From assembly GCF_022532105.1 (NCBI RefSeq), contig NZ_CP092832.1, positions 1,951,001-2,015,000 on the forward strand: a DNA stretch of 64,000 nucleotides, in the 5' to 3' direction. The position numbers were made by a program, and so were the translations under genes. Under the pieces are notes generated by a model. It was not told the DNA's origin and searched no databases. It worked only from the letters and a program-made list of their open reading frames with translations. This stretch comes from Flavobacterium sp. HJ-32-4. GTDB taxonomy: Bacteria; Bacteroidota; Bacteroidia; Flavobacteriales; Flavobacteriaceae. Positions 1-64,000 of the stretch are shown here, piece after piece (positions within the stretch are counted from its first letter, which is position 1; each line of letters opens with the position of its first letter).

Positions 1-240
1 GAGGTCATGCGCGCCATCGCGGTAAAAGAAAACGAAGGTCCCGCCCTCTCGCACAAAGAAGACAACGCCAAACTTGAGGCCTATTTTTCCGAAGTCCTTC
101 CGGATTACGACCGCGACCGGGTGTATACCTCTGATATCAAAAAAGTACTGAACTGGTACAACCTCCTGCAGGCAAACGGACTCGTTTCGAAAGAAGCACC
201 CGAAGCCGGCGTGGAAACCGATGCAGCCGCAGCGGAGTAG
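1..240 (+). CDS. DUF5606-family protein, C-terminal part
   Basis: The frame is open from the first base of the window, so the real start lies upstream. The visible 79 residues read like the C-terminal half of DUF5606 proteins, small Bacteroidota proteins of unknown function, with the characteristic stretch FSEVLPDYDRDRVYTSDIKK followed by a WYNxLQ helix. The end is an acidic alanine-rich tail. From memory, in flavobacteria this gene often sits just before mazG, as it does here. A hairpin terminator follows 25 nt after the stop. The family call comes from remembered sequences; the function is unknown. Confidence 0.7.
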   Translation, partial: EVMRAIAVKENEGPALSHKEDNAKLEAYFSEVLPDYDRDRVYTSDIKKVLNWYNLLQANGLVSKEAPEAGVETDAAAAE

Positions 241-265
241 TTCATAACTTTTCCAAAAACAACAC

Positions 266-299
266 ATCCCGTGAGTCGTTAAGGCTGACGGGATTTTTT
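266..299 (+). terminator. Rho-independent terminator after DUF5606 gene
   Basis: ATCCCGT pairs with ACGGGAT with further pairing inside (AGTC/GGCT), and a run of six T follows directly. Confidence 0.75.
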
Positions 300-319
300 A
301 TTTTTGGGGAAGGAGCGAG

Positions 320-575
320 GAGCAAGTATCAAGTATCAGGTATCAGGTATCAGGTATCAGGTATCAAGGAGCAAGGAGGAAAGAGGAAAGAGGAAAGAGG
401 AAAGAGGAAAGAGGAAAGAGCCAAGAACCAAGAACCAAGAACCAAGAACCAAGAACTACGAACTACGAACCAAGAACTTCTAATCCTCCTTCTCAGAAAA
501 AGAATACATATCAAGCTTACCCGAATCCCAACCCAAAACCCAACACCCAACACCCAAAACCCAAAACCTCCTTCT
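320..575. repeat. Heptamer arrays before mazG
   Basis: The 335-nt gap between the DUF5606 gene and mazG holds no gene. It is built of 7-bp tandem units in blocks: AGGTATC, then GAGGAAA, then CCAAGAA and CTACGAA, and finally looser CCCAAAA-type units up to the mazG start codon. Confidence 0.85.
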
Positions 576-1346
576 ATGTCCCGACCCGCCCAACTCGCCG
601 CTTTTGAACGTTTGCTCAACATCATGGACGACCTGCGCGCGCAGTGTCCGTGGGACAAAAAGCAAACCCTGCAGTCGCTTCGCCACCTGACCATCGAGGA
701 GACGTATGAGTTAGGCGATGCCATCCTCGACAGCGACCTGCAGGAGGTGAAGAAAGAACTGGGCGATTTGCTGCTCCACATTGTCTTTTACGCCAAGATT
801 GGAAGCGAGACCGGTGATTTCGACATTGCCGATGTGTGCCATGAGATTTGTGAGAAACTCATCCACCGCCACCCGCATATCTATGGGGATGTGACCGTGG
901 CGGACGAAGAGGAAGTCAAGCAAAATTGGGAGAAACTGAAATTGAAGGAAGGCAAGAAATCGGTGTTGGAAGGCGTGCCCCGCAGCCTGCCGGCGATGGT
1001 GAAGGCCAGCCGCATACAGGATAAAGTGAAAGGCGTCGGCTTCGACTGGGAACAACCCGAGCAGGTCTGGGAAAAAGTGCAGGAGGAACTGGGCGAGCTA
1101 CAGCACGAAGTCGCAACGGCCGACCACGACCGCATCGAATCGGAGTTTGGCGATGTATTGTTCTCGATGATCAACTACGCCCGTTTCCTCAACGTCAACC
1201 CCGAAGACGCCCTCGAACGCACCAATAAAAAGTTCATCAAACGCTTCCAACACCTCGAAAAACGCGCCGCCGAAACCGGTAAAAAACTGGCCGATATGAC
1301 GTTGGCGGAAATGGATGTGTTTTGGGAGGAAGCGAAGAAGCTGTGA
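576..1346 (+). CDS. mazG: Nucleoside triphosphate pyrophosphohydrolase MazG
   Basis: 256 residues, the usual length for a two-domain MazG, which hydrolyses (d)NTPs to monophosphate and pyrophosphate in the cytoplasm (housecleaning, control of (p)ppGpp-linked stress). The N-terminal domain shows CPWDKKQT, the metal-binding helix TIEETYELGDAI and a second acidic helix ELGDLLLHIVFYAKI. A second MazG domain follows with ELGELQHE and EFGDVLFSMINYARF. The start at 576 gives the normal N-terminus MSRPAQLAAFERLLNIMDDL. An array of AATTAG-type octamers begins about 25 nt after the stop. Confidence 0.95.
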   Translation: MSRPAQLAAFERLLNIMDDLRAQCPWDKKQTLQSLRHLTIEETYELGDAILDSDLQEVKKELGDLLLHIVFYAKIGSETGDFDIADVCHEICEKLIHRHPHIYGDVTVADEEEVKQNWEKLKLKEGKKSVLEGVPRSLPAMVKASRIQDKVKGVGFDWEQPEQVWEKVQEELGELQHEVATADHDRIESEFGDVLFSMINYARFLNVNPEDALERTNKKFIKRFQHLEKRAAETGKKLADMTLAEMDVFWEEAKKL

Positions 1347-1371
1347 GTAGCGGAGGCAATTTGCGAATGAG

Positions 1372-1424
1372 CCAATTAGCGAATTAGCGAATGTGGAATT
1401 AGATAATGAGAAAATTAGATAATG
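1372..1424. repeat. Octamer array, 3' flank of mazG
   Basis: Units of the type AATTAGCG and AATTAGAT, read on the plus strand, i.e. AATTAG away from mazG. Confidence 0.8.
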
Positions 1425-1643
1425 GGGTAGGAGCGTGGTAGTAAGGGGGATCAAGAATCATCGTATGCGCTAATGGGACAGGGGCAAAACCGAGTTTACC
1501 ATATTAGTGTTGGGTAAGGGAAAAGCCGACGCTTAGAGCTAGATCGCCATCCAGGGAAACGAAACAGTTATCTCCTAGCTTAAAGAAACAGACCAGCCGC
1601 GCGTTGAAGAGACTTTTTAGTCTCAATTGAGAAACGGAAGACA

Positions 1644-2351
1644 TTACATACAAAAATGGCGTCTTGCCATGCTGGCTCGACCGAACGGAACAGCCTTTCT
1701 TACATCGTGTGCCTGCCGTTCCTCCCGGTAATAAGCCGGCTCATTGGGTGCGTTTCGTCCGCTAAGGAAGTGGCGGCTCCACTTGACAGCCGTTGGAACA
1801 AATTCCTTTTTACCCCTCTTGAAAGCAATGACGGTTTTCTCCTCTTCCGTCGCCATTCGGATTTGGAAATTACGATTTTTGGAAGGATGAAACACCTTCA
1901 GGAGTTGGTCCACAAAAGCCTGTTTGATCGTGTCATTTGTGGTTGCAATCTGGAAGAAGGAAAAATGATCCTCCGGAAGGTCAGACAAATTAAAAATGTG
2001 ATCATTGTGTTTCACAAAGTCAAAAAAATAGGCAGTGTCAACGCTGATCAGGTTCTCGGGCGTAAGGAACAGGTAGTTAGGATATTTATTGGCGGGAAAC
2101 CCTGAGTCTCCACAACCAGACGTTTCCCGTTCGATTTCCGTTTGGTACAGGAAAACACGGTCTCGATCCAAAACAACGACGGTGTTGGAATACCACTTCA
2201 GGGATTCCGGTGTTTTTAGGCGTACTATCCGCGGTTCCTTCTTTTGCCTTTCGGCAAACAATGAGTCCTGTTTTGACACAATATAGTCAGTCGATTCACC
2301 GCGTTTACAACCCATACTGACCAAAATCAGAAAAAATACTACGTTCCTCAT
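1644..2351 (-). CDS. Hypothetical lipoprotein
   Basis: 235 residues from the ATG at 2351, chosen because MRNVVFFLILVSMGCKRG is a short lipoprotein-like signal with the acceptor cysteine in SMGC; upstream in-frame ATGs (2372, 2399) would place a charged stretch ahead of the signal. The mature part is charged, with no domain I recognise. It stands alone on the minus strand between mazG and the toxin-antitoxin pair. A small perfect hairpin (GAGACT-TTTT-AGTCTC, 1609-1624) lies just past the stop without a T-run. Predicted to be anchored in the cell envelope; function unknown. Confidence 0.6.
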   Translation of the reverse strand: MRNVVFFLILVSMGCKRGESTDYIVSKQDSLFAERQKKEPRIVRLKTPESLKWYSNTVVVLDRDRVFLYQTEIERETSGCGDSGFPANKYPNYLFLTPENLISVDTAYFFDFVKHNDHIFNLSDLPEDHFSFFQIATTNDTIKQAFVDQLLKVFHPSKNRNFQIRMATEEEKTVIAFKRGKKEFVPTAVKWSRHFLSGRNAPNEPAYYREERQAHDVRKAVPFGRASMARRHFCM

Positions 2352-2466
2352 TTTTAGATGGATTCGTTTCATTGGGATAGGGTTGTAACCACGTTTCATT
2401 TTATCGTTTTTCCTTCCTGATTATTTCCATCTTTTTCTGTTCCCCCGTTCCCGCTTCCATCCCAAA

Positions 2467-2593
2467 AATAGCCCATTACCCAATTGCCTCATTCGCTAGT
2501 CCCACATTATCTAATTATCTCATTTCCTCATTATCTCATTTTCTAATTCGCTAATTATCTAATTGCCCTCATTTTCTCATTATCTAATTCGTA
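2467..2593. repeat. Octamer array, 5' flank of yefM-yoeB
   Basis: A dozen degenerate octamers ATTnnCTm (nn = AT, TT, TC, CG or GC; m = A or C) in nearly unbroken register, ending about 35 nt before the antitoxin start. Plus-strand reading is CTAATT. Confidence 0.85.
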
Positions 2594-2595
2594 TA

Positions 2596-2615
2596 TTGTA
2601 CTTATATTTGTACAA
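2596..2615 (+). promoter_or_regulatory. YefM operator overlapping the -7 box
   Basis: Inverted repeat TTGTAC-N8-GTACAA. The TGTAC/GTACA half-sites match the TGTACA core known for YefM operators in other bacteria. The Bacteroidota -7 box TATATTTG (2603-2610) lies inside it, so YefM binding would block the promoter. The start codon is only 11 nt further on. Confidence 0.6.
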
Positions 2616-2626
2616 AATATACAACA

Positions 2627-2881
2627 ATGTTCGTCGCCAATATCTCCGAATTCAGAAAAGACATCAAATCCTACCTTGATCGTGTTGCAAAGAATTTTGA
2701 AACCCTGATCATCAACAGGGGTAAGGATTCCGGTATCGTTGTCATGTCGCTTGAAGAGTATAATTCCCTCATGGCCACCAGTTATGAGTTGTCTTCCCGT
2801 GCGAACGAAAAAAGACTGGATTCGGCAATCGAGAAGCTGCGCAACGGGAAGGCATTCGATAAAGACCTGATTGAAGACTAA
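2627..2881 (+). CDS. yefM: Antitoxin of Phd/YefM family
   Basis: 84 residues. The N-terminal half (VANISEFRKDIKSYLDRVAK) has the Phd/YefM fold pattern of a DNA-binding antitoxin, followed by LIINRGKDSGIVVMSLEEYNSL, a classic YefM motif. The C-terminus is the charged toxin-wrapping tail. Its TAA stop overlaps the toxin ATG by one base, so the two are co-translated. It should neutralise YoeB and repress its own promoter through the TGTAC inverted repeat just upstream. Confidence 0.92.
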   Translation: MFVANISEFRKDIKSYLDRVAKNFETLIINRGKDSGIVVMSLEEYNSLMATSYELSSRANEKRLDSAIEKLRNGKAFDKDLIED

Positions 2882-3138
2882 TGCGGTACGTTTTTGTAGA
2901 CGAATCTTGGGAAGACTACCTTTATTGGCAAAAAATCGATAAAAAGAAGGTAAAGCGAATCAACGACCTACTGAAGGATATTGCGCGGTCGCCTTTCGAA
3001 GGAATCGGAAAACCGGAACCCCTAAAACACAAATACTCCGGATTCTGGTCGAGGCGGATCGATGAAGAGCACCGATTGATCTATCGCTACCAGGACGATG
3101 AAATCCAAATCGTCAAATGCAGGCATCATTACGATTAG
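2881..3138 (+). CDS. yoeB: Toxin YoeB, ribosome-dependent mRNA interferase
   Basis: 85 residues, the family length. The residues known to be catalytic in E. coli YoeB fall at the same numbers: Glu46 (GKPEPLK), Arg65 (DEEHRLIY), His83 and Tyr84 in the terminal RHHYD. YoeB cleaves mRNA in the ribosomal A site when freed from YefM. All key residues are intact, so the toxin should be active. Confidence 0.95.
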   Translation: MRYVFVDESWEDYLYWQKIDKKKVKRINDLLKDIARSPFEGIGKPEPLKHKYSGFWSRRIDEEHRLIYRYQDDEIQIVKCRHHYD

Positions 3139-3162
3139 TGTTTCTTCGCCACTGATCTGCCC

Positions 3163-3240
3163 CCATTATCTAATTATCTCATTTTCTCATGATCTAATTC
3201 CCATTCGCTAATTCGCTAATTTCCTAATTCGCTAATTACT
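3163..3240. repeat. Octamer array, 5' flank of permease gene
   Basis: ATTATCTA, ATTTTCTC and ATTCGCTA units, plus-strand reading CTAATT, midway between the yoeB stop and the permease start. The last unit runs into TATCTTTA (3240-3247), a one-mismatch -7 box. Confidence 0.8.
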
Positions 3241-3264
3241 ATCTTTAGCCAAACAACCAAAAAC

Positions 3265-4695
3265 ATGGCCGAAAAACACCAATTACAGCGTTCGCTCGGA
3301 CTCGTGAGCGCTACTTCCATCGTAGCGGGCTCAATGATCGGGTCGGGCATTTTCATCGTAACCACCCTTATGGCGCGCGACATCGGATCGTCCGGCTATA
3401 TGCTGTTGCTGTGGGTGTTGACGGGCTTCCTGACCATGACCGCGGCGCTGACCTATGGGGAATTGGCGGGGATGATGCCTACCGCGGGCGGACAGTTCGT
3501 CTACATCCAGCGGGCCTTCGGACGCCTGTGGTCGTTCCTCTATGGATGGACGGTATTCACGGTCATCCAAACCTGTACCATCGCGGCGGTCGCTGTGGCC
3601 TTTGCCAATTATACCGCGGTGTTTTTCCCAGCGCTTGAAACGAAGCTTTTCGAAGCGGGCGCGTATGTCATATCCCTCAAACAGGTGTTGGCATTGCTCA
3701 GCATCCTGCTCCTGACCTATATCAACACCAAAGGCGTACGGTCGGGTAAGGCGGTGCAGACAACCTTTACGGCCGCTAAACTGGTGGCGATCTTTTCCCT
3801 GATTTTCCTCGGACTCTACGTCGGATTGCAGACCGATACACTCGCCGCCAATTTTGCCGATATGTGGCATCCGGTGAAAACCGGCACCGACGGATCGATC
3901 ACCGAACTCGCCGGTGGAGCGCTGGTGGGTGCGTTGGGCGCCGCCATCATCAACCCGCTTTTTTCAAGCGATGCCTGGAACAACGTTACGTTTATCGCCG
4001 GGGAAATACGCGATCCGAAAAAGAACATCCCGCGAAGCCTCTTCCTAGGAACTGCTATTGTGACGGTCATCTATCTTTTGGCGAACCTCGCGTATCTGTC
4101 GCTGTTGCCGCTCAATGGTAATCCGGATGGGGTTTCCGTACTGGAGCGCGGTATCATGTTCGCTGACCAGGATCGGGTAGGGGCTGCCGCCGCCAGCGTG
4201 ATTTTCGGTAATGCCGGCGTGCTGATCATGGCCGGTTTGATTATGGTGTCGACTTTTGGTTGCAACAGCGGACTCATCCTCGCCGGTGGTCGTATTTTCT
4301 ACGCCATGGCCAAAGACGGTATGTTCTTCCGCCAGGCCGGCGAACTCAACCGCCACGATGTTCCCGCCAAAGCCCTATGGGTGCAGTGCCTCTGGGCCAG
4401 TCTGTTGTGTTTTTCCGGTACCTATGGTACCTTGATCAAATACGCCACCTTTGCGTCGTTGCTTTTCTATATGGTCACCATACTTGGGGTGTTCCGACTG
4501 CGTAAGACCGAGCCACAGGCCGATCGGCCGTATCGCGCGTTCGGTTTCCCGGCGCTGCCCATCATCTACCTTTTGGTGACCCTGGGGATTTGCGGGGCAC
4601 TCTTCCTTTATGATACCGTCAATACCGCGGTGGCCATCGGTGTCGTCGCACTGGGTGTGCCGGTGTACTACGGTTTCCTGAAGAAGAAAGCGTAG
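3265..4695 (+). CDS. APC-superfamily amino acid permease
   Basis: 476 residues with about twelve hydrophobic segments. The first segment carries SIVAGSMIGSGIF, the glycine-rich TM1 motif of amino acid/polyamine/organocation transporters; YGELAGMMPTAGGQFVYIQRAFG is the conserved TM2-loop region. It is an inner-membrane secondary transporter; the substrate cannot be told from sequence, though the layout resembles the LAT-like branch. It is monocistronic: an octamer array lies before it, and the gap to ccoI holds a separate promoter. Confidence 0.85.
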   Translation: MAEKHQLQRSLGLVSATSIVAGSMIGSGIFIVTTLMARDIGSSGYMLLLWVLTGFLTMTAALTYGELAGMMPTAGGQFVYIQRAFGRLWSFLYGWTVFTVIQTCTIAAVAVAFANYTAVFFPALETKLFEAGAYVISLKQVLALLSILLLTYINTKGVRSGKAVQTTFTAAKLVAIFSLIFLGLYVGLQTDTLAANFADMWHPVKTGTDGSITELAGGALVGALGAAIINPLFSSDAWNNVTFIAGEIRDPKKNIPRSLFLGTAIVTVIYLLANLAYLSLLPLNGNPDGVSVLERGIMFADQDRVGAAAASVIFGNAGVLIMAGLIMVSTFGCNSGLILAGGRIFYAMAKDGMFFRQAGELNRHDVPAKALWVQCLWASLLCFSGTYGTLIKYATFASLLFYMVTILGVFRLRKTEPQADRPYRAFGFPALPIIYLLVTLGICGALFLYDTVNTAVAIGVVALGVPVYYGFLKKKA

Positions 4696-4731
4696 CCATT
4701 TGCGGGTGTGGTAGCGGAAATCGCGCCGTAC

Positions 4732-4774
4732 TGATACTTGTCATATTCCTCTCGGGCCCGGCTCCGGAATTTTG
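4732..4774 (+). promoter_or_regulatory. ccoI promoter with FNR/CRP-type box
   Basis: Palindrome TGATACTTGTCA (4732-4743; core TGA-N6-TCA) lies 29.5 bp, centre to first base, before a -7-like box GAATTTTG (4767-4774, one mismatch to TAnnTTTG). The hemN promoter has the same arrangement. This places the box near -42 of the likely start, the class II activator position. Confidence 0.55.
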
Positions 4775-4794
4775 CCTCAGGTAAATGAGCAAAA

Positions 4795-7239
4795 ATGAGT
4801 TCCGGTACGTGTTTCCATTGCGGGTTACTGCTTCCCGCCGACGTGATTTCCTTTGATGAAAAGCGGTTCTGTTGCGAAGGTTGTAAAACGGTCTACGAGC
4901 TGTTCAGCGCCTCCGACATGTCGTGTTACTACGATTTTGCGGCAGCGCCGGGTGCTTCTCCCACTGCGGCGTCTGAAAAATACGGCTTCCTTTCGAATGC
5001 CGAGATCGCATCGAGCCTGCTTGATTTTCAGGAAGGCGATACGGCGATCGTCACCCTTCGTATTCCGCATATCCACTGCAGTTCCTGTATCTGGATACTG
5101 GAGAACCTCTCACGCCTCGACGCAGGGGTGCGGCAGTCGACGGTGAACTTCCCGAAAAAGAACGTCCGCATCCTGTTCGATCCCAACCAAACCACACTCG
5201 AACGGCTGGTCGGCCTGTTGTGCCGTATCGGATATGAACCCTACATCAGCCTTGAGAACTACAAAGGCGAGACCGTAAAGAAAGACCGGTCAGACCTTTA
5301 CAAACTGGCGGTTGCCTTCTTCAGCTTCGGGAACATCATGTTGCTGTCGTTCCCCGAATACTTCGAACTGCACGAATACTGGCTCGACCAATACCGGGGT
5401 TTCTTTCGGTTGCTGATCTTTCTGTTGGCACTTCCGAGTTTCCTGTATTCCGCCAGTGGTTACTATAAAGCCTCATGGAAATCGATCCGTACGAGTCGGC
5501 TGACCATTGAAATACCCATCGCACTCGGCATCATCGTTATGTTCGTACGCAGCGTTGCGGATATGCTGCTGAACCACGGACCGGGCTTTTTCGACTCGAT
5601 GTGCGGGTTGATCTTTTTTATGTTGCTCGGCCGCGCCTTCCAGACCAAGACCTTCCAGTTCCTGAACTTTGAACGCGATTACCGTTCGTATTTTCCGGTC
5701 GCGGTGACGCGTATCGTAAGCGGGCAGGAGGAGAGTGTTCCGGTGGACGAGATACGGAAAGGCGACCGGCTACTGATCCGCAACCAGGAATTGATCCCCG
5801 CCGATGCGGTGCTGATGTCGCCCACGGCCTCTATCGACTATAGTTTCGTGACGGGCGAGGCCCTTCCCGTACGGAAAACATCCGGCGACAAGCTTTTTGC
5901 CGGCGGACGCCAATGCGGGGTTTCCATCGAGATGGAGGTCGTCGCCGATATGTCGCAGTCGTACCTCACCAGCCTATGGGCCAACGAGATCTTCCAGAAA
6001 CAGCACGAACGGGCGGTAGAATCGGTGACCGATCGCGTGAGCCGCTACTTTACGCCCGCACTGCTGGTGATTGCCTTCGGTGGTTTTTTCTTTTGGATGG
6101 GACGCGATATGACCACAGCGTTCAACGTCTTCACAGCGGTATTGATCGTGGCGTGTCCGTGTGCCCTGGCCCTCACCGCCCCCTTTACCCTTGGGAATAT
6201 CCTTCGTATCCTCGGACGGCGTCGTCTGTATCTCAAAAATGCCCGGGTCATCGAGCAGTTGGCGTCGGTGGATACGATTATCTTCGATAAGACGGGTACG
6301 ATCACGGCATCCGGTGATGGTGCCATATCCTACGACGGACGTCTTCTTTCCGAAGGGGAAAAACGCCAACTGGCCAGTGCCCTCAAGCATTCACAGCATC
6401 CTCTCAGCCGGATGTTGTATACGCATCTCGCTACGGGTGGTACTGATCCGGTCAGCACGTATGAGGAACTTCCCGGTAAAGGCATCCAGGCGGACGTAGG
6501 CGCGACCAACATCACGCTGGGTTCGGCTCTTTTTGTGGGCGCTCCCGTGCAGCAGGAAACCGCAGAGGTGCACGTGGCCATCAACGGAACCTACGCCGGT
6601 CGTTTCCGCTTTGCGCAACGCTACCGCGAATCTTTGGAAGAGGTCTTTACGGCGTTGTCGGCGCGGTATCGGGTGGGACTCTTATCCGGTGACAACGAAG
6701 GCGAACGCGAGCGACTCGAAAACCTGCTGCCAAAGGGTGTGACGATGCGTTTCAACCAGACGCCACAAGACAAACTCGAATACATCCGGTCGTTGCAATC
6801 GGAGGGAAGGAAGGTACTGATGATAGGCGACGGACTCAACGATGCCGGTGCCCTCGCGCAGAGCAACGTCGGGATTTCGATTACCGAAGATGTCAATATC
6901 TTTTCGCCGGCCTGCGATGGCATACTCGATGCCGCCGATTTCGCGGCCCTACCCGGATTCCTCTCCCTGTCCCGCAAAGCGATGTGGGTCATCACGATGA
7001 GCTTCGGTTTATCGCTGCTGTATAACGTCGTCGGTCTTTCCTATGCCCTTTCCGGACACTTATATCCGTTGGTGGCGGCGATCATCATGCCGTTGAGTAC
7101 GGTGACGATTGTCAGTTTCGTGACCATCGTCGGCAACGCCTATGCCCGCTCGGTTTTTCGTAAGAAACCCGCTAAAAAAGCCGTTTCGGCTGATAATTAT
7201 CATTTTTCCGGGTTACGGTCTAATCTACCTTTGAAATAG
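4795..7239 (+). CDS. ccoI: Copper-translocating P1B-type ATPase CcoI (cbb3 assembly)
   Basis: 814 residues. In order: an N-terminal cysteine-rich metal-binding region (C6, C9, C26, C27, C30) typical of CcoI/FixI, a heavy-metal-associated domain with HCSSC (C95, C98), membrane helices, the actuator motif TGEALP, the CPC metal site at 454-456, the phosphorylation motif DKTGT at 498-502, and GDGLNDAGAL near the end. CcoI exports Cu(I) for the CuB site of cbb3 oxidase. It opens the cco cluster, 9 nt before ccoS, which separates it from ordinary CopA efflux pumps. Start ATG at 4795; an earlier ATG at 4785 is out of frame. Confidence 0.95.
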   Translation: MSSGTCFHCGLLLPADVISFDEKRFCCEGCKTVYELFSASDMSCYYDFAAAPGASPTAASEKYGFLSNAEIASSLLDFQEGDTAIVTLRIPHIHCSSCIWILENLSRLDAGVRQSTVNFPKKNVRILFDPNQTTLERLVGLLCRIGYEPYISLENYKGETVKKDRSDLYKLAVAFFSFGNIMLLSFPEYFELHEYWLDQYRGFFRLLIFLLALPSFLYSASGYYKASWKSIRTSRLTIEIPIALGIIVMFVRSVADMLLNHGPGFFDSMCGLIFFMLLGRAFQTKTFQFLNFERDYRSYFPVAVTRIVSGQEESVPVDEIRKGDRLLIRNQELIPADAVLMSPTASIDYSFVTGEALPVRKTSGDKLFAGGRQCGVSIEMEVVADMSQSYLTSLWANEIFQKQHERAVESVTDRVSRYFTPALLVIAFGGFFFWMGRDMTTAFNVFTAVLIVACPCALALTAPFTLGNILRILGRRRLYLKNARVIEQLASVDTIIFDKTGTITASGDGAISYDGRLLSEGEKRQLASALKHSQHPLSRMLYTHLATGGTDPVSTYEELPGKGIQADVGATNITLGSALFVGAPVQQETAEVHVAINGTYAGRFRFAQRYRESLEEVFTALSARYRVGLLSGDNEGERERLENLLPKGVTMRFNQTPQDKLEYIRSLQSEGRKVLMIGDGLNDAGALAQSNVGISITEDVNIFSPACDGILDAADFAALPGFLSLSRKAMWVITMSFGLSLLYNVVGLSYALSGHLYPLVAAIIMPLSTVTIVSFVTIVGNAYARSVFRKKPAKKAVSADNYHFSGLRSNLPLK

Positions 7240-7248
7240 TAAACTGTT

Positions 7249-7434
7249 ATGAGCGTCATCTGGATTTTAATCTCAATTAGTATCGTCATCGCGGCCTGTT
7301 TTCTTTTCGCTTTCGTAAAGGCAACACGCAGCGGCCAGTTCGACGATGATTACACCCCATCTGTCCGTATGCTTTTCGACGACGAGCTTCGCACGGATGC
7401 GGCAACAACTGAAAACCAAGCAAAAACAACGTGA
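7249..7434 (+). CDS. ccoS: cbb3 oxidase assembly protein CcoS
   Basis: 61 residues with one N-terminal membrane helix followed by FVKATRSGQFDDDYTPSVRML, the CcoS signature (helix, then a short basic/acidic stretch ending in a conserved aromatic/proline). CcoS is needed for cofactor insertion into CcoN. It lies between ccoI and ccoN as in other cco clusters. Confidence 0.9.
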   Translation: MSVIWILISISIVIAACFLFAFVKATRSGQFDDDYTPSVRMLFDDELRTDAATTENQAKTT

Positions 7435-7436
7435 AT

Positions 7437-9626
7437 ATGGAAATCCAAAAATTTTACTACGACAATAAGATCGTCCGGAACTTCCTCTACGCCACCATCG
7501 TATTCGGTGTCGTTGGGATGACGGTGGGCTTGTTGCTCGCCCTCTTTTTCCTTTTTCCGAACCTGACCGAGGGTATTCCATGGCTCAGCTTCGGACGTCT
7601 TCGTCCCCTGCATACCAATGCGGTCATCTTTGCCTTCGTGGGGAACGCGATGTTTGCCGGCGTCTACTACTCGATGCAACGGCTTCTCAAAACCCGGATG
7701 TTCAGTGATACACTGAGCAAAATCCACTTCTGGGGCTGGCAGTTGATCATCGTCGCCGCCGCTATTTCGTTGCCGCTGGGTATCACCACTTCAAAGGAAT
7801 ATGCCGAGCTGGAATGGCCGATCGACATTGCCATCACACTGGTATGGGTCGTATTCGGCATCAATATGATCGGGACGATTTTGCGTCGTCGCGAACGACA
7901 CCTCTATGTGGCCATCTGGTTCTACATCGCCACGCTGGTGACGGTAGCCGTGTTGCACATTTTCAACAGCCTCGAACTGCCGGTCAATGCCCTGAAAAGT
8001 TACTCTGCCTATGCGGGTGTTCAGGATGCGTTGGTGCAATGGTGGTACGGACACAACGCGGTGGCGTTCTTCCTTACGACGCCGTTCCTCGGACTCATGT
8101 ATTACTTCCTGCCAAAGGCGGCCGGACGTCCGGTATATTCGTACCGTTTGTCTATTGTTCACTTTTGGTCGCTGATTTTCATCTATATCTGGGCAGGTCC
8201 GCACCACTTGCTGTATTCGGCCCTGCCAAACTGGGCACAGAACCTGGGCGTTGTCTTCTCTGTGATGCTGATCGCACCGTCCTGGGGTGGTATGATCAAC
8301 GGGTTGCTGACCCTGCGGGGTGCCTGGGATAAAGTGCGTCAGGAACCCGTGCTGAAGTTCTTCGTAGTGGCCATCACCGGCTACGGAATGGCGACACTCG
8401 AAGGCCCGATGCTTTCCATCAAAAAATTCAACGCGGTAGCCCACTTTACCGATTGGATCATCGCCCACGTACACGTAGGTGCCTTGGCTTGGAACGGCTT
8501 CCTGACCTTTGGTATCGGCTATTGGTTGATTCCGCGCATGACGAAAGGCAACCTCTATTCCAACAAACTCGCGAATTTCCACTTCTGGATCGCCACGCTC
8601 GGCATTGTGTTGTATGCCCTCCCGATGTATGTTGCCGGTTTCACCCAGGCGTCTATGTGGAAGCAGTTCAACCCAGACGGAACGCTGACCTATGGCAACT
8701 TCCTCGAAACCGTCAACCAGATCATCCCGATGTATGCCATGCGGGCGGTGGGTGGAACGCTCTACCTGATTGGTATGTTCGTTATGGTCTACAATATCGT
8801 ATGCACCATCCGCGCCAATAAAGCGGTTGAAGATGAAGCAGCCGAAGCCCCAGCCCTTGAGCGCATCTCGAACCGTCGTTTCAAAGGCGAGAAATGGCAC
8901 TCCTGGCTGGAAAGACGTCCGGTGCAGTTGACGATCCTGGCTACGATTGCCATCCTGATCGGTGGTATCATCCAAATCGTGCCGACGTTGATGGTCAAAT
9001 CGAATATTCCCACCATCGCAAGTGTCAAGCCGTACACGCCGCTTGAACTGGAAGGCCGCGACCTTTACATCCGCGAAGGCTGCGTAGGCTGTCACTCGCA
9101 ACTGGTGCGTCCGTTCCGAAGTGAGGTCGAACGCTATGGTCCGCAATCGAAAGCCGGTGAGTATGTATACGATCACCCATTCCTGTGGGGCTCCAAACGC
9201 ACGGGTCCGGATTTGCTGCGCGTGGGTGGAAAATACAACGACAACTGGCATTTCAACCACTTGTATGATCCGCAAAGTACGTCGGCCGGTTCCATTATGC
9301 CTTCCTACAAATGGCTGTTCGCCAACAAGGCGCTGGACCTGTCGGAGACCGAAAACAAGATGAGAGTGATGCAGAAACTGGGCGTTCCGTATACGGATGC
9401 CGATATTGCCAATGCCCGCAAGAGTATTGCCGAACAATCGGCGGCGATTGAGAAGAGCCTGGAAATGGATCCCGATTTCGTGAAGAGTAACGAGAAGAGC
9501 CGGAAAGCTGCCGCCGCGAAAGGCGAGACCTTCGTGCCGATGCGCGAGCGCGAGATTACGGCCCTGATTGCCTACCTGCAACGACTGGGAACCGACATCA
9601 AAGTCAAACCGAACACCAAACCCTGA
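7437..9626 (+). CDS. ccoNO: cbb3 cytochrome c oxidase, fused subunits I and II (CcoN-CcoO)
   Basis: 729 residues from ATG 7437; a GTG at 7431 overlapping the ccoS stop is the alternative, but MEIQKFYYDNKIVRNF is the usual N-terminus. The first 470 or so residues are CcoN with twelve membrane helices and haem/CuB ligands in RPLHTNAVIF, WYGHNAVAFF, GPHHLLYSALPNW and IIAHVHVGALAWNG. After a linker (near residue 480) comes CcoO: an anchor helix, the haem c motif CVGCH near 550, and a methionine-bearing GSIMPSY as likely sixth ligand. The fusion is known in Bacteroidota. It is the high-affinity terminal oxidase of the inner membrane. Confidence 0.96.
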   Translation: MEIQKFYYDNKIVRNFLYATIVFGVVGMTVGLLLALFFLFPNLTEGIPWLSFGRLRPLHTNAVIFAFVGNAMFAGVYYSMQRLLKTRMFSDTLSKIHFWGWQLIIVAAAISLPLGITTSKEYAELEWPIDIAITLVWVVFGINMIGTILRRRERHLYVAIWFYIATLVTVAVLHIFNSLELPVNALKSYSAYAGVQDALVQWWYGHNAVAFFLTTPFLGLMYYFLPKAAGRPVYSYRLSIVHFWSLIFIYIWAGPHHLLYSALPNWAQNLGVVFSVMLIAPSWGGMINGLLTLRGAWDKVRQEPVLKFFVVAITGYGMATLEGPMLSIKKFNAVAHFTDWIIAHVHVGALAWNGFLTFGIGYWLIPRMTKGNLYSNKLANFHFWIATLGIVLYALPMYVAGFTQASMWKQFNPDGTLTYGNFLETVNQIIPMYAMRAVGGTLYLIGMFVMVYNIVCTIRANKAVEDEAAEAPALERISNRRFKGEKWHSWLERRPVQLTILATIAILIGGIIQIVPTLMVKSNIPTIASVKPYTPLELEGRDLYIREGCVGCHSQLVRPFRSEVERYGPQSKAGEYVYDHPFLWGSKRTGPDLLRVGGKYNDNWHFNHLYDPQSTSAGSIMPSYKWLFANKALDLSETENKMRVMQKLGVPYTDADIANARKSIAEQSAAIEKSLEMDPDFVKSNEKSRKAAAAKGETFVPMREREITALIAYLQRLGTDIKVKPNTKP

Positions 9627-9631
9627 TAGCC

Positions 9632-9823
9632 ATGTTCGAACAAATCAAACACAATATGGAAACCATCGCAGGAGTCGAGATCTATCCGATCCTGTCGTTA
9701 CTGATCTTCTTCCTGTTCTTTGTCGGATTGGGGGTATGGGTGATCTCATACAGCCGCGAAAGGATCCAACAACTTAGCCAGATTCCGTTGACCGACGATA
9801 ACCTCCAAAACGCTGACCAATGA
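9632..9823 (+). CDS. ccoQ: CcoQ-like cbb3 oxidase small subunit
   Basis: 63 residues with one strong membrane helix (ILSLLIFFLFFVGLGVWVI) followed by a short polar tail, the CcoQ layout. The gene follows ccoNO by 5 nt and overlaps ccoP by 4 nt (ATGA). CcoQ is proposed to stabilise CcoP in the complex. Sequence alone is weak; the position carries the call. Confidence 0.8.
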   Translation: MFEQIKHNMETIAGVEIYPILSLLIFFLFFVGLGVWVISYSRERIQQLSQIPLTDDNLQNADQ

Positions 9824-10755
9824 AAAAGCTGATTCCTGTTTATGTGCGCATTCCCGTTATTTTCTTCACTGTTTTCGGGGCGCTGGAATATTTCATCGAC
9901 TCAGGCGATCGCCCGGCTTTTATCAAGTTCCCGATCGTATCGATTTTCCTCTTTGTCTTTTTCTTCCTCCTGGTGGCTATCGAAATCACCATCAGTGCGG
10001 TCGATAACGTGACCTATCACCTGCTCACCGACGAGCAGAAAAAACAACTGGAAGAAGCCACCGATACCAATGCGGCCCTTGCGGAGGCGTGGCGTAAGGT
10101 GATGAAAGTACTGACCCGTTCCCGTCCGATTTCAGAGGAGTCAGAACTGTTGCTCAACCACGACTACGATGGGATACAGGAACTCGATAACCGGCTTCCA
10201 CCCTGGTGGCTCTACCTGTTCTACCTGACCATCATCGGCGGGGCGGTTTACCTCGTGCGGTTCCACGTGATCGGCACAGACGAACCCGAGCTCGAACTGC
10301 GTAAGGAAATTGCAGAAGCGAAGATGGCCATTGAAGCCTACAAGAAGACGGCACCTGACCAGATGACGGAAGAGAAAGTTACGTTGCTGACGGATGCTAC
10401 TTCCCTGGCAGCGGGCAAGGCCATCTTTACCGCCAATTGCGTCGCCTGCCACCGCGCAGATGCAGGGGGACAGATTGGACCGAACCTCACTGACGAGTAT
10501 TGGTTGCTGGGTGGCGGCATCAAAAATGTTTTCCATACCGTAACGAATGGCGGACGCGATGGCAAAGGGATGATTGCGTGGAAAGCGACGCTCAAACCGA
10601 CGCAGATCCAGCAGGTGGCCAGCTACGTGCTGTCGCTGCAGGGCAGTAAGCCGCAGAATCCGAAGGCACCGGATGGCGAAATCTGGAAAGACGACGCAAA
10701 GGCGGCCAAACCGGCTGATTCTACTGCCGTAGCAGCGGCGGTCGTGAAGCCATAA
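9820..10755 (+). CDS. ccoP: cbb3 oxidase subunit III CcoP, one-haem type
   Basis: 311 residues. Two membrane segments: one near residues 30-55 and one after PPWWLYLFYLTIIGGAVYLV, the conserved CcoP/FixP helix. A cytochrome c domain follows with CVACH at 207-211 and the GGRDGKGMIAW methionine ligand region. Proteobacterial CcoP has two c-type haems; here only one CxxCH is present, as I recall for flavobacterial CcoP. An alanine-rich tail ends the protein. It passes electrons from periplasmic cytochromes to CcoO. Confidence 0.93.
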   Translation: MKKLIPVYVRIPVIFFTVFGALEYFIDSGDRPAFIKFPIVSIFLFVFFFLLVAIEITISAVDNVTYHLLTDEQKKQLEEATDTNAALAEAWRKVMKVLTRSRPISEESELLLNHDYDGIQELDNRLPPWWLYLFYLTIIGGAVYLVRFHVIGTDEPELELRKEIAEAKMAIEAYKKTAPDQMTEEKVTLLTDATSLAAGKAIFTANCVACHRADAGGQIGPNLTDEYWLLGGGIKNVFHTVTNGGRDGKGMIAWKATLKPTQIQQVASYVLSLQGSKPQNPKAPDGEIWKDDAKAAKPADSTAVAAAVVKP

Positions 10756-10767
10756 GAACCACAAGGT

Positions 10768-12186
10768 ATGAGCACATTTGAGGACGAGTCGTTCCGCGAC
10801 AGCCTGAGTACGCTTGACGACACAGGCAAGCGGCGCTGGATTTTCCCGAAGAAACCGGAAGGACCCTATTATGAAAAAAGGAAGTGGGTAAGCTATTTCC
10901 TGCTGGCACTGCTGGTAGCTTTCCCCTTCCTTAAGATAAAAGGGCACCAATTCATGATGTTCAACGTGCTCGAACGGCGTTTCAACATCTTCGGGTTCCC
11001 GTTCTGGCCACAGGATTTCTACCTCTTCGTGCTTACGATGATCATCATGGTCCTCTTCGTGGCGCTTTTTACCGTCATCTATGGCCGGATTTTCTGTGGG
11101 TGGATTTGCCCGCAGACCATCTTCATGGAAATGGTGTTCCGCCGCATTGAATACTGGATCGACGGCGACCGCGGTGCGCAGATACGACTTGACAAGCAGG
11201 CGTGGAATGCCGAAAAGATTCGGAAAAGGGTGCTGAAATGGTTCGCGTTCTTCGTGATTTCATTTCTGGTAGCCAATGTTTTCCTGGCCTATCTGATCGG
11301 TAGCGATGCCTTGAAACTCATGGTGTGGGAGGGACCTTCGGCGCATGCCGGAACGCTGATCGCGTTGTTGATCTTTACCGGCGTATTTTATTTTATATTC
11401 GCTTCCTTCCGTGAACAGGTCTGCCTGATCGCCTGTCCGTATGGCCGCCTTCAGGGTGTGTTACTCGACCGTAAGTCGATAAACGTAGCCTACGATTTCG
11501 TGCGCGGCGAGAAAGAGAAGGGCAGGGCCAAGTTCAACAAATCGGAAGACCGGGCCGCGTCGGGGAAAGGCGACTGCATCGATTGTAACCAATGCGTGGT
11601 GGTGTGCCCGACGGGCATCGACATCCGTCACGGCGTGCAGTTGGAATGTACGAACTGTACCGCCTGCATCGACGTCTGCAACCATATGATGAGCAGCGTG
11701 GGATTGGAAAAAGGACTCATCCGATACGCCACGGCCGACGAAATCGAGAAGAAGGAACCGTTCCGGTTTACGCTTCGGATGAAAGGCTACACGGCGGTAC
11801 TCGTGATTTTGTTCGGGGTGTTCGCCGGGTTACTTTTCCTGAGATCGTCTATCGATACGATGATACTGCGACTGCCCGGACAGCTCTACCAGCATAAAGG
11901 CGACAGTATCAGTAATGTGTATACCTGGCGGGTAATGAACAAGCGGCTCGAGACGATTCCGGAGGTTAGCTTCCGTTTGCTCTCCCATAAGGGGACGATC
12001 AAACTGGTAGGCGACCGTCCGAAGACCCTGAAACCGGAGGAGACCGTGAGCGGTACGATGTTTATCGTGATTCCGGAAGCCGCCCTCTCAGAAGACAAAG
12101 AAAAGATCATCATTGGCGTGTATAGCGGTGGCCAATTGGTCGATAAAGAAAAAACAAACTTCCTCGGACCGCGGGAATTCAACTAA
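10768..12186 (+). CDS. ccoG: Cytochrome c oxidase accessory protein CcoG
   Basis: 472 residues, RdxA/FixG family. Membrane helices with GRIFCGWICPQTIFMEM (NapH/CcoG-like cysteines), then ACPYGRLQGVLLD, and a dicluster ferredoxin region CIDCNQCVVVCP and CTNCTACIDVC that binds two 4Fe-4S clusters. The C-terminal domain after another helix is an Ig-like FixG domain. CcoG is thought to reduce copper for CuB assembly. Spacing of 12 nt on either side places it within the cco operon. Confidence 0.95.
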   Translation: MSTFEDESFRDSLSTLDDTGKRRWIFPKKPEGPYYEKRKWVSYFLLALLVAFPFLKIKGHQFMMFNVLERRFNIFGFPFWPQDFYLFVLTMIIMVLFVALFTVIYGRIFCGWICPQTIFMEMVFRRIEYWIDGDRGAQIRLDKQAWNAEKIRKRVLKWFAFFVISFLVANVFLAYLIGSDALKLMVWEGPSAHAGTLIALLIFTGVFYFIFASFREQVCLIACPYGRLQGVLLDRKSINVAYDFVRGEKEKGRAKFNKSEDRAASGKGDCIDCNQCVVVCPTGIDIRHGVQLECTNCTACIDVCNHMMSSVGLEKGLIRYATADEIEKKEPFRFTLRMKGYTAVLVILFGVFAGLLFLRSSIDTMILRLPGQLYQHKGDSISNVYTWRVMNKRLETIPEVSFRLLSHKGTIKLVGDRPKTLKPEETVSGTMFIVIPEAALSEDKEKIIIGVYSGGQLVDKEKTNFLGPREFN

Positions 12187-12198
12187 AAAGCCACACGT

Positions 12199-12645
12199 AT
12201 GAAAACATGGAATTGGGGAAAAAGCATCGTAGCTGCCTTCCTGTTGTTTATCGTCTTTATCTTCTCGTTCCTCTACCGCGTGCAGACCCAGCCGCAGTAT
12301 AACAGCGAACTGGTGACCGAGGAATACTATAAAAAAGACCAGCGGTATAGCGAAGAATACGACGCCCGTCGCAACGCGCAGGCGCTATCGGAAGAACCGC
12401 AAGTGAAGAATACGGCATCCGGCATTGAAATCGTATTTCCTGCCGCGCTTTGCCCTGTCTCCAAAGGCACAGTGTCCCTCTACAGGCCGTCTGACAAGAA
12501 TCTCGACTTCACACTTCCTCTTGTGTTGTCGGGAAGCTCTCTGCTCATACCTGAAAACCGTCTTGTCGGCGGCCGCTGGGACATTACCCTGGAATGGGTT
12601 TCAGGCGGAAAATCGTATTTCATAAAAGAACAATTGTATCGATAA
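12199..12645 (+). CDS. ccoH: FixH/CcoH family protein
   Basis: 148 residues: a short N-terminus, one membrane helix (IVAAFLLFIVFIFSFLYRV), then YNSELVTEEYYKKDQRYSEEYD, the signature of FixH in Bacteroidota, and a beta-rich periplasmic domain. FixH/CcoH is required for a stable cbb3 complex and works with CcoI. Its TAA stop overlaps the next start by one base. Confidence 0.9.
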   Translation: MKTWNWGKSIVAAFLLFIVFIFSFLYRVQTQPQYNSELVTEEYYKKDQRYSEEYDARRNAQALSEEPQVKNTASGIEIVFPAALCPVSKGTVSLYRPSDKNLDFTLPLVLSGSSLLIPENRLVGGRWDITLEWVSGGKSYFIKEQLYR

Positions 12646-13346
12646 TGTGGACGGCTGCCCTGCTTTTCGGACTCCTAAGCAGTCTCCACTGTGTGGGAAT
12701 GTGCGGACCCATCGCCCTTCTGTTGCCGGTTGACCGCAACAGCACGACCCGAAAAGCGGCGCAGATTATCGTATACCATATCGGACGGATCTCGGTGTAT
12801 GCCACCATCGGGCTCCTCTTCGGATTACTCGGTAAAACCCTCTACCTGGCCGGTTTGCAACAACGGCTTTCCATCATCGCCGGAACGGTCATGCTGCTGG
12901 CGGCAATCCTTCCTGAAAAGACCCTTTTACGGTATGCCCTCTTGCGACCGCTGTATAACCTGACGGCAAGATGGCGCAGCCAGTCAATGCAGGTGTATAA
13001 GAAACGCTCGTTTTCCGCTTTTTTTGCGATGGGGATGTTCAACGGGGCCCTACCTTGTGGACTCGTATACACGGCGCTTTTTGGTGCCATGGCCATGCCA
13101 ACGGTATGGAAAGGCGGTCTTTTTATGGTCGTATTCGGCCTCGGGAATATGTCGGTACTGGCTTCATTGGCCTATTTCAATCCGCTGATGGGCAGCACGT
13201 TTCGCACGCGTTTCCAAAAGATAGTACCCATCGCCGTAGGGGTAATGGGACTTTTGTTCATCGTAAGGGGATTGGGGCTCGCCATTCCGTATGTATCGCC
13301 CGATACACTGGCGCTGCAGGTCATGCAGGGACCTTCCTGCCACTAA
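12645..13346 (+). CDS. TauE/SafE or DsbD_2-like membrane protein of cco operon
   Basis: 233 residues from the ATG that overlaps the ccoH stop (TAATG). A longer frame opens at 12594 but lies within ccoH. The N-terminus LLFGLLSSLHCVGMCGPIALLLP is the conserved first helix of the family annotated as sulfite exporter TauE/SafE or cytochrome biogenesis transmembrane protein; six or so helices follow, with a second GALPCGLVYTALFGA motif. The HCVGMCGP cysteines and the gene's place at the end of the cco operon suggest a role in copper or thiol handling during oxidase assembly rather than sulfite export. That role is inference. Confidence 0.8.
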   Translation: MWTAALLFGLLSSLHCVGMCGPIALLLPVDRNSTTRKAAQIIVYHIGRISVYATIGLLFGLLGKTLYLAGLQQRLSIIAGTVMLLAAILPEKTLLRYALLRPLYNLTARWRSQSMQVYKKRSFSAFFAMGMFNGALPCGLVYTALFGAMAMPTVWKGGLFMVVFGLGNMSVLASLAYFNPLMGSTFRTRFQKIVPIAVGVMGLLFIVRGLGLAIPYVSPDTLALQVMQGPSCH

Positions 13347-13350
13347 TTCA

Positions 13351-14709
13351 TCAGACTGTCAGTGAAAACAACCGCGTTTCGGGCTTGTTGCGTCGTAAAC
13401 GAAGATCGAGTGCCATGCAGATGTTGCGCACAAAAGGACGGCCGGCTTCTTCTACCACCAGCGACTTTCCAGATATCGTAAGCAATCCGTCTTTTTCAAA
13501 TTCCTTCAGCTCCTCCAGGATCTCATCTGAAAATAAAAAGGCTTCGGCACCCGTCCACTCGGTTTTGAGCCGGCACATCAGGTTCAGGATGTGTTGCCGC
13601 ACGATGAGGTCTTCTGTGGTCAGGATATGTCCGCGTAGCAACGGCAACGTATCCCATTCAATCAGTTGGTGGTAGTCCTCGAGGTTTTTGGTGTTTTGGG
13701 CAAAGCCATACCAACTGTCGCCGATGGCGGAAACGCCGAGACCGATCATCATCCGCGTGGAAGCGGTTGTATAGCCCATGAAATTCCGGTGGAGCGCGCC
13801 GTTTTCGGTGGCAGTGAACAGGCTGTCGGTGGTAAGCGCGAAATGGTCCATGCCGATTTCATGGTAGCCGGCGTCCGACAGCATCCGCTTGCCGGTTTCG
13901 TATAGCATCCGTTTTTCGGCGTCGCGCGGCAGGTCTTCCTCCCGGAAACCGCGTTGTCCGTTTCCTTTGAGCCAGGGTGTGTGTGCGTAGCTGTAAAAGG
14001 CCAGGCGATCGGGTTGCAGGGCTACGGTCTTCGAAATCGTATCGATGACATCGTTAAGCGTTTGGAAGGGGAGTCCGTAAATCAAATCATGGCCAATCGA
14101 GGTGTAACCCACCGAACGGGCGGCCTCTGTCACCTCCTTGACATGTTCAAAAGGCTGGAGCCGGTTGATCGCCCGCTGCACGCGTTCGGAATAATCCTGT
14201 ACGCCGAAACTCACGCGGCGAAAGCCCAGTTTGTAAAGGGTTTCCAGGTGTTGGCGTGTGGTATTGTTCGGATGTCCCTCAAACCCCAATTCGGTGGTGG
14301 CGGTTCGTTGACCGAGCGCGAAAATGCCGTTGATGAGGTCTTCCAGGTTCTTTGAGGAGAAGAAAGTAGGCGTGCCGCCGCCGAGGTGGAGTTCCGCGAT
14401 TTTCGGTTTCTCGCCCAACATCTCTACATACATCCGCCATTCTTTCAGCACCGAACGGATGTAGGGGTCTTCCACATCATGGTTTTTCGTAATACGCTTG
14501 GTGCAACCGCAAAACGTACACATACTTTCGCAGAACGGCAGGTGGATATACAGGCTGATGCCATCGTTCCGGCTTTCGTCATACGATTTCCGGATCGAAT
14601 CGCGCCATGCCGTGGCGGAAAAGGTGTCGGCGTCCCAATACGGAACGGTCGGATAGCTCGTGTAGCGGGGGCCCGGAACGTTGTATTTCCGGATAAGTTG
14701 CTCGTTCAT
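13351..14709 (-). CDS. hemN: Oxygen-independent coproporphyrinogen III oxidase
   Basis: 452 residues. N-terminal RYTSYPTVPYWD is typical of HemN. The radical SAM cluster cysteines are C60, C64, C67 (PFCESMCTFCGC) with the extra C69 found in true HemN. GGGTPTF and GFEGHPNNT follow, and the C-terminal HemN domain is present. It decarboxylates coproporphyrinogen III without oxygen in haem synthesis. The gene converges on the cco operon (4 nt between stops) and shares its FNR-type promoter box, so both should rise when oxygen falls. Confidence 0.96.
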   Translation of the reverse strand: MNEQLIRKYNVPGPRYTSYPTVPYWDADTFSATAWRDSIRKSYDESRNDGISLYIHLPFCESMCTFCGCTKRITKNHDVEDPYIRSVLKEWRMYVEMLGEKPKIAELHLGGGTPTFFSSKNLEDLINGIFALGQRTATTELGFEGHPNNTTRQHLETLYKLGFRRVSFGVQDYSERVQRAINRLQPFEHVKEVTEAARSVGYTSIGHDLIYGLPFQTLNDVIDTISKTVALQPDRLAFYSYAHTPWLKGNGQRGFREEDLPRDAEKRMLYETGKRMLSDAGYHEIGMDHFALTTDSLFTATENGALHRNFMGYTTASTRMMIGLGVSAIGDSWYGFAQNTKNLEDYHQLIEWDTLPLLRGHILTTEDLIVRQHILNLMCRLKTEWTGAEAFLFSDEILEELKEFEKDGLLTISGKSLVVEEAGRPFVRNICMALDLRLRRNKPETRLFSLTV

Positions 14710-14729
14710 AACCTGGTGCGTTTGAACGG

Positions 14730-14772
14730 TAAAAGTAGGGGAAGGGGGATACCCCCGTCCTGATAAATGTCA
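14730..14772 (-). promoter_or_regulatory. hemN promoter with FNR/CRP-type box
   Basis: Palindrome TGATAAATGTCA (14761-14772, flanked by CC and GG) and, on the minus strand, a -7-like TACTTTTA (14737 down to 14730). Box centre to -7 box is 29.5 bp, the same as at ccoI; ten of twelve box bases are shared. Confidence 0.55.
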
Positions 14773-14786
14773 GGAAAGGAAATGAA

Positions 14787-14811
14787 AACGCCGGATGGTG
14801 GATCCGGCGTT
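14787..14811 (-). terminator. Terminator after DUF349 gene
   Basis: Perfect 10-bp stem AACGCCGGAT/ATCCGGCGTT with a 5-nt loop, beginning 5 nt after the stop of the minus-strand DUF349 gene. The T-run after it is short (TTTTCATTT). Confidence 0.7.
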
Positions 14812-14815
14812 GTCG

Positions 14816-17176
14816 TTATTCTTCTGTGGGCGTTTCGGTTTCGGAGGCCTCTGCCTGCGCGGGTTTCGCCTCGCTGGCTTTGCCGATGTTCCGCAACTGT
14901 CGGAGTTTTTCTTTCAATACCTCCAGTTCGTCTTTATGACGCTGGATGTTCTTCCGTACCTCCGCTACCATCGGATTTTCCTTCTTCGGGTCCTTGCTGC
15001 TGAAGAACTGTATGTTGTTCTCCAATTGCAGGATTTCGGAGTTGGTCTCGTCGATTTTACGCATCAGGAAGATCTTCTCGTTATCCAGGCGACGGGTGTC
15101 GTTTCCACCGGCGAACTGATCGATACGGCTGCTGAAACGCGCCATTTCGGAGTCTTTCTTGCTAAGGCTGAGTTTTTCGAACAGCACGTCGAGTACTTTG
15201 TTGAACTTCCCGTCTACGTGGCGACGTGACATCGGCACTTTGCCCAGGGTTTTCCAATGCTCGATGTGGGTCTTGATATTGGCCAGATCGGTGCGGTGGT
15301 CACCCGTAAATTCAAAGTCTTTCAGGGTTTCGAGATACGCTTTTTTCTTCTCGAAAGCTTCCAGTTCCTCTGAATTCGCTTCGTTGCGGTTGGCTTTCAG
15401 GCGCTCGAAATAGAGGTTACAGGCCTCGCGGAAATCCTTCCAGATCTTATCGGAATACTTACGCGGCACATGGCCGATCGTTTTCCATTCCTCCTGGATT
15501 TGCTTCATAGCCGGAGTGGCCGCCGCGAAATCCTCGGTATCTTTCAGTTCGTTTGCCTTCGCCACGAGCGCCAACTTCCGGTTGAGGTTGTCGGTTTGCT
15601 CGCGCTTGATGTCTTTATAGAAGTTGTTCTTAACCGAGTTGAACGTCCGGACTGCCGTTTTGAACTCGGCCCAGGTTTGTTCGTTCACCTCTGATGGCAC
15701 TTTTCCAACGGCGAAGAAGGCGTTGCGCAGCGCTTCGACTTTCTCGACCTGTTTTTGCCATCCGGAGTGGCCGGCTTGTTTTTCTTCAGACAGTGCCGCA
15801 ATCTGCGCGATGATTTCCTTTTTCTTCTCAAGGTTGGCATTTTCGCGGGCACGGATTTCCTCCGACATCGATTCGCGCTTGTCGTGCATCTGCTTGGTAA
15901 TCGCCGAGAAACGGTTCCAGACGTCTTCGCGGTGCTCGCGTGATACGGGCCCGATTTCTTCCTTCCAGATCCGGTGCAGGTCCTGCAGTTCGCGGAAGGC
16001 TTTGAGAATGTCGGTTTCGTTCAGCAACTCCTGCGCCCGGGTGATGATGCGTTCCTTTTTCTCGAGGTTATGGCGGAAATCGGCGTCGCGTGCATCGCGG
16101 TCAAGGTGGAGGTAATCGTAGAAGTTTTCCACGTGGAAGTGGTAATTGTTCCACACGTGGTTGTATTTGTCTTTCGGAATCGGCCCAGCGTTTTTCCACC
16201 GTTCGCGCAACTCGTTGAAGTGGCGGAGCGTATCCTTGATATTCTCGTTCGGGTTGATCAGCTCTTTCAGTTCCTCTACGATTGCCAGGCGTTCGGCCAG
16301 GTTGGTTTCGAGGTTCCGCTGCACGTCTTTCAGGTGACGGTTTTTGCTGTCGCGGTAGATGCTGTATAATTTGTCGAATTTCTGTTTGAGGGGCAGGTGG
16401 TACTGGAATTCCTCTGTACTTTCCGGCTCCTGTTGGTAGAATTCTTTCCGCTTTTCGTCAATGAAATGCAGGTATTTCGACTGGAAGGCATTGCGCAGTT
16501 TTTCCACATGGTGACGCACCGACATTACATTGTCGACCGCCGCCAGTTTCTCGAACTCGGCTACCAGTTCCTCAAGGTCAAGTGCTTCGTAGTCTTTTTC
16601 CGGAATCGTGGTCGTTTCGTGCTCGCCCTCTTCGGCATTCGATTCGTTAATGGCAGCCACGGCGTCGTTTTCCGTTACCTCTGGTGCGTCCTCTGAAGGG
16701 GTTGCATCAGCAGGGGCAGGTACTTCCTCCGCATCCGATGAAACCGTTTCTGTTTCTGCCACAGGTTCCGCGATGTCCGCTTCCTGCACACTGGCCGCAA
16801 TCGCTTCGGCAATGCCTTCTTCCGACGGCGCTGCCACCATTTCATCTTCCGTATCCGACACCGGGGCATCGGTTACTTCCGTTTCCACTTCCGCTGTGGC
16901 ACTGCCTTCAAGCGTTTCGGTTACCGGTTCGATTTCGTCGGATGTGACGTCTTCCGAAACGGCTTCTGCCTCTTCGGTTACGTCTCCAACGGTCGGTTCG
17001 GCTTCCGCTGTCTCGGCTTCGGCTACAGGGGCCTCAGGTGCGACTTCGTCAGGCACTACGGTTTCATCGGGTGTGATGTTCTCAGGTTGCGGCGCGACAT
17101 TTTCAGATGTCGTTTGCGGCTGGTTTTCAGTGTTTCCGTCTGCTTCTTGCAGGTTATCCGGCTTCTCTTCCGTCAT
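14816..17176 (-). CDS. DUF349 domain protein with acidic N-terminus
   Basis: 786 residues. The first 190 or so are low-complexity, rich in Glu, Thr, Val and Ala, and probably disordered. The rest is at least five DUF349 repeats, each a pair of charged helices joined by W(K)xxGxVP followed by a tryptophan/aromatic helix: WKNAGPIPKDKY, WKEEIGPVSREH, FFAVGKVPSEV, WKTIGHVPRKY, WKTLGKVPMSR. A coiled-coil tail ends in an acidic stretch. DUF349 proteins of this length are common in Bacteroidota; their job is not established. The acidic part has an unusual codon bias, which produces long open antisense frames. Confidence 0.88.
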   Translation of the reverse strand: MTEEKPDNLQEADGNTENQPQTTSENVAPQPENITPDETVVPDEVAPEAPVAEAETAEAEPTVGDVTEEAEAVSEDVTSDEIEPVTETLEGSATAEVETEVTDAPVSDTEDEMVAAPSEEGIAEAIAASVQEADIAEPVAETETVSSDAEEVPAPADATPSEDAPEVTENDAVAAINESNAEEGEHETTTIPEKDYEALDLEELVAEFEKLAAVDNVMSVRHHVEKLRNAFQSKYLHFIDEKRKEFYQQEPESTEEFQYHLPLKQKFDKLYSIYRDSKNRHLKDVQRNLETNLAERLAIVEELKELINPNENIKDTLRHFNELRERWKNAGPIPKDKYNHVWNNYHFHVENFYDYLHLDRDARDADFRHNLEKKERIITRAQELLNETDILKAFRELQDLHRIWKEEIGPVSREHREDVWNRFSAITKQMHDKRESMSEEIRARENANLEKKKEIIAQIAALSEEKQAGHSGWQKQVEKVEALRNAFFAVGKVPSEVNEQTWAEFKTAVRTFNSVKNNFYKDIKREQTDNLNRKLALVAKANELKDTEDFAAATPAMKQIQEEWKTIGHVPRKYSDKIWKDFREACNLYFERLKANRNEANSEELEAFEKKKAYLETLKDFEFTGDHRTDLANIKTHIEHWKTLGKVPMSRRHVDGKFNKVLDVLFEKLSLSKKDSEMARFSSRIDQFAGGNDTRRLDNEKIFLMRKIDETNSEILQLENNIQFFSSKDPKKENPMVAEVRKNIQRHKDELEVLKEKLRQLRNIGKASEAKPAQAEASETETPTEE

Positions 17177-17306
17177 TATAAAAAGACTAAGGTTCGTAAA
17201 TCAAGGCGCCTAAGGTAGTAAAGACGGCGCAAAATTCAAAGGAAAGCCCGTATTTGGTGCGGTTTTGACTGGAAGGCAAGAGGTTGCAGACGGACGGGTG
17301 ACGTAC

Positions 17307-18038
17307 TTAAAAGGACGATTGCCACAACTGCCACGCCGCTTCCGCCTGTGCGACCAGCATGTCATATCCGTTTTGGATAATCGCGCCCTGTGCTTTTGCC
17401 TTTGACAGGAAGGTCGTCTCAGCCGGATTGTAAATCAGGTCGTAGGCAACATGGTCAGAGGTAAAACCCTCATAGGGAAGGGGCGGAAAGACAGAGATGT
17501 CAGGATAGGTGCCCAGAGGCGTACAGTTGACGATGATACGGTTTTCCCGGAGGATGCCGACCGAGAGTTGGTCATAAGTTAGCTCACCTTCCCGCGATAC
17601 TACCTCATACGGGATATGCAGTTGTGACAAGGCATAGGCAACCGCTTTGGAAGCACCTCCTGTTCCCAGGATCAACGCCCGGTCGTGGTGCGGACGTAGC
17701 AGCGGGCGCAGTGTTTCAAGGAAGCCGATATAGTCGGTGTTGTGCCCGATTCGTTTGCCGTCTTGTAAAACGATTGTATTCACGGCGCCGATTTCGCGGG
17801 CGGTGTCCGATAACGCGTCAAGGTAGCTGCGGATTTGTTCTTTGTATGGGATGGTAACGTTGATTCCGGACAGGAAAGGCGTTTGGAAGACGTGTGCCAC
17901 TTCGTCAATCGATCCAAGGTCAAAATTGCGGTAGCTATACGCGTCAAGTCCCTTACGCGAAAATTTGTCGCTGAAATACGAACGGGAAAACGAATAGTCG
18001 ATGTGACGGCCAATCAGCCCGAAAACCCGTGGTGTCAA
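17307..18038 (-). CDS. aroE: Shikimate 5-dehydrogenase
   Basis: 243 residues. FGLIGRHIDYSFSRSYF binds shikimate; NVTIPYKEQIRSYLD has the catalytic Lys/Asp region; ALILGTGGASKAVAYAL is the NADP-binding loop; NCTPLGT and GYDMLVAQAE follow. It reduces 3-dehydroshikimate to shikimate. No ATG fits: I place the start at TTG 18038, whose TTGA overlaps the TPR gene stop by 4 nt, giving the usual short N-terminus before RVFGLIG. A longer ATG frame to 18092 would lie inside the TPR gene. Confidence 0.9.
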   Translation of the reverse strand: MTPRVFGLIGRHIDYSFSRSYFSDKFSRKGLDAYSYRNFDLGSIDEVAHVFQTPFLSGINVTIPYKEQIRSYLDALSDTAREIGAVNTIVLQDGKRIGHNTDYIGFLETLRPLLRPHHDRALILGTGGASKAVAYALSQLHIPYEVVSREGELTYDQLSVGILRENRIIVNCTPLGTYPDISVFPPLPYEGFTSDHVAYDLIYNPAETTFLSKAKAQGAIIQNGYDMLVAQAEAAWQLWQSSF

Positions 18039-19450
18039 CTCCGGCCGTTGTTGTGTTTCCGGATTTCCGACTGTACGGCTTTGCGCGACCAAACCACCGG
18101 GAAGAGGTCTTCCAGCAAGGTCAGGTGTTTCGAATTGAGGCGTAGGCCGTTGGCGAGGTGAAACGAACCTTTTTCATCCTGGTGTTGCATGAAATACAAT
18201 CCGGCCAGGCGGTACTCGATTTCGTATTCTTCCGGAAAGAACTCCAATGCCTGCAACAACGTATCGACGGCACTTCCGAATTCCCCCAAAAACTGCAATA
18301 CATCCACCCAGAACAACCAGGTGTCGAGTTGGGCATCGCCGAATTCCACCGCTTTGCGATAACCGAGTTCGGCTTCTTCAAAGAGGTTCATCTCACGACA
18401 GATGGCGGCATAGCGTTTCCAGTACGAACGGTTCTGTTCGTCGATGTTGAGGGCTTTCCGTACATAGAAAAGCGCTTTCTGGAAATTCTTCTTCCGCAGG
18501 AACAAATCGGTGATGGCAATCCATCCTTTGTCCAACAGCGGATCTTCGTGTACGGTGCGGTTGTAGAACTTCAATGCCGTTGCCAAATCGCCCATCTTCT
18601 CATGGCATTTGCCAATGCGTAACAGGGCGTAGGAGGTGGCGTCGTCGAGTTCAATCGTACGGTTATAGGCTTCGATGGCCTCTTCGTAGCGTTTCAGCCG
18701 TTCGAGTGATTTGGCCTTTTCCATGAACGCACCCATGAACTCGTCGTCGATGAGGGTAGCGTAGTCAAAAGCCCGTAGCGAATCTTCGTATTGTTTCAGT
18801 CCGTAGTGCAGACGTCCTTTCTGGTGCCAGGCGATTTCACTGTACGGGTTGCGGTCGATATAGCCGTCGAGGTAGGTGATGGCATCGGCATTTTGGTCGA
18901 GGAATTCGTAGCAATACACCACGTTATACAAGGCTGCCTGGTCATACGGATCTTCCTCCAGGCAACGGGTAAAACTCTCCTTAGCCTTTTCCAGGTTATC
19001 CATGAAGAGGTATTCCATTCCCATCAGGTTGTAAACATCCGCCAGGTCATCGGTATAAGTCAACGCCACTTTCAGCAATTCAACGGCATTCTCGTGGTCG
19101 TCGCGTTTGCTGTAGATACTTGCTTTCTGTATGTAGATTTCCTCGTTCTGTGGCTCGATGGCGTAGAGTTCGTTCAGTAACTTCTCGGCCTGGTCAAGCT
19201 TGTCCTCGTAAATGAGCATTTCCACCTGCACCAACTTGAGTCCGGTAGAGCGGGGGTGTTGCTCGAGGGCGAGCTTCAGCGCTTTTTTGGCAAGCGAGGC
19301 CTTCCCCATGTCGAGGTAGTGGAGTATGATCTCTTCGAATTCCTCCGAATCAAAGAAGAAAACCTTGTTGGTCTTCAGCATGCTTTCGAATCGGGACAGA
19401 GAGAGGCTGTAGTCTTCTTCTTCGTTGCTGAGGTTCATGTTGTGCATCAA
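18035..19450 (-). CDS. Tetratricopeptide repeat protein
   Basis: 471 residues composed almost wholly of TPR helical pairs, e.g. AEKLLNELYAIEPQNEEIYIQKASIY, YNLMGMEYLFMDNLEKAKESFTRCLEEDP and YALLRIGKCHEKMGDLATALKFYNRTVHEDP. No signal peptide is evident, so cytosolic. The N-terminus MMHNMNLSNEEED offers ATGs at 19450, 19447 and 19438; the last may be the true start. It forms a two-gene operon with aroE. A protein-interaction role is expected; no partner is evident. Confidence 0.88.
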   Translation of the reverse strand: MMHNMNLSNEEEDYSLSLSRFESMLKTNKVFFFDSEEFEEIILHYLDMGKASLAKKALKLALEQHPRSTGLKLVQVEMLIYEDKLDQAEKLLNELYAIEPQNEEIYIQKASIYSKRDDHENAVELLKVALTYTDDLADVYNLMGMEYLFMDNLEKAKESFTRCLEEDPYDQAALYNVVYCYEFLDQNADAITYLDGYIDRNPYSEIAWHQKGRLHYGLKQYEDSLRAFDYATLIDDEFMGAFMEKAKSLERLKRYEEAIEAYNRTIELDDATSYALLRIGKCHEKMGDLATALKFYNRTVHEDPLLDKGWIAITDLFLRKKNFQKALFYVRKALNIDEQNRSYWKRYAAICREMNLFEEAELGYRKAVEFGDAQLDTWLFWVDVLQFLGEFGSAVDTLLQALEFFPEEYEIEYRLAGLYFMQHQDEKGSFHLANGLRLNSKHLTLLEDLFPVVWSRKAVQSEIRKHNNGRS

Positions 19451-19532
19451 TTAATTCTCCTTCCTAAAGGTAGCAACGCAATAACCGGGGCGCCGGTGGT
19501 GGGTTTCAATATTGTAAACAATTTAATTAACA

Positions 19533-19570
19533 GGTCAATTAGATAATGAGATAATTAGAAAATGAGATAA
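19533..19570. repeat. Octamer array, 5' flank of TPR gene
   Basis: AATTAGATAATGAGATAATTAG-like units on the plus strand, which is the direction away from the minus-strand TPR gene. Confidence 0.8.
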
Positions 19571-19685
19571 TGGGGTGGATTGGTTACAATTTACGTGATT
19601 ACTCTGGATGGGCTTTCTATTTTGTGATTCTCTTCATATAATCCTGTGCTGTATCTGCCCTTTCCATTCCTTCCTTCGCCCTCCA

Positions 19686-19730
19686 CATCATTATCTCATT
19701 TTCTAATTGACAAATTATCTAATTCCTTCG
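19686..19730. repeat. Octamer array overlapping the aminotransferase 3' end
   Basis: CTAATT-type units on the plus strand. The array runs into the gene: the last dozen codons of the aminotransferase (DEIAKELDNLSIRK) are translated octamer sequence. Confidence 0.75.
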
Positions 19731-20904
19731 CTATCTCATCCAGCGTTTCAAGCAGCACCGCGCATCCTTCCCTGATTTCGTCTTCTGAGACGGTGAGCGG
19801 CGGGGTGATCCGGATGGCACGTCCTTCGAACAACAGCCAGAATAAGATCAGGCCTTTTTCGTGGCAGCGCAACACCGCCTGGTTCGTAATCTCCGGATCG
19901 GCGGTCATCGCGGCAAGCATCAGTCCACGTCCGCGTACCTCTTCTATCAAAGGATGGACCAATAGCGTCCTAAACAGTTTTTCTTTTTCCAAAGCGGCCT
20001 TCATGAGTCCGGTTTCCGTGATTTCCTGCAGCGTCGCCAGGCAGGCAGCCGCTATGACAGGATGTCCGCCGAAGGTCGTAATATGTCCGAGTTTCGGATC
20101 GTGTGTCAGTAGGTCAAGGTGTTGGCCACTGGCTACGAAGGCACCGACCGGCATGCCGCCTCCCATTCCCTTTCCCATGATGACGATATCCGGAACGACA
20201 TCGTAATTTTCAAATCCAAACAGCTTTCCCGTGCGTCCAAAGCCCGGCTGTATCTCATCGACGATCAGCATCGCACCCACCGCCGTACAGCGCTCCCGCA
20301 GGCGACGGAACCAGCCGTTTTTCGGTTCGATGAAACCGGCACCGCCCTGTATACTTTCTACGATCACACCGGCCGTGCGCTCGGTGATCCGCAGCAAATC
20401 GTCGTCGTTGTTGAACGTGATGAACGCCACATCGGGCACCAAAGGCCGGAATACCTGTTTGCGTTCTTCAAAACCCATAACGCTCATCGAGCCCATGGTA
20501 TTGCCGTGATAGGCATTGTGGCAGGAAATAAGTTCACTGCGTCCCGTAACCCGTCGGGCGAGTTTCAGCGCGCCTTCCGTGGCTTCCGTCCCTGAATTGA
20601 CCAAATACACCTTTTCAAGCGGTTCCGGTAGGTGCGCCACCAGCAACTTACAATACGCCACCGCCGGATCCTGGGCGTATTCCCCATACACCATCACATG
20701 CGAATACCGGTCGAGTTGGTCTTTGATGGCCTGGTTGACCCGTTCCGGGCGATGCCCCAGCGAACAGGCCGACACCCCCGCCACGAAATCAAGATAGCGC
20801 TTGCCGTTGACGTCGTAGATATACGACCCGTCGGCATGCGACACCTCCATCCCTAACGGGTAGGGAGAGGTTTGGGCTTGGTATTTTAGGAAGTCGGTAA
20901 GCAA
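19696..20904 (-). CDS. Class-III PLP-dependent aminotransferase
   Basis: 402 residues of the acetylornithine/ornithine aminotransferase superfamily. Seen: FVAGVSACSLGHRPERV, VNSGTEATEGALKLARR (PLP phosphate site), HNAYHGNTMGSMSVMG, VDEIQPGFGRTGKLFGFE, and MGKGMGGGMPVGAFV with the PLP lysine, then ITTFGGHPVIAAA. No arg or biotin genes are near, so the substrate cannot be assigned; Bacteroidota annotations usually call it an aspartate aminotransferase family protein. The C-terminal 14 residues derive from an octamer array. Confidence 0.88.
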   Translation of the reverse strand: MLTDFLKYQAQTSPYPLGMEVSHADGSYIYDVNGKRYLDFVAGVSACSLGHRPERVNQAIKDQLDRYSHVMVYGEYAQDPAVAYCKLLVAHLPEPLEKVYLVNSGTEATEGALKLARRVTGRSELISCHNAYHGNTMGSMSVMGFEERKQVFRPLVPDVAFITFNNDDDLLRITERTAGVIVESIQGGAGFIEPKNGWFRRLRERCTAVGAMLIVDEIQPGFGRTGKLFGFENYDVVPDIVIMGKGMGGGMPVGAFVASGQHLDLLTHDPKLGHITTFGGHPVIAAACLATLQEITETGLMKAALEKEKLFRTLLVHPLIEEVRGRGLMLAAMTADPEITNQAVLRCHEKGLILFWLLFEGRAIRITPPLTVSEDEIREGCAVLLETLDEIAKELDNLSIRK

Positions 20905-21246
20905 TTAATTAGATAATTGGGTAATTAGAAAATTAGATAATGGTATCAGGATGGATAAATAGTTTCGCCTTGCTTCAGGGATATAAGGTCAAATGTAGTG
21001 AACGCCGCGTGAGACATTTTCTAATTATCTTATTTTCTGATGGACTGTGGGTGCCTTTATTTAACTTATAGGGAGAGGTTTGGGCTTGGTATTTTAGGAA
21101 GTCAGTAAGCAATTAATTAGATAATTGGGTAATTGGAAAATTAGATAATGGTATCAGGATGGATGGATAGTTTCGCCTTGCTTCAGGGATATAAGGTCAA
21201 ATGTAGTGAACGCTACGTAAGACATTTTCTAATTATCTCATTTTCT
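20861..21246. repeat. Tandem duplication (about 178 bp, offset 208)
   Basis: Bases 20861-21038 recur at 21069-21246 with few changes. Copy 1 includes the first 15 or so codons of the aminotransferase plus its 5' flank (AATTAG array, then a CTAATT array); copy 2 is a promoter-and-start duplicate without a gene. This fills the 348-nt gap before the OstA-like gene; no other gene is seen there. Confidence 0.9.
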
Positions 21247-21252
21247 AATTTT

Positions 21253-22920
21253 CTAATTGACCGCCGGTACCTTCTTCTCCCCCGGATGGTTCTTATCATA
21301 ATCCTTCGTTTCCTTTCGCACTTTCATCGGTGTATCCGCTTTCGCGTCGTCTTTCTTTTTCGCAGCCTGCATCGCCGCGTCGATTTCGTTTTCCTCCGGA
21401 GGGAAGATGTCGTCTTTCGTTCGGATCATCTCATCGCCCCGCCAGACAAATCCTTTCAGCAGTCGCGCGTTTTCCGGCAGGTCTTTCTCCGGATACAGGT
21501 CGCTGTCGGGCTTGTCGTATTGCGTGATCTCATCGACCTTATTATCGACCAACTGCAGGTTGATCCGGCTGCAGAAACTCTTGTTGATGCCAATGAGCCG
21601 GTCGTCGTCGTTGCGCATGTAGTAGAGGATTTCCGCGTTCTTCACCACATCTGCCTCGTGCAGCTTGTTGTCTTTGAACTTCCCATATAAAAAGATACCT
21701 TTCACCTGGTTATAGCCCGTACCGGCCGAGTCTTTCGAGATGATGAAGGTGTTCTGCAGCACCTTAAGCGAGTCGAGTTTCTGTGTTTCGTTATTTCCGA
21801 TCAGGTGCATGACATCGCCTGTCAATTGGTTCTCGCCGTTCCACATCACCGGCTTTCCGATGAGCTTCGTGAGCGAGGTTTTCTCATCTGAGTGGATCGA
21901 ATCGCATTTGCCGGTCAGGTCGGTCTTGAAATACCGTGCATTCGGCCACGCCCGCACCACACGGCTACCCGGTTTTCCCGTTACCAGGATGCGTTTGCCG
22001 TGCACGTAAACCGAGTCGTTGTCGACAAACGACACCACAACGGCGCGTTTCGTAATGAACATCGAGTCTTTCTGTTTATACACCTCGGCATAATGCCCGC
22101 GCGCCACACCCTTGTTAATCGTATCGGTGATCTTCACGTTGCGCGTCGCCGACGCAAATTCACGCGCCCGGTCATAGTAGAGGCTGTCGCCCTCGATCCG
22201 TCGGTCTTTGTATTTGATATACGATTTGTTGAGAAAGTGCCCCACATTCCGTCTGTTATCGAAGAATCCTTTCTCGGTGTAGATAAAGTCGCCGTTGGTG
22301 CCTGTAATCGTCGACGGACCGAACAAATACGCGTGCCCGGCGTTGTTGTAATAGTCGAGGTGGTTCGATTTCAACACATATTTTGGGTTCGTCACCGTCA
22401 CCGCCGTCAGGAAACGCGTCTTCTTCTCGCGGGCATAATAACGACCCGACTGGCTTTTCAGCGTATTCTCTTTGTTGACAATCGTGCCGGGCGAGTTATA
22501 ATACGCCTCCTGCTTGTTGCGGTCGAAATGGATGGTATCGGTCCGCAGCGTCATATCCGGCGAGCGCATCACCGGATGACCGGTCGCAAACGCCATTTTT
22601 ACGTTGCCGTTGTATTCGGCGTACTCACTGTTCAAATACAGCGTGTCGCCCTGCACCAGTTGCACCTCACCGAACGCCTTAAGGTAATTCTCGTTCTTGA
22701 AAAAATACGCTTTGTTGCAGGTCATCACAGCCCCCTCATGGCTCACGCGCACATGGCCGGTCAGCAGCGCCGCACCGGGCATATTCACCTCGTCAATGTC
22801 AAAATGATCGGCCTGTTCCACCACAATCAGCTTCCCTTTCTGGGCAGCGACCGACCAGGCGGCCAGGCAGGCAAACAGTACCAAAAAAACGCGGTTTCTC
22901 AAGTCGGAAATTTTCGCCAA
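21253..22920 (-). CDS. OstA-like (LptA/OstA domain) protein
   Basis: 555 residues with a signal peptide (VFLVLFACLAAWSVAAQ). The N-terminal part, VEQADHFDIDEVNMPGAALLTGHVRVSHEGAVMTCNKAYFF, is an OstA/LptA beta-jellyroll repeat and several more follow (DTLYLNSEYAEYNGN, LKSNHLDYYNNAGHAYLFGPSTITG). The family takes part in moving lipopolysaccharide across the periplasm; this large Bacteroidota version is usually called OstA-like. The C-terminus is lysine-rich and polar. The stop codon TAG is the first AATTAG of the flanking octamer array. Confidence 0.88.
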   Translation of the reverse strand: MAKISDLRNRVFLVLFACLAAWSVAAQKGKLIVVEQADHFDIDEVNMPGAALLTGHVRVSHEGAVMTCNKAYFFKNENYLKAFGEVQLVQGDTLYLNSEYAEYNGNVKMAFATGHPVMRSPDMTLRTDTIHFDRNKQEAYYNSPGTIVNKENTLKSQSGRYYAREKKTRFLTAVTVTNPKYVLKSNHLDYYNNAGHAYLFGPSTITGTNGDFIYTEKGFFDNRRNVGHFLNKSYIKYKDRRIEGDSLYYDRAREFASATRNVKITDTINKGVARGHYAEVYKQKDSMFITKRAVVVSFVDNDSVYVHGKRILVTGKPGSRVVRAWPNARYFKTDLTGKCDSIHSDEKTSLTKLIGKPVMWNGENQLTGDVMHLIGNNETQKLDSLKVLQNTFIISKDSAGTGYNQVKGIFLYGKFKDNKLHEADVVKNAEILYYMRNDDDRLIGINKSFCSRINLQLVDNKVDEITQYDKPDSDLYPEKDLPENARLLKGFVWRGDEMIRTKDDIFPPEENEIDAAMQAAKKKDDAKADTPMKVRKETKDYDKNHPGEKKVPAVN

Positions 22921-22991
22921 ATGTACGGAAAACGAGGGTAGGAGGGGTGTGTTTAAGATATTTTTATGGGCGCGTCGCGTCCCTGCGGGTC

Positions 22992-23125
22992 GGGCTGTCC
23001 GCTATAGCCCTTCGGCCCGGCCCGTGTTTTTGCATCCGCCGCCTGTGGCTTCCTGCGGTCGCCCCCGCCGCCGGGCAAAACACCGGCCGTGCCGTCAGGG
23101 GCTGCCGCTGCCATCCCTCGCGCGG
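22992..23125 (-). repeat. Hairpin element with conserved ends, copy a
   Basis: On the minus strand it begins GGGATGGCAGCGGCAGCC and ends GGGCTATAGCGGACAGCCC, with an internal inverted repeat (GGCCGGTGTTTTGC near one side, GCAAAAACACGGGCC on the other). Copies b (38501) and c (62244) share the ends but not the interior. Confidence 0.75.
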
Positions 23126-23153
23126 GGTTCCCAGAGGGCTTCGCGGTTCAGAG

Positions 23154-23273
23154 GTTTGCTTCGGGCTGCGCCCTCGCAATGACGGTGCTCGGTTAAATAG
23201 ATTAAACTCGTAAGCCGTGTTTCGCCTTTGGCAACGGCGTCCTTGCGAGGGCGCAGCCCGAAGCAAACCCTGC
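23154..23273. repeat. Inverted pair of GCTTCGG-CTGCGCC repeats
   Basis: TTTGCTTCGGGCTGCGCCCTCGC on the plus strand is followed by its reverse complement GCGAGGGCGCAGCCCGAAGC at about 23247-23266. The same motif forms the 61-bp tandem repeats at 63 kb. Together with copy a of the hairpin element it fills the 424-nt gap without a gene. Confidence 0.8.
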
Positions 23274-23344
23274 GGAAGAGAATACGGGTAAGGGAGTGCG
23301 CAGCCCGAGCAATCGTACGTGCGCTTACTCAAACGAGTAGCCTC

Positions 23345-23803
23345 TCACGGCTCAGGCTTTCTCTTGTAACGATGTTCCGTAAACCGGTTCCACCCTTTTT
23401 GGGTTTTCGACTCCACCGCCCAATTGAGCGTGCCCTCCTCGCCCGGCCAATAGATCATCCGGGCAATGCCTGCCGGCATCTGTGCTTCAAAACAAATAGC
23501 CTGCGGGTGAACATCCGTTCCGTCCGATAAAGTTCCCTGCGACTGCTTCCCATCAGAGGTAAACGACCAAAACGTGGGCGCATCGTCTTTTATCCCGAAA
23601 AGGGCCGTTTCCTCGTATGATTTCGTTTCAAACGTCCAGTTAACACGCATTTCGATGAACGTGCCGCCCAGGGTATAGGCAAAGTGTCGTGTGCACACCA
23701 GCGGTCCCATAGGCGAATCCGCTTCAGCGATCCAATGGCCCATTAACGGTTTCAGTAGCCCTAATTTTCCGCGCCCGGGCTTCCAGGAGGTATTTTCACT
23801 CAT
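23345..23803 (-). CDS. Conserved hypothetical protein, calycin/DUF1579-like
   Basis: 152 residues, no signal peptide. Alternating beta-strand pattern with GHWIAEADSPMGPLVCTRHFAYTLGGTFIEMRVNW, resembling small beta-barrel proteins (DUF1579 or FABP-like folds) that describe themselves by GxW near the N-terminus. This is a fold impression, not a firm match. It is the third gene of a minus-strand group with a lipoprotein and a phosphatase (20 nt after the latter). Confidence 0.55.
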   Translation of the reverse strand: MSENTSWKPGRGKLGLLKPLMGHWIAEADSPMGPLVCTRHFAYTLGGTFIEMRVNWTFETKSYEETALFGIKDDAPTFWSFTSDGKQSQGTLSDGTDVHPQAICFEAQMPAGIARMIYWPGEEGTLNWAVESKTQKGWNRFTEHRYKRKPEP

Positions 23804-23823
23804 CTTCTTTAAGTATAATGCAT

Positions 23824-24144
23824 TCAGATATACGCTGCCACTGCGATTTTCAATTCTTCTATCAGTTCGGGGTCCATAAACCGATACCGATCCGGTATGT
23901 CCAGCACGTAGAGCTCCTTATCGCGGATCACGTCGGGGAACCGCTCGCACAACTTCACCTTATGTTCTTTCTCCATCACCAGGATGATGTCAGCCCACGA
24001 AAGCAATTGGGCCGTCACTTTAATGCGCGCAGAGGGTTCGGTGCCGGCTGACTTTACGTCAATGCCGGGCTGACGTGAAAAGACCTTCTCCGCCGTAAGG
24101 CTTCTCCATTTGTTCCGGCTGCAGACGAAAAGAAGGTTTTTCAA
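23824..24144 (-). CDS. Small low-molecular-weight tyrosine phosphatase-like protein
   Basis: 106 residues, shorter than the usual 150 of LMW-PTPases. The N-terminus LLFVCSRNKWRSLTAEKVF holds the CX5R(S) phosphatase loop (C8, R14, S15), then VKSAGTEP, a stretch with WADIILVMEKEH, and VLDIPDRYRFMDPELIEEL in place of the usual DP general-acid region. It is the compact family seen in Bacteroidota and many proteobacteria. Cytoplasmic; substrate unknown. Confidence 0.82.
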   Translation of the reverse strand: MKNLLFVCSRNKWRSLTAEKVFSRQPGIDVKSAGTEPSARIKVTAQLLSWADIILVMEKEHKVKLCERFPDVIRDKELYVLDIPDRYRFMDPELIEELKIAVAAYI

Positions 24145-24198
24145 GGTGTATAGATTCAGCAGAAAACAGCTATCACGACAATTGGTGGTTGCGCCGGA

Positions 24199-24624
24199 TT
24201 ACTTCGATGTCACGCCCGCCCTCGCGATGAATGCATACGTTTTCCCATTCTTGGCCACGTCTGCCCAAACGGTTATCGAATCCTGTTTGGAACGGATGGG
24301 AGTCGTAAATTCAAATTCCGGCTCCGTCAACTTAGAGAGTTGGTGGCTTTTTCCCTGACTGTCTGTCCAACGGATGTTGTAAGGCGTTAGGGTTTTGAAC
24401 ACCATGAAATGGCCTTTTATTTTCGTTTCTGTCGCGCCGTCAGAGGCTGCCGCATCTGGATAGGCGACCAGTTTTACACCGTTCCATTCCGCTTCGTTCA
24501 TCTTGGTAATGGAATCTTTAAGCAAGGCATTTTCGTTTTTGAGCGCGTCGAGTTCCGTCTCGAGTCGGGACTTCGAACATCCCAAAACGGCGAATACACA
24601 ACTTAAAAGTGCGATACGTTTCAT
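24199..24624 (-). CDS. Hypothetical lipoprotein with coiled coil
   Basis: 141 residues from MKRIALLS; an in-frame ATG lies two codons earlier. Lipobox VLGC with the acceptor cysteine, then SRLETELDALKNENALLKDSITKMNE, a short heptad coiled coil, then a beta-rich domain of unknown type. Likely envelope-anchored. First gene of a three-gene minus-strand group. Function unknown. Confidence 0.65.
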   Translation of the reverse strand: MKRIALLSCVFAVLGCSKSRLETELDALKNENALLKDSITKMNEAEWNGVKLVAYPDAAASDGATETKIKGHFMVFKTLTPYNIRWTDSQGKSHQLSKLTEPEFEFTTPIRSKQDSITVWADVAKNGKTYAFIARAGVTSK

Positions 24625-24859
24625 GGTCATTTATAGAATTGTTACCTGGGGGTGTTTGGCGTGGCGCCAGGTTGCCCGGGTTCTGTCAGACAACGTCGTT
24701 GTAAAAATGACGAATTTAGGGAAAACCGTTCATTTGTGTGCCAATACCAAAGCGCTACATCTTCCTTCACTATTGGTACGATCAGATCGCCCGCGCATTC
24801 TCTCATTCTCACTTTTCACATTCGGCAATTCGCCTCTTATCTAATTCCGCAATTCGCCG

Positions 24860-24867
24860 TATCTTTG
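24860..24867 (+). promoter_or_regulatory. -7 box of prfA
   Basis: TATCTTTG matches TAnnTTTG exactly, 21 nt before the prfA ATG. It abuts a CTAATT-type octamer array (about 24810-24858). No clear -33 TTG was seen. Confidence 0.6.
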
Positions 24868-24888
24868 CACCCTCAAACGAACGGGAAT

Positions 24889-25965
24889 ATGCTTGACCGA
24901 TTGCAATATGTGAAACAACGCTTCGACGAGGTGTCCGACCTGATCATCCAACCGGACGTCATCGCCGACCAGAAGCGGTATGTGGCACTTAATAAAGAAT
25001 ACAAAGACCTGAAAGCGCTCAACGAGAAGCGCGAGGAATACGCCAACCTGCTGGGTAACATCGAAGAGGCCAACGAAATCATCGCCGATGGTTCCGATGC
25101 CGAAATGGTGGAAATGGCGCAAATGCAACTCGAGGAGGCGCGCGAACGGCTGCCGAAACTGGAAGACGAAATCAAATTCATGCTCATCCCGAAAGATCCG
25201 GAAGACGCCAAAAACGTCATGATGGAAATCCGGGCGGGCACGGGCGGTGACGAAGCCTCTATCTTTGCGGGCGACCTTTACCGGATGTACACCAAATTCT
25301 GCGAAAACCGTGGATGGCGTACGTCCATCGTCGACCTAAACGAAGGCACGTCGGGCGGTTTCAAGGAAATCATCTTTGAAGTCACCGGCGAAGACGTCTA
25401 CGGCACCCTCAAATTCGAGGCGGGTGTGCACCGCGTACAGCGCGTACCACAAACCGAAACCCAGGGCCGTATACACACCTCCGCCGCGACGGTGATGGTG
25501 CTGCCGGAAGCCGAGGAATTCGACGTCCAGATCGACATGAACGACGTGCGTATCGACCTGTTCTGTTCCTCAGGGCCGGGCGGGCAATCCGTGAACACGA
25601 CTAAATCGGCCGTACGCTTGACGCACATCCCAACCGGACTCGTCGCGCAGTGCCAGGATGAGAAGTCACAGCACAAGAACAAAGACAAGGCGCTGACCGT
25701 ACTCCGCTCGCGTCTCTACGAAATGGAACTCGCCAAGAAACAGGAGGAAGACGCCAAACGCCGCTCGTCGCAGGTAAGCTCAGGTGACCGTTCGGCCAAG
25801 ATACGTACCTACAACTACCCACAGGGGCGGGTCACCGATCACCGCATCGGCCTCACGCTCTATGATCTTGACAGCGTCATGAACGGCAGTATACAACGTA
25901 TCGTCGACGAATTGCAATTGGTGAATAATACAGAGAAGTTGAAAGAGGCGAGTGAGGTGTATTAA
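24889..25965 (+). CDS. prfA: Peptide chain release factor 1
   Basis: 358 residues from ATG 24889; the open frame extends upstream but that part is not RF1-like. The anticodon-mimicking tripeptide region reads [17 protein letters not shown] (PxT type, i.e. RF1, reading UAA and UAG, not the SPF of RF2). The GGQ motif for peptidyl-tRNA hydrolysis is in [20 protein letters not shown]. The gene stands alone, with octamer arrays on both sides. Confidence 0.97.
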
Positions 25966-26013
25966 TTAGCGAATGGAGAATGAGGTAATTAGAAAATTAG
26001 ATAATTAGAAAAT
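25963..26013. repeat. Octamer array, 3' flank of prfA
   Basis: AATTAG units on the plus strand beginning within the prfA stop codon (TATTAATTAGCG). Confidence 0.8.
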
Positions 26014-26098
26014 GTAAAAAAACGGGACTTGACAGCATGGTTTTATATGAGGATGGCCATACAATCAGTAAATTGCTTCTTCGGGTGCCGTTACTTCA

Positions 26099-26255
26099 CT
26101 TATTCGCTAATCAAAGTTCCGGTTGCACTGTTTGTTCCATCGCCAGAATATCCATACCATTCGCTAATTGCTTCGCCAGTCGGCTATCGCCTCGTGTCGC
26201 TAATTGACCCATTCGCTAATTATCTAATTTTCTAATTACCATATTTTCTAATCCC
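26099..26255. repeat. Octamer array and shared 44-bp block, 5' flank of pyrF
   Basis: CTAATT-type units on the plus strand up to the pyrF ATG. Bases 26167-26210 recur at 47023-47066 with three mismatches. Confidence 0.8.
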
Positions 26256-26256
26256 C

Positions 26257-27075
26257 ATGACCACCCAACAACTCATCCAGCAAATCCGCATCAAGAAATC
26301 GTTCCTGTGTATCGGGCTCGACCCGGATCTGGCCAAGTTGCCGAAGGTGTTGCAAGGGGCTGACGATCCGATTTTCGAATTCAATAAAGCGATTATCGAT
26401 GCGACGCACTACCTGGCGGTGGCGTATAAGCCGAATGTGGCGTTTTATGAGGCACATGGACTCAAGGGCTGGCAGTCGCTCAAAAAGACCATTGACTATC
26501 TCAATACCCAGCATCCCGAAATCTTTACCATTGCCGATGCCAAACGGGGCGATATCGGCAATACCTCGGCGATGTATGCCAAGGCATTCTTCGAAGACCT
26601 GGCATTCGACAGTATCACCGTAGCGCCCTATATGGGAAAAGATTCTGTTGAACCGTTCCTGGAATTTCCCGACAAGCACACCATCCTGCTGGCACTGACC
26701 TCCAACGAAGGGGCCTTCGATTTCCAAACGGTCAAAGCGGGTCGCGTTGAACTCTATAAAAAAGTGCTGGCGACCTCGCGTTCGTGGAAAAATAGCGAAA
26801 ACCTCATGTATGTCGTGGGGGCAACCAAAGCTGAATACCTGAAAGAAGTGCGGGAGATTGTTCCGGAGAGTTTTCTTTTAGTACCGGGCGTCGGCGCGCA
26901 GGGTGGAAGCCTATCGGAAGTCTGTAAATATGGTATGACCGATAACGTCGGCTTATTGGTGAATTCCTCCCGCGCGATCATCTACGCATCAAAAGAAGCC
27001 GATTTCGCCGAACGCGCGCGCGAAGAGGCCTTCCGCATCCAGGAAGAGATGCGCCACATACTGGCGAACTACTGA
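26257..27075 (+). CDS. pyrF: Orotidine 5'-phosphate decarboxylase
   Basis: 272 residues, the class 2 (long) form. FLCIGLDPDLAKLP holds the first aspartate, FTIADAKRGDIGNTS the catalytic DxKxxD set, and LLVPGVGAQGGSL the phosphate-binding loop. It converts OMP to UMP, the last step of pyrimidine synthesis. Its 3' end overlaps the convergent DoxX-like gene by 7 nt. Confidence 0.96.
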   Translation: MTTQQLIQQIRIKKSFLCIGLDPDLAKLPKVLQGADDPIFEFNKAIIDATHYLAVAYKPNVAFYEAHGLKGWQSLKKTIDYLNTQHPEIFTIADAKRGDIGNTSAMYAKAFFEDLAFDSITVAPYMGKDSVEPFLEFPDKHTILLALTSNEGAFDFQTVKAGRVELYKKVLATSRSWKNSENLMYVVGATKAEYLKEVREIVPESFLLVPGVGAQGGSLSEVCKYGMTDNVGLLVNSSRAIIYASKEADFAERAREEAFRIQEEMRHILANY

Positions 27076-27488
27076 TTCTTCACTTTCGGCCAGATACCCG
27101 TCGCCCAAAGCGGCCACAGCACCAGGATCGGCTGGAAAAAGAGACGCATCAACCGTAGTCCGTCCGTATTAAGTCCGAAAGCCGAAATACCCGCCTGGTA
27201 CTGGTGCAGGTTTCCCGGAAAAATAGCCACGAAAAACAACGCCGCCACCACGCCCATAAACCGTCGGTGGTTCGCAAGGAATACGAGTCCGATCCCGATC
27301 GCGATTTCCGCCACACCTGACCAAAGCACCACCGCATCGACTGACATTGGAACCCAATCAGGCACCTGCGCGCGGAATTCGGTGCGTGCGACCGTAAGGT
27401 GGGTGAGTCCGGCAAAAACCAACATCGTTCCCAACAACAGGCGGGCAACGTGACGGACGGCGGGTAGGGAATCGGTTTCGTATTGCAT
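27069..27488 (-). CDS. DoxX-family membrane protein
   Basis: 139 residues from MQYETDSLP; an upstream ATG at 27548 adds a polar stretch unlikely to be translated. Four membrane segments: LLLGTMLVFAGLTHL, VLWSGVAEIAIGIGLVF, MGVVAALFFVAIFPGNLHQY and LRLMRLFFQPILVLWPLWATG. The pattern GLTHL...P..PHQ/NLHQ is that of DoxX-like Bacteroidota proteins. Role unknown; such proteins have been linked to redox homeostasis. Confidence 0.8.
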   Translation of the reverse strand: MQYETDSLPAVRHVARLLLGTMLVFAGLTHLTVARTEFRAQVPDWVPMSVDAVVLWSGVAEIAIGIGLVFLANHRRFMGVVAALFFVAIFPGNLHQYQAGISAFGLNTDGLRLMRLFFQPILVLWPLWATGIWPKVKNQ

Positions 27489-27551
27489 GGGACTTTTGAT
27501 AGTAAATTGAAATGCGCTCTTCAGGCGTATTTCGATTTTATAAGACAAACT

Positions 27552-27878
27552 TTATGCAAGTTTAATAAATTGGTCTTCGAGTTTAACATTGAAGTTGATT
27601 TCCGCTTTCAGGGCTTTGAAGACTTTCATGATCGTATCGATCGTCGCACTGTTGGCACTACTTTCCAATTTTGAAATTTGGGCTTTCTGTACGCCTACCA
27701 GTCGTCCGAGTTCTTCCTGTGTCAGGTTTCTTTCTTGTCGGACGGATTTAATCATTTTTCCCAGGACATCCATACGAAGTTCATATTCGTATTCGTCGCG
27801 CGCGGGTGTCCCCACCGGTCCGACATACCTGTCTTTCATTTCACCAAGTGAATAGGTCTTTACTTCTTTCGCTGCCAT
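27552..27878 (-). CDS. higA: Antitoxin, XRE helix-turn-helix (HigA-like)
   Basis: 108 residues. The C-terminal half has an XRE-type HTH (LTQEELGRLVGVQKAQISKLESSANSATIDTIMKVFKALKAEI). It follows the RelE/HigB-like toxin by 8 nt, so the order is toxin then antitoxin, the HigBA arrangement. Likely binds the palindrome before the operon and represses it together with the toxin. Confidence 0.88.
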   Translation of the reverse strand: MAAKEVKTYSLGEMKDRYVGPVGTPARDEYEYELRMDVLGKMIKSVRQERNLTQEELGRLVGVQKAQISKLESSANSATIDTIMKVFKALKAEINFNVKLEDQFIKLA

Positions 27879-27886
27879 ATGAGTAC

Positions 27887-28222
27887 TTATTTACTTCGGT
27901 TAAGATAGTTGTTTCGGAGTCGTACCGCCCGATCGATTTCGCTGATGGGAACTTTATCGACTTTTTTAATAAAACCATGCGTCGCAACAACCAATGTTTT
28001 TTTATGGTCGTTCTTGTCCCAAAATGCCAAAAGTCTGACCTGTATTCCGGCGTACTTCGTCCGAAACTCCCATATGTCTTTTTGCAGTTTCTTGAAGATC
28101 CTGGGATCATTTGTTTGCTCAGCCAGATCAATGTTGTAAAGCACTTTTCTAACTGTCTTTTCATCCAATCCAGACAGGAAATTTGCCGCTTCCTCCAGGA
28201 ATACTGTCTCAAAAAATCGCAT
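27887..28222 (-). CDS. higB: Toxin, RelE/HigB-like (phage gp49 type)
   Basis: 111 residues. FFETVFLEEAANFLSGLDEKTVRKVLYNID, then WEFRTKYAGIQVRLLAFWDK and VATHGFIKKVDKVPISEIDRA, the pattern of the gp49/COG4679 branch of HigB-like mRNA interferases. It should cut mRNA on the ribosome unless bound by HigA. First gene of the pair. Confidence 0.88.
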   Translation of the reverse strand: MRFFETVFLEEAANFLSGLDEKTVRKVLYNIDLAEQTNDPRIFKKLQKDIWEFRTKYAGIQVRLLAFWDKNDHKKTLVVATHGFIKKVDKVPISEIDRAVRLRNNYLNRSK

Positions 28223-28245
28223 ACGGGCTGATAACTATAACAGGG

Positions 28246-28277
28246 CAAAGATAGGGATGTTTCTAAAAATAGAAACA
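28246..28277 (-). promoter_or_regulatory. higBA promoter and operator
   Basis: Minus-strand -7 box TATCTTTG (28253 down to 28246) is preceded by a perfect palindrome TGTTTCTA-N4-TAGAAACA (28258-28277) inside the -33/-7 spacer, a natural site for HigA. A TTG lies 22 nt before the -7 box. Confidence 0.6.
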
Positions 28278-28331
28278 ACGATTATTGGTTTAATCTGTCC
28301 ACCTTTTCGATTCTACCTCTTTTTGCTATGC

Positions 28332-29621
28332 CTACTTTATCAGGAAGTCCTTTAATTCTTCATACGTCGCAATCGGCGTTTTTACCTTTTCCTTTCCGAG
28401 CACCGCACGGATTTGCTCCGGATAAGGTAGCGTAATACCCAATGTCGGTTCTACCGTTTCCGGGAATTTGATCGGATGCGCCGTTTCCAAAAATACGCCG
28501 ATTCCGTCAAATTTTGAAAGGGCTTCTTTCACTCCGAGATACCCCACCGCACCATGCGGTTCTGCGACATACCCACTTTGATCGTAAATCGTCCGGATGG
28601 CGTCAAGTGTGGTCGCATCGGAAAAGGCATACGAAGCGAAATCGGCTTCGAAGCGGGCAATGTCATGGCCATACAATTCCTGAATGCGAATGAAATTACT
28701 GGGGTTCCCCACATCCATGGCATTTGAAATCGTCGCGATAGACGGACGGGCTTCATACTGCCCCGTTTCCATAAAACGCGGTACCGTATCATTCACATTG
28801 GTCGCCGCTACGAACCGGGCAATCGGGAGGCCCATCCGTTTCGCCATGATACCCGCACAGATGTTACCGAAGTTGCCACTCGGACACGCCACGACGAGCG
28901 GTTTTCCCAGCTTTTTCAATTCGCGATACGCAATGAAATAATAGAACATCTGCGGCAACCAACGCGCCACATTGATCGAATTGGCCGAAGTGAGATGGCA
29001 TGACGCCAGTTCCGGGTCGAGGAAGGCTTGTTTGACCATATCCTGGCAATCGTCGAAGACACCGTCTACTTCCAACGCGCGGATGTTCTGGCCGAGTGTG
29101 GTCAATTGCCGTTCCTGCACGTCGCTGACTTTGCCCGAAGGGTAGAGGATAACGACATCTACGCCCGGCACGCCCAGAAAACCGCTGGCTACGGCGCCTC
29201 CGGTATCGCCCGACGTTGCCACCAACACCGTGTTGTGCTGTTCCGGCTTGTCGCGGTTGAAATAGCCGAGGCAACGTGCCATAAAACGCGCGCCGACGTC
29301 TTTGAACGCCATCGTGGGGCCGTGAAAGAGTTCAAGCGAGAAGATGTCCTTTTCGACTTCCACCAACGGAAAACCAAAACAAAGCGTTTCCGTTACAATG
29401 CGTCGTAATTCCGTTTCCGGTATGCTGTCGCCCACAAATGGGCGTATGGCTTCGAACGCAATTTCGGCATCCGAGCGTGTTTCGATGGTGTCGAAAAAAG
29501 CATCCGGCAATTGCGGAATGTGGCGGGGAAAGTAGAGTCCGCGGTCGGGTGCGAGTCCACGTACCACCGCTTCTTCAAAACGCACATCCGGCGCCGACCC
29601 GTTGAGGCTGTAATAGTTCAT
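28332..29621 (-). CDS. thrC: Threonine synthase
   Basis: 429 residues. NGSAPDVRFEEAVVRGLAPDRGLYFPRHIP is the threonine synthase N-terminus; ELFHGPTMAFKDVGARFMARCL holds the PLP lysine; VATSGDTGGAVASGF and ACPSGNFGNICAG are PLP-contact loops. It converts O-phosphohomoserine to threonine. One nucleotide separates it from thrB. Confidence 0.96.
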   Translation of the reverse strand: MNYYSLNGSAPDVRFEEAVVRGLAPDRGLYFPRHIPQLPDAFFDTIETRSDAEIAFEAIRPFVGDSIPETELRRIVTETLCFGFPLVEVEKDIFSLELFHGPTMAFKDVGARFMARCLGYFNRDKPEQHNTVLVATSGDTGGAVASGFLGVPGVDVVILYPSGKVSDVQERQLTTLGQNIRALEVDGVFDDCQDMVKQAFLDPELASCHLTSANSINVARWLPQMFYYFIAYRELKKLGKPLVVACPSGNFGNICAGIMAKRMGLPIARFVAATNVNDTVPRFMETGQYEARPSIATISNAMDVGNPSNFIRIQELYGHDIARFEADFASYAFSDATTLDAIRTIYDQSGYVAEPHGAVGYLGVKEALSKFDGIGVFLETAHPIKFPETVEPTLGITLPYPEQIRAVLGKEKVKTPIATYEELKDFLIK

Positions 29622-29622
29622 A

Positions 29623-30543
29623 TCAACTGAGTATTCGAACGCCTTCCGGATTTACCGCCGAAACGTGTATTTCATACGGAAGGCTAATGATGTCATATAT
29701 AGTGCAAAGGGCATCGGCCACACGTTCAGCCGTTTCGCGACCCCGGCTGAGCGCGAATACCGACGGGCCCGAACCTGAAATGCCGCTTCCCAGCGCCCCG
29801 GCTTTCTTCGCCGTCTGTTTCAGTGTGTCAAAACCCGGTATCAGCACGCTGCGCACCGGCTCAACAATGTCGTCGTGCAGGCTGCGGCCGATGAGGTCGT
29901 AATCGTGGGTGTAGAGTCCGGCGACCAAACCACCGACATTGCCCCATTGCGTAATGGCGCTTTTAAGGGCGACGTTGTTTTTGAGGACGGAACGCGCGTC
30001 GGAGGTCTTGAGTTCAATTTGGGGATGGATGACGGTGGCGAACAATTCATCAGGACTCTCAATCCGGATGATGTCAAGTGGCATCGTGCTCCTGATCAGT
30101 GTAACGCCACCGAGCAGGGCGGGTGCCACGTTATCGGCATGTGCCGTGCCCGACGCCAATTTTTCGCCTTCCATCGCAAATTGCACCAGTTCCTTGCGGG
30201 AAAACGGTCGTCCCAGCAATTCGTTGACACCGAACACGGCTCCGGCCGAGCTTGCTGCCGAACTGCCGATCCCACTGCCGGCCTTGATTTTCTTATAGAT
30301 CTCGATCTCAAACCCGGCGTCGCTGCGAAGGGCTTCCAACAGCGCCATCGCCGCCACCCCGGCTACGTTGCGGTCGGCTTTCATAGGCAGGTCGGCGCCT
30401 TCGATTTTGACGATCCGTACGCCTTTTTCCTCCGTTTTGCGTATCACCATCTCGTCGCCTATACCGTCGAGGCAGAGTCCGAGCACGTCAAACCCGCAAG
30501 AGAGATTGGCTATGGTGGCGGGGGAGAAAAGTCTGAGTGACAT
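29623..30543 (-). CDS. thrB: Homoserine kinase
   Basis: 306 residues of the GHMP kinase family. SPATIANLSCGFDVLGLCLDG is the N-terminal motif, KIKAGSGIGSSAASSAGAVFGVN the ATP-binding GHMP loop, and GALGSGISGSGPSVFAL the C-terminal glycine-rich motif. It phosphorylates homoserine. Second gene of thrABC, 206 nt after thrA; that gap holds CCAAGAA heptamers and no gene. Confidence 0.96.
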   Translation of the reverse strand: MSLRLFSPATIANLSCGFDVLGLCLDGIGDEMVIRKTEEKGVRIVKIEGADLPMKADRNVAGVAAMALLEALRSDAGFEIEIYKKIKAGSGIGSSAASSAGAVFGVNELLGRPFSRKELVQFAMEGEKLASGTAHADNVAPALLGGVTLIRSTMPLDIIRIESPDELFATVIHPQIELKTSDARSVLKNNVALKSAITQWGNVGGLVAGLYTHDYDLIGRSLHDDIVEPVRSVLIPGFDTLKQTAKKAGALGSGISGSGPSVFALSRGRETAERVADALCTIYDIISLPYEIHVSAVNPEGVRILS

Positions 30544-30749
30544 GAGGAGTAGGAATTAGGAATTAGGGGTTAGGGAGTTGGGAAATAGTAAGTTTCAGTA
30601 ATCATCCCGGACTTTCCGTTTTGACAAAATTACGTTTTTGGTGTAGCGGGTTTATCTAGCTGTCTTTTTTCTTGTGTAGTGCTGATTACTTCTCGGTTAA
30701 TTCTTCTCATTTCCCATCAAGAACCAAGAACCAAGAACAATCAACTCCC

Positions 30750-33197
30750 CTACACATTCCCAATCCGGATCACATCTGCAAAAATACCTGAAGCCGTCAC
30801 CGCCGCACCTGCACCCGCACCCTTGATGAGTAGCGGCTGGTCGACGTAACGGTCGGTATAGAACAACACGATATTGTCTTTTCCTTCCAAATTATAAAAG
30901 GGATGATCGGCTGGGATGAGTTGCAGTCCCACCGACGCTTTGCCATTTTCGAACTGGGCGACATATTTCAATCGGCAACCTTTTGATGCCGCATCGCGAT
31001 AGAGTTCGTCAAAGTGTCCGGCTTCCGTTTTGAGGGTTTCGAAGAACTCCGGAACGGTGCCGGCGCGGAGTGACAGGTCGGGGAGGAAGGTCTGGTTTTG
31101 GATTTCGTCGAGTTCCATTCGGTAGCCACTCTCACGGATCAGGATGAGGATCTTACGCGCAACATCCATTCCGCTAAGGTCGATGCGTGGGTCGGGTTCG
31201 GTAAAGCCCTGCACACCGGCTTCCACCACGACATCATGAAAGGAAACACCCTCTTTGAAATTGTTGAAAATGAAGTTCAGACTGCCCGATAAGACCGCTT
31301 GTATGCGGTGTACTTTATCGCCTGATACGATCAGGTGTTTGAGCGTGTCGATAATGGGTAATCCGGCGCCGACATTCGTCTCGAACAGGAAAGGCGCATT
31401 GTATTTCCGTGCCAGGTGCTTCAGGTGGGCGTAATTCTCATAGGCCGAGGCACAGGCAATCTTGTTACAGGTCACGACGGCTACGTTGTCTTCAAGGTAA
31501 TCCGCGTAGGTGGTCGATACGCCTTCGTCGGCCGTGATGTCGACAAAGATGCTGTTGCGCAGGTTCAGCGCCTTTACTTTTTGGATAAATGCGCTGCGGT
31601 CTGCCTTCACTCCGTTCGCCAACAGCTCTTTCCAGTCTTTCAACACGATGCCATCTTCGTCGAAATGCATAGTGCGCGAGTTCGACACCGCGATGACACG
31701 TACATTGAGTTTGAGCTGGTCTTTGAGGAACTTCCGCTGCTGCGCGATCTGCTCGATGAATTTTTCGCCCACGTTTCCGACGCCCATCACAAACAGGTTC
31801 AACTGGCGGATGTTGTCTTCGAAGAATTTTTCGTGTAGTGTATTCAGTGCTTTTTTGACATCGGCTTCATTGATAACCACCGAAATGTTACGTTCGGACG
31901 CCCCCTGCGCAATCGCGCGGATATTTACGTTGTTCTTACCCAACGCACTGAACATGCGCCCGCTGATGCCCTGGTGGTTCCGCATGCTTTCGCCGACAAG
32001 CGCTACGATGCACAAACCCGACTCCACGATAACGGGTTCGATGCGTTTCTGGGCGATTTCAATCTCGAATGCAGCGTCAATTGCGGTCCTCGCTTTTTCG
32101 GCATCTGCATCCTGGATTCCGATGCAAATCGAGTGCTCAGACGACGCCTGTGTGATGAAGATCACACTGATGTTCTGCGACGACAAGGCCTCAAACAGCC
32201 GTTTGGAGAACCCGGCCACGCCGATGAGTGCTGATCCTTCTACCGTAAGCAGGGTAATGCCGCTGATGTGGCTGATGCCTTTGATTGGACTGGTGGATAG
32301 GGTCGCGTCGTTTGAAATATAGGTACCAGGCTCTTCAGGCGCAAAGGTGTTTTTGATCCAGATAGGGATTTGTTTGCTGAGAGCCGGTTGGATGGTAGGC
32401 GGATAAAGGACTTTCGCACCGAAATGCGACAATTCCATCGCTTCCTGATACGAGATGCTGGCGATGGGCCGGGCCTGTTTCACCCATTTCGGATGGGCGG
32501 TGAACATACCGGATACGTCGGTCCAGATTTCGAGTGCACTGGCATCGAGTGCCGCTGCAAAAATAGCCGCCGTATAATCGGAACCGCCGCGCCCGAGTGT
32601 GGTGGCATGTCCGTCGTGCGATGTCGCAACAAACCCCGGCACGACCGTTACCGAAGCGGAGGCCGACCGGAAATAATCCCGGATCAACCCATCGGTGACG
32701 GCGAAATCGACCGTGGCTTTCCCAAAACGGTTGTCGGTTTTGATGACCTCACGGCTGTCGAGATACGCCGCGTTGGGAATGGTTTCACGGAAGGCTTCCG
32801 CGATGATGTAGGACGAAAGCACTTCACCGAACCCGGCAATGGCATCTGACGTGCGGCCCGAAAGTTCTCCCAACAGGAAGCAGCCGTCCAGAAGGGTTTC
32901 CAATTGGTTGAGGCCGCGCTTGGTGTGGCTCAACAACGCGCTTTGGCCGGCGACGGGCACGAGTTCGCGGATGGCATCGAAATGGCGTGTCTCGATGTCG
33001 GTCAGCAGTTCTTTGTACGACGCCTCCTTCGAGGCAGCCGCTTCCGCCGCGCGCAGTAACAGGTCGGTGACGCCGCTAAGGGCCGATACCACGACCACGA
33101 GGGATTCGTCATGTTGTTTCGCGCCGACGATGTCGCGGACGCGGCTTATATTTTGTGCGTTGGCGACCGATGTGCCGCCGAATTTCAGGATTTTCAT
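30750..33197 (-). CDS. thrA: Bifunctional aspartokinase / homoserine dehydrogenase
   Basis: 815 residues from MKILKFGGTSVANAQN; an ATG seven codons earlier is in frame but the aspartokinase N-terminus starts at KILKFGG. Aspartokinase with ACT-type regulatory region (VEGSALIGVAGFSKRLF, VALVGESMRNHQGISGRMFSAL) occupies residues 1 to about 450; homoserine dehydrogenase follows (FVMGVGNVGEKFIEQI NAD motif, TCNKIACA, FETNVGAGLPIID, and GFTEPDPRIDLSGMDVARK). It performs the first and third steps of threonine synthesis. Likely feedback-inhibited, and perhaps attenuated through the upstream leader. Confidence 0.96.
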   Translation of the reverse strand: MKILKFGGTSVANAQNISRVRDIVGAKQHDESLVVVVSALSGVTDLLLRAAEAAASKEASYKELLTDIETRHFDAIRELVPVAGQSALLSHTKRGLNQLETLLDGCFLLGELSGRTSDAIAGFGEVLSSYIIAEAFRETIPNAAYLDSREVIKTDNRFGKATVDFAVTDGLIRDYFRSASASVTVVPGFVATSHDGHATTLGRGGSDYTAAIFAAALDASALEIWTDVSGMFTAHPKWVKQARPIASISYQEAMELSHFGAKVLYPPTIQPALSKQIPIWIKNTFAPEEPGTYISNDATLSTSPIKGISHISGITLLTVEGSALIGVAGFSKRLFEALSSQNISVIFITQASSEHSICIGIQDADAEKARTAIDAAFEIEIAQKRIEPVIVESGLCIVALVGESMRNHQGISGRMFSALGKNNVNIRAIAQGASERNISVVINEADVKKALNTLHEKFFEDNIRQLNLFVMGVGNVGEKFIEQIAQQRKFLKDQLKLNVRVIAVSNSRTMHFDEDGIVLKDWKELLANGVKADRSAFIQKVKALNLRNSIFVDITADEGVSTTYADYLEDNVAVVTCNKIACASAYENYAHLKHLARKYNAPFLFETNVGAGLPIIDTLKHLIVSGDKVHRIQAVLSGSLNFIFNNFKEGVSFHDVVVEAGVQGFTEPDPRIDLSGMDVARKILILIRESGYRMELDEIQNQTFLPDLSLRAGTVPEFFETLKTEAGHFDELYRDAASKGCRLKYVAQFENGKASVGLQLIPADHPFYNLEGKDNIVLFYTDRYVDQPLLIKGAGAGAAVTASGIFADVIRIGNV

Positions 33198-33262
33198 GGG
33201 TAAGGATAAAAAAGACAACTCCGTTTAAAGGGAAAATAGGCCAACTGTTGATATGGAATGAT

Positions 33263-33361
33263 TCAACCCCGAAGGGTCGTGCCTGTACCGCCTGTGGTCA
33301 GGAAACAATTGGCCACCGTAGAAGACGGGCCTGGGATGACAGAGTACGTGTGGGTGTTCAT
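33263..33361 (-). CDS. Candidate Thr-rich leader peptide of thrABC
   Basis: A 32-codon frame starting ATG at 33361, 66 nt before the thrA start. Eight of 32 residues are Thr, five of them near the end (LTTGGTGTTLRG). The -7 box TATTTTTG ends 6 nt before the ATG, so the message would be nearly leaderless. The stop lies in the 3' arm of a UUCG-loop hairpin. The reading as an attenuator is inference; the frame could be incidental. Confidence 0.45.
   Translation of the reverse strand: MNTHTYSVIPGPSSTVANCFLTTGGTGTTLRG
33266..33282 (-). promoter_or_regulatory. UUCG tetraloop hairpin in thr leader
   Basis: Minus strand CGACCC-TTCG-GGGTTG: six pairs closed by a stable UUCG loop, spanning the last leader codons. 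GGTTGA can instead pair with TCAAC 11 nt downstream, so two structures exclude each other. A TTTTTT run lies before thrA at about 33207-33212. Confidence 0.45.
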
Positions 33362-33367
33362 CGCTCC

Positions 33368-33375
33368 CAAAAATA
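33368..33375 (-). promoter_or_regulatory. -7 box of thrABC
   Basis: TATTTTTG on the minus strand, exact TAnnTTTG. The rest of the gap to hutH (33376-33588) is AT-rich divergent promoter space; hutH has a one-mismatch -7 box GAATTTTG at 33563-33570. No other gene is seen. Confidence 0.6.
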
Positions 33376-33588
33376 CAATCTTTTGTAACAGACGAGTGAG
33401 GTTTTGTGATTTTTGACGATTTTTCAGAAATACCTTGGTAAAATGCAAGCGAAAAACGAATTCTTTTTAGGATTTGTTCTCAAAATGGGCATTTCGTAAA
33501 AAACAACGCTAATTCGATACCAAATAGTCGTCCTAAACTTTGTTTTTTTGGGCTTGTTTACGGAATTTTGGCGCTCACTTAGCCTGCC

Positions 33589-35100
33589 ATGCACACGACG
33601 ACACATTATATCACAACCGACATCATTAGCCTCGACACTATACGAGAGGTGGTATTGACCGGCATGAACCTCGGGTTGTCCGAAGAAGCCAAGGTCAACA
33701 TCCAAAAATGTAGGGATTATCTCGACCAGCGTATGGAGCGCCAAACCGAGCCGATTTATGGCATCAATACCGGGTTTGGGGCGTTATATAACATCAAAAT
33801 CGACAACGACAAACTCACCCAGTTGCAGGAGAACCTCGTAATGTCGCACGCCTGTGGTACGGGCGATACGGTGCCTGCCGCAGTCGTACGGCTGATGCTG
33901 TTATTGAAGATACAGTCGCTTTGCTACGGCCACTCCGGTGTGCAGTTGGCAACGGTGGAACGTCTGGTAGATTTTTATAATTACGACGTCCTGCCAGTGG
34001 TATACGAACAAGGTTCCCTGGGCGCTTCCGGAGACCTCGCCCCTCTGGCTCATCTGTCGCTACCGCTACTCGGAAAAGGAGAAGTGTGGATGGACGGCCA
34101 ACGGACCGATGCTTCAGAGCTCGAAAAACGGTTTGGCTGGAAGCCCATCGTCCTGCAGTCGAAGGAAGGCCTTGCGTTGCTAAATGGTACGCAGTTCATG
34201 ACGGCGTACGGTGTGCATGTGCTGATGAAAGCGACCAAGTATTCGTACCTGGCTGACCTTATCGGGGCCGTGTCGCTTGAGGGCTTCGACGGACGTGTAG
34301 AGCCTTTCGATGAACTCATCCACCTCGTTCGGCCACACAAAGGACAAGTAGTGACCGCGCAACGCATGCTGGAATTCCTTGACGGCAGCGAGATCGTCGC
34401 CCAACCAAAGAAACATGTGCAGGATCCGTATTCGTTTCGCTGCATACCACAGGTACATGGCGCGTCGAAGGATGCCATCGATTATGTGAAAAAAGTGTTC
34501 AAGACGGAGATTAACTCCGTTACAGATAACCCCAATATTTTCGTGGGATCCGACAAAATCCTGTCAGGCGGGAACTTCCACGGTCAACCACTGGCACTCG
34601 CACTTGACTTCCTTGCCATCGCCTTATCGGAATTGGGCAGCATTTCCGAACGACGGACGTTCCAGTTGATTTCGGGCCTGCGCGGCTTGCCTTCCTTTTT
34701 GGTAGACGAGCCCGGACTTCATTCAGGCTTCATGATTCCGCAATACACGGCGGCGAGCATTGCCAGCCAGAACAAACAGTTGGCGACGCCGGCGAGTATC
34801 GACAGCATCGTGTCGTCGAACGGGCAGGAGGACCATGTGAGTATGGGATCGAATGCCGCTACGAAAGCGCTGAAAGTAGTCGATAACATCGGTCGTATTT
34901 TGGCCATCGAGTTGATGAACGCGGCACAGGCGCTGCACTACCGCCGTCCGCTCCGGTCAAGCGACTTCATTGAGTCATTTGTAAAGGCGTATCGCGAAGA
35001 AGTGCCATTGGTGACCCATGACCGCATCCTGCATTACGATATCGAAGCGACGGTTGCGTTCCTTCAAAACCTTCAAATCGACGACACACACTTCGCCTAA
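33589..35100 (+). CDS. hutH: Histidine ammonia-lyase family enzyme
   Basis: 503 residues. YGINTGFGALYNIKI has the active-site tyrosine (Y57); GSLGASGDLAPLAHLSLPLLG holds Ala146-Ser147-Gly148, which cyclise to the MIO cofactor; ENLVMSHACGTGD has the Ser-His pair usual for histidine lyases. It removes ammonia from histidine to give urocanate. No hutU, hutI or hutG is near, so histidine degradation is inferred from the family and a tyrosine-lyase role cannot be fully excluded. Confidence 0.85.
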   Translation: MHTTTHYITTDIISLDTIREVVLTGMNLGLSEEAKVNIQKCRDYLDQRMERQTEPIYGINTGFGALYNIKIDNDKLTQLQENLVMSHACGTGDTVPAAVVRLMLLLKIQSLCYGHSGVQLATVERLVDFYNYDVLPVVYEQGSLGASGDLAPLAHLSLPLLGKGEVWMDGQRTDASELEKRFGWKPIVLQSKEGLALLNGTQFMTAYGVHVLMKATKYSYLADLIGAVSLEGFDGRVEPFDELIHLVRPHKGQVVTAQRMLEFLDGSEIVAQPKKHVQDPYSFRCIPQVHGASKDAIDYVKKVFKTEINSVTDNPNIFVGSDKILSGGNFHGQPLALALDFLAIALSELGSISERRTFQLISGLRGLPSFLVDEPGLHSGFMIPQYTAASIASQNKQLATPASIDSIVSSNGQEDHVSMGSNAATKALKVVDNIGRILAIELMNAAQALHYRRPLRSSDFIESFVKAYREEVPLVTHDRILHYDIEATVAFLQNLQIDDTHFA

Positions 35101-35609
35101 TGCCAACAAGAGACTGTAAAACCGAAGCACAGCGCTACCTCCGGAACCGCTATACCAAACAAAACGCCATACAGCACTTGCTGCGGGATGGTTTTTCGCA
35201 GGCGGAGATCGACCTTGCGTTGCAGGACGTAGACTTCCGCCAAAGCCAACGCGAATATGACACCATCCTAACACAGTATCCGACGCTCATTTTCTTTGGC
35301 CTTGTCGCCATCGCGGCCCTTGCGCTGGGCTGGGGCGAAACGTCAACCACGACCGACAACCTCGTGTCGATAGGCGTGGCCCTTGTGTTAGCGACGCTCT
35401 CGGTTTTATATTTCCGGAAATGGAAACCGTCGGTTTATCTTTTTATGGGATTATTGGTAGCGGTGTGGGGCGCCGTTGTATGGGCGATAGTGCAAAAGAT
35501 GACGACCGGTGCGGCTCCCTACCACCTGGCTAGGCCGTATTTGGTTGTCGGCGTGGTACTGCCGATACTATTGTTCTGGTCCAATATCCGCTTACTGAAA
35601 AAATTGTAA
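35100..35609 (+). CDS. Hypothetical membrane protein
   Basis: 169 residues, start overlapping the hutH stop by one base (TAATG). The N-terminal 55 residues are charged and helical (EAQRYLRNRYTKQNAIQHLLRDGFSQAEIDLALQ), similar in feel to a RecX/UBA-like three-helix unit; then four membrane helices. No known family recognised. Probably co-translated with hutH, but a functional link is unproven. Confidence 0.7.
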   Translation: MPTRDCKTEAQRYLRNRYTKQNAIQHLLRDGFSQAEIDLALQDVDFRQSQREYDTILTQYPTLIFFGLVAIAALALGWGETSTTTDNLVSIGVALVLATLSVLYFRKWKPSVYLFMGLLVAVWGAVVWAIVQKMTTGAAPYHLARPYLVVGVVLPILLFWSNIRLLKKL

Positions 35610-35649
35610 GGTAGGCCACTTCGCGCTACCTTCGCGAAAAATAGCTTCG

Positions 35650-36408
35650 ATGAAGATCGTCATATCTCCCGCCAAGACCCTCGATTTTGAAACGCCGCTG
35701 CCTCATTCGCAGTACACCAAATCGCCTTTCCTGCGGTATGCTAAGCCCGTACAGGCGGTACTGAAAAAGAAATCGCCGCAGGAGTTGATGGAATTAATGG
35801 ACATCTCCCAAAACCTGGCAGAACTGAACTGGCAACGGAACCGGAAATGGAAGACGCCGTTTACACCTGAGAACGCGCGACCTGCGGTGTATGCGTTTGC
35901 GGGCGATGTGTATGACGGACTCGACGCGTATAGTCTTCCGGCGGACAAATGGGAGGCGATGGAAGGGAAGTTACGCATCCTGTCGGGTTTGTACGGACTT
36001 CTGAGGCCGTTTGACCTCATACAGGCGTACCGGCTTGAGATGGGAACGAAACTGCCCGTGGGCGAGGCGGAGAACCTTTACCACTATTGGCGCCCCATCG
36101 TAACAGCGGCATTGAACAAAGAATTGAAACGCAAGGAGTTGTTTGTGAATCTCGCCAGCACCGAATATTTCGGGGCGGTGGATGTAAAAGCGCTGAAGGT
36201 GCCGGTCATCACACCGGTGTTCAAGGACTATAAAGATGGGGAGCTGAAGATGATCTCGTTTTTTGCGAAAAAAGCCCGCGGTTTGATGGTACGCTACATC
36301 CTCGATCACGGTATTGAGACGCTGGATGGCCTAAAGGCGTTTGACTATGAGGGTTACCGTTTTGACGAAAACCTCTCAAAAGAACGGGAATTGGTTTTTA
36401 CCCGCTGA
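35650..36408 (+). CDS. yaaA: Peroxide stress protein YaaA
   Basis: 252 residues of DUF328/UPF0246. The N-terminus MKIVISPAKTLDFE is diagnostic, as are AVYAFAGDVYDGLDA, RILSGLYGLLRPFDLIQAYRLEMGT and NLASTEYF. YaaA limits free iron during peroxide stress and binds DNA. The stop is directly adjacent to the stop of the convergent gene. Confidence 0.94.
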   Translation: MKIVISPAKTLDFETPLPHSQYTKSPFLRYAKPVQAVLKKKSPQELMELMDISQNLAELNWQRNRKWKTPFTPENARPAVYAFAGDVYDGLDAYSLPADKWEAMEGKLRILSGLYGLLRPFDLIQAYRLEMGTKLPVGEAENLYHYWRPIVTAALNKELKRKELFVNLASTEYFGAVDVKALKVPVITPVFKDYKDGELKMISFFAKKARGLMVRYILDHGIETLDGLKAFDYEGYRFDENLSKERELVFTR

Positions 36409-36759
36409 TCAGGCCTGCGCCGTATACTCTTCGATTTGCCAGATGGTTTCGCGTGACAGCTTTCGTTGGTCGCGCATGAGTTCCCGCATGAATTCTACGC
36501 CGTGACGGGCCGTGCGGTCAACTCTTGAAAAGCGGCGCATGAAGTCCTCAAGTTTAGACGCATCGGCTGGAGCCAACTGGGTTTTGAGTTGTTCTGCGAA
36601 GTCACGGAACTCAGGAACGACGCCCCGGTTTTCTTCGTAGTCTTCCTCCAGTTCTTCCAGAAATTCACGGATTTCACGGTTCAGGTCATTCGACCGACTT
36701 TCACTCGTCAGGCGAAGCTCACGGAGCACCTTCCTGACTTTTCCTCCGAAAAAGGCCAT
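36409..36759 (-). CDS. Hypothetical helical protein
   Basis: 116 residues from MAFFGGKVRKVLRELRL; an upstream ATG at 36822 precedes sequence that looks untranslated. Highly charged and predicted all-helical (REIREFLEELEEDYEENRG). No family recognised. Soluble, cytoplasmic, monocistronic. Confidence 0.6.
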   Translation of the reverse strand: MAFFGGKVRKVLRELRLTSESRSNDLNREIREFLEELEEDYEENRGVVPEFRDFAEQLKTQLAPADASKLEDFMRRFSRVDRTARHGVEFMRELMRDQRKLSRETIWQIEEYTAQA

Positions 36760-36847
36760 ACTCGGATTTGTTTTTGGTTGTGTATCAATCAAATATAAAC
36801 AAATTCCTAACGCTTGCGACACCTGTTGATAACTTTGGCCGCGGGTT

Positions 36848-38434
36848 TTAGTGCAGGGCTTCCGACATATCGACCTTACTTTTTCCCTGACGGATCAGTA
36901 GGATGATCGGGATGCAGCAAAGAAACAACAGACCGAGGTAGATGAAAATATCCATATACGACAACACGGTAGCCTGCTTCATGATCGTAAAATCAAGCGC
37001 CTGATACGCTTTTTGCAGCGCTACGTCGGGTGAAGCACCATGTGCCATGAAGTTCGCTTTCAGGCCTTCAATACGTTGTTGTACCTCCGGACGGGTGGGA
37101 TCGAGGTGTGAAGCAAGGTTCACGCGGTGCGTTTGCGTGAAGCGCGTGATGAACGTAGTGATGATTGCGATGCCGAACGATCCGCCCAGTTGGCGCATCA
37201 TACCCGTAAACGCGGCTCCTTCACCGATGCTCTTCCCTTTGAGCGTCGAAAGCGCCATGGTGGTAATCGGAACAAACAGCAAACTCAGTCCGACTCCGCG
37301 TACGATCGTAGGCCAAAACAGCGCATCATGGCTGGTATTGGGCGTCATGACGATGTACATCCAATAGGTGAAACAGAAGAAGACGGCGAAGCCCGCTGCA
37401 ACCAGATAGGGCTGTTTGACGCCTTTTTGGATCATGTTTCCGACCACCGGCATCAGGAAGGCGGTCATTAGCGAACCGGGTACGAGTAGCAAGCCCGATT
37501 CCGTGGCGGTCCACCCCAGGACTTGTTGGGTATAGATCGGGATAATGAGGGTAGAGCCGTAGAGTCCGAAGCCCAAAATAAAGCACATGAAGGTACCGAT
37601 GCGAAGATTGCTGTCTTTCAGCACCTTCAGGTTTACAACCGGATGTTCATACGTCAGTTCACGCCAGATGAAGGCAAGAAGACCGAAGAGGGAAACGAGG
37701 GAAAGGATGACGATAAGCGGCTCTTCAAACCAATCGTCCTGTTGGCCATGTTCGAGTACGAATTGCAGCGAACCGATGAAGGCGGCCAGGAAGATGATAC
37801 CCCACCAGTCTACCTGGTTGGATTTCAGTTTTTCGCCGTATTTCGGGCTCCGTACGAACGACAGCGTCAGGAAGGTTGCGATGATCCCAATGGGGATGTT
37901 GATATAGAAGATATACGGCCACGAAAAATGCTCGGTGATATAACCACCCAACGGCGGACCCAGCGTAGGTCCTACGATAACGCCCATGCCGTAAATGGCC
38001 TGTGCCATGCCGCGTTTCGCCGCCGGATAACTTTCGGTTATGATGGTTTGCGCGGTTACGAGCAGGGCACCGCCCCCGAGTCCCTGTACGAAACGAAAGG
38101 CGACCAATTCCCAGATGTTCGTTGCGTTGCCACACAGGAACGAGGCCACGGTAAAGATCACGATGGAAACCGCAAAATAATTGCGTCGCCCGAACTGTTG
38201 GGATAACCAACTGGTGAGCGGAATCACGATGACGTTCGCAATGGCATAGGCTGTGATGACCCAGGCCACGTCGGTGAGTGTGGCGCCGAGGCTACCGCGC
38301 ATGTCGGTCAGGGCCACGTTGACGATGGTGGTATCGACGATCTCAAGGAGGGCGCACATCACGGCGGTAACTGTGATGATGACCCGTCGGAAGCCATATT
38401 CTACGAGGTCATCGGGGTTAGGGGAGGAGCTCAT
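36848..38434 (-). CDS. EmrB-like DHA2 multidrug efflux permease
   Basis: 528 residues with 14 hydrophobic segments, as in the DHA2 drug:H+ antiporters of the major facilitator superfamily. TM1 has EIVDTTIVNVALTDMRGSLGA (the D-T-T-I-V-N-V motif), and LGGGALLVTAQTIITESYPAAKRG and GPTLGPPLGGYI are motifs A/C. It would pump drugs through the HlyD adaptor and TolC channel encoded upstream in the same operon. A 205-nt gap with the hairpin element separates it from hlyD. Confidence 0.93.
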   Translation of the reverse strand: MSSSPNPDDLVEYGFRRVIITVTAVMCALLEIVDTTIVNVALTDMRGSLGATLTDVAWVITAYAIANVIVIPLTSWLSQQFGRRNYFAVSIVIFTVASFLCGNATNIWELVAFRFVQGLGGGALLVTAQTIITESYPAAKRGMAQAIYGMGVIVGPTLGPPLGGYITEHFSWPYIFYINIPIGIIATFLTLSFVRSPKYGEKLKSNQVDWWGIIFLAAFIGSLQFVLEHGQQDDWFEEPLIVILSLVSLFGLLAFIWRELTYEHPVVNLKVLKDSNLRIGTFMCFILGFGLYGSTLIIPIYTQQVLGWTATESGLLLVPGSLMTAFLMPVVGNMIQKGVKQPYLVAAGFAVFFCFTYWMYIVMTPNTSHDALFWPTIVRGVGLSLLFVPITTMALSTLKGKSIGEGAAFTGMMRQLGGSFGIAIITTFITRFTQTHRVNLASHLDPTRPEVQQRIEGLKANFMAHGASPDVALQKAYQALDFTIMKQATVLSYMDIFIYLGLLFLCCIPIILLIRQGKSKVDMSEALH

Positions 38435-38500
38435 TCAATGCACAATTAATGATGAACAATTAACAATTGGGAGTGGCGTGGTAGAGGGAAGGGAGCCTAG

Positions 38501-38630
38501 CCCGGATAGCAGCGGAAAGCCTTTCGGAGGGAGCGCCTGGTTTTTGGGTTTCCGGACGGCGACCAGCGGAAGCCGGAACGGGACCCTGAAAAACCGGTGC
38601 TGCCGACGGAAGCTTGCAGCGGATAGCCGG
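38501..38630 (+). repeat. Hairpin element with conserved ends, copy b
   Basis: Starts CCGGATAGCAGCGGAAAGCC, ends GCAGCGGATAGCCGG. Interior arms CTGGTTTTTGGGTTTCCGG and CGGAACGGGACCCTGAAAAACC can pair. Lies between hlyD and emrB within the efflux operon. Confidence 0.7.
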
Positions 38631-38639
38631 ATTAGCTTC

Positions 38640-39722
38640 CTATTTCAAATGCACGTCTACTTCTACGTTCATGCCTGGCCGCAGGCGACGGAGTTTTTCC
38701 GCGTCGTTTTTGGCCGGATCCAGGTTGATGCGCACGGGCAGGCGTTGCACTACCTTTACGAAGTTACCGGTGGCGTTATCCGGAGGCAGCACCGAGAAAC
38801 GGGCGCCGGTAGCGGGCGAAAACGAGGTGATGGTGCCTTTGAACTCGGTGTCGGGGAAGGCGTCGGCGGATACCGATACTTCCTGGCCTACGGTCATTTT
38901 GTCGAGTTGGGTTTCCTTGAAATTCGCCACCACCCAGGTGTCGTTTTCGTTGATGACGTAGAAAAGTGACTGGCCCGCTTGCAGGAATTGTCCGGGTTGG
39001 ATCGCAATTTTCGATACCTGTCCGTCTACCTGTGCGGTCACTACGGTGTAGCTAAGGTTCAGTTGGGCGGCGTCGAGAGTGGCCTGGGCGCGTTCGATGT
39101 TGGCTTTTGCGACATCCGATTGCCGGGCGCTGACGTTAGTGCGGGCGCTGGCGACGGTTTTTTGGTAGGCAGAGGCCTTTTCCTGTTGCTGCAGGATGCG
39201 GAGTTGCGATTCGGCTTCGAGTTTTGCGGCTTCGGCCTGTTCGTATTGCTGTTTGGTGATCGAGTGGTTCTTATACAGGTTGCTGTAGCGTTCGAAGTCG
39301 TTGGTGGCGCGCGTCAGGCGGATGCGGGCCGTTTCGATATTGCCCCCGGCCGAGCGGACGTTGGCCTCCGAAACGTTTACACTGGCCGAAGCGGTACCGA
39401 TATCGGCCCGTGCGGCTTCGTAGGACGCCTGTGCCGCGATGAGGGCTGCCTTGGCTTCCTGCACCTTGACGCGGTAGTCGCGGTCGTCGATGGTGAACAG
39501 CGTATCACCCTTCTTTACCGGTTGGTTATCGGTGACGTATACCTTGGTAATATAACCTGAAACACGGGGGATAATGGGGTTCATGTTTCGCTCTATTTGA
39601 GCGTCGTCAGTTGTCTCATGCTTAAGGGAATGCAAATATTTGTAAGTGCCATATATGCCACCTGCCACGATCAATACGGTGAAGATGATGAGGAACTTTT
39701 TATTGGTCTTTTTCTTTTCCAT
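38640..39722 (-). CDS. HlyD/EmrA-type membrane fusion protein
   Basis: 360 residues: an N-terminal anchor helix (FLIIFTVLIVAGGIYGTYKYL), the barrel-sandwich half RVSGYITKVYVTDNQPVKKGDTLFTIDDRDYRVKVQEAKAAL, a long coiled-coil hairpin of Ala/Gln/Glu-rich heptads, and the second half YTVVTAQVDGQVSKIAIQPGQFLQAGQ. It links the permease to the TolC channel across the periplasm. Five nucleotides after tolC. Confidence 0.94.
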   Translation of the reverse strand: MEKKKTNKKFLIIFTVLIVAGGIYGTYKYLHSLKHETTDDAQIERNMNPIIPRVSGYITKVYVTDNQPVKKGDTLFTIDDRDYRVKVQEAKAALIAAQASYEAARADIGTASASVNVSEANVRSAGGNIETARIRLTRATNDFERYSNLYKNHSITKQQYEQAEAAKLEAESQLRILQQQEKASAYQKTVASARTNVSARQSDVAKANIERAQATLDAAQLNLSYTVVTAQVDGQVSKIAIQPGQFLQAGQSLFYVINENDTWVVANFKETQLDKMTVGQEVSVSADAFPDTEFKGTITSFSPATGARFSVLPPDNATGNFVKVVQRLPVRINLDPAKNDAEKLRRLRPGMNVEVDVHLK

Positions 39723-39727
39723 CGGGA

Positions 39728-41062
39728 TTAGGGTTTGATGTTGAATGATTCGGTTAGGCTGCCGGTTGCTTCCAGCAATTCATAGAATTTCAGTACGCGG
39801 TTGGCGCGTGCGTAGGCGAGGTTGATTTTGGCGGATAATTCGGCGACGTCGGCATCGAGGAGTTCGGTGGTGTCCGACAGTCCATTGTCGTATTTGTCGC
39901 GGACGATCCGGTAGTTTTCGGCAGCCTGTGCGACCGCTTCGTTGTAGACCTCGTCTTGTTGGATGGAGAGGTTGTAGTCTTCCTGCGCTTTTACGATACC
40001 GGTTTTGATGCGGTCGGAAAGGATTTCTTTTTGTTCGCGGACTTCCTCTGCACGGCTTTTAGCGGCTTTTACGTCGTTACCCGACTTGAAGATCGAGCTC
40101 AGGTTATACGACACACCCACCCCTACATTCATGGCATTGGTGACGGTCGCCACGTTCTGCAGGTCGAGGGCCACGTAGCCACCGGTTAGCGCCAGCGAGG
40201 GGAAAAAGGCGCTCTTGGCGACCTTAACGTGGGCATCGGCCGCCTTCTCCGCAAAGGACAGGGCTTCGAGGTCGTGCCGTTTTGTCAAGGCATCGTTTTC
40301 CGGCAAGATAGGCGTTGCGAACAGGTTGGGGTCGACGTTGGAAGGATCGACGATGATTTGGGTAGCTGCCGGAAGTTTCAGGAGCTGCACGAGTTCGTAG
40401 TTAATAATCCGAACATTCTTTTCTGCCTCATCGAGAGAAAGTTGTACCTGCGACTTCTGAAGTTGCACTTTAAGTAAATCGTTACGCGCAATCAGTCCGT
40501 TTTGTTCGCGTGCGGTAAAATCTTTGACACGTTGTGCGTTGCTTTCGAGGCTTTCGCGCAACAGTTCGACCGAGCGTTGCGCCTTGTAAAGGGCGGCGTA
40601 GTATTTGATCACTTGTATGGCGACTTCCTCTTTCGTTTGGGCGGCATTGGCCTGTTCCGATTTGTAGAGGTTATCGGCGGCTTCGATGCTGTGGCGCAGG
40701 CGTCCGCCGGCAAAAACCGGCAGGTTGAAAGCGGCCTGGCCGAAAGCAAGCGAATTGACCTTGGGCGATCCGCTGTTGCCATTAGCGGGATCGGTGCCCG
40801 AATCCTGGCTCGCGGGCAGGCGTACGTTGGCATTGGTAAGCCGCAGGTATTGCCCGGTTAGTTTGAAGTCGGGGTACAGGTTGTTTCGAGTGGTCTGCAG
40901 GTCGTAGCCTTTGGTAGCGACTTTGGTGGCGGCCCATTGCGTTTCGTTGCTGTTTTGAAGCGCGAGGGCGACCGCCTCTTTCACCGAAAGGCTTTTTTGC
41001 TGGGCCGTGGCCGTCATGGCGGAGAGGGCGACGAGCGCGAGCACGAGCGTTTTCATGTTCAT
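39728..41062 (-). CDS. TolC-family outer membrane efflux protein
   Basis: 444 residues with a signal peptide (LVLALVALSAMTATAQ). Two homologous halves of long helices with the N-terminal SVKEAVALALQNSNE and ALTKRHDLEALSFAEKAADAHVKVAKSAFFPSLALTGGY signatures of OEP/TolC proteins. Its ATG overlaps the tetR stop by 4 nt (ATGA). It forms the outer membrane exit duct of the pump. Confidence 0.93.
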   Translation of the reverse strand: MNMKTLVLALVALSAMTATAQQKSLSVKEAVALALQNSNETQWAATKVATKGYDLQTTRNNLYPDFKLTGQYLRLTNANVRLPASQDSGTDPANGNSGSPKVNSLAFGQAAFNLPVFAGGRLRHSIEAADNLYKSEQANAAQTKEEVAIQVIKYYAALYKAQRSVELLRESLESNAQRVKDFTAREQNGLIARNDLLKVQLQKSQVQLSLDEAEKNVRIINYELVQLLKLPAATQIIVDPSNVDPNLFATPILPENDALTKRHDLEALSFAEKAADAHVKVAKSAFFPSLALTGGYVALDLQNVATVTNAMNVGVGVSYNLSSIFKSGNDVKAAKSRAEEVREQKEILSDRIKTGIVKAQEDYNLSIQQDEVYNEAVAQAAENYRIVRDKYDNGLSDTTELLDADVAELSAKINLAYARANRVLKFYELLEATGSLTESFNIKP

Positions 41063-41676
41063 GGCAGTAAGAGAGCGTTTATGGTTTGTTTGATGTGAGC
41101 CGCGAGTTCGGTTGTGACGTAGGTTTCGAATCGCGCGTCGGTGTTGAGATCCAGCAGGTCCTCGTAGAGCGGGCGATTCGCCTGGAAGTGGAAGTAGGTG
41201 CCGATTAGGGTGGAGGGCAAAAGGGTGATGTTGACGTCTTTTCGGAATAGGCCCTGTTCCTGGCCTTCCCTGACAATCTGCTCAAGGCAGGCCAGGTTCT
41301 GTTTCTTGACGTCGAGGAACTGCTTCATATCCAGCTTGCGTTTGTTCGAAGCCAGTTCAAACTGCACGATTTGGTAAATGCAGCGGTTTTTGTTGACGCG
41401 TTCGAGGTATAAATCGACGAGCCGTTCCATTTTTTGGGGAGGGGATAGGTTCTCCCGCATCAGGTTCTCGAGTTGCAGGCGCATGTCGCGGATGCGGTGG
41501 AGGATAAGCGCCTCCAGCATTTTCTCTTTCGAGCCGAAATAATACGACACCATGGCGATGTTGCTGCCGGCTTCGCGTGAGATATCGCGGATGGAGGTGC
41601 CGTCAAATCCTTTTTCAGCAAAGAGTCGTTCGGCGACCTGAAGGATGCGGATTTGTTTGTCGTTTAGTTCTGTCAT
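41059..41676 (-). CDS. TetR/AcrR-family repressor
   Basis: 205 residues. N-terminal HTH RILQVAERLFAEKGFDGTSIRDISREAGSNIAMVSYYFGSKEKMLEALI is a textbook TetR DNA-binding domain; the rest is a helical ligand-binding domain. First gene of the tetR-tolC-hlyD-emrB operon and probable autorepressor through the palindromes just upstream. Confidence 0.94.
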   Translation of the reverse strand: MTELNDKQIRILQVAERLFAEKGFDGTSIRDISREAGSNIAMVSYYFGSKEKMLEALILHRIRDMRLQLENLMRENLSPPQKMERLVDLYLERVNKNRCIYQIVQFELASNKRKLDMKQFLDVKKQNLACLEQIVREGQEQGLFRKDVNITLLPSTLIGTYFHFQANRPLYEDLLDLNTDARFETYVTTELAAHIKQTINALLLP

Positions 41677-41698
41677 CGTGTAGCAAAAAAAGACGGGA

Positions 41699-41736
41699 CA
41701 AAATTAAACGTTTGTTTAAGTCAAACGTTTGTTTAA
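41699..41736 (-). promoter_or_regulatory. tetR operon promoter with two operators
   Basis: AAACGTTTGTTTAA occurs twice with a 17-bp period (41706-41719, 41723-41736). Each contains palindromes (AAACGTTT; TTAAAC-N4-GTTTAA in the first). The minus-strand -7 box TAATTTTG (41706 down to 41699) touches the first copy. Confidence 0.65.
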
Positions 41737-41880
41737 ATCCAGTTTAACATTTTTTTCTGCGAACACGTTTTCGGGAAGAAGAAGGAAAACAGGGCGTTTT
41801 ACCGCTATAAGGATTATCTATGGAAGATATTTATCTATTTGACATCCAAATCGTAATGCGTAGTGTACTAAATTTATAAT

Positions 41881-42447
41881 TTAGGATGTTAGCCAATTCC
41901 GGATAATCGTTTTTCCATGTGGCGTCAGTACACTTTCCGGATGGAATTGTACACCCCTGACGTTGTAGCTACGATGTCGAAGCGCCATGATTTGGCCGTT
42001 TTGGTCGACGGCGGTGACCTCGAGATCGGCGGGAAGTTCATCGGCCGACACCACCCACGAGTGGTACCGCCCTACTTCCATTCGCGTCGGCAGGTTACGA
42101 AAAAGGCGGTCGTCCGGCACGATGATATCCACATCGGTTGCCACGCCGTGGTAGACCGTTTTGAGGTTGGTCAATTGGGCGCCGAAAACCTCGCCGATCG
42201 CCTGTAGTCCGAGGCAGACGCCCAGCAGATCTTTAGAGGGTGCGAATTCCCGGATAATGGCTTTCAGTTGTCCGGCTTCATCCGGCACTCCGGGTCCGGG
42301 CGACAACACAATTTTCTGGAACTTCCGCACGTCGTCGAAGTCGCACTCGTCGTTGCGCAGTACGGTTACGTCACAGCCTCCCATTTCGAGATAGTGGACC
42401 AGGTTAAAGGTGAAAGAATCGTAGTTGTCGATGACGAGTACGTGCAT
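41881..42447 (-). CDS. pabA: Anthranilate/aminodeoxychorismate synthase, glutaminase subunit
   Basis: 188 residues, class I glutamine amidotransferase. VIDNYDSFTFNLVHYL is the TrpG/PabA N-terminus; catalytic Cys78 is in LLGVCLGLQAIGE and His/Glu in VQFHPESVLT. It supplies ammonia to TrpE or PabB. Neither partner nor other trp genes are near, so pabA versus trpG is undecided; a stand-alone gene favours an amphibolic or folate role. Confidence 0.88.
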   Translation of the reverse strand: MHVLVIDNYDSFTFNLVHYLEMGGCDVTVLRNDECDFDDVRKFQKIVLSPGPGVPDEAGQLKAIIREFAPSKDLLGVCLGLQAIGEVFGAQLTNLKTVYHGVATDVDIIVPDDRLFRNLPTRMEVGRYHSWVVSADELPADLEVTAVDQNGQIMALRHRSYNVRGVQFHPESVLTPHGKTIIRNWLTS

Positions 42448-42469
42448 GGTGTAAAGATACGGGTACGGT

Positions 42470-42545
42470 TGGGAATGAACAATGAACGATGAACGATGAA
42501 CGATGAACGATGGAGAATTGACAATGGATAATTGATAATTAATAA
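42470..42545. repeat. AACGATG heptamer array before pabA
   Basis: Four to five copies of AACGATG followed by decayed AATTGATAATT-type units. From here to 42690 I see nothing else. Confidence 0.8.
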
Positions 42546-42690
42546 TGCGTTAGGGGGTATTGGTTCTAGGAGTCGGGGGCGGTGTGTTCTATGTCTTAAA
42601 AGGTGAGGTGTGTCGGTTTAGTAAATCCAACGTGGGTGGGGTATTTTGGTGAGTGGCTCATATTCGCCGTTCCATTTACCTAATTCCACT

Positions 42691-43084
42691 TTTAACACAA
42701 AGTGCGGTTTTTCCGTACGGCCATGTCATCGGGAATCAGTAGTTTGCGTTAGGGGAGGGGCGGATGCGTCCCTTACTGAAAGAAAACGGGACGGTGATAC
42801 GGGAAATCCGTACTAATTGTTAAATCTTTCAGCGGGCTATACTAGGGGCTACGCGAAAGAAAATACGATCATTCCGGGATGTGTTGCAAAGTCATGCATA
42901 GCCTTGCTTCCGGACTTCCATCTCCATGTCTGGGTAGTAAGGCGCTGCTTTCCAGACTCCGACTCTCCGCTCCAAACCCTGAACGATCAACCATGAACCC
43001 TGAACCCTGAACCCTGAACCATGAACCATGAACCCTCAACCCTGAACCCTCAACCCTCAACCCTCAACTCTCCACCCAATAACC
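42691..43084 (+). repeat. Triplicated structured module, copy 1
   Basis: About 275 conserved bases followed by a CCCTGAA/CCATGAA/CCTCAAC heptamer tail (42965-43078). Conserved structures: hairpin GTGCGG-TTTTT-CCGTAC; stem CTGAAAGA (42775) with TCTTTCAG enclosing hairpin TACGG-GAAAT-CCGTA; and a 3' hairpin GCCTT/AAGGC with inner CCGGAC/GTCTGG. A 19-codon frame lies at 42764. Direction is assumed from the frame. Could be a non-coding RNA, a micro-gene or a repeat. Confidence 0.8.
42764..42823 (+). CDS. Candidate micropeptide MRPLLKENGTVIREIRTNC, copy 1
   Basis: 19 codons, ATG to TAA, in the most conserved part of module copy 1. The same frame is open in all three copies, identical in copy 2 and with two substitutions in copy 3. 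The peptide is polar and basic with a terminal Cys, not a membrane toxin. The frame also contains the hairpin TACGG-GAAAT-CCGTA, so conservation could be for RNA. Coding status is unproven. Confidence 0.3.
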   Translation: MRPLLKENGTVIREIRTNC

Positions 43085-43436
43085 TTTAACAAAAAGTACG
43101 GTTTTCCCCTACCGCCATGTCACCGGGAATCAGTAGTTTGCGTTAGGGGAGGGGCGGATGCGTCCCTTACTGAAAGAAAACGGGACGGTGATACGGGAAA
43201 TCCGTACTAATTGTTAAATCTTTCAGCGGGCTATACTAGGGGCTACGTGAAAGAAAATACGATCATTCCGGGATGTGTTGCAAAGTCATGCATAGCCTTG
43301 CTTCCGGACTTCCATCTCCATGTCTGAGTAGTAAGGCGCTGCTTTCCAGACTCCGACTCTCCGCTCCAAACCCTGAACGATCAACCATGAACCATGAACC
43401 ATGAACCCTGAACCCTCAACTCTCCACCCAATAACC
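43085..43436 (+). repeat. Triplicated structured module, copy 2
   Basis: Nearly identical to copy 1 over the conserved part (a handful of changes: e.g. CTACCG for CGTACGG, GTCTGA for GTCTGG). Starts TTTAAC 394 nt after copy 1; the heptamer tail is shorter. Confidence 0.8.
43158..43217 (+). CDS. Candidate micropeptide, copy 2
   Basis: Nucleotide-identical to the copy 1 frame and encoding the same 19 residues. Context and doubts as for copy 1. Confidence 0.3.
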   Translation: MRPLLKENGTVIREIRTNC

Positions 43437-43794
43437 TTTAACACAAAGTGCGGTTTTCCCGTACCGCCATTTCACCGGGAATCAGTAGTTTGCGTTAGGG
43501 GAGGGGCGGATGCGTCCCTTAGCGAAAGGAAACGGGACGGTGATACGGGAAATCCGTACTAATTGTTAAATTTTTCAGCAGAATATACTAGGCTATTCGA
43601 AAGGAAATAGGATTGTTCCATGAAGTATCGCAAAGGCTGATGTATAGCCTTATTTCCGGACTTCCATCACCATGTCTAGGTAGTAAGGCGCCGCTTTCCA
43701 GACTCCGACTCTCCTCTCCCAACCCTGAACGATCAACCACGAACCACGAACCATGAACCATGAACCCTCAACTATCAACCCTCAACTCTCAACC
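43437..43794 (+). repeat. Triplicated structured module, copy 3
   Basis: The most diverged copy. The 43-nt stretch GGGACGGTGATACGGGAAAT to TTGTTAAAT is unchanged, while the enclosing CTGAAAGA/TCTTTCAG stem is weakened to GCGAAAGG/TTTTTCAG. The 5' hairpin is kept (GTGCGG-TTTTC-CCGTAC). Confidence 0.75.
43510..43569 (+). CDS. Candidate micropeptide, copy 3 (MRPLAKGNGTVIREIRTNC)
   Basis: Same frame and length as copies 1 and 2 with Leu5 to Ala and Glu7 to Gly; the changes are replacement substitutions, which does not favour coding constraint on those residues. The last 12 residues are unchanged. Confidence 0.25.
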   Translation: MRPLAKGNGTVIREIRTNC

Positions 43795-43823
43795 AAAAAA
43801 AAGGCCACCTTTCGGCAGCCTTT
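43795..43823 (-). terminator. Terminator after yceI
   Basis: Minus strand AAAGGC...GCC-TTTTTTTT: stem GGC(TG)CC/GG(TG)GCC around GAAA followed by eight T, 21 nt past the yceI stop. Confidence 0.75.
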
Positions 43824-43843
43824 CCCTAGAAGTCATATCGTGA

Positions 43844-44407
43844 TTACCACACCAGTGTTACCGTTACTTCGAACTCGTCGTTGATGGCTTTGTCGCCTAC
43901 GTTGAAGAAGCTCGCAGAACCGTAACGGATGTCGTACTTCGTACGGTCTACGTTGAAGTTGGCCGTTGCTTTGTTGCCCGTCGTTTTCAATTCAAATGAC
44001 ACAGGCTTGGTCACACCTTTAAGCGTAAGGTCTGCCGTTACCGTGTATACACCGGCTGATTTTGCTTTTACGCTCGTGAATTTCAGGGTTGCAGTTGGGA
44101 ATTTCTCTGTCCCGAAGAAGTCGTCTGCCTTCAGGTGGCCTTCGAGTTTCTCTTTGCCTTCGCCTGCTTTCAGGTCGGTTACGTTGATCGAGGTCATATC
44201 AACAGTGAAAACACCACCGGTAATGGCTTTTCCTTTAAGCGTCAGCGAACCGTCTTTGAATTTCACGGTACCGCTGTGCTCGCCGGTTACTTTTTTGCCT
44301 ACCCAGTTGATGGAAGATTTCGCAGCGTCGATTTTTTTGGTTTGTGCCTGAACAGACGCCGCAAGGGTTACGATCACAGCCAGGGCAAGGGTTTTAAGGT
44401 TTTTCAT
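43844..44407 (-). CDS. yceI: YceI-family periplasmic protein
   Basis: 187 residues with a clear signal peptide (LKTLALAVIVTLAASVQAQ). The lipocalin-like YceI beta-barrel is seen in SSINWVGKKVTGEHSGTVKFKDGSL, VDMTSINVTDL, LEGHLKADDFFGTEKFPTATLKF and VTADLTLKGVTKPVSFELK. YceI proteins bind polyisoprenoid or other amphiphilic molecules in the periplasm. It lies 34 nt after marR in one operon, an association I have often seen in flavobacteria. Confidence 0.94.
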   Translation of the reverse strand: MKNLKTLALAVIVTLAASVQAQTKKIDAAKSSINWVGKKVTGEHSGTVKFKDGSLTLKGKAITGGVFTVDMTSINVTDLKAGEGKEKLEGHLKADDFFGTEKFPTATLKFTSVKAKSAGVYTVTADLTLKGVTKPVSFELKTTGNKATANFNVDRTKYDIRYGSASFFNVGDKAINDEFEVTVTLVW

Positions 44408-44441
44408 GATGGAATTGGATTAAATTTATAATGGATTATTG

Positions 44442-44921
44442 TCAGTTACTCTTTTTAGACGGACACACATCACCGCGCAATTTCTCGAGAAGGTCGTTCA
44501 AATGTTCAAGTTCCTCGGGCGACAACTGGGTGGTGAACAACGACTCGACTTCCTGCACCTTCGGATCAACCGCGGCTAGCAATTGCAGGCCCTTCGGCGT
44601 GATGAGCACCTCCATCTTCCGACGGTTATCCGGACAAACATTCCGCGTCACCAAACTCTTCGCCTCCAGTTTGTCAACCAAACGCGTGGTGTTGCTCGTG
44701 CGGGCGATCATGCGCTCCTGGATGAGGGTCATGTTAACCGGACACCCTTTTTGTCCGCGAAGGATCCGCAAAACGTTGAATTGCTCCAGTGACAGGTCGT
44801 GTTCCTTCATCACTTCCGACAGCCGCTCTCCGATGATGTTCTGGGTGAACATCACATTCAGTATCGTGCGCTTTTCAAGTGCCAGGGGTGAGGAGGATTT
44901 CACGATGTCTTCGATTTTCAC
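44442..44921 (-). CDS. MarR-family transcriptional regulator
   Basis: 159 residues. The winged HTH is at LSLEQFNVLRILRGQKGCPVNMTLIQERMIARTSNTTRLVDKLEAKSLVTRNVCPDNRRKMEVLITPKG, with the MarR wing DNRRKMEVLIT. Dimerisation helices flank it. Probably controls itself and yceI through two TTGTA-N2-TACAA palindromes in its promoter. Two or three cysteines (C61 region, C98, C153) could serve redox sensing, which is speculation. Confidence 0.93.
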   Translation of the reverse strand: MKIEDIVKSSSPLALEKRTILNVMFTQNIIGERLSEVMKEHDLSLEQFNVLRILRGQKGCPVNMTLIQERMIARTSNTTRLVDKLEAKSLVTRNVCPDNRRKMEVLITPKGLQLLAAVDPKVQEVESLFTTQLSPEELEHLNDLLEKLRGDVCPSKKSN

Positions 44922-44934
44922 AACAAATAGAAAA

Positions 44935-44977
44935 TTTGTAGGTACAAATGTAGTAGATATAATAATTGTATATACAA
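44935..44977 (-). promoter_or_regulatory. marR-yceI promoter with paired operators
   Basis: Operator 1 TTTGTAGGTACAAA (44935-44948) overlaps the minus-strand -7 box TACATTTG (44952 down to 44945). Operator 2 TTGTATATACAA (44966-44977) covers the -33 TTG. Centres are 30 bp apart, i.e. on the same DNA face. Confidence 0.65.
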
Positions 44978-45053
44978 GTGATGTATTAAAAATATGTTAA
45001 TTGGCAGGACGGCCTTTTTCGAAAGGGGATAACTTCGTGGCAAAGAACGGAAA

Positions 45054-45563
45054 ATGAAGTACTTGCTGACGATGCTATTGCTTTGCGCGGGAGGGGTTTC
45101 GATGGCCCAAACGCCGCAACCGTCTTCGTATACGGCGGGTGGGCGCACCATTGAAGCCTACGATTTTGCAGGCTTTGAAAAGCTCCTCCAGATGAACGAT
45201 GACAAAACCTACGTCGTCAATTTCTGGGCGACCTGGTGCACGCCCTGTGTGCAGGAACTCCCATATTTCGAACAATTGCAAGAAGCCTACCGCGATCAAA
45301 AGGTCGAGGTCATCCTGGTGAGTCTCGATATGGCCAAGCAGGTCGAATCGCGGTTGATTCCCTTCCTGATCAAAAAAGACATCCGGTCACGCGTCGTTTA
45401 CCTCCGCAATACCGATTCGGGGGAATGGATCGGGAAAGTCGACCCTTCCTGGAGCGGTGCGCTACCGGCCACCGTGCTCTACAACGCCCGCCACCGCGTG
45501 TTTCGCGAGCAAAGCTTCACCTACGAATCGCTTGAAAAAGAACTTAAATCCATCCTAAATTAA
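45054..45563 (+). CDS. TlpA-like periplasmic thioredoxin
   Basis: 169 residues: signal peptide (YLLTMLLLCAGGVSMAQ) then a thioredoxin fold with NFWATWCTPCVQELPYFEQL, active site WCTPC, and cis-proline region ALPATVLY. Likely a membrane-exported reductant or thiol-disulfide protein. Six nucleotides before the next gene, divergent from marR. Confidence 0.9.
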   Translation: MKYLLTMLLLCAGGVSMAQTPQPSSYTAGGRTIEAYDFAGFEKLLQMNDDKTYVVNFWATWCTPCVQELPYFEQLQEAYRDQKVEVILVSLDMAKQVESRLIPFLIKKDIRSRVVYLRNTDSGEWIGKVDPSWSGALPATVLYNARHRVFREQSFTYESLEKELKSILN

Positions 45564-45569
45564 TACACT

Positions 45570-46172
45570 ATGAAAATCAAATTCACCATGCTGTTGGCCT
45601 TTATGGCCTTGTCGTTTGCCTTTACAGGAAGTGGTCCTGGGTACGGAGTAGGCGACGTCGCCACCGATTTCAAACTCAAGAACATTGACGGAAAGAAAGT
45701 CGCACTCTCCGACTTCAAAGACGCCAAAGGGTTCATTGTCGTCTTTACCTGCAACCACTGTCCGTATGCCGTGGCCTACGAAGACCGTATCATCGCACTC
45801 GATAAGATGTTCCGTGCGAAGGGATATCCCGTTATCGCCATCAACCCCAACAATCCGGAAAAGCAGAAAGAAGACAGCTTCGAGCTGATGCAGGTGCGGG
45901 CGAAAGAGAAGGGCTTCACCTTTCCGTATCTGTTTGACGAAGGACAAACGATCTACCCACAATACGGCGCCACCAAAACGCCGCATGTGTATGTGTTGGA
46001 AAAAACAGCCAAAGGAAATATCGTACGCTACATCGGCGCCATCGACGATAATTACGAGGATGCCTCGGCTGTGAAAGTACGTTATGTGGAAAACGCCGTA
46101 AACGCATTGCTTTCCGGACGCGACGTCGAAGTGAAGCAAACGAAAGCCATCGGGTGTTCGATAAAAGCGTAA
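45570..46172 (+). CDS. Thioredoxin/peroxiredoxin-fold secreted protein
   Basis: 200 residues with a signal peptide (MLLAFMALSFAFTGSG). AhpC/TSA-like redoxin: VGDVATDFKLKNIDGKKVALSDFKDAKGFIVVFTCNHCPYAVAYEDRI, with CNHC as the redox pair, then FPYLFDEGQTIYPQYGATKTPHVYVL. The CNHCPY family is common next to TlpA in flavobacteria. Probably periplasmic thiol redox or peroxide reduction; exact role open. A lone C-terminal cysteine (IGCSIKA) is notable. Confidence 0.88.
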   Translation: MKIKFTMLLAFMALSFAFTGSGPGYGVGDVATDFKLKNIDGKKVALSDFKDAKGFIVVFTCNHCPYAVAYEDRIIALDKMFRAKGYPVIAINPNNPEKQKEDSFELMQVRAKEKGFTFPYLFDEGQTIYPQYGATKTPHVYVLEKTAKGNIVRYIGAIDDNYEDASAVKVRYVENAVNALLSGRDVEVKQTKAIGCSIKA

Positions 46173-46201
46173 GAAATCGTTTATTTGCCAAAAACAACAA
46201 C

Positions 46202-46513
46202 ATGGATCTTTCCCAACAGGAATGGGCCGAACGGCTCGCGACCGATACGAACCCGGTTATTTTAGACGTACGAACGGAAGACGAATGGAACGACGGGTAT
46301 ATCCCGGGTGCGCTCCACATCGACATCTACAAAGGACAGGGTTTTGTGTATGAAGTAGACCAACTCGACAAAGAGCGTCCGTATTATGTCTATTGCAAAG
46401 CCGGAGGGCGAAGTGCACAGGCCTGCGCCATCATGGGGCAACTGGGGTTCACCACCACGTATAACCTCGTAGGCGGTTTCTCGCAATGGGGTGGCGACGT
46501 TGTTAAACCTTAA
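46202..46513 (+). CDS. Single-domain rhodanese-like protein
   Basis: 103 residues from MDLSQQEWAERL; an upstream ATG at 46154 lies within the previous gene. Rhodanese fold with ILDVRTEDEWNDGYIPGALHIDI and active loop YCKAGGRSAQAC, the catalytic cysteine in CKAGGR. Carries sulfane sulfur as persulfide. Overall a redox/sulfur operon with the two genes before it. Confidence 0.92.
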   Translation: MDLSQQEWAERLATDTNPVILDVRTEDEWNDGYIPGALHIDIYKGQGFVYEVDQLDKERPYYVYCKAGGRSAQACAIMGQLGFTTTYNLVGGFSQWGGDVVKP

Positions 46514-46540
46514 GAAAAATTACGATAATTTGACATTTGT

Positions 46541-46573
46541 TTTGTGTTAATGTTTTTGAGAGTCTTAAATTTG
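46541..46573 (+). promoter_or_regulatory. Promoter of DUF2892 gene
   Basis: TTTG (46541-46544), 21-nt spacer, TAAATTTG (46566-46573): a full match to the Bacteroidota -33/-7 consensus, 34 nt before the ATG. Confidence 0.75.
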
Positions 46574-46607
46574 CCCTGCTCGCAATAACAATCATAAACC
46601 CAAAACA

Positions 46608-46826
46608 ATGAAAGCAAATGTAGGCCGCATTGACCGGGTCATTAGGGTACTGCTTGGATTAGCGCTTCTATTGGCCGGCGTGTTCGATTGGTTTGACGAC
46701 GGGATCGTCAGTACGATCGGAGTCGTTGTAGGCGTCATTCTGTTAGTAACAGCCGCGGTGGGTTTTTGTCCGTTGTACCGTTTTCTCGGTGTCCGGACCA
46801 CCCGTGGTAAGAAGGTCGTCTACTGA
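46608..46826 (+). CDS. DUF2892 small membrane protein
   Basis: 72 residues with two membrane helices; MKANVGRIDRVIRVLLGLALLL is the DUF2892 N-terminus and AAVGFCPLYRFLGVRT the conserved CPLY motif. It is the same domain that forms the membrane part of the YgaP rhodanese, and it lies next to a rhodanese gene here, so the two may act together. It has its own promoter and terminator. Confidence 0.92.
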   Translation: MKANVGRIDRVIRVLLGLALLLAGVFDWFDDGIVSTIGVVVGVILLVTAAVGFCPLYRFLGVRTTRGKKVVY

Positions 46827-46846
46827 CGAGCAAAAGAAAGAGGAGA

Positions 46847-46879
46847 AAGGGTTGGCATTCGTTTGTCAACCCTTTTTTT
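46847..46879 (+). terminator. Terminator after DUF2892 gene
   Basis: AAGGGTTG/CAACCCTT stem, 12-nt loop, then TTTTTTT. Confidence 0.85.
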
Positions 46880-46925
46880 ATGGATTCACGTTTCGGGCGG
46901 CGGCCTCTGAACCACCTTAAAAAGA

Positions 46926-46947
46926 AAGGGACGCCCTCGCGTCCCTT
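46926..46947 (-). terminator. Second hairpin, possible minus-strand terminator
   Basis: Perfect 9-bp stem AAGGGACGC-CCTC-GCGTCCCTT. On the minus strand it is followed by TCTTTTT. About 200 nt past the minus-strand gene at 47156. Confidence 0.55.
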
Positions 46948-47022
46948 CTATACAGTCCTTGCTAGTATTTGTTGATCTGACTACCCCCCGGTATCATTCG
47001 CGCATTCAGCGCGCGAGTATGC

Positions 47023-47158
47023 ATTGCTTCGCCAGTCGGCTTTCGCCTCGTGTTGCTAATTAACCCGCCCTGCAAACTATTCGCTAATTGGCTAATTCGC
47101 TAATTAACACGCCCTGCCTATCATTCGCTAATTCGCTAATTACCTCATTCGCTAATTA
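47023..47158. repeat. Octamer array and 44-bp shared block, 3' flank of the 47-kb gene
   Basis: CTAATT units on the plus strand, reaching the stop codon of the minus-strand gene. With the two hairpins this fills the 329-nt gap. Confidence 0.85.
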
Positions 47159-47827
47159 AAACTTATCCCGCTGTATCCCCCATCTCCGTAACTCCCCTTC
47201 ATAATTATCAGGGTCGGCGGCTTTCAGGCTCAGGATGATCGCGTTCAGCGTGCGGCGGATCGCGTCGCGCTTTTTGTTCTTTTCGGCCACGAACCCTGAG
47301 ACCGTACCGTCGAGCGTACGTGCCTCGGTGAGCAGCGCATCGAAGCGGTCGAGTGTGCTTTGCCAGAACGCGGTGCCGTAGGGCCGGTCGCCGAAACCTT
47401 CTGCTTCGATGGCATTCCGCATGACCAGCAGGGCGTCGCGCTTTTTCGACTGGTCGGCCGGCAGGCGGAAATACTTTTTGTGGTGAGCCATCCCGAAGCG
47501 GTTGTAGTGGGCGGCCGCGTCGGTATCGTACTTCTCGGTGAGGTACCCCTTCACCTGGCGCACCCCTTTGGTGATTTCCTCCTCTATGGCGGCCAATTGG
47601 AGGGTGATGCCCCGTCTTTCAGAGACCTTGCCGTTTTTGGTATCAAGCAGGGCCCTGAATTCGTTGACGGTAGCATTGAACGCGGCGCTGTCGGTGAACT
47701 TCAGGGTCAGCGTAGGTTCGGCGTTCCACATTTTACCTACATACAGGGCCACATCGCCCAGGTCGGTGTCTTTGTCCGGCAGTATACCGCTGCGGTGTAC
47801 CTTTCCGGTTTCGGTAGTCATTTTCAT
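47156..47827 (-). CDS. Hypothetical protein, helical
   Basis: 223 residues, no signal or membrane segment, long helices with basic and acidic residues, and core-like base composition. Motifs seen: SGILPDKDTDLGDVALYVGKMW near the start and AHYNRFGMAHHKKYFRLPADQSKKRDAL in the middle. I recall similar uncharacterised Bacteroidota proteins but no named family. Monocistronic, at the left edge of the AT-rich island. Confidence 0.7.
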   Translation of the reverse strand: MKMTTETGKVHRSGILPDKDTDLGDVALYVGKMWNAEPTLTLKFTDSAAFNATVNEFRALLDTKNGKVSERRGITLQLAAIEEEITKGVRQVKGYLTEKYDTDAAAHYNRFGMAHHKKYFRLPADQSKKRDALLVMRNAIEAEGFGDRPYGTAFWQSTLDRFDALLTEARTLDGTVSGFVAEKNKKRDAIRRTLNAIILSLKAADPDNYEGELRRWGIQRDKF

Positions 47828-48535
47828 ACTGTTTTAAAATTAGAACTGTTAATCGATGGGCAAATATTGTATCTCAATTCTTATTACTATCACTATTTAT
47901 CATTTTTTTAATAAATAAGATAGCGTATTCATAATTAAACACCTGATTTTCAAAACATAAATGACAGATTCTATTTTATATTGCATAATTCGCAACAAAC
48001 ACACCTTCTTTTCTGCCACCACCACGCCCTGTTTTTTTGCCGGAAGGCTTGGGTGGTGCGATTCGGGGTCTAAAAAAATGCCGAAAGGCCCTGGTGGTCA
48101 CCACCGGACGGTTTCGGCGCGCCGAAAAGGCAGGGTGGTCGCCACCCGGTTGTGCTGTTTTTTAAAAATGCTCCGGTGGCCGCCTATAAGCCTTGCGGGC
48201 GCGTGGAAAGGGCGCGGTGGGGTGGAAGGGGGCCGTTGGGGAGGTTGCTTACTGCCATCTGGATCGATTGGTAGACGTTCACCACAATCGGGAAGACATT
48301 ATTACCCTACGGGAACAAACCGCGGGAGGTGAGGTGTATTTCGGAATAAATTTGTACTTTCGGTGAGTTGCGGGACGTACAGAATAATTTTTCTAAGGTA
48401 TTACTGGGTTTCTAAAACTGACGTCAACTCAATATTCTGGATTCCTTAAGTTCGTTGAAATAATCGGTTGTTCCAGAAAGCTGTTTACGAGACGATACCA
48501 GTATTAGGTTGAGAAGTATATGAATTATAGAAGAA
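47828..48535. other. Gene-free left border of island with palindrome cluster
   Basis: Composition swings from AT-rich (47840-47990) to GC-rich (48010-48270) to AT-rich again. Palindromes: GGTGGT-C-ACCACC (48093-48105), TTTCGGCGCGCCGAAA (48112-48127), GGGTGG-TCG-CCACCC (48133-48147). A frame of 123 codons from 47961 crosses them but its composition does not look coding. The direct repeat at 48308 follows. Confidence 0.6.
48308..48374 (+). repeat. Direct repeat with promoter, copy 1
   Basis: TACGGGAACAAACCGCGGGA ... then TAAATTTG (48347-48354, exact -7 box), TACTTTCG and GTTGCGGG. Recurs at 50390-50457. Could drive the gene pair starting at 48536. Confidence 0.65.
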
Positions 48536-49150
48536 ATGAAACTATATTTGATGAAGAAATATTTTAAAAAATTAGTTGAGCCACTAGACACCATTACATC
48601 AGAAAAAAAATTTTTTTTGATCTGGTTTATCTTCACAATTCTTGCAGGGCAATTGGGTTTTATTACCAATATAATTCTTAAGAATAGCTATAAACAAATT
48701 TCTATTATAGAATCTCTTTTTCAGGAAAGTAAGAGTGGCAATTTTTATGTCTATTCAATAGCTTTATTCGCTTCTACTCTAGGATTACTTTTTATAAATA
48801 TCATTGAGAGAAACCCAACCAACTTTAAAGCTTTTAAAGTCTTTCTGCTCATATTAACAATTTTTAGCCTATTTTTTGCTGGGATATATTATTCTTCTGC
48901 GACTTTAAAAACACTCGAAAATAGCCATGAAAGCTTGGATCCCGTTGTAATTGATTGGCCTCAATTATTTTTTTTACTATTGTCCATAATTTTCGGAATC
49001 TACACCTATTGCATTACACGAATGGACTTAAATTATGAGAGATATAAGCACCTAGACGATAACTATGCCGAAAAAGATGATAAAAATGTAGAAAAGTTAG
49101 AAAATAGAGTAAGTGTTGTAAATGCCGACGGAAAGGGAAACAGATTATGA
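48536..49150 (+). CDS. Four-helix membrane protein paired with DGQHR gene
   Basis: 204 residues with four membrane helices (FLIWFIFTILAGQLGFITNII; FYVYSIALFASTLGLLFINII; VFLLILTIFSLFFAGIYY; LFFLLLSIIFGIYTYCI) and a charged cytosolic C-terminal tail with coiled-coil character (NYERYKHLDDNYAEKDDKNVEKLENR). ATG at 48536 or five codons later (MKKYF). Its stop overlaps the next start by 4 nt (ATGA), so the two are translationally coupled. No family recognised. In defence systems, small membrane proteins in such pairs are often effectors; that is analogy only. Confidence 0.65.
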   Translation: MKLYLMKKYFKKLVEPLDTITSEKKFFLIWFIFTILAGQLGFITNIILKNSYKQISIIESLFQESKSGNFYVYSIALFASTLGLLFINIIERNPTNFKAFKVFLLILTIFSLFFAGIYYSSATLKTLENSHESLDPVVIDWPQLFFLLLSIIFGIYTYCITRMDLNYERYKHLDDNYAEKDDKNVEKLENRVSVVNADGKGNRL

Positions 49151-50202
49151 TTAGTTTAAAATACATAGAGATTGAGCAGCCTATAGGATCATTCTATTTT
49201 ACTAAAATGAAGGCTACAACTTTAGGGGAATTGGTGAACATTACTCCTAGATCTGCCGATCCAAGTGCAATACAGAGAGATGAATCTAAAGATAGGATTA
49301 CCGAAATTGCCAAATATTGTTCTGACCCTGATGCAACGTTCCCAACGCCAATTATTGTCGGCATCTATGACAACGTGTCCTATCAAATAAAGGATACAGT
49401 TATAGAATTTGAAAGTAATCAGACAATTGGCGAAGTTATAGACGGTCAACACAGATTAAAAGGGCTTTTAAAGTCGAATTTTGCGGAAAGATTTGAACTT
49501 CCTGTAGTATTGCTTTTCGATTTAACAGAAGAAGAAAAAGCATATATATTTTCGATCATAAATAGCAAACAAACCAAAGTTAGTATGAGTCTGATATATG
49601 ACTTGTTTGCATTATCCAGATATAGAAGTCCACAAAAGACTGCGCATGAAATTGCTAGATCATTAAATAAATATCCTGAATCTCCGTTTTTCAATAGGCT
49701 AAAAATGCTTGGAAATAAGGAAGAAAGTCAAGAAAAGGCTACCTTATCACAAGGAACGTTCGTAAAGCATTTTATTGAACTATTATCAAAGGATCCAGAT
49801 GATGATTTTAGAAAATCTAAAAATAATGTTCCTCTGACTCAAATTCAAAGTTTACCACTTCGACAGTATTTTCTCGACGGTCAAGACGAGATAATACTAA
49901 AGATAACTTTGAATTTATTTAGTGCTTTAAAAGATGTATTCATGGATCTTTGGGAAAATCCGTCGAAGAATATCTTATGGAAATCCACTGGCTACGTTGC
50001 AATTATCAAGTCTTTTGATGAATTATATAGAATCGGTGATTCCAATAATGACTTATCTAAGAACTTCTTTAAAGATTGTTTTGCGAAGTTCAGAAACAAA
50101 CTCGAAGAACAAGGGTTAACGTTAACAAGTCAACATTTTCCTTCCAATGCGCAACAACAGGCCAGACTTAGTAAAATTTTAATAGATTCGATAAAGTCTT
50201 AG
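49147..50202 (+). CDS. DGQHR-domain protein (DndB-like)
   Basis: 351 residues. The signature VIDGQHRLKGL is at 97-107 and the second conserved motif INSKQTKVS at 138-146. DGQHR proteins include DndB of phosphorothioation systems and DpdB of deazaguanine systems, and are related to the DGQQR (DUF262/ParB-like) fold that can bind or hydrolyse nucleotides. No dnd genes are near. N-terminal LPxxxF-like strands and helical C-terminal half otherwise featureless. Coupled to the membrane protein before it. Confidence 0.8.
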   Translation: MISLKYIEIEQPIGSFYFTKMKATTLGELVNITPRSADPSAIQRDESKDRITEIAKYCSDPDATFPTPIIVGIYDNVSYQIKDTVIEFESNQTIGEVIDGQHRLKGLLKSNFAERFELPVVLLFDLTEEEKAYIFSIINSKQTKVSMSLIYDLFALSRYRSPQKTAHEIARSLNKYPESPFFNRLKMLGNKEESQEKATLSQGTFVKHFIELLSKDPDDDFRKSKNNVPLTQIQSLPLRQYFLDGQDEIILKITLNLFSALKDVFMDLWENPSKNILWKSTGYVAIIKSFDELYRIGDSNNDLSKNFFKDCFAKFRNKLEEQGLTLTSQHFPSNAQQQARLSKILIDSIKS

Positions 50203-50671
50203 GACGGATACTCCTTTTCCCGCTGGCGCCCTCGTATCGCTCATCACTGAATTAATCAATCGCTAGAATGGAGTGATGATTGTTGTAGTAGTCTCTGGCA
50301 ATACTAAATTTTCAATCACTCTTGAGACGATGAAACCCGCTTCCCGCCGACCGGCTGCTCTTGCAATTTCAGGCGGTATCACGTGACGCTACGGGGACAA
50401 ACCGCGGGAAGTAAGCAGGTTCTTCTGAATAATTTTGTACTTTCGTGTGGTTGCGGGGGTTAGCGGTGAACATTTGCACTCAGAAACAGAAAAAACGGTT
50501 AGATGTGTGTGAAGCATCCGCCTATACGAATAAAGAGGGTGGGTGTGCGTAAGTTTATGGTACATAGACTCTAGTTATGCGAAATTTCTAAAACCTTTGA
50601 ACTGCTTAAAAAATTCCGCATAATACGTTAATATTGCAAACACCCATATATAATTGTTCATCTGAACGTTA
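50203..50671. other. Intergenic region with REP-like site and direct repeat copy 2
   Basis: REP-like CCCGCTGGCGCCCTCG (50219-50234) lies 17 nt past the stop. CTTCCCGC (50340) and GCGGGAAG (50405) form a distant inverted pair. Direct repeat copy 2 occupies 50390-50457 with -7 box TAATTTTG (50430-50437). A perfect GTTCA-TC-TGAAC palindrome (50656-50667) ends 4 nt before the methylase ATG. No gene seen. Confidence 0.6.
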
Positions 50672-51478
50672 ATGAGCGAAATTAGAGTAAAGCCTTTTTT
50701 AAGATGGGCCGGAGGCAAACGTTGGTTTCTAAAAGAGATCGACCGCCTTGTAAATTTTGATTACAATACCTACCATGAGCCATTCCTAGGTGGAGGTTCA
50801 GTTTTCTTCCATCTCCGACCAAGTTTTGCAAATATTTCAGATTCAAATCGAGAGTTGATTAATGCATACGTTCAACTACGGGACAACGTTGATGCGGTTT
50901 TAACCTCCATGCGAGAATTTCAAAACACAGAAGAGTTTTATTATCGAATAAGATCGGTGAGGTTCGATAATCCTATTGAGGAAGCGGCAAGATTTATATA
51001 TCTAAATCAGACATCTTATAATGGTGTCTATCGAGTCAATTCCAACGGGAAGTACAACGTTCCATATGGTCATCGAAGTAAACATAGAATTGACTATGGC
51101 AACATGATTAAGGTAAGTGAAGTACTTCAAGGAGCTGATATCAATGCCAATGACTTTGACTTTGCAACTGATAATGTTAGAGCGGGAGATCTGGTATTTC
51201 TTGATCCACCCTATACAGTCGCCCATAATAATAACGGATTCATTCAATATAATCAACGCTTATTCTCACTTGAAGATCAGCATAGGCTTCTAACTTATAT
51301 TGAAAGAATTAAAGCTAATGGCGCATACTATATAATGACCAATGCGGCGCATTCTGCAATCAGGGAAATATTTTTTAATGGAGATAATTGCTACGAATTA
51401 AATCGAGCGAGTTTAATTGGAGGAAAAAATGCAGTGAGGGGAAAATACGCTGAATTAGTATTAACAAACTTGACCTAA
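50672..51478 (+). CDS. Dam-type adenine-N6 DNA methyltransferase
   Basis: 268 residues, D12 class. KPFLRWAGGKRW (residues 7-18), the AdoMet motif HEPFLGGGSVFF (35-46), YLNQTSYNGVYRVN, and the catalytic DPPY at 178-181 are all intact, as in Dam and M.DpnII, which modify GATC. Target specificity here is inferred, not seen. The next gene begins 3 nt after the stop, so the methylase and the nuclease-DGQHR-HEPN protein form an operon. AT-rich, hence probably acquired. Confidence 0.92.
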   Translation: MSEIRVKPFLRWAGGKRWFLKEIDRLVNFDYNTYHEPFLGGGSVFFHLRPSFANISDSNRELINAYVQLRDNVDAVLTSMREFQNTEEFYYRIRSVRFDNPIEEAARFIYLNQTSYNGVYRVNSNGKYNVPYGHRSKHRIDYGNMIKVSEVLQGADINANDFDFATDNVRAGDLVFLDPPYTVAHNNNGFIQYNQRLFSLEDQHRLLTYIERIKANGAYYIMTNAAHSAIREIFFNGDNCYELNRASLIGGKNAVRGKYAELVLTNLT

Positions 51479-51481
51479 CAT

Positions 51482-53827
51482 ATGGCTTATATTGATCAAA
51501 TAAAAGTTGTTGAGATTGAGAAGCAAATTACAGCTGATCCCGTATTCTTAGGGAAGCTTTATCAAGCTAAAAAGAATGAATATCAAGTGCAGACCGTTGA
51601 TCACAACATGGTTGACACCTATCTTAAGGATGGATGGGAAGTTTATGGAAAGTCTCTAAAAACCAAAACGAGAATAAGAAAGTTAAAGTCTCACTCAAGA
51701 AAATTTGAAGATGACATGTGGTGTCAAATGTACGAACTTGGTTACCGGACACTAAACATCAGTGAGAATCTGCATCTGAATTTCACTAATGATGATAAAA
51801 AGCAGATTGATGTGATCGCGATAAATGAGGACACAGCAATCATAATTGAATGTAAGTCAAGCGAAAAATTTAAAAAAGCCAGTAGCCTTAAAGATGAGTT
51901 TGAATTGTTGGGAATGCGGTTAGACGGTTTTAAAAAAACGTTGCATCAAATCTACGGCAGAAACCTACGCGTAAAATTTATTTTCGCTACCCGAAACTTA
52001 AAAATCGATATGGATGGTGAAGATATGAAGCGATTGCTTAATACTAATTCATTCTACTATAACAATAACACATATAAATATGTCGACGACTTGATAAGAA
52101 ACTATAAGCATGTAGCTTTTTATCAATTTTTAGGTTTACTATTTAAAGGAGAGTTGATAAGTAGAGATAAAATCGAAATTCCGGCAGTTAAAGGGGAAAT
52201 GGGGACCAAGACCTATTATATGTTCTCAGTTGAACCTGAAATATTGTTAAGAATGGGATTTATTCTTCATAGAACAAAAGTAAATGAATCGGAATTTCCA
52301 ACATACCAACGGCTATTGGTGGCCAAACGATTGCCAGGCATAACAAAATTTATTGACGGTGGCGGCTATTTCCCAAATTCTATAATAATTAACTTCAACA
52401 GCAGAAAACACAAAATCCAATTTGAAGCATCATCCAAATCTGGCGACTCCAATTCCTGTTACGGAACTCTTAAAATACCAAATAGTTATGCAATTGCCTA
52501 TATAATTGATGGGCAACATCGCGTTTATGGCTATGCAAATTCGAAGTTTAGAAATTCAAACACAATTCCAGTTGTTGCTTTTGAAAATTTAGATACGAGC
52601 GATCAGTTGAAAATTTTCATGGACATTAATGAAAATCAAAAAGCGGTAAGTCCAAGTTTGAGGCTTGATCTCGAAGAAGATCTTTATTGGAACTCTGACC
52701 GAACTGATTCCAGAATAAAAGCGCTCAGATCATCCATTATAAAAGAGTTGGCCAATAATCAAAACAGCCCACTATATGAAAGAATTTCAGTTGGCGAGGA
52801 CAAATCTCTTTTATCATTCCAACCATTTTCGAATGCTTTGTCCGCGTCAAATTTGTTACCTAAAGCAAAAGGTAACTCGTTCACCGATGAAGCTCACAAA
52901 TATTCCTTATATAACATCTCAAACCATGATCATAATGCTGAGATGATTATTTGTAAAAAGAGAATATTCTCTTTACTCGCTAAATGTTATGATTTTGCCG
53001 AGCAGAGCTTCAATGGCCTATACAATATTGAGAAGTCCCTAATACTTTCTAATAGAGGCACATATCCCTTTATTTGTGTCATTGACAGCTTAAATAAGTT
53101 TTTAACCGATAAGAATGTTGTATTTAAAACAACCGACGAAGCAACGCGTTTCGAGAAGTTAAAACCTTATTTAAATTCATTACTCCACTATTTGCAAAAC
53201 GAAATTACCGAGGATGAGAAGGATAAACAACTATCCCTTTTGGGCGGTGGAGTTGAAACCAAGTGGTTACGGTTTTTTCAAAGTATCATACACAAAAAAC
53301 ATGAAGAATATTTTCCTGTAGAATTGGTAAAATGGCTTGAAACTCAAGATGAAGAGCTACAAAATAAGGGTAGAGCACTTGGAATTGAGATCGAGAAAAG
53401 GATGAAACATCTTGTCTTATCGAAGATGAAAACGATATACGGCGACGTTTGGGACTTAGAAATAAACAGTATCAAACGTGAATGCCAAAGCCGAGCCGAA
53501 CAAGAAATGGAAAAGAATTACAAGGACGGTCTTGGAAAAAAAGATATCGATTGGACGGAAATGTTTAATATAAACGATTATAAAAAAATTGTAGAGAACT
53601 ATTGGACAAAAAAGCCAGAAAATCATACGGATAACTTTGTCACTTTTGAGAAAGACTTTTCAATTGACATCGGTGAAGGCGTTGGAAGTAAAACCAAAGC
53701 ATTAAAATGGATTTCTTTTTTCAACTCTTATCGAAATGTTTGGGCGCATGAAGGCACTAAAGAGAAAAGATTAAATAGAGAGGAAGTTGAATTTATAGAA
53801 AACGTTTACAACCACTTTTATAATTAA
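51482..53827 (+). CDS. PD-(D/E)XK-like / DGQHR / HEPN fusion protein
   Basis: 781 residues with three recognisable parts. (1) Residues 75-175: a restriction-endonuclease-like core, QIDVIAINEDTAIIIECKSS, with Asp110, Glu123 and Lys125 fitting D-x12-E-x-K. (2) Residues 330-400: DGQHR domain, YIIDGQHRVYGY (DGQHR at 343-347) and DINENQKAVS at 381-390. (3) C-terminus: SYRNVWAHEGTKEKRL with Arg751-x4-His756, the RX4H motif of HEPN ribonucleases. No signal or membrane segments. A cytoplasmic nucleic-acid-acting enzyme controlled by a DGQHR sensor is a plausible reading. I know no named system with this architecture. Coupled to the upstream Dam-type methylase. Confidence 0.75.
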   Translation: MAYIDQIKVVEIEKQITADPVFLGKLYQAKKNEYQVQTVDHNMVDTYLKDGWEVYGKSLKTKTRIRKLKSHSRKFEDDMWCQMYELGYRTLNISENLHLNFTNDDKKQIDVIAINEDTAIIIECKSSEKFKKASSLKDEFELLGMRLDGFKKTLHQIYGRNLRVKFIFATRNLKIDMDGEDMKRLLNTNSFYYNNNTYKYVDDLIRNYKHVAFYQFLGLLFKGELISRDKIEIPAVKGEMGTKTYYMFSVEPEILLRMGFILHRTKVNESEFPTYQRLLVAKRLPGITKFIDGGGYFPNSIIINFNSRKHKIQFEASSKSGDSNSCYGTLKIPNSYAIAYIIDGQHRVYGYANSKFRNSNTIPVVAFENLDTSDQLKIFMDINENQKAVSPSLRLDLEEDLYWNSDRTDSRIKALRSSIIKELANNQNSPLYERISVGEDKSLLSFQPFSNALSASNLLPKAKGNSFTDEAHKYSLYNISNHDHNAEMIICKKRIFSLLAKCYDFAEQSFNGLYNIEKSLILSNRGTYPFICVIDSLNKFLTDKNVVFKTTDEATRFEKLKPYLNSLLHYLQNEITEDEKDKQLSLLGGGVETKWLRFFQSIIHKKHEEYFPVELVKWLETQDEELQNKGRALGIEIEKRMKHLVLSKMKTIYGDVWDLEINSIKRECQSRAEQEMEKNYKDGLGKKDIDWTEMFNINDYKKIVENYWTKKPENHTDNFVTFEKDFSIDIGEGVGSKTKALKWISFFNSYRNVWAHEGTKEKRLNREEVEFIENVYNHFYN

Positions 53828-53834
53828 AACTTCC

Positions 53835-53865
53835 CCCCCGCTGGCGCGAGCGTCACGCTCGTGCC
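53835..53865. repeat. REP-like palindrome
   Basis: CCCGCTGGCGCGAGCGTCACGCTCGTGCC; perfect GAGCGT-C-ACGCTC core, 8-38 nt after the preceding stop. Degenerate relatives at 50219, 55660-55692, 56687-56708, 57388-57418 and 57505-57525. Confidence 0.8.
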
Positions 53866-54004
53866 TATCGATTCAAGTCGATGGCTAGAATAGAGTGATC
53901 GTTATTCCCGTAATTTCGTGCACTACTGAACTTCCAATCAATAGAATCGCAGACAAACCAACCCCAATGCCGTCGAGGTTTGCCGCATCACCATCCTCGG
54001 TCCG

Positions 54005-54586
54005 TTACTTCATCAAAGAAGTAACCAACAGATTATAACTTTCCTCGCCGCTTAAATCCCAATTGGTATGCGCCACCACCTTATTATGGCTATCGAGCAC
54101 GAAAAAAGCGGAAAACCCCATCTTTTTTACCTTACATTCCTGGCAAAACGTCGTCGAAACTAAGTCCAGCCTCTTGAAAGGATTTTTACCATTTCCGTAT
54201 TTTTTAGTATCGAGTACGTAAACGGGCAACCGGAAGCCGTTGTACTTCATATAACTCGACATCTCCGGTATTCTGTCATATCGAAAACCCGAAATCGCAA
54301 TAAAGTCGAACAGTGCGGAATGTTGGGAATAGAGCTTGTAGATTTTTGGGAATAGATACAGGCTCGAACTACAGGCCGGTGAAAAAAAATAGAGAACCTT
54401 ATAGGGTTTCGCCGACTTATCCAATACCTTCTGTAGTCCCTCCAGGTCCGTAATCTGAATGCTGTCGGTAGCGGTCATTGCAACGGGAACCGACAGGACT
54501 TGTTCGGAACGGCCCACCGTCTGGTTTTGGGCGAAAATCAGCGTGGATGAAATAAAGGCGATAAAACCTAGAATGTACTTTTCCAT
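54005..54586 (-). CDS. Secreted thioredoxin-fold protein with CxxS motif
   Basis: 193 residues with signal peptide (YILGFIAFISSTLIFAQ). Thioredoxin fold: KVLYFFSPACSSSLYLFPKIYKLY, where the redox motif is CSSS rather than CxxC, then a beta strand FDFIAISGFRYDRIPEMSSYM, and FCQECKVKKMGFSAFFVLD near the cis-Pro position. An extra CQEC lies before it. The missing resolving cysteine suggests a non-canonical thiol role. No partner recognised except the lipoprotein upstream, which is separated by a strong terminator. Confidence 0.75.
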   Translation of the reverse strand: MEKYILGFIAFISSTLIFAQNQTVGRSEQVLSVPVAMTATDSIQITDLEGLQKVLDKSAKPYKVLYFFSPACSSSLYLFPKIYKLYSQHSALFDFIAISGFRYDRIPEMSSYMKYNGFRLPVYVLDTKKYGNGKNPFKRLDLVSTTFCQECKVKKMGFSAFFVLDSHNKVVAHTNWDLSGEESYNLLVTSLMK

Positions 54587-54595
54587 AAATAGTTT

Positions 54596-54624
54596 AAAAA
54601 GTCGGTAGCCACTTGGCTACCGAC
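54596..54624 (-). terminator. Terminator after the lipoprotein gene
   Basis: Perfect 10-bp stem GTCGGTAGCC-acct/agtg-type loop-GGCTACCGAC, then TTTTT on the minus strand. Confidence 0.85.
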
Positions 54625-54629
54625 ATAGC

Positions 54630-55172
54630 TTATTCTAAAGTTATATGAATTCCTCCAAATTCTCCAAGATCTGGATCAAAAGAATAGGATCCTTGTTTGA
54701 ATGTTAGATCGCGGCCAATCTCTAGAGCTGTTTCTAACGGTATATCCGAATCAATCTTCAAATCTGGAATTTCGTCATTTGGAATAGTTGAATCTTCTGC
54801 TAACAAGATCTCTAAATAAAACTCTCCCGTCTCTCCGTCGAACTGTAAAGGAGTGGAGTAACCTCTATTAGTCTGTTGCGGATTATCGGGTTCTAGATAA
54901 AACCATCTGGCGTTGCAAAGACCCCATCCTCGGCACTGCTTACTATGGCGCCCCCATTCTTCCCAATTAACGATCACCAATTTACCGGTACTTGGGCTAA
55001 CATAATCACGGCCGCCGCGAGCTAACGTTAGGTCACCCCCGAATGATTTAAACTTGAGCGTTTTCGCAACCATGTTTTCATCGAGTTGTTGGGAGTCATT
55101 TGAACTCGAACACGAGAAAAATGCAAACGCGGAACTTACAAGCAGTAATGTGAAGATTTTTGAAGTTTTCAT
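54630..55172 (-). CDS. Hypothetical lipoprotein
   Basis: 180 residues. Lipoprotein signal (IFTLLLVSSAFAFFSCSSSND) with the acceptor Cys after FFS. The mature part is rich in Trp and Gly and holds a Cys pair in QCRGWGLCNARWF, and an acidic C-terminal region. Short disulfide-bonded envelope protein by appearance; no family recognised. Isolated from the next gene by a terminator. Confidence 0.65.
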   Translation of the reverse strand: MKTSKIFTLLLVSSAFAFFSCSSSNDSQQLDENMVAKTLKFKSFGGDLTLARGGRDYVSPSTGKLVIVNWEEWGRHSKQCRGWGLCNARWFYLEPDNPQQTNRGYSTPLQFDGETGEFYLEILLAEDSTIPNDEIPDLKIDSDIPLETALEIGRDLTFKQGSYSFDPDLGEFGGIHITLE

Positions 55173-55676
55173 TTGTATTTTGATTTTTCGTTACATCTAC
55201 TCTTTCGATTTTCGATTTGACTCGGCTACTTTTATTTAATGTCGATTTCACTTTCACATTCGACAAAAAGGGGGTCAGCCTATTAGGACGATTAATAAGT
55301 TTAAAAGTGGGTAGCTATGTTTATTGTAATATCTCTGTTACACCGTAAAAACGTTATAAAGGCGTTTACACCTAGTCACAAGAATTGGATTGAAACAAAT
55401 GAATAAGTCACATTTCCTTTTTAGGAGTGTCAGTACTTAAAATACACGGTCCGTTTAAAACAATTGACAGATGCAAATATAAATAAACGTATTTATTTTC
55501 CTACATTATTTTATGCTTTCAGTTTACGACAATACTTCGGACGCTTTATTTAGGGTTACGAATCACTTTAAAAAGTCCATTACTTATTCGTGAAATGGAG
55601 GTAGCATAATAGTAAGTAAAAACTGATAACGACCTATCCATATCCCCAAATCAAACGTGCCCCATTACTACGAGCG
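55173..55676. other. AT-rich gap without a gene
   Basis: A 504-nt AT-rich stretch. On the minus strand an exact -7 box TATATTTG (55481 down to 55474) overlaps a palindrome AAATAAA-CGTA-TTTATTT nearby (about 55481-55498), but it lies some 300 nt before the lipoprotein start. I see no gene. Confidence 0.5.
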
Positions 55677-55859
55677 TCACGTTTGCGCCATGAGGCAATA
55701 GCCGTATAGTTCCATTCCTTTCTTTTCACGACAATACTCAAGAGATTTAACGATAATCCAGAAATAGCTGTCTCTGATAAAGATATTAATCCAAAACACC
55801 GTAGCAAAACTCACGAAGTAAGCATCTGTTTTCTCCTCAAATTCGTATTTTCGACCCAT
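55677..55859 (-). pseudogene. Truncated REP-associated tyrosine transposase (RAYT)
   Basis: 60 residues: GRKYEFEEKTDAYFVSFATVFWINIFIRDSYFWIIVKSLEYCREKKGMELYGYCLM is the N-terminal part of a Y1/IS200-like RAYT, which normally continues CLMPSHVHLI. Here it breaks after CLM, and the next bases are a REP-like palindrome (GGCGCAAACGTGACGCTCGT on the minus strand). The HUH catalytic histidines and the tyrosine are missing, so no transposase activity is expected. Confidence 0.8.
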
Positions 55860-55950
55860 CCAGTAAAGTCAGAGGAAACTCTAATCCTGGGTGCAGGTTT
55901 TCCATAGCTAATACAAAAGGCGTAGTACTAATGCCAAAGACATCTCCAAT

Positions 55951-56649
55951 ATGATCAACACCTACTCACTCAGAACCTTCACAACGGTGGTGGTTGCTGC
56001 ACTCCTGATGATTTCCTGTAACAAAAAGGAGGATTCGGGTGAAGGAACGGAACAACCCAAAAACGCAACTGTTACGATCGGTTCTCAAATATGGGCCACC
56101 CAAAATTTGGATGTGACGACGTTCCGAAATGGTGATGCCATAGCAGAAGCCAAAACGGAGGAAGAATGGCGAAAAGCGGAAAAAGAAAAGCAACCTGCCT
56201 GGTGCTATTATAACAATGAGGCTGACAACGGAGCTCCATACGGAAAACTATACAACTCGTATGCCGTAAATGATGCCCGTGGTCTGGCGCCCAAAGGGTA
56301 TCACATACCCAGTGCAGCGGAATGGGAGCGTTTGGTGACCTATTTAGGCGGCAATTCCAAAGACGGAAAAGTGACCGATACGGCAGGGAAAAAACTCAAA
56401 AGTAAAAGTGGCTGGTTAGAAGGCGGTAATGGCACGAATGAATCGGGCTTTTGGGGTGTTCCGGGCGGAGCACGCGATGATTTCGGCCGTTTTGACAATC
56501 TTGGCTACAGCGCGGTTTGGTGGACGTCCGACCAACAAGAGGTGGCGATTGGTTTGAACAGTATCGTATGGTATAGTGATAACCATTCCAATGCCGACAA
56601 TACAAATGGCCCGGGAGCGGGTTTGTCGGTCCGCTGTATAAAAGATTAG
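55951..56649 (+). CDS. FISUMP-domain lipoprotein
   Basis: 232 residues. Lipoprotein signal (TVVVAALLMISCNKKE). Then IGSQIWATQNLDVTTFRNGDAI and the C-terminal GLAPKGYHIPSAAEWERLVTYLGG ... GLSVRCIKD, the Fibrobacter succinogenes major paralogous domain (TIGR02145), widespread in Bacteroidota as surface or envelope proteins of unknown function. Base composition is closer to the core than the rest of the island. Confidence 0.85.
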   Translation: MINTYSLRTFTTVVVAALLMISCNKKEDSGEGTEQPKNATVTIGSQIWATQNLDVTTFRNGDAIAEAKTEEEWRKAEKEKQPAWCYYNNEADNGAPYGKLYNSYAVNDARGLAPKGYHIPSAAEWERLVTYLGGNSKDGKVTDTAGKKLKSKSGWLEGGNGTNESGFWGVPGGARDDFGRFDNLGYSAVWWTSDQQEVAIGLNSIVWYSDNHSNADNTNGPGAGLSVRCIKD

Positions 56650-56861
56650 AACAAAAATCTCGAAACGAAAGAACTGGAACTACCCCGACGGCGCGAGCGT
56701 CTCGGCTTAATATGAAAACGCACGAAGCAACACCCTTTTTCTTCCCCAAATTTGTACTTTCGACTTTCCGGAACGTGAAAGCGAGGGCACCATTGCAAGG
56801 GTAGTTGCGGCTTTAGCGGATAGTTATTTGGAGTAAATGGTTGATCGTAAAATACAATAAT

Positions 56862-57356
56862 ATGGACGGAGCACATTGGCATTTAGTGGTAAATCATCTA
56901 CCCATCATTTTCCCTATCGTAGGGGTGATTGTCATGATTACAGGACTTGTTTCAAAATCAGAAGCTGTTAAGCGAACAGCATCTATGATTTTTATTCTGG
57001 GAGCATTAGCTACAATAGCAGCTATGTCTACTGGGGAAGGGGCCGAAGAAATCGTCGAAAAAATAAGTGGCGTAACAGAAAACTACATCGAAAATCACGA
57101 AGAAACAGCGGAAATCTTTGCCTTGCTATCCTATATGTTAGGAGGCATTTCGGTATTCGGTCTTTGGGTCAGTTTCAAGCAAAAATCTTTTTCGTCCATC
57201 ATTTCGATTGCCACATTGGTTTTTGCTTTTGTGGTGTTATTCTTCGCCCAGCAAACAGGTACAACCGGGGGTGAAATACGACATACGGAAATAAGAGGCG
57301 GAAACGATGTACCTGCATTAGAAAAGAATAACACCGAGAAAGGCGAAGACGATTAA
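56862..57356 (+). CDS. DUF2231-like membrane protein
   Basis: 164 residues from MDGAHWHLVVNHLPII; an ATG seven codons earlier is also possible. Four membrane helices and HWHLVVNHLPIIFPIVG resemble DUF2231 proteins; SVFGLWVSF helix follows. Polar C-terminal tail (ALEKNNTEKGEDD). A promoter-like AAATTTGTACTTTCG (56746-56760) that also occurs in the direct repeats lies about 100 nt upstream. Function unknown. Confidence 0.65.
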   Translation: MDGAHWHLVVNHLPIIFPIVGVIVMITGLVSKSEAVKRTASMIFILGALATIAAMSTGEGAEEIVEKISGVTENYIENHEETAEIFALLSYMLGGISVFGLWVSFKQKSFSSIISIATLVFAFVVLFFAQQTGTTGGEIRHTEIRGGNDVPALEKNNTEKGEDD

Positions 57357-57558
57357 TTGGATAAAAACAGAAAAGCAAGGTTTATTTTCCCGGCTGGGGC
57401 GAGCGTCACGCCTGGGCCGCGTCTTCAAGGCACTAAAATCGAATAATCTTCCTGTGTACGTTACGTCTGATACGGGATACGGGTTTTTGCGTAGTAGTAG
57501 CCAGGAGTGTGACGCTCACGCACGTGATCTGATGGTTTTACTTCAATACTATACTACT

Positions 57559-57981
57559 ATGATGAAACGTTTTTTACGAACCCGATCTACAATGGAAGAC
57601 AAACTGAAACGGGCTGTAGAAACCGAGAATGAGCAAGAACTCATACAGTGTCTCAGTTTTTCAAATCAGGATACGTTTGACGACGACAGCTTTGAATATA
57701 TGGAAAAAGCCCTAGTGGGAACCTGGCATAGCCAACACGAAGACTTGGTGAATACAATATCCCTGAAGAATTTACGTGATGACCGATTTGTTGAACCGAT
57801 AATGAACATTGCTTTAAATAGAGAGCGGTTTCGATGGTATGATGACGAATTAGAGGCTACATTAAGAAAATGTGTTCACGCTCTGAAGACCATCAAGTCG
57901 GACGCCTCAGAAACGGCTTTGGAAAAATTAAAAGACTTAAACAACGACAACGTGACGGTTGCACTTGAGATGTGGGAATGA
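57559..57981 (+). CDS. Hypothetical helical protein (HEAT-like)
   Basis: 140 residues from ATG 57559. The open frame starts at 57454, but that part overlaps a REP-like palindrome (57505-57525), so a later start (57559, 57562 or 57592) is likelier. Paired helices with WYDDELEATLRKCVHALKTIKSDASETALEKLKDLNNDNV suggest HEAT-type repeats of 20 or so residues. No family recognised. Last gene of the AT-rich island. Confidence 0.55.
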   Translation: MMKRFLRTRSTMEDKLKRAVETENEQELIQCLSFSNQDTFDDDSFEYMEKALVGTWHSQHEDLVNTISLKNLRDDRFVEPIMNIALNRERFRWYDDELEATLRKCVHALKTIKSDASETALEKLKDLNNDNVTVALEMWE

Positions 57982-60423
<2,442 letters not shown>

Positions 60424-60426
<3 letters not shown>

Positions 60427-60475
60427 TTAGCGAATTAGACAATTAGCGAATTAGCGAATGGGCTAATTAGCGAAT
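60424..60475. repeat. Octamer array, 3' flank of GH97 gene
   Basis: AATTAGCG units beginning at the TAA stop (AGATAATTAGCG), plus-strand AATTAG. Confidence 0.85.
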
Positions 60476-60668
60476 TACTAGACTGCAAAGAGGACGTTTA
60501 ATCACGTAATGAATCGTTGGCTTCACAGTTTAACCTGACGCTACTTTTAACTCCGCGTATTTTTTCGCTAGGTAGAGAATGTATTGAGTTACAAAGTTGA
60601 ATGCAACCGATTGTCATTCATTTGGAAGTTGCTCCTCATAGGCCCTGTCCATTCGCCAATTCCCTAAT

Positions 60669-61006
60669 TCCGGCAAGATTGACACGTTACGAGTTATGGA
60701 CAACTGTCTAGTTGGAAGCTCATTTACACGCCCCGCACATTCGCTAATTGTCTCATTCGCTAATTCGCTAATCCGCTCATTCCGTTAAGATTGACACGTC
60801 ACAAATTTTGGACAACTTTCCAGTTGGAAGCTCATTTACACGCCATGCACATTCGCTAATTCGCTAATTCCCTCATTCGCTAATTCGCTTTCCCTCATTC
60901 CGTTAAGATTGACACGTCACAAATTTTGGACAACTTTCCAGTTGGAAGCTCATTTACACGCCCCGCACATTCGCTAATTGTCTCATTCGCTAATTCGCTA
61001 ATTCCC
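60669..61006. repeat. Three tandem 112-118 bp repeats before the flavoenzyme gene
   Basis: Copies start at 60669, 60781 and 60899: AAGATTGACACGT, GGACAAC, AGTTGGAAGCTCATTTACACGCC, then CTAATT octamers. The third runs into the start codon at 61007. Between 60476 and 60668 I see single-copy sequence and no gene. Confidence 0.85.
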
Positions 61007-62260
61007 ATGCACGCCCTCATCATCGGCGCCGGCGCCACCGGCCTTTCCGCAGCACTTGAACTTCGCTCGAAAGGCGTGGCGGTGACGTTGCTGGAGGGGT
61101 CCGATCGTATCGGTGGACGTATCCACACCTTGCAGCCAGATGGTTTTTCGATAGAGGTGGAGGGAGGTGCCGAGTTCATCCACGGGGATTTGCCGCTGAC
61201 GAGGGAGCTGATGGCGCGTTTCGGACTCCCGACGGTGCCGATCACCGGTTCGTATTATGTTGCGACGGGAGACGGCCCACAGAAAATAGAAGCCGTTTCG
61301 GAGGAATGGGACGCCTTCGTGTCGGCGATGGCCGCATTGGAAACCGACATGACCGTCGGGGCGTTGCTGCAACGCGATTTTGCCGCTCCACACCATGCGG
61401 CGTTGCGACAGGAGGTCCATGACCGCGCGCAGGGACTCGACCTGGCCGATATCGATGAACTCAGTGTGTTTTGCATTCGGGAGGAATGGGCGTCGGAAGA
61501 AACGGAGTTTCGCCCTGTGAACGGGTATGGCCCTTTATGTGACCGGATGTTGCAGGCCTGCTTAGGGGAGGGGTTCCGGTTGGAAACAAAAACAGCGGTG
61601 ACCCGTATGGAATGGGAGGAAGGAAAGGTGACGGCCTTTGCCGACAACCGAACCTTTTCGGCGGATGCTGTTATCGTAACGGTACCGTTGCCGGCGCTGC
61701 GACGTAACCAGCCTGAAATCGTGCCCGATATTGGGCTGTCAAAACGGGCGGAAGGCGTGGGGTGGGGAGAAGTCATTAAGATAGCGCTCGAATTTGACAC
61801 TGCGTTTTGGAAGAAGGACCATCCCGATCTCGGTTTTTTATTTGCAGATGAAGGCTTTACCTTCTGGACGCAGTTATCGTTACCCAAACCCCTGTTGACT
61901 GGCTGGATCGGCAACGATTACGCGCCGCAGTATGCAGACGTAACCGACTCCGATCTGGTAGCCCGCACATTGGCCAAACTGGCGAATGCTTTTCCCAGGG
62001 AATCCATCGGCGGGCGTTTACGGGCATCGGCGGTATTTCGCTATACGGCAACGTCACCAACCGGAGGTGCCTACTCCTGGTTGAAGCCCGGGAGCTACGC
62101 GGTATTGGCGCAGGTGGCGGACGGGTTTGGGGATACAATCTTCATCGCCGGAGAAGCCTGGCATCCGGAACACACCGCCACGGTGGAGGGAGCGTTGCAA
62201 AGTGGTCGCGATGCTGCACAGACGTTGTGGCGGAGAAGGAGTTCGCGTGAGGGATGGTAG
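61007..62260 (+). CDS. Flavin monoamine oxidase-like FAD enzyme
   Basis: 418 residues from ATG 61007 (the open frame from 60926 runs through repeats). ALIIGAGATGLSAALELRSKG is the Rossmann FAD loop and RIGGRIHTL the second FAD-contact motif of amine oxidases; near the end FIAGEAWHPEHTATVEGALQSGRDAA is the C-terminal FAD signature. Substrate unknown (amines or polyamines by family). The final codons and the TAG stop lie in copy c of the hairpin element (GAGGGATGGTAG). Confidence 0.85.
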   Translation: MHALIIGAGATGLSAALELRSKGVAVTLLEGSDRIGGRIHTLQPDGFSIEVEGGAEFIHGDLPLTRELMARFGLPTVPITGSYYVATGDGPQKIEAVSEEWDAFVSAMAALETDMTVGALLQRDFAAPHHAALRQEVHDRAQGLDLADIDELSVFCIREEWASEETEFRPVNGYGPLCDRMLQACLGEGFRLETKTAVTRMEWEEGKVTAFADNRTFSADAVIVTVPLPALRRNQPEIVPDIGLSKRAEGVGWGEVIKIALEFDTAFWKKDHPDLGFLFADEGFTFWTQLSLPKPLLTGWIGNDYAPQYADVTDSDLVARTLAKLANAFPRESIGGRLRASAVFRYTATSPTGGAYSWLKPGSYAVLAQVADGFGDTIFIAGEAWHPEHTATVEGALQSGRDAAQTLWRRRSSREGW

Positions 62261-62302
62261 CGGCAGCCCCCGACGATAGGAGGGGCTATAGCGGACAGCC
62301 CG
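62244..62302 (+). repeat. Hairpin element with conserved ends, copy c
   Basis: GGGATGGTAGCGGCAGCC and GGGCTATAGCGGACAGCCC joined by a short CCCC...GGGG loop region. Provides the stop codon of the flavoenzyme gene. Confidence 0.75.
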
Positions 62303-62316
62303 ACGGCGCCTTTTCA

Positions 62317-62515
62317 GTAGGCAGTGGGCAGTCGCAGTAGGCAGTGGGCGCCGGCACGCCCAAAATCGACGGGGAAGTGCAATTGCCTGCTAACCGGGAT
62401 TCCTTCGCTGCGCTCGGAATGACGTTGACTACGTAGGTACGTTTGATGGAAAGAAGAAAGTTCCGGTGTTGGACATTAACTGCCTACTGCGACTGCCCAC
62501 TGCCTACTACTAACC
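62317..62515. repeat. GCAGTAGG/CTGCCTA heptamers on both sides
   Basis: GCAGTGG/GCAGTAG units (62317-62350) and their complement (62480-62515), separated by single-copy sequence. Confidence 0.75.
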
Positions 62516-62544
62516 TTGCTCCTTGATACTTGCGCCTAGCTCCT

Positions 62545-62571
62545 AAAAAAAAAGCCCGTCGAAACGGGCTT
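62545..62571 (-). terminator. ssrA terminator
   Basis: Minus strand AAGCCCGT-TTCG-ACGGGCTT followed by nine T. Confidence 0.9.
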
Positions 62572-62572
62572 G

Positions 62573-62966
62573 TGGAGTCGGGGAGAATCGAACTCCCGTC
62601 CAAACAGGCAATACGAGGACTTTCTACGCGCTTAGTCCCTGATTGGGTTTTCGTCGAAAGGTGTGGCCAGGGACCGCCGCCTTCCGCTTATCCTCTTAGG
62701 TGTCCGGACCGCCACGAGGCGGAGCGATCCGTAGGTCCGTTTTTACGGTTCCCCCTGATGGAACGCCACAGACCAGGGCTTTCCGGGAGAATCCGGCCCT
62801 CCTGCCTTGCAGGAGCGCGGCTAAATCCTACTGTAATTCAGATTAAGCAGCCAGAGCGTAATTAGATTCGCCGTGTAAAGTGTTGAAACATTGGATAACG
62901 GGAGATGTTTCCGTTCCCGACGTGCTTATCGTCGCATTCGACCCGCTGTCAAAACCAGTCGACCCC
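62573..62966 (-). ncRNA. ssrA: tmRNA (trans-translation RNA)
   Basis: About 394 nt. 5' end GGGGTCG and 3' end CGACTCC-A form the acceptor stem (one G-U); the T-arm GGTTCGATTCTCCC is present. The tag frame (62872 down to 62843) reads GGC GAA TCT AAT TAC GCT CTG GCT GCT TAA, i.e. GESNYALAA, the flavobacterial type. The CCA end appears not to be encoded (CA-AG follows), so it would be added. It rescues stalled ribosomes with SmpB and marks the nascent chain for proteolysis. An exact -7 box TATCTTTG ends 7 nt before the start. Confidence 0.95.
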
Positions 62967-62973
62967 GGGAGGG

Positions 62974-63003
62974 CAAAGATAGGTTGCAAGGAACAATGTA
63001 CAA
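62974..63003 (-). promoter_or_regulatory. ssrA promoter
   Basis: Minus-strand TTG (63003-63001), 19-nt spacer, TATCTTTG (62981-62974): a complete Bacteroidota promoter with start at 62966. Confidence 0.8.
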
Positions 63004-63029
63004 TGCACAATGCGCAATTTTTAGGATTG

Positions 63030-63456
63030 GGTTTGCTTCGGCTGCGCCTCGCGGGGACGTGTTTAGTGCTATGGATCGTGTTGTAGGGAGGGTTTGCTTC
63101 GGCTGCGCCTCGCGGGAACGTGTTCAGTGCTATGGATCGTGTCGTAGGGAGGGTTTGCTTCGGCTGCGCCTCGCAGGGAGGTGTTCAGCGCTATGGATCG
63201 TGTCGTAGGTAGGGTTTGCTTCGGCTGCGCCTCGCGGGAACGTGTTCAGCGCTATGGATCGTGTTGTAGGGAGGGTTTGCTTCGGCTGCGCCTCGCAGGG
63301 AGGTGTTCAGCGCTATGGATCGTGTCGTAGGTAGGGTTTGCTTCGGCTGCGCCTCGCGGGAACGTGTTCAGCGCTATGGATCGTGTTGTAGGGAGGGTTT
63401 GCTTCGGCTGCGCCTCGCAAGGACGCCTTTCCCTTTGCGCTGGTAGGGGTAGTTAG
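63030..63456 (+). repeat. 61-bp tandem repeat, seven units
   Basis: Units start at 63030, 63091, 63152, 63213, 63274, 63335 and 63396 (exact 61-bp period). Units 3-4 and 5-6 are the same two-unit (122-bp) pair repeated. Each unit begins GGTTTGCTTCGGCTGCGCC. An inverted copy of the motif (GGCGCAGCCGAAGCAATC) lies at about 63505. Fills the 555-nt gap without a gene. Confidence 0.9.
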
Positions 63457-63521
63457 TTTCTACGCTGCTGAGAACGTTGGGAAATGGGGAGGTGTGTCAT
63501 TGCGAGGCGCAGCCGAAGCAA

Positions 63522-64000
63522 TCAATTCCCTTCTTCCTCCCCCACCTTAAACGGATAGTCCCCAAACGACGGCGTCAGTTTCCACGCCTGCCACGGCATA
63601 GCGGAGTATTTGTTGGCGATCCCGATGATGGTGACGGTATCTTTCTTGAGGGTGATGTAAGACGAGGTGTTGCCGTGCCACCATCCGTTGTGGTAGAGCA
63701 TCTTCTGGCCGGTTTCCCATTCGTAGATGCGCATGCCGTAGCCGTAATTGCGTTTTCCTTTCGATTCATAGCTTTTGCCGCTCCACGCTTTTTCTTTTAA
63801 AGCGGTGCTGAGGAAACCGGGGGCGTAGGTGGCGATGTCGAATTTGAGCAGGTCGCGCGGGGTAGAGTAGATGTTTTTATCGCCACAGGTGCCGTCGGTC
63901 CAGTCGAAGGCTAGGCGTATTTTGTTGCCTTTGTAGCTTTGGGAGACCTTGTCTTTATCCGTGTCGATATTGAACACGAACGTATGCGTCATGCCGATCG
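63522..64000 (-). CDS. Serine hydrolase (beta-lactamase class C-like), C-terminal part
   Basis: At least 158 residues; the frame is open to the window end (residues before the ATG at 63992 read IG, giving IGMTHTF, like the PLGMxxTF of the family), so the N-terminus lies beyond. Seen: GYGMRIYEWETGQKMLYHNGWWHGNTSSYITL with the C-terminal H-x-G region of penicillin-binding-protein-like esterases. The catalytic SxxK is outside the window. Ends within a lysine-containing short tail. Confidence 0.75.
   Translation of the reverse strand, partial: IGMTHTFVFNIDTDKDKVSQSYKGNKIRLAFDWTDGTCGDKNIYSTPRDLLKFDIATYAPGFLSTALKEKAWSGKSYESKGKRNYGYGMRIYEWETGQKMLYHNGWWHGNTSSYITLKKDTVTIIGIANKYSAMPWQAWKLTPSFGDYPFKVGEEEGN

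Follow-up and report, generated by a model that had tools for sequence, protein, structure and literature searches.

Introduction

The closest described systems are those of DndI, which acts with IscS-DndBCDE, and of SspE, in which a ParB-like NTPase carrying a DGQ[H/Q]R motif is joined to a nuclease and needs a DNA-marking module (PMC11662687, PMC13251355). In DndI, which nicks unmarked DNA, a ParB-like ATPase is joined to an HNH nickase; marked DNA stimulates both the ATPase activity and the release of DndI, and R87A in the DGQQR motif abolishes the ATPase (PMC11662687). In SspE, recognition of the mark is coupled to GTP hydrolysis via the arginine of the DGQ[H/Q]R motif (R133A; PMC13251355). 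The responses of the two proteins to the mark are opposite, SspE being activated and DndI released (PMC13251355, PMC11662687). A DndB-like protein of the ParB fold binds both ATP and GTP (PMC12704722), and HEPN and NERD proteins linked to Dnd systems have been proposed to provide an RNase or suicide back-up (PMC10853773). GmrSD, a DUF262-DUF1524 type IV restriction system found in defence islands, combines a ParB/Srx-fold domain with a nuclease, as the protein described below is predicted to do, and its DGQQR motif is compared with DGQHR (PMC4619093). In addition, the fusion Saro_3948, in which a Swt1-like HEPN (Abi2/Swt1 clade) is joined to ParB, was tabulated as 'mostly active' in a 2013 survey of HEPN domains, which also noted operons that combine HEPN genes with genes for ParB and DNA methylases (PMC3710099).

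Here we analyse a pair of genes encoding an adenine methylase and a large protein (here denoted the effector) in which a DGQHR domain stands between a predicted nuclease domain and, less firmly assigned, a HEPN-like domain. The reading that we favour, to which we give somewhat better than even chances, is a two-gene restriction-modification-like system whose effector would be gated by a ParB-like NTPase that reads methylation.

Results

The window, that is, the whole stretch of 64,000 nucleotides analysed here, carries a D12 methylase gene at 50672-51478 (+ strand), encoding a Dam-type enzyme of 268 amino acids with a DPPY motif. The effector gene, encoding 781 amino acids, is located downstream at 51482-53827 (+ strand). 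The ORF calls place 3 nt between the two genes and so confirm the initial annotation, which had a complete methylase and, 3 nt behind it, a protein of 781 residues. The GC content is 0.36-0.40 over 48-56 kb and 0.45-0.57 in the remaining 2-kb steps of the window, in agreement with the AT-rich island that had been noted. Mobile-element traces had also been claimed for this island; dispersed repeats are present, but no integrase or transposase was recognised when the ORFs of at least 80 amino acids at 44-60 kb were inspected by eye and seven ORFs were scanned with Pfam. By the same inspection and scans, no dnd or dpd core genes were recognised among the ORFs at 44-60 kb, nor were DrmA or DrmB, the genes expected in a DISARM locus, seen among those of at least 80 amino acids.

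The methylase matches PF02086 (1.6e-45, Pfam) and TIGR00571 dam (208 bits, cut-off 114.85), and its closest solved structure is DpnM (2dpm, 1.7e-52). Together with the catalytic DPPY, these matches place it among the D12/Dam methyltransferases, and by sequence it is an enzyme of the Dam/DpnM kind. DPPY is found in 69 of 73 members of the D12 cluster, the exceptions being DSPY in loci L070 and L075 and the partial ORFs of L021 and L022. A count of GATC, made in the window only, was uninformative as to the target site.

The AlphaFold2 model of the effector (m8cc7922e8b21; pLDDT 87.4, pTM 0.70) begins with a predicted PD-(D/E)XK nuclease domain at residues 71-204 (51692-52093, + strand), which combines the fold of that superfamily with its D-x(n)-(D/E)-x-K signature; the codons of the D/E/K triad are at 51809-51811 (D110), 51848-51850 (E123) and 51854-51856 (K125). 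It is followed by a predicted ParB/DndB-like NTPase fold at residues 238-387 (52193-52642, + strand) with the fold of the ParB N-domain, containing DGQHR (residues 343-347, 52508-52522) and NENQK (52628-52642). Beyond a helical region, the protein ends in a HEPN-like domain at residues 607-781 (53300-53824, + strand), where RNVWAH (R751-H756, 53732-53749, + strand) presents the RX4-6H motif of the HEPN superfamily. All of these motifs, including the longer NENQKAVS at residues 383-390, are at the positions given by the initial annotation.

The effector scores 132.7 bits against the DGQHR domain model TIGR03187 (cut-off 58.85), indicating that its motifs are not chance patterns. It also matches PF14072, and DpdB was its sole match in PADLOC. 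In having the PF14072 and TIGR03187 domain it resembles DndB, DpdB and other DGQHR-domain proteins; however, it falls far below the equivalog cut-offs for DndB (TIGR03233, 39.5 bits against 328) and DpdB (NF041060, 63.9 bits against 300), and it adds nuclease and HEPN-like domains to the common part. A Foldseek search with the full model gave a best E of 0.015, to a ParB structure; the C-terminal model gave a best E of 4.7, to an unrelated structure. Together, the predicted structure and the domains detected by scanning relatives argue for a three-part effector, firmly enough for the nuclease-like fold and the DGQHR domain and less firmly for the HEPN part, which we assign with the same reserve to HEPN domains of the Swt1/Abi2 kind. 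The folds foreseen from the letters are those predicted at these positions, the HEPN fold less firmly than the others. Weak Pfam matches to DUF4264, MDN1_4th and CitX were taken as chance, as were three designed helical binders, the sole PDB matches of the family profile (E 0.12-0.21).

Compared with DndI and SspE, the arrangement of the parts differs. Those proteins carry DUF262 and a C-terminal HNH domain, whereas the effector has an N-terminal PD-(D/E)XK domain and gave no Pfam match to DUF262 or HNH (DUF1524) at E≤0.5. GmrSD cleaves modified DNA with a nuclease fold other than that of the effector, and we know of no cognate methylase for it. Furthermore, HEPN goes unmentioned for DndI and SspE in the available parts of PMC11662687 and PMC13251355.

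A protein search with the effector detected 2338 relatives at E≤0.001, which may include proteins with the DGQHR domain alone; among the 120 matches listed of these, the window's own entry excluded, identities were 58-82% and nearly all were full length. Alignment sets A2 (n = 96), A3 (n = 66) and A4 (n = 67) were picked from the search matches. A scan of genome contigs yielded 78 loci, with gene lists made of greedy non-overlapping ORFs rather than annotations. In 72 of the 78 loci a D12 methylase gene is no more than four genes away from the effector, and in 62 it is directly adjacent; at position -1 it accounts for 53 of 72 genes, each on the strand of the effector, and at +1 for 9 of 64. 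Hence the initial suggestion that the two genes co-occur holds well beyond the window, and the opposite outcome, homologues mostly lacking a methylase, was not what we observed. Of the six loci without a nearby D12 gene, four (L012, L014, L026 and L077) are on contigs that end at the effector or within it, and in L080 the effector is truncated; L004 is a true absence. The L004 genome does encode one D12 methylase, on another contig. D12 methylases are not ubiquitous, as they were found in 4 of 14 control genomes.

The pairing of a methyltransferase gene with a nuclease gene is the tandem typical of type II restriction-modification. As in systems of the DpnII kind, a DpnM-type methylase adjoins a gene with a nuclease domain, and some relatives lie beside DpnII-type genes; the effector differs from the DpnII kind in its ParB-like core and HEPN-like domain, and the Pfam scan found no match in it to the DpnII endonuclease family. 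Distances among the methylases correlate with those among the effectors (Mantel r 0.54, 57 pairs, none of 2000 permutations as high), as expected if the two genes travel together, although vertical descent alone also gives such a correlation. For this test L020, L022, L056 and L072 were left out and 57 of the 65 remaining rows were used; the methylases came from a phmmer search that took the window enzyme as query and did not find the distant D12 methylases of L030, L034 and L041.

In samples that were not drawn by pattern, the effector is present in 3 of 395 genomes of the phylum and in 2 of 150 genomes of the genus, the genome of the window included in both, and the three further genomes all have a D12 neighbour. 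One of these three, G413 (62% identical), may be of the same species as L005, with which it shares that identity. The tree, built from 68 of 79 rows after exclusion of truncated copies and near-duplicates, spans five phyla; the effector is thus patchily distributed yet found across five phyla. Two pattern matches in viral contigs yielded no confirmed effector, and in four phage records the match covered 26-30% of the query and fell in the DGQHR region. A match on a Phyllobacterium plasmid was at one point read as a split gene; this was dropped, since annotation there is limited to a gene of 654 nt that encodes the C-terminal part and looks like a remnant.

The loci fall into five variants. The bare methylase/effector pair, the form seen in the window, is variant (a). 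A mostly Bacteroidales clade of nine forms variant (b), with DUF7226 in five and a ResIII-type helicase in seven, at most six genes away; one locus of this variant also has an N6/N4 methylase. Variant (c) shows the order effector - D12 - DUF7226 in nine loci, including two near-identical pairs. In variant (d), three conserved genes lie upstream of D12 and the effector in ten loci. In L036, the sole copy scanned, PADLOC named two of these genes DrmA (4e-145) and DrmB (9e-51), and the third is a NERD helicase, so that the ten loci have the order DrmA - DrmB - NERD helicase - D12 - effector of a DISARM-like cluster, with the names taken from L036. A gene of the NERD-helicase cluster is close to all ten of these effectors, and PADLOC on one DISARM-linked relative returned DpdB, DndB and, weakly, PDC-M34B. 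No DGQHR protein is named among the DISARM parts in the available portion of PMC9142583, in contrast to these clusters. In variant (e), a DpnII-type endonuclease, an N6/N4 methylase and D12 adjoin the effector in L070, L075 and L056, as identified by Pfam for L070, partly by Pfam for L056, and otherwise by clustering. In addition, a type I R subunit gene is near one locus. The defence neighbourhood that had been supposed is accordingly present in some loci, while in many others the clustering of recurrent genes shows methylase and effector alone.

Conservation is unequal along the effector. In the wider family, DGQHR is present in all 78 rows that have letters at that position and INENQ[KQ] in 79 of 79 rows. 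All three triad residues (D/E/K) are found in 60 of 75 rows, that of the window included, and RX4H in 24 of 75, where truncated copies among the 79 rows were dropped for each count; the figure of 24 was counted by hand, the script pattern giving 25 with an off-site match in L018. Within the window's own subfamily (54 close relatives), every sequence has R751 and H756, and conservation of D110, E123 and K125 is at least 90%. On the sequence evidence, the ParB-like DGQHR core is the invariant part of the protein and the nucleases are replaceable. An RNase-like part had been assigned to the protein from the window alone; there RX4H is intact, but it is not a family-wide feature, and an active RNase cannot then be one either.

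Both nuclease signatures are missing in some lineages, most clearly in the DISARM-linked clade, in which all ten rows lack the complete triad as well as RX4H; outside it the triad is incomplete in 5 of 65 rows. The tree gives the DISARM-linked copies one origin with full support, and the motif loss in this clade therefore counts as one event. RX4H changed at least three times on the tree and also occurs in two plasmid relatives that the tree does not include (RQYTAH and RTVTHH), from which we conclude that it was probably present in the ancestor and disappeared on more than one occasion; gains are also possible.

These patterns bear on two other explanations of the locus. In the first, the effector would be a guard or abortive protein that, instead of restricting incoming DNA at individual sites, monitors the methylation state of the host or of a restriction-modification system. 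Loss of methylation, or a phage that blocks the main system, would trigger it to kill or arrest the cell by its DNase, its HEPN RNase or both. The effector genes beside DpnII-type genes in L070, L075 and L056 and near DISARM-like cores are consistent with such a role, as is the suicide function proposed for HEPN and NERD parts in Dnd systems (PMC10853773). Against it, many loci show methylase and effector alone, as judged by clustering of recurrent genes rather than full defence annotation, and the DISARM clade keeps the gene yet loses both nuclease motifs; we regard this explanation as rather unlikely. In the second, the ParB-like domain would be the whole point of the protein, acting as an NTP clamp loaded on DNA, or as a sensor, and bringing in other nucleases or helicases, with the fused PD-(D/E)XK and HEPN folds used for DNA binding and dimerisation. 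The invariance of DGQHR and INENQ[KQ] next to the uneven retention of the nuclease motifs would suit a clamp, and so would the DISARM clade, with neither nuclease motif and a NERD-helicase gene close by. Nevertheless, the triad kept in most rows, including that of the window, is hard to explain without catalysis, and the DISARM-linked loss has a single origin in the tree, making this explanation more improbable still.

Discussion

The methylase/effector pair looks like restriction-modification in a variant form with a ParB-like gate; a methylase accompanies the effector at nearly all loci, and some of the loci contain further defence genes. As far as the sequences tell, the methylase probably marks the cell's own DNA and the large effector probably attacks DNA that is unmarked. 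The gating and both nuclease activities of the effector are what we infer from predicted domains and from described relatives.

The gated restriction-modification scheme would proceed as follows. The Dam-type enzyme would methylate the cell's own DNA on adenine, within a short sequence; our guess for this site is GATC, made from the kinship to DpnM and the loci with DpnII-type genes. The effector would then bind DNA, and its DGQHR domain would bind and hydrolyse an NTP as a switch set by the mark. On unmarked DNA, the PD-(D/E)XK domain would cut or nick; on marked DNA, the NTP cycle would release the effector or hold the nuclease off. In the last step, to which we attach the least weight, the HEPN domain would aid dimerisation and, where RX4H is intact as in the window, might cleave RNA as a back-up; it may have either of these roles or both. 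The protein would thereby work like DndI or SspE, with proposed adenine methylation in place of their phosphorothioate mark and PD-(D/E)XK in place of HNH; R347 as the switch residue, methyladenine as the mark and PD-(D/E)XK as the primary effector are all assigned by analogy. By the same analogy, we prefer the sign of the gate found in DndI, because the partner methylase marks the host.

A bolder version, which we put forward tentatively and hold to be rather unlikely, is that adenine methylation is read by a nucleotide switch of the ParB type, perhaps a sliding clamp, rather than through contact of a nuclease with the sequence. This switch would license two nucleases of one chain, a DNase and an RNase, and in DISARM the nucleases would have been given up and a methylation-reading subunit left. 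That the DGQHR domain regulates the methylase, as claimed for DndB on dnd genes, making the protein an epigenetic regulator and not a defence protein, is very improbable: negative regulation that depends on ATP is described for DndB (PMC10853773), but here predicted nuclease folds flank the DGQHR domain on both sides, defence genes are close by in part of the loci and the occurrence across phyla is patchy.

If the gated restriction-modification scheme is true, the logic of the phosphorothioate systems, in which a ParB-like domain reads the mark, hydrolyses and then releases or cuts, extends to adenine methylation. The module also offers a test of DGQHR-domain function, and the DISARM-linked copies suggest a methylation-reading subunit for a DISARM-like variant.

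We also noticed two genes upstream of the pair that the initial annotation did not include, one for 204 amino acids (48536-49150) and a second DGQHR gene (49147-50202), the product of which has no PDB sequence match at E≤1. They were rejected as part of the system, as the non-overlapping ORFs retained for the 78 loci include no second DGQ[HQ]R gene.

No description of a methylase-paired three-domain family was found in searches of the open-licence PMC literature; the available part of a BREX paper (PMC12839542) held no methylase-paired system of this kind, and HEPN is absent from the main text, as available, of a survey of the ParB fold (PMC12704722). The earlier statement that no named system has this architecture stands for the three-domain family within those searches, but has to be qualified by the gating models of DndI and SspE and by the ParB-HEPN fusion tabulated in 2013 (PMC3710099). 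For that fusion, Saro_3948, the available part of the survey mentions neither a PD-(D/E)XK part nor a D12 partner (PMC3710099), in contrast to the family described here. Among the relatives of the effector is SARO_RS17535, on plasmid pNL1 of Novosphingobium aromaticivorans, a species with gene tags that begin with SARO, and this gene is a candidate to be the same as Saro_3948.

Gene neighbourhoods of the effector relatives

Among the 78 loci whose gene context was counted, a gene of about 150 codons encoding DUF7226 (PF23871) recurs as a third gene in 14 (L016-L018, L020, L021, L060, L061, L063, L064, L066, L067, L069, L071 and L076), its PF23871 identity having been confirmed in L016 and L060. 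DUF7226 is similar to the C-terminal part of a PADLOC type II restriction enzyme model. The D12 (Dam-type adenine) methylases of the DpnII-type loci L070 and L075 carry DSPY, and the others carry DPPY.

DISARM-like clusters of Bacillota (L036, L044, L046, L049-L053, L059 and L079) combine three conserved genes, named DrmA, DrmB and NERD-helicase after L036, with a D12 methylase and a DGQHR protein that lacks the nuclease motifs (the complete D/E/K triad and RX4H).

On plasmids pNL1 (L084) and pAtAB2-73d (L085) no methylase stands beside the effector relatives; they adjoin a small DGQHR protein, a radical SAM protein and an HSP90-like ATPase, neighbours that may constitute a different DNA-marking module. 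A Phyllobacterium plasmid (L083, 8097-8750) encodes the C-terminal part of the effector only, which looks like a remnant.

The upstream DGQHR pair and dispersed repeats in the window

Upstream of the methylase-effector pair, at 48536-50202 of the window, a 204-codon gene and a second DGQHR gene, of 351 codons, share 4 nt, and the two possibly form a separate two-gene unit. The 204-residue product shows hydrophobic stretches by eye and a weak match to a phage holin; among 296 genomes sampled from the source phylum, it was found in its own genome only. The 351-residue DGQHR protein scores under the cut-off of the NCBIfam model TIGR04172.

Both DGQHR units are flanked by dispersed repeats (48304-48374, 50386-50457, 50218-50247 and 53836-53865). 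A 70-bp repeat has seven matches genome-wide, and a GC-rich repeat of about 30 bp has 24, several of them within a near-duplicated region at 2.90-2.93 Mb. The window also contains a tmRNA gene at 62572-62966, with the tag GESNYALAA.
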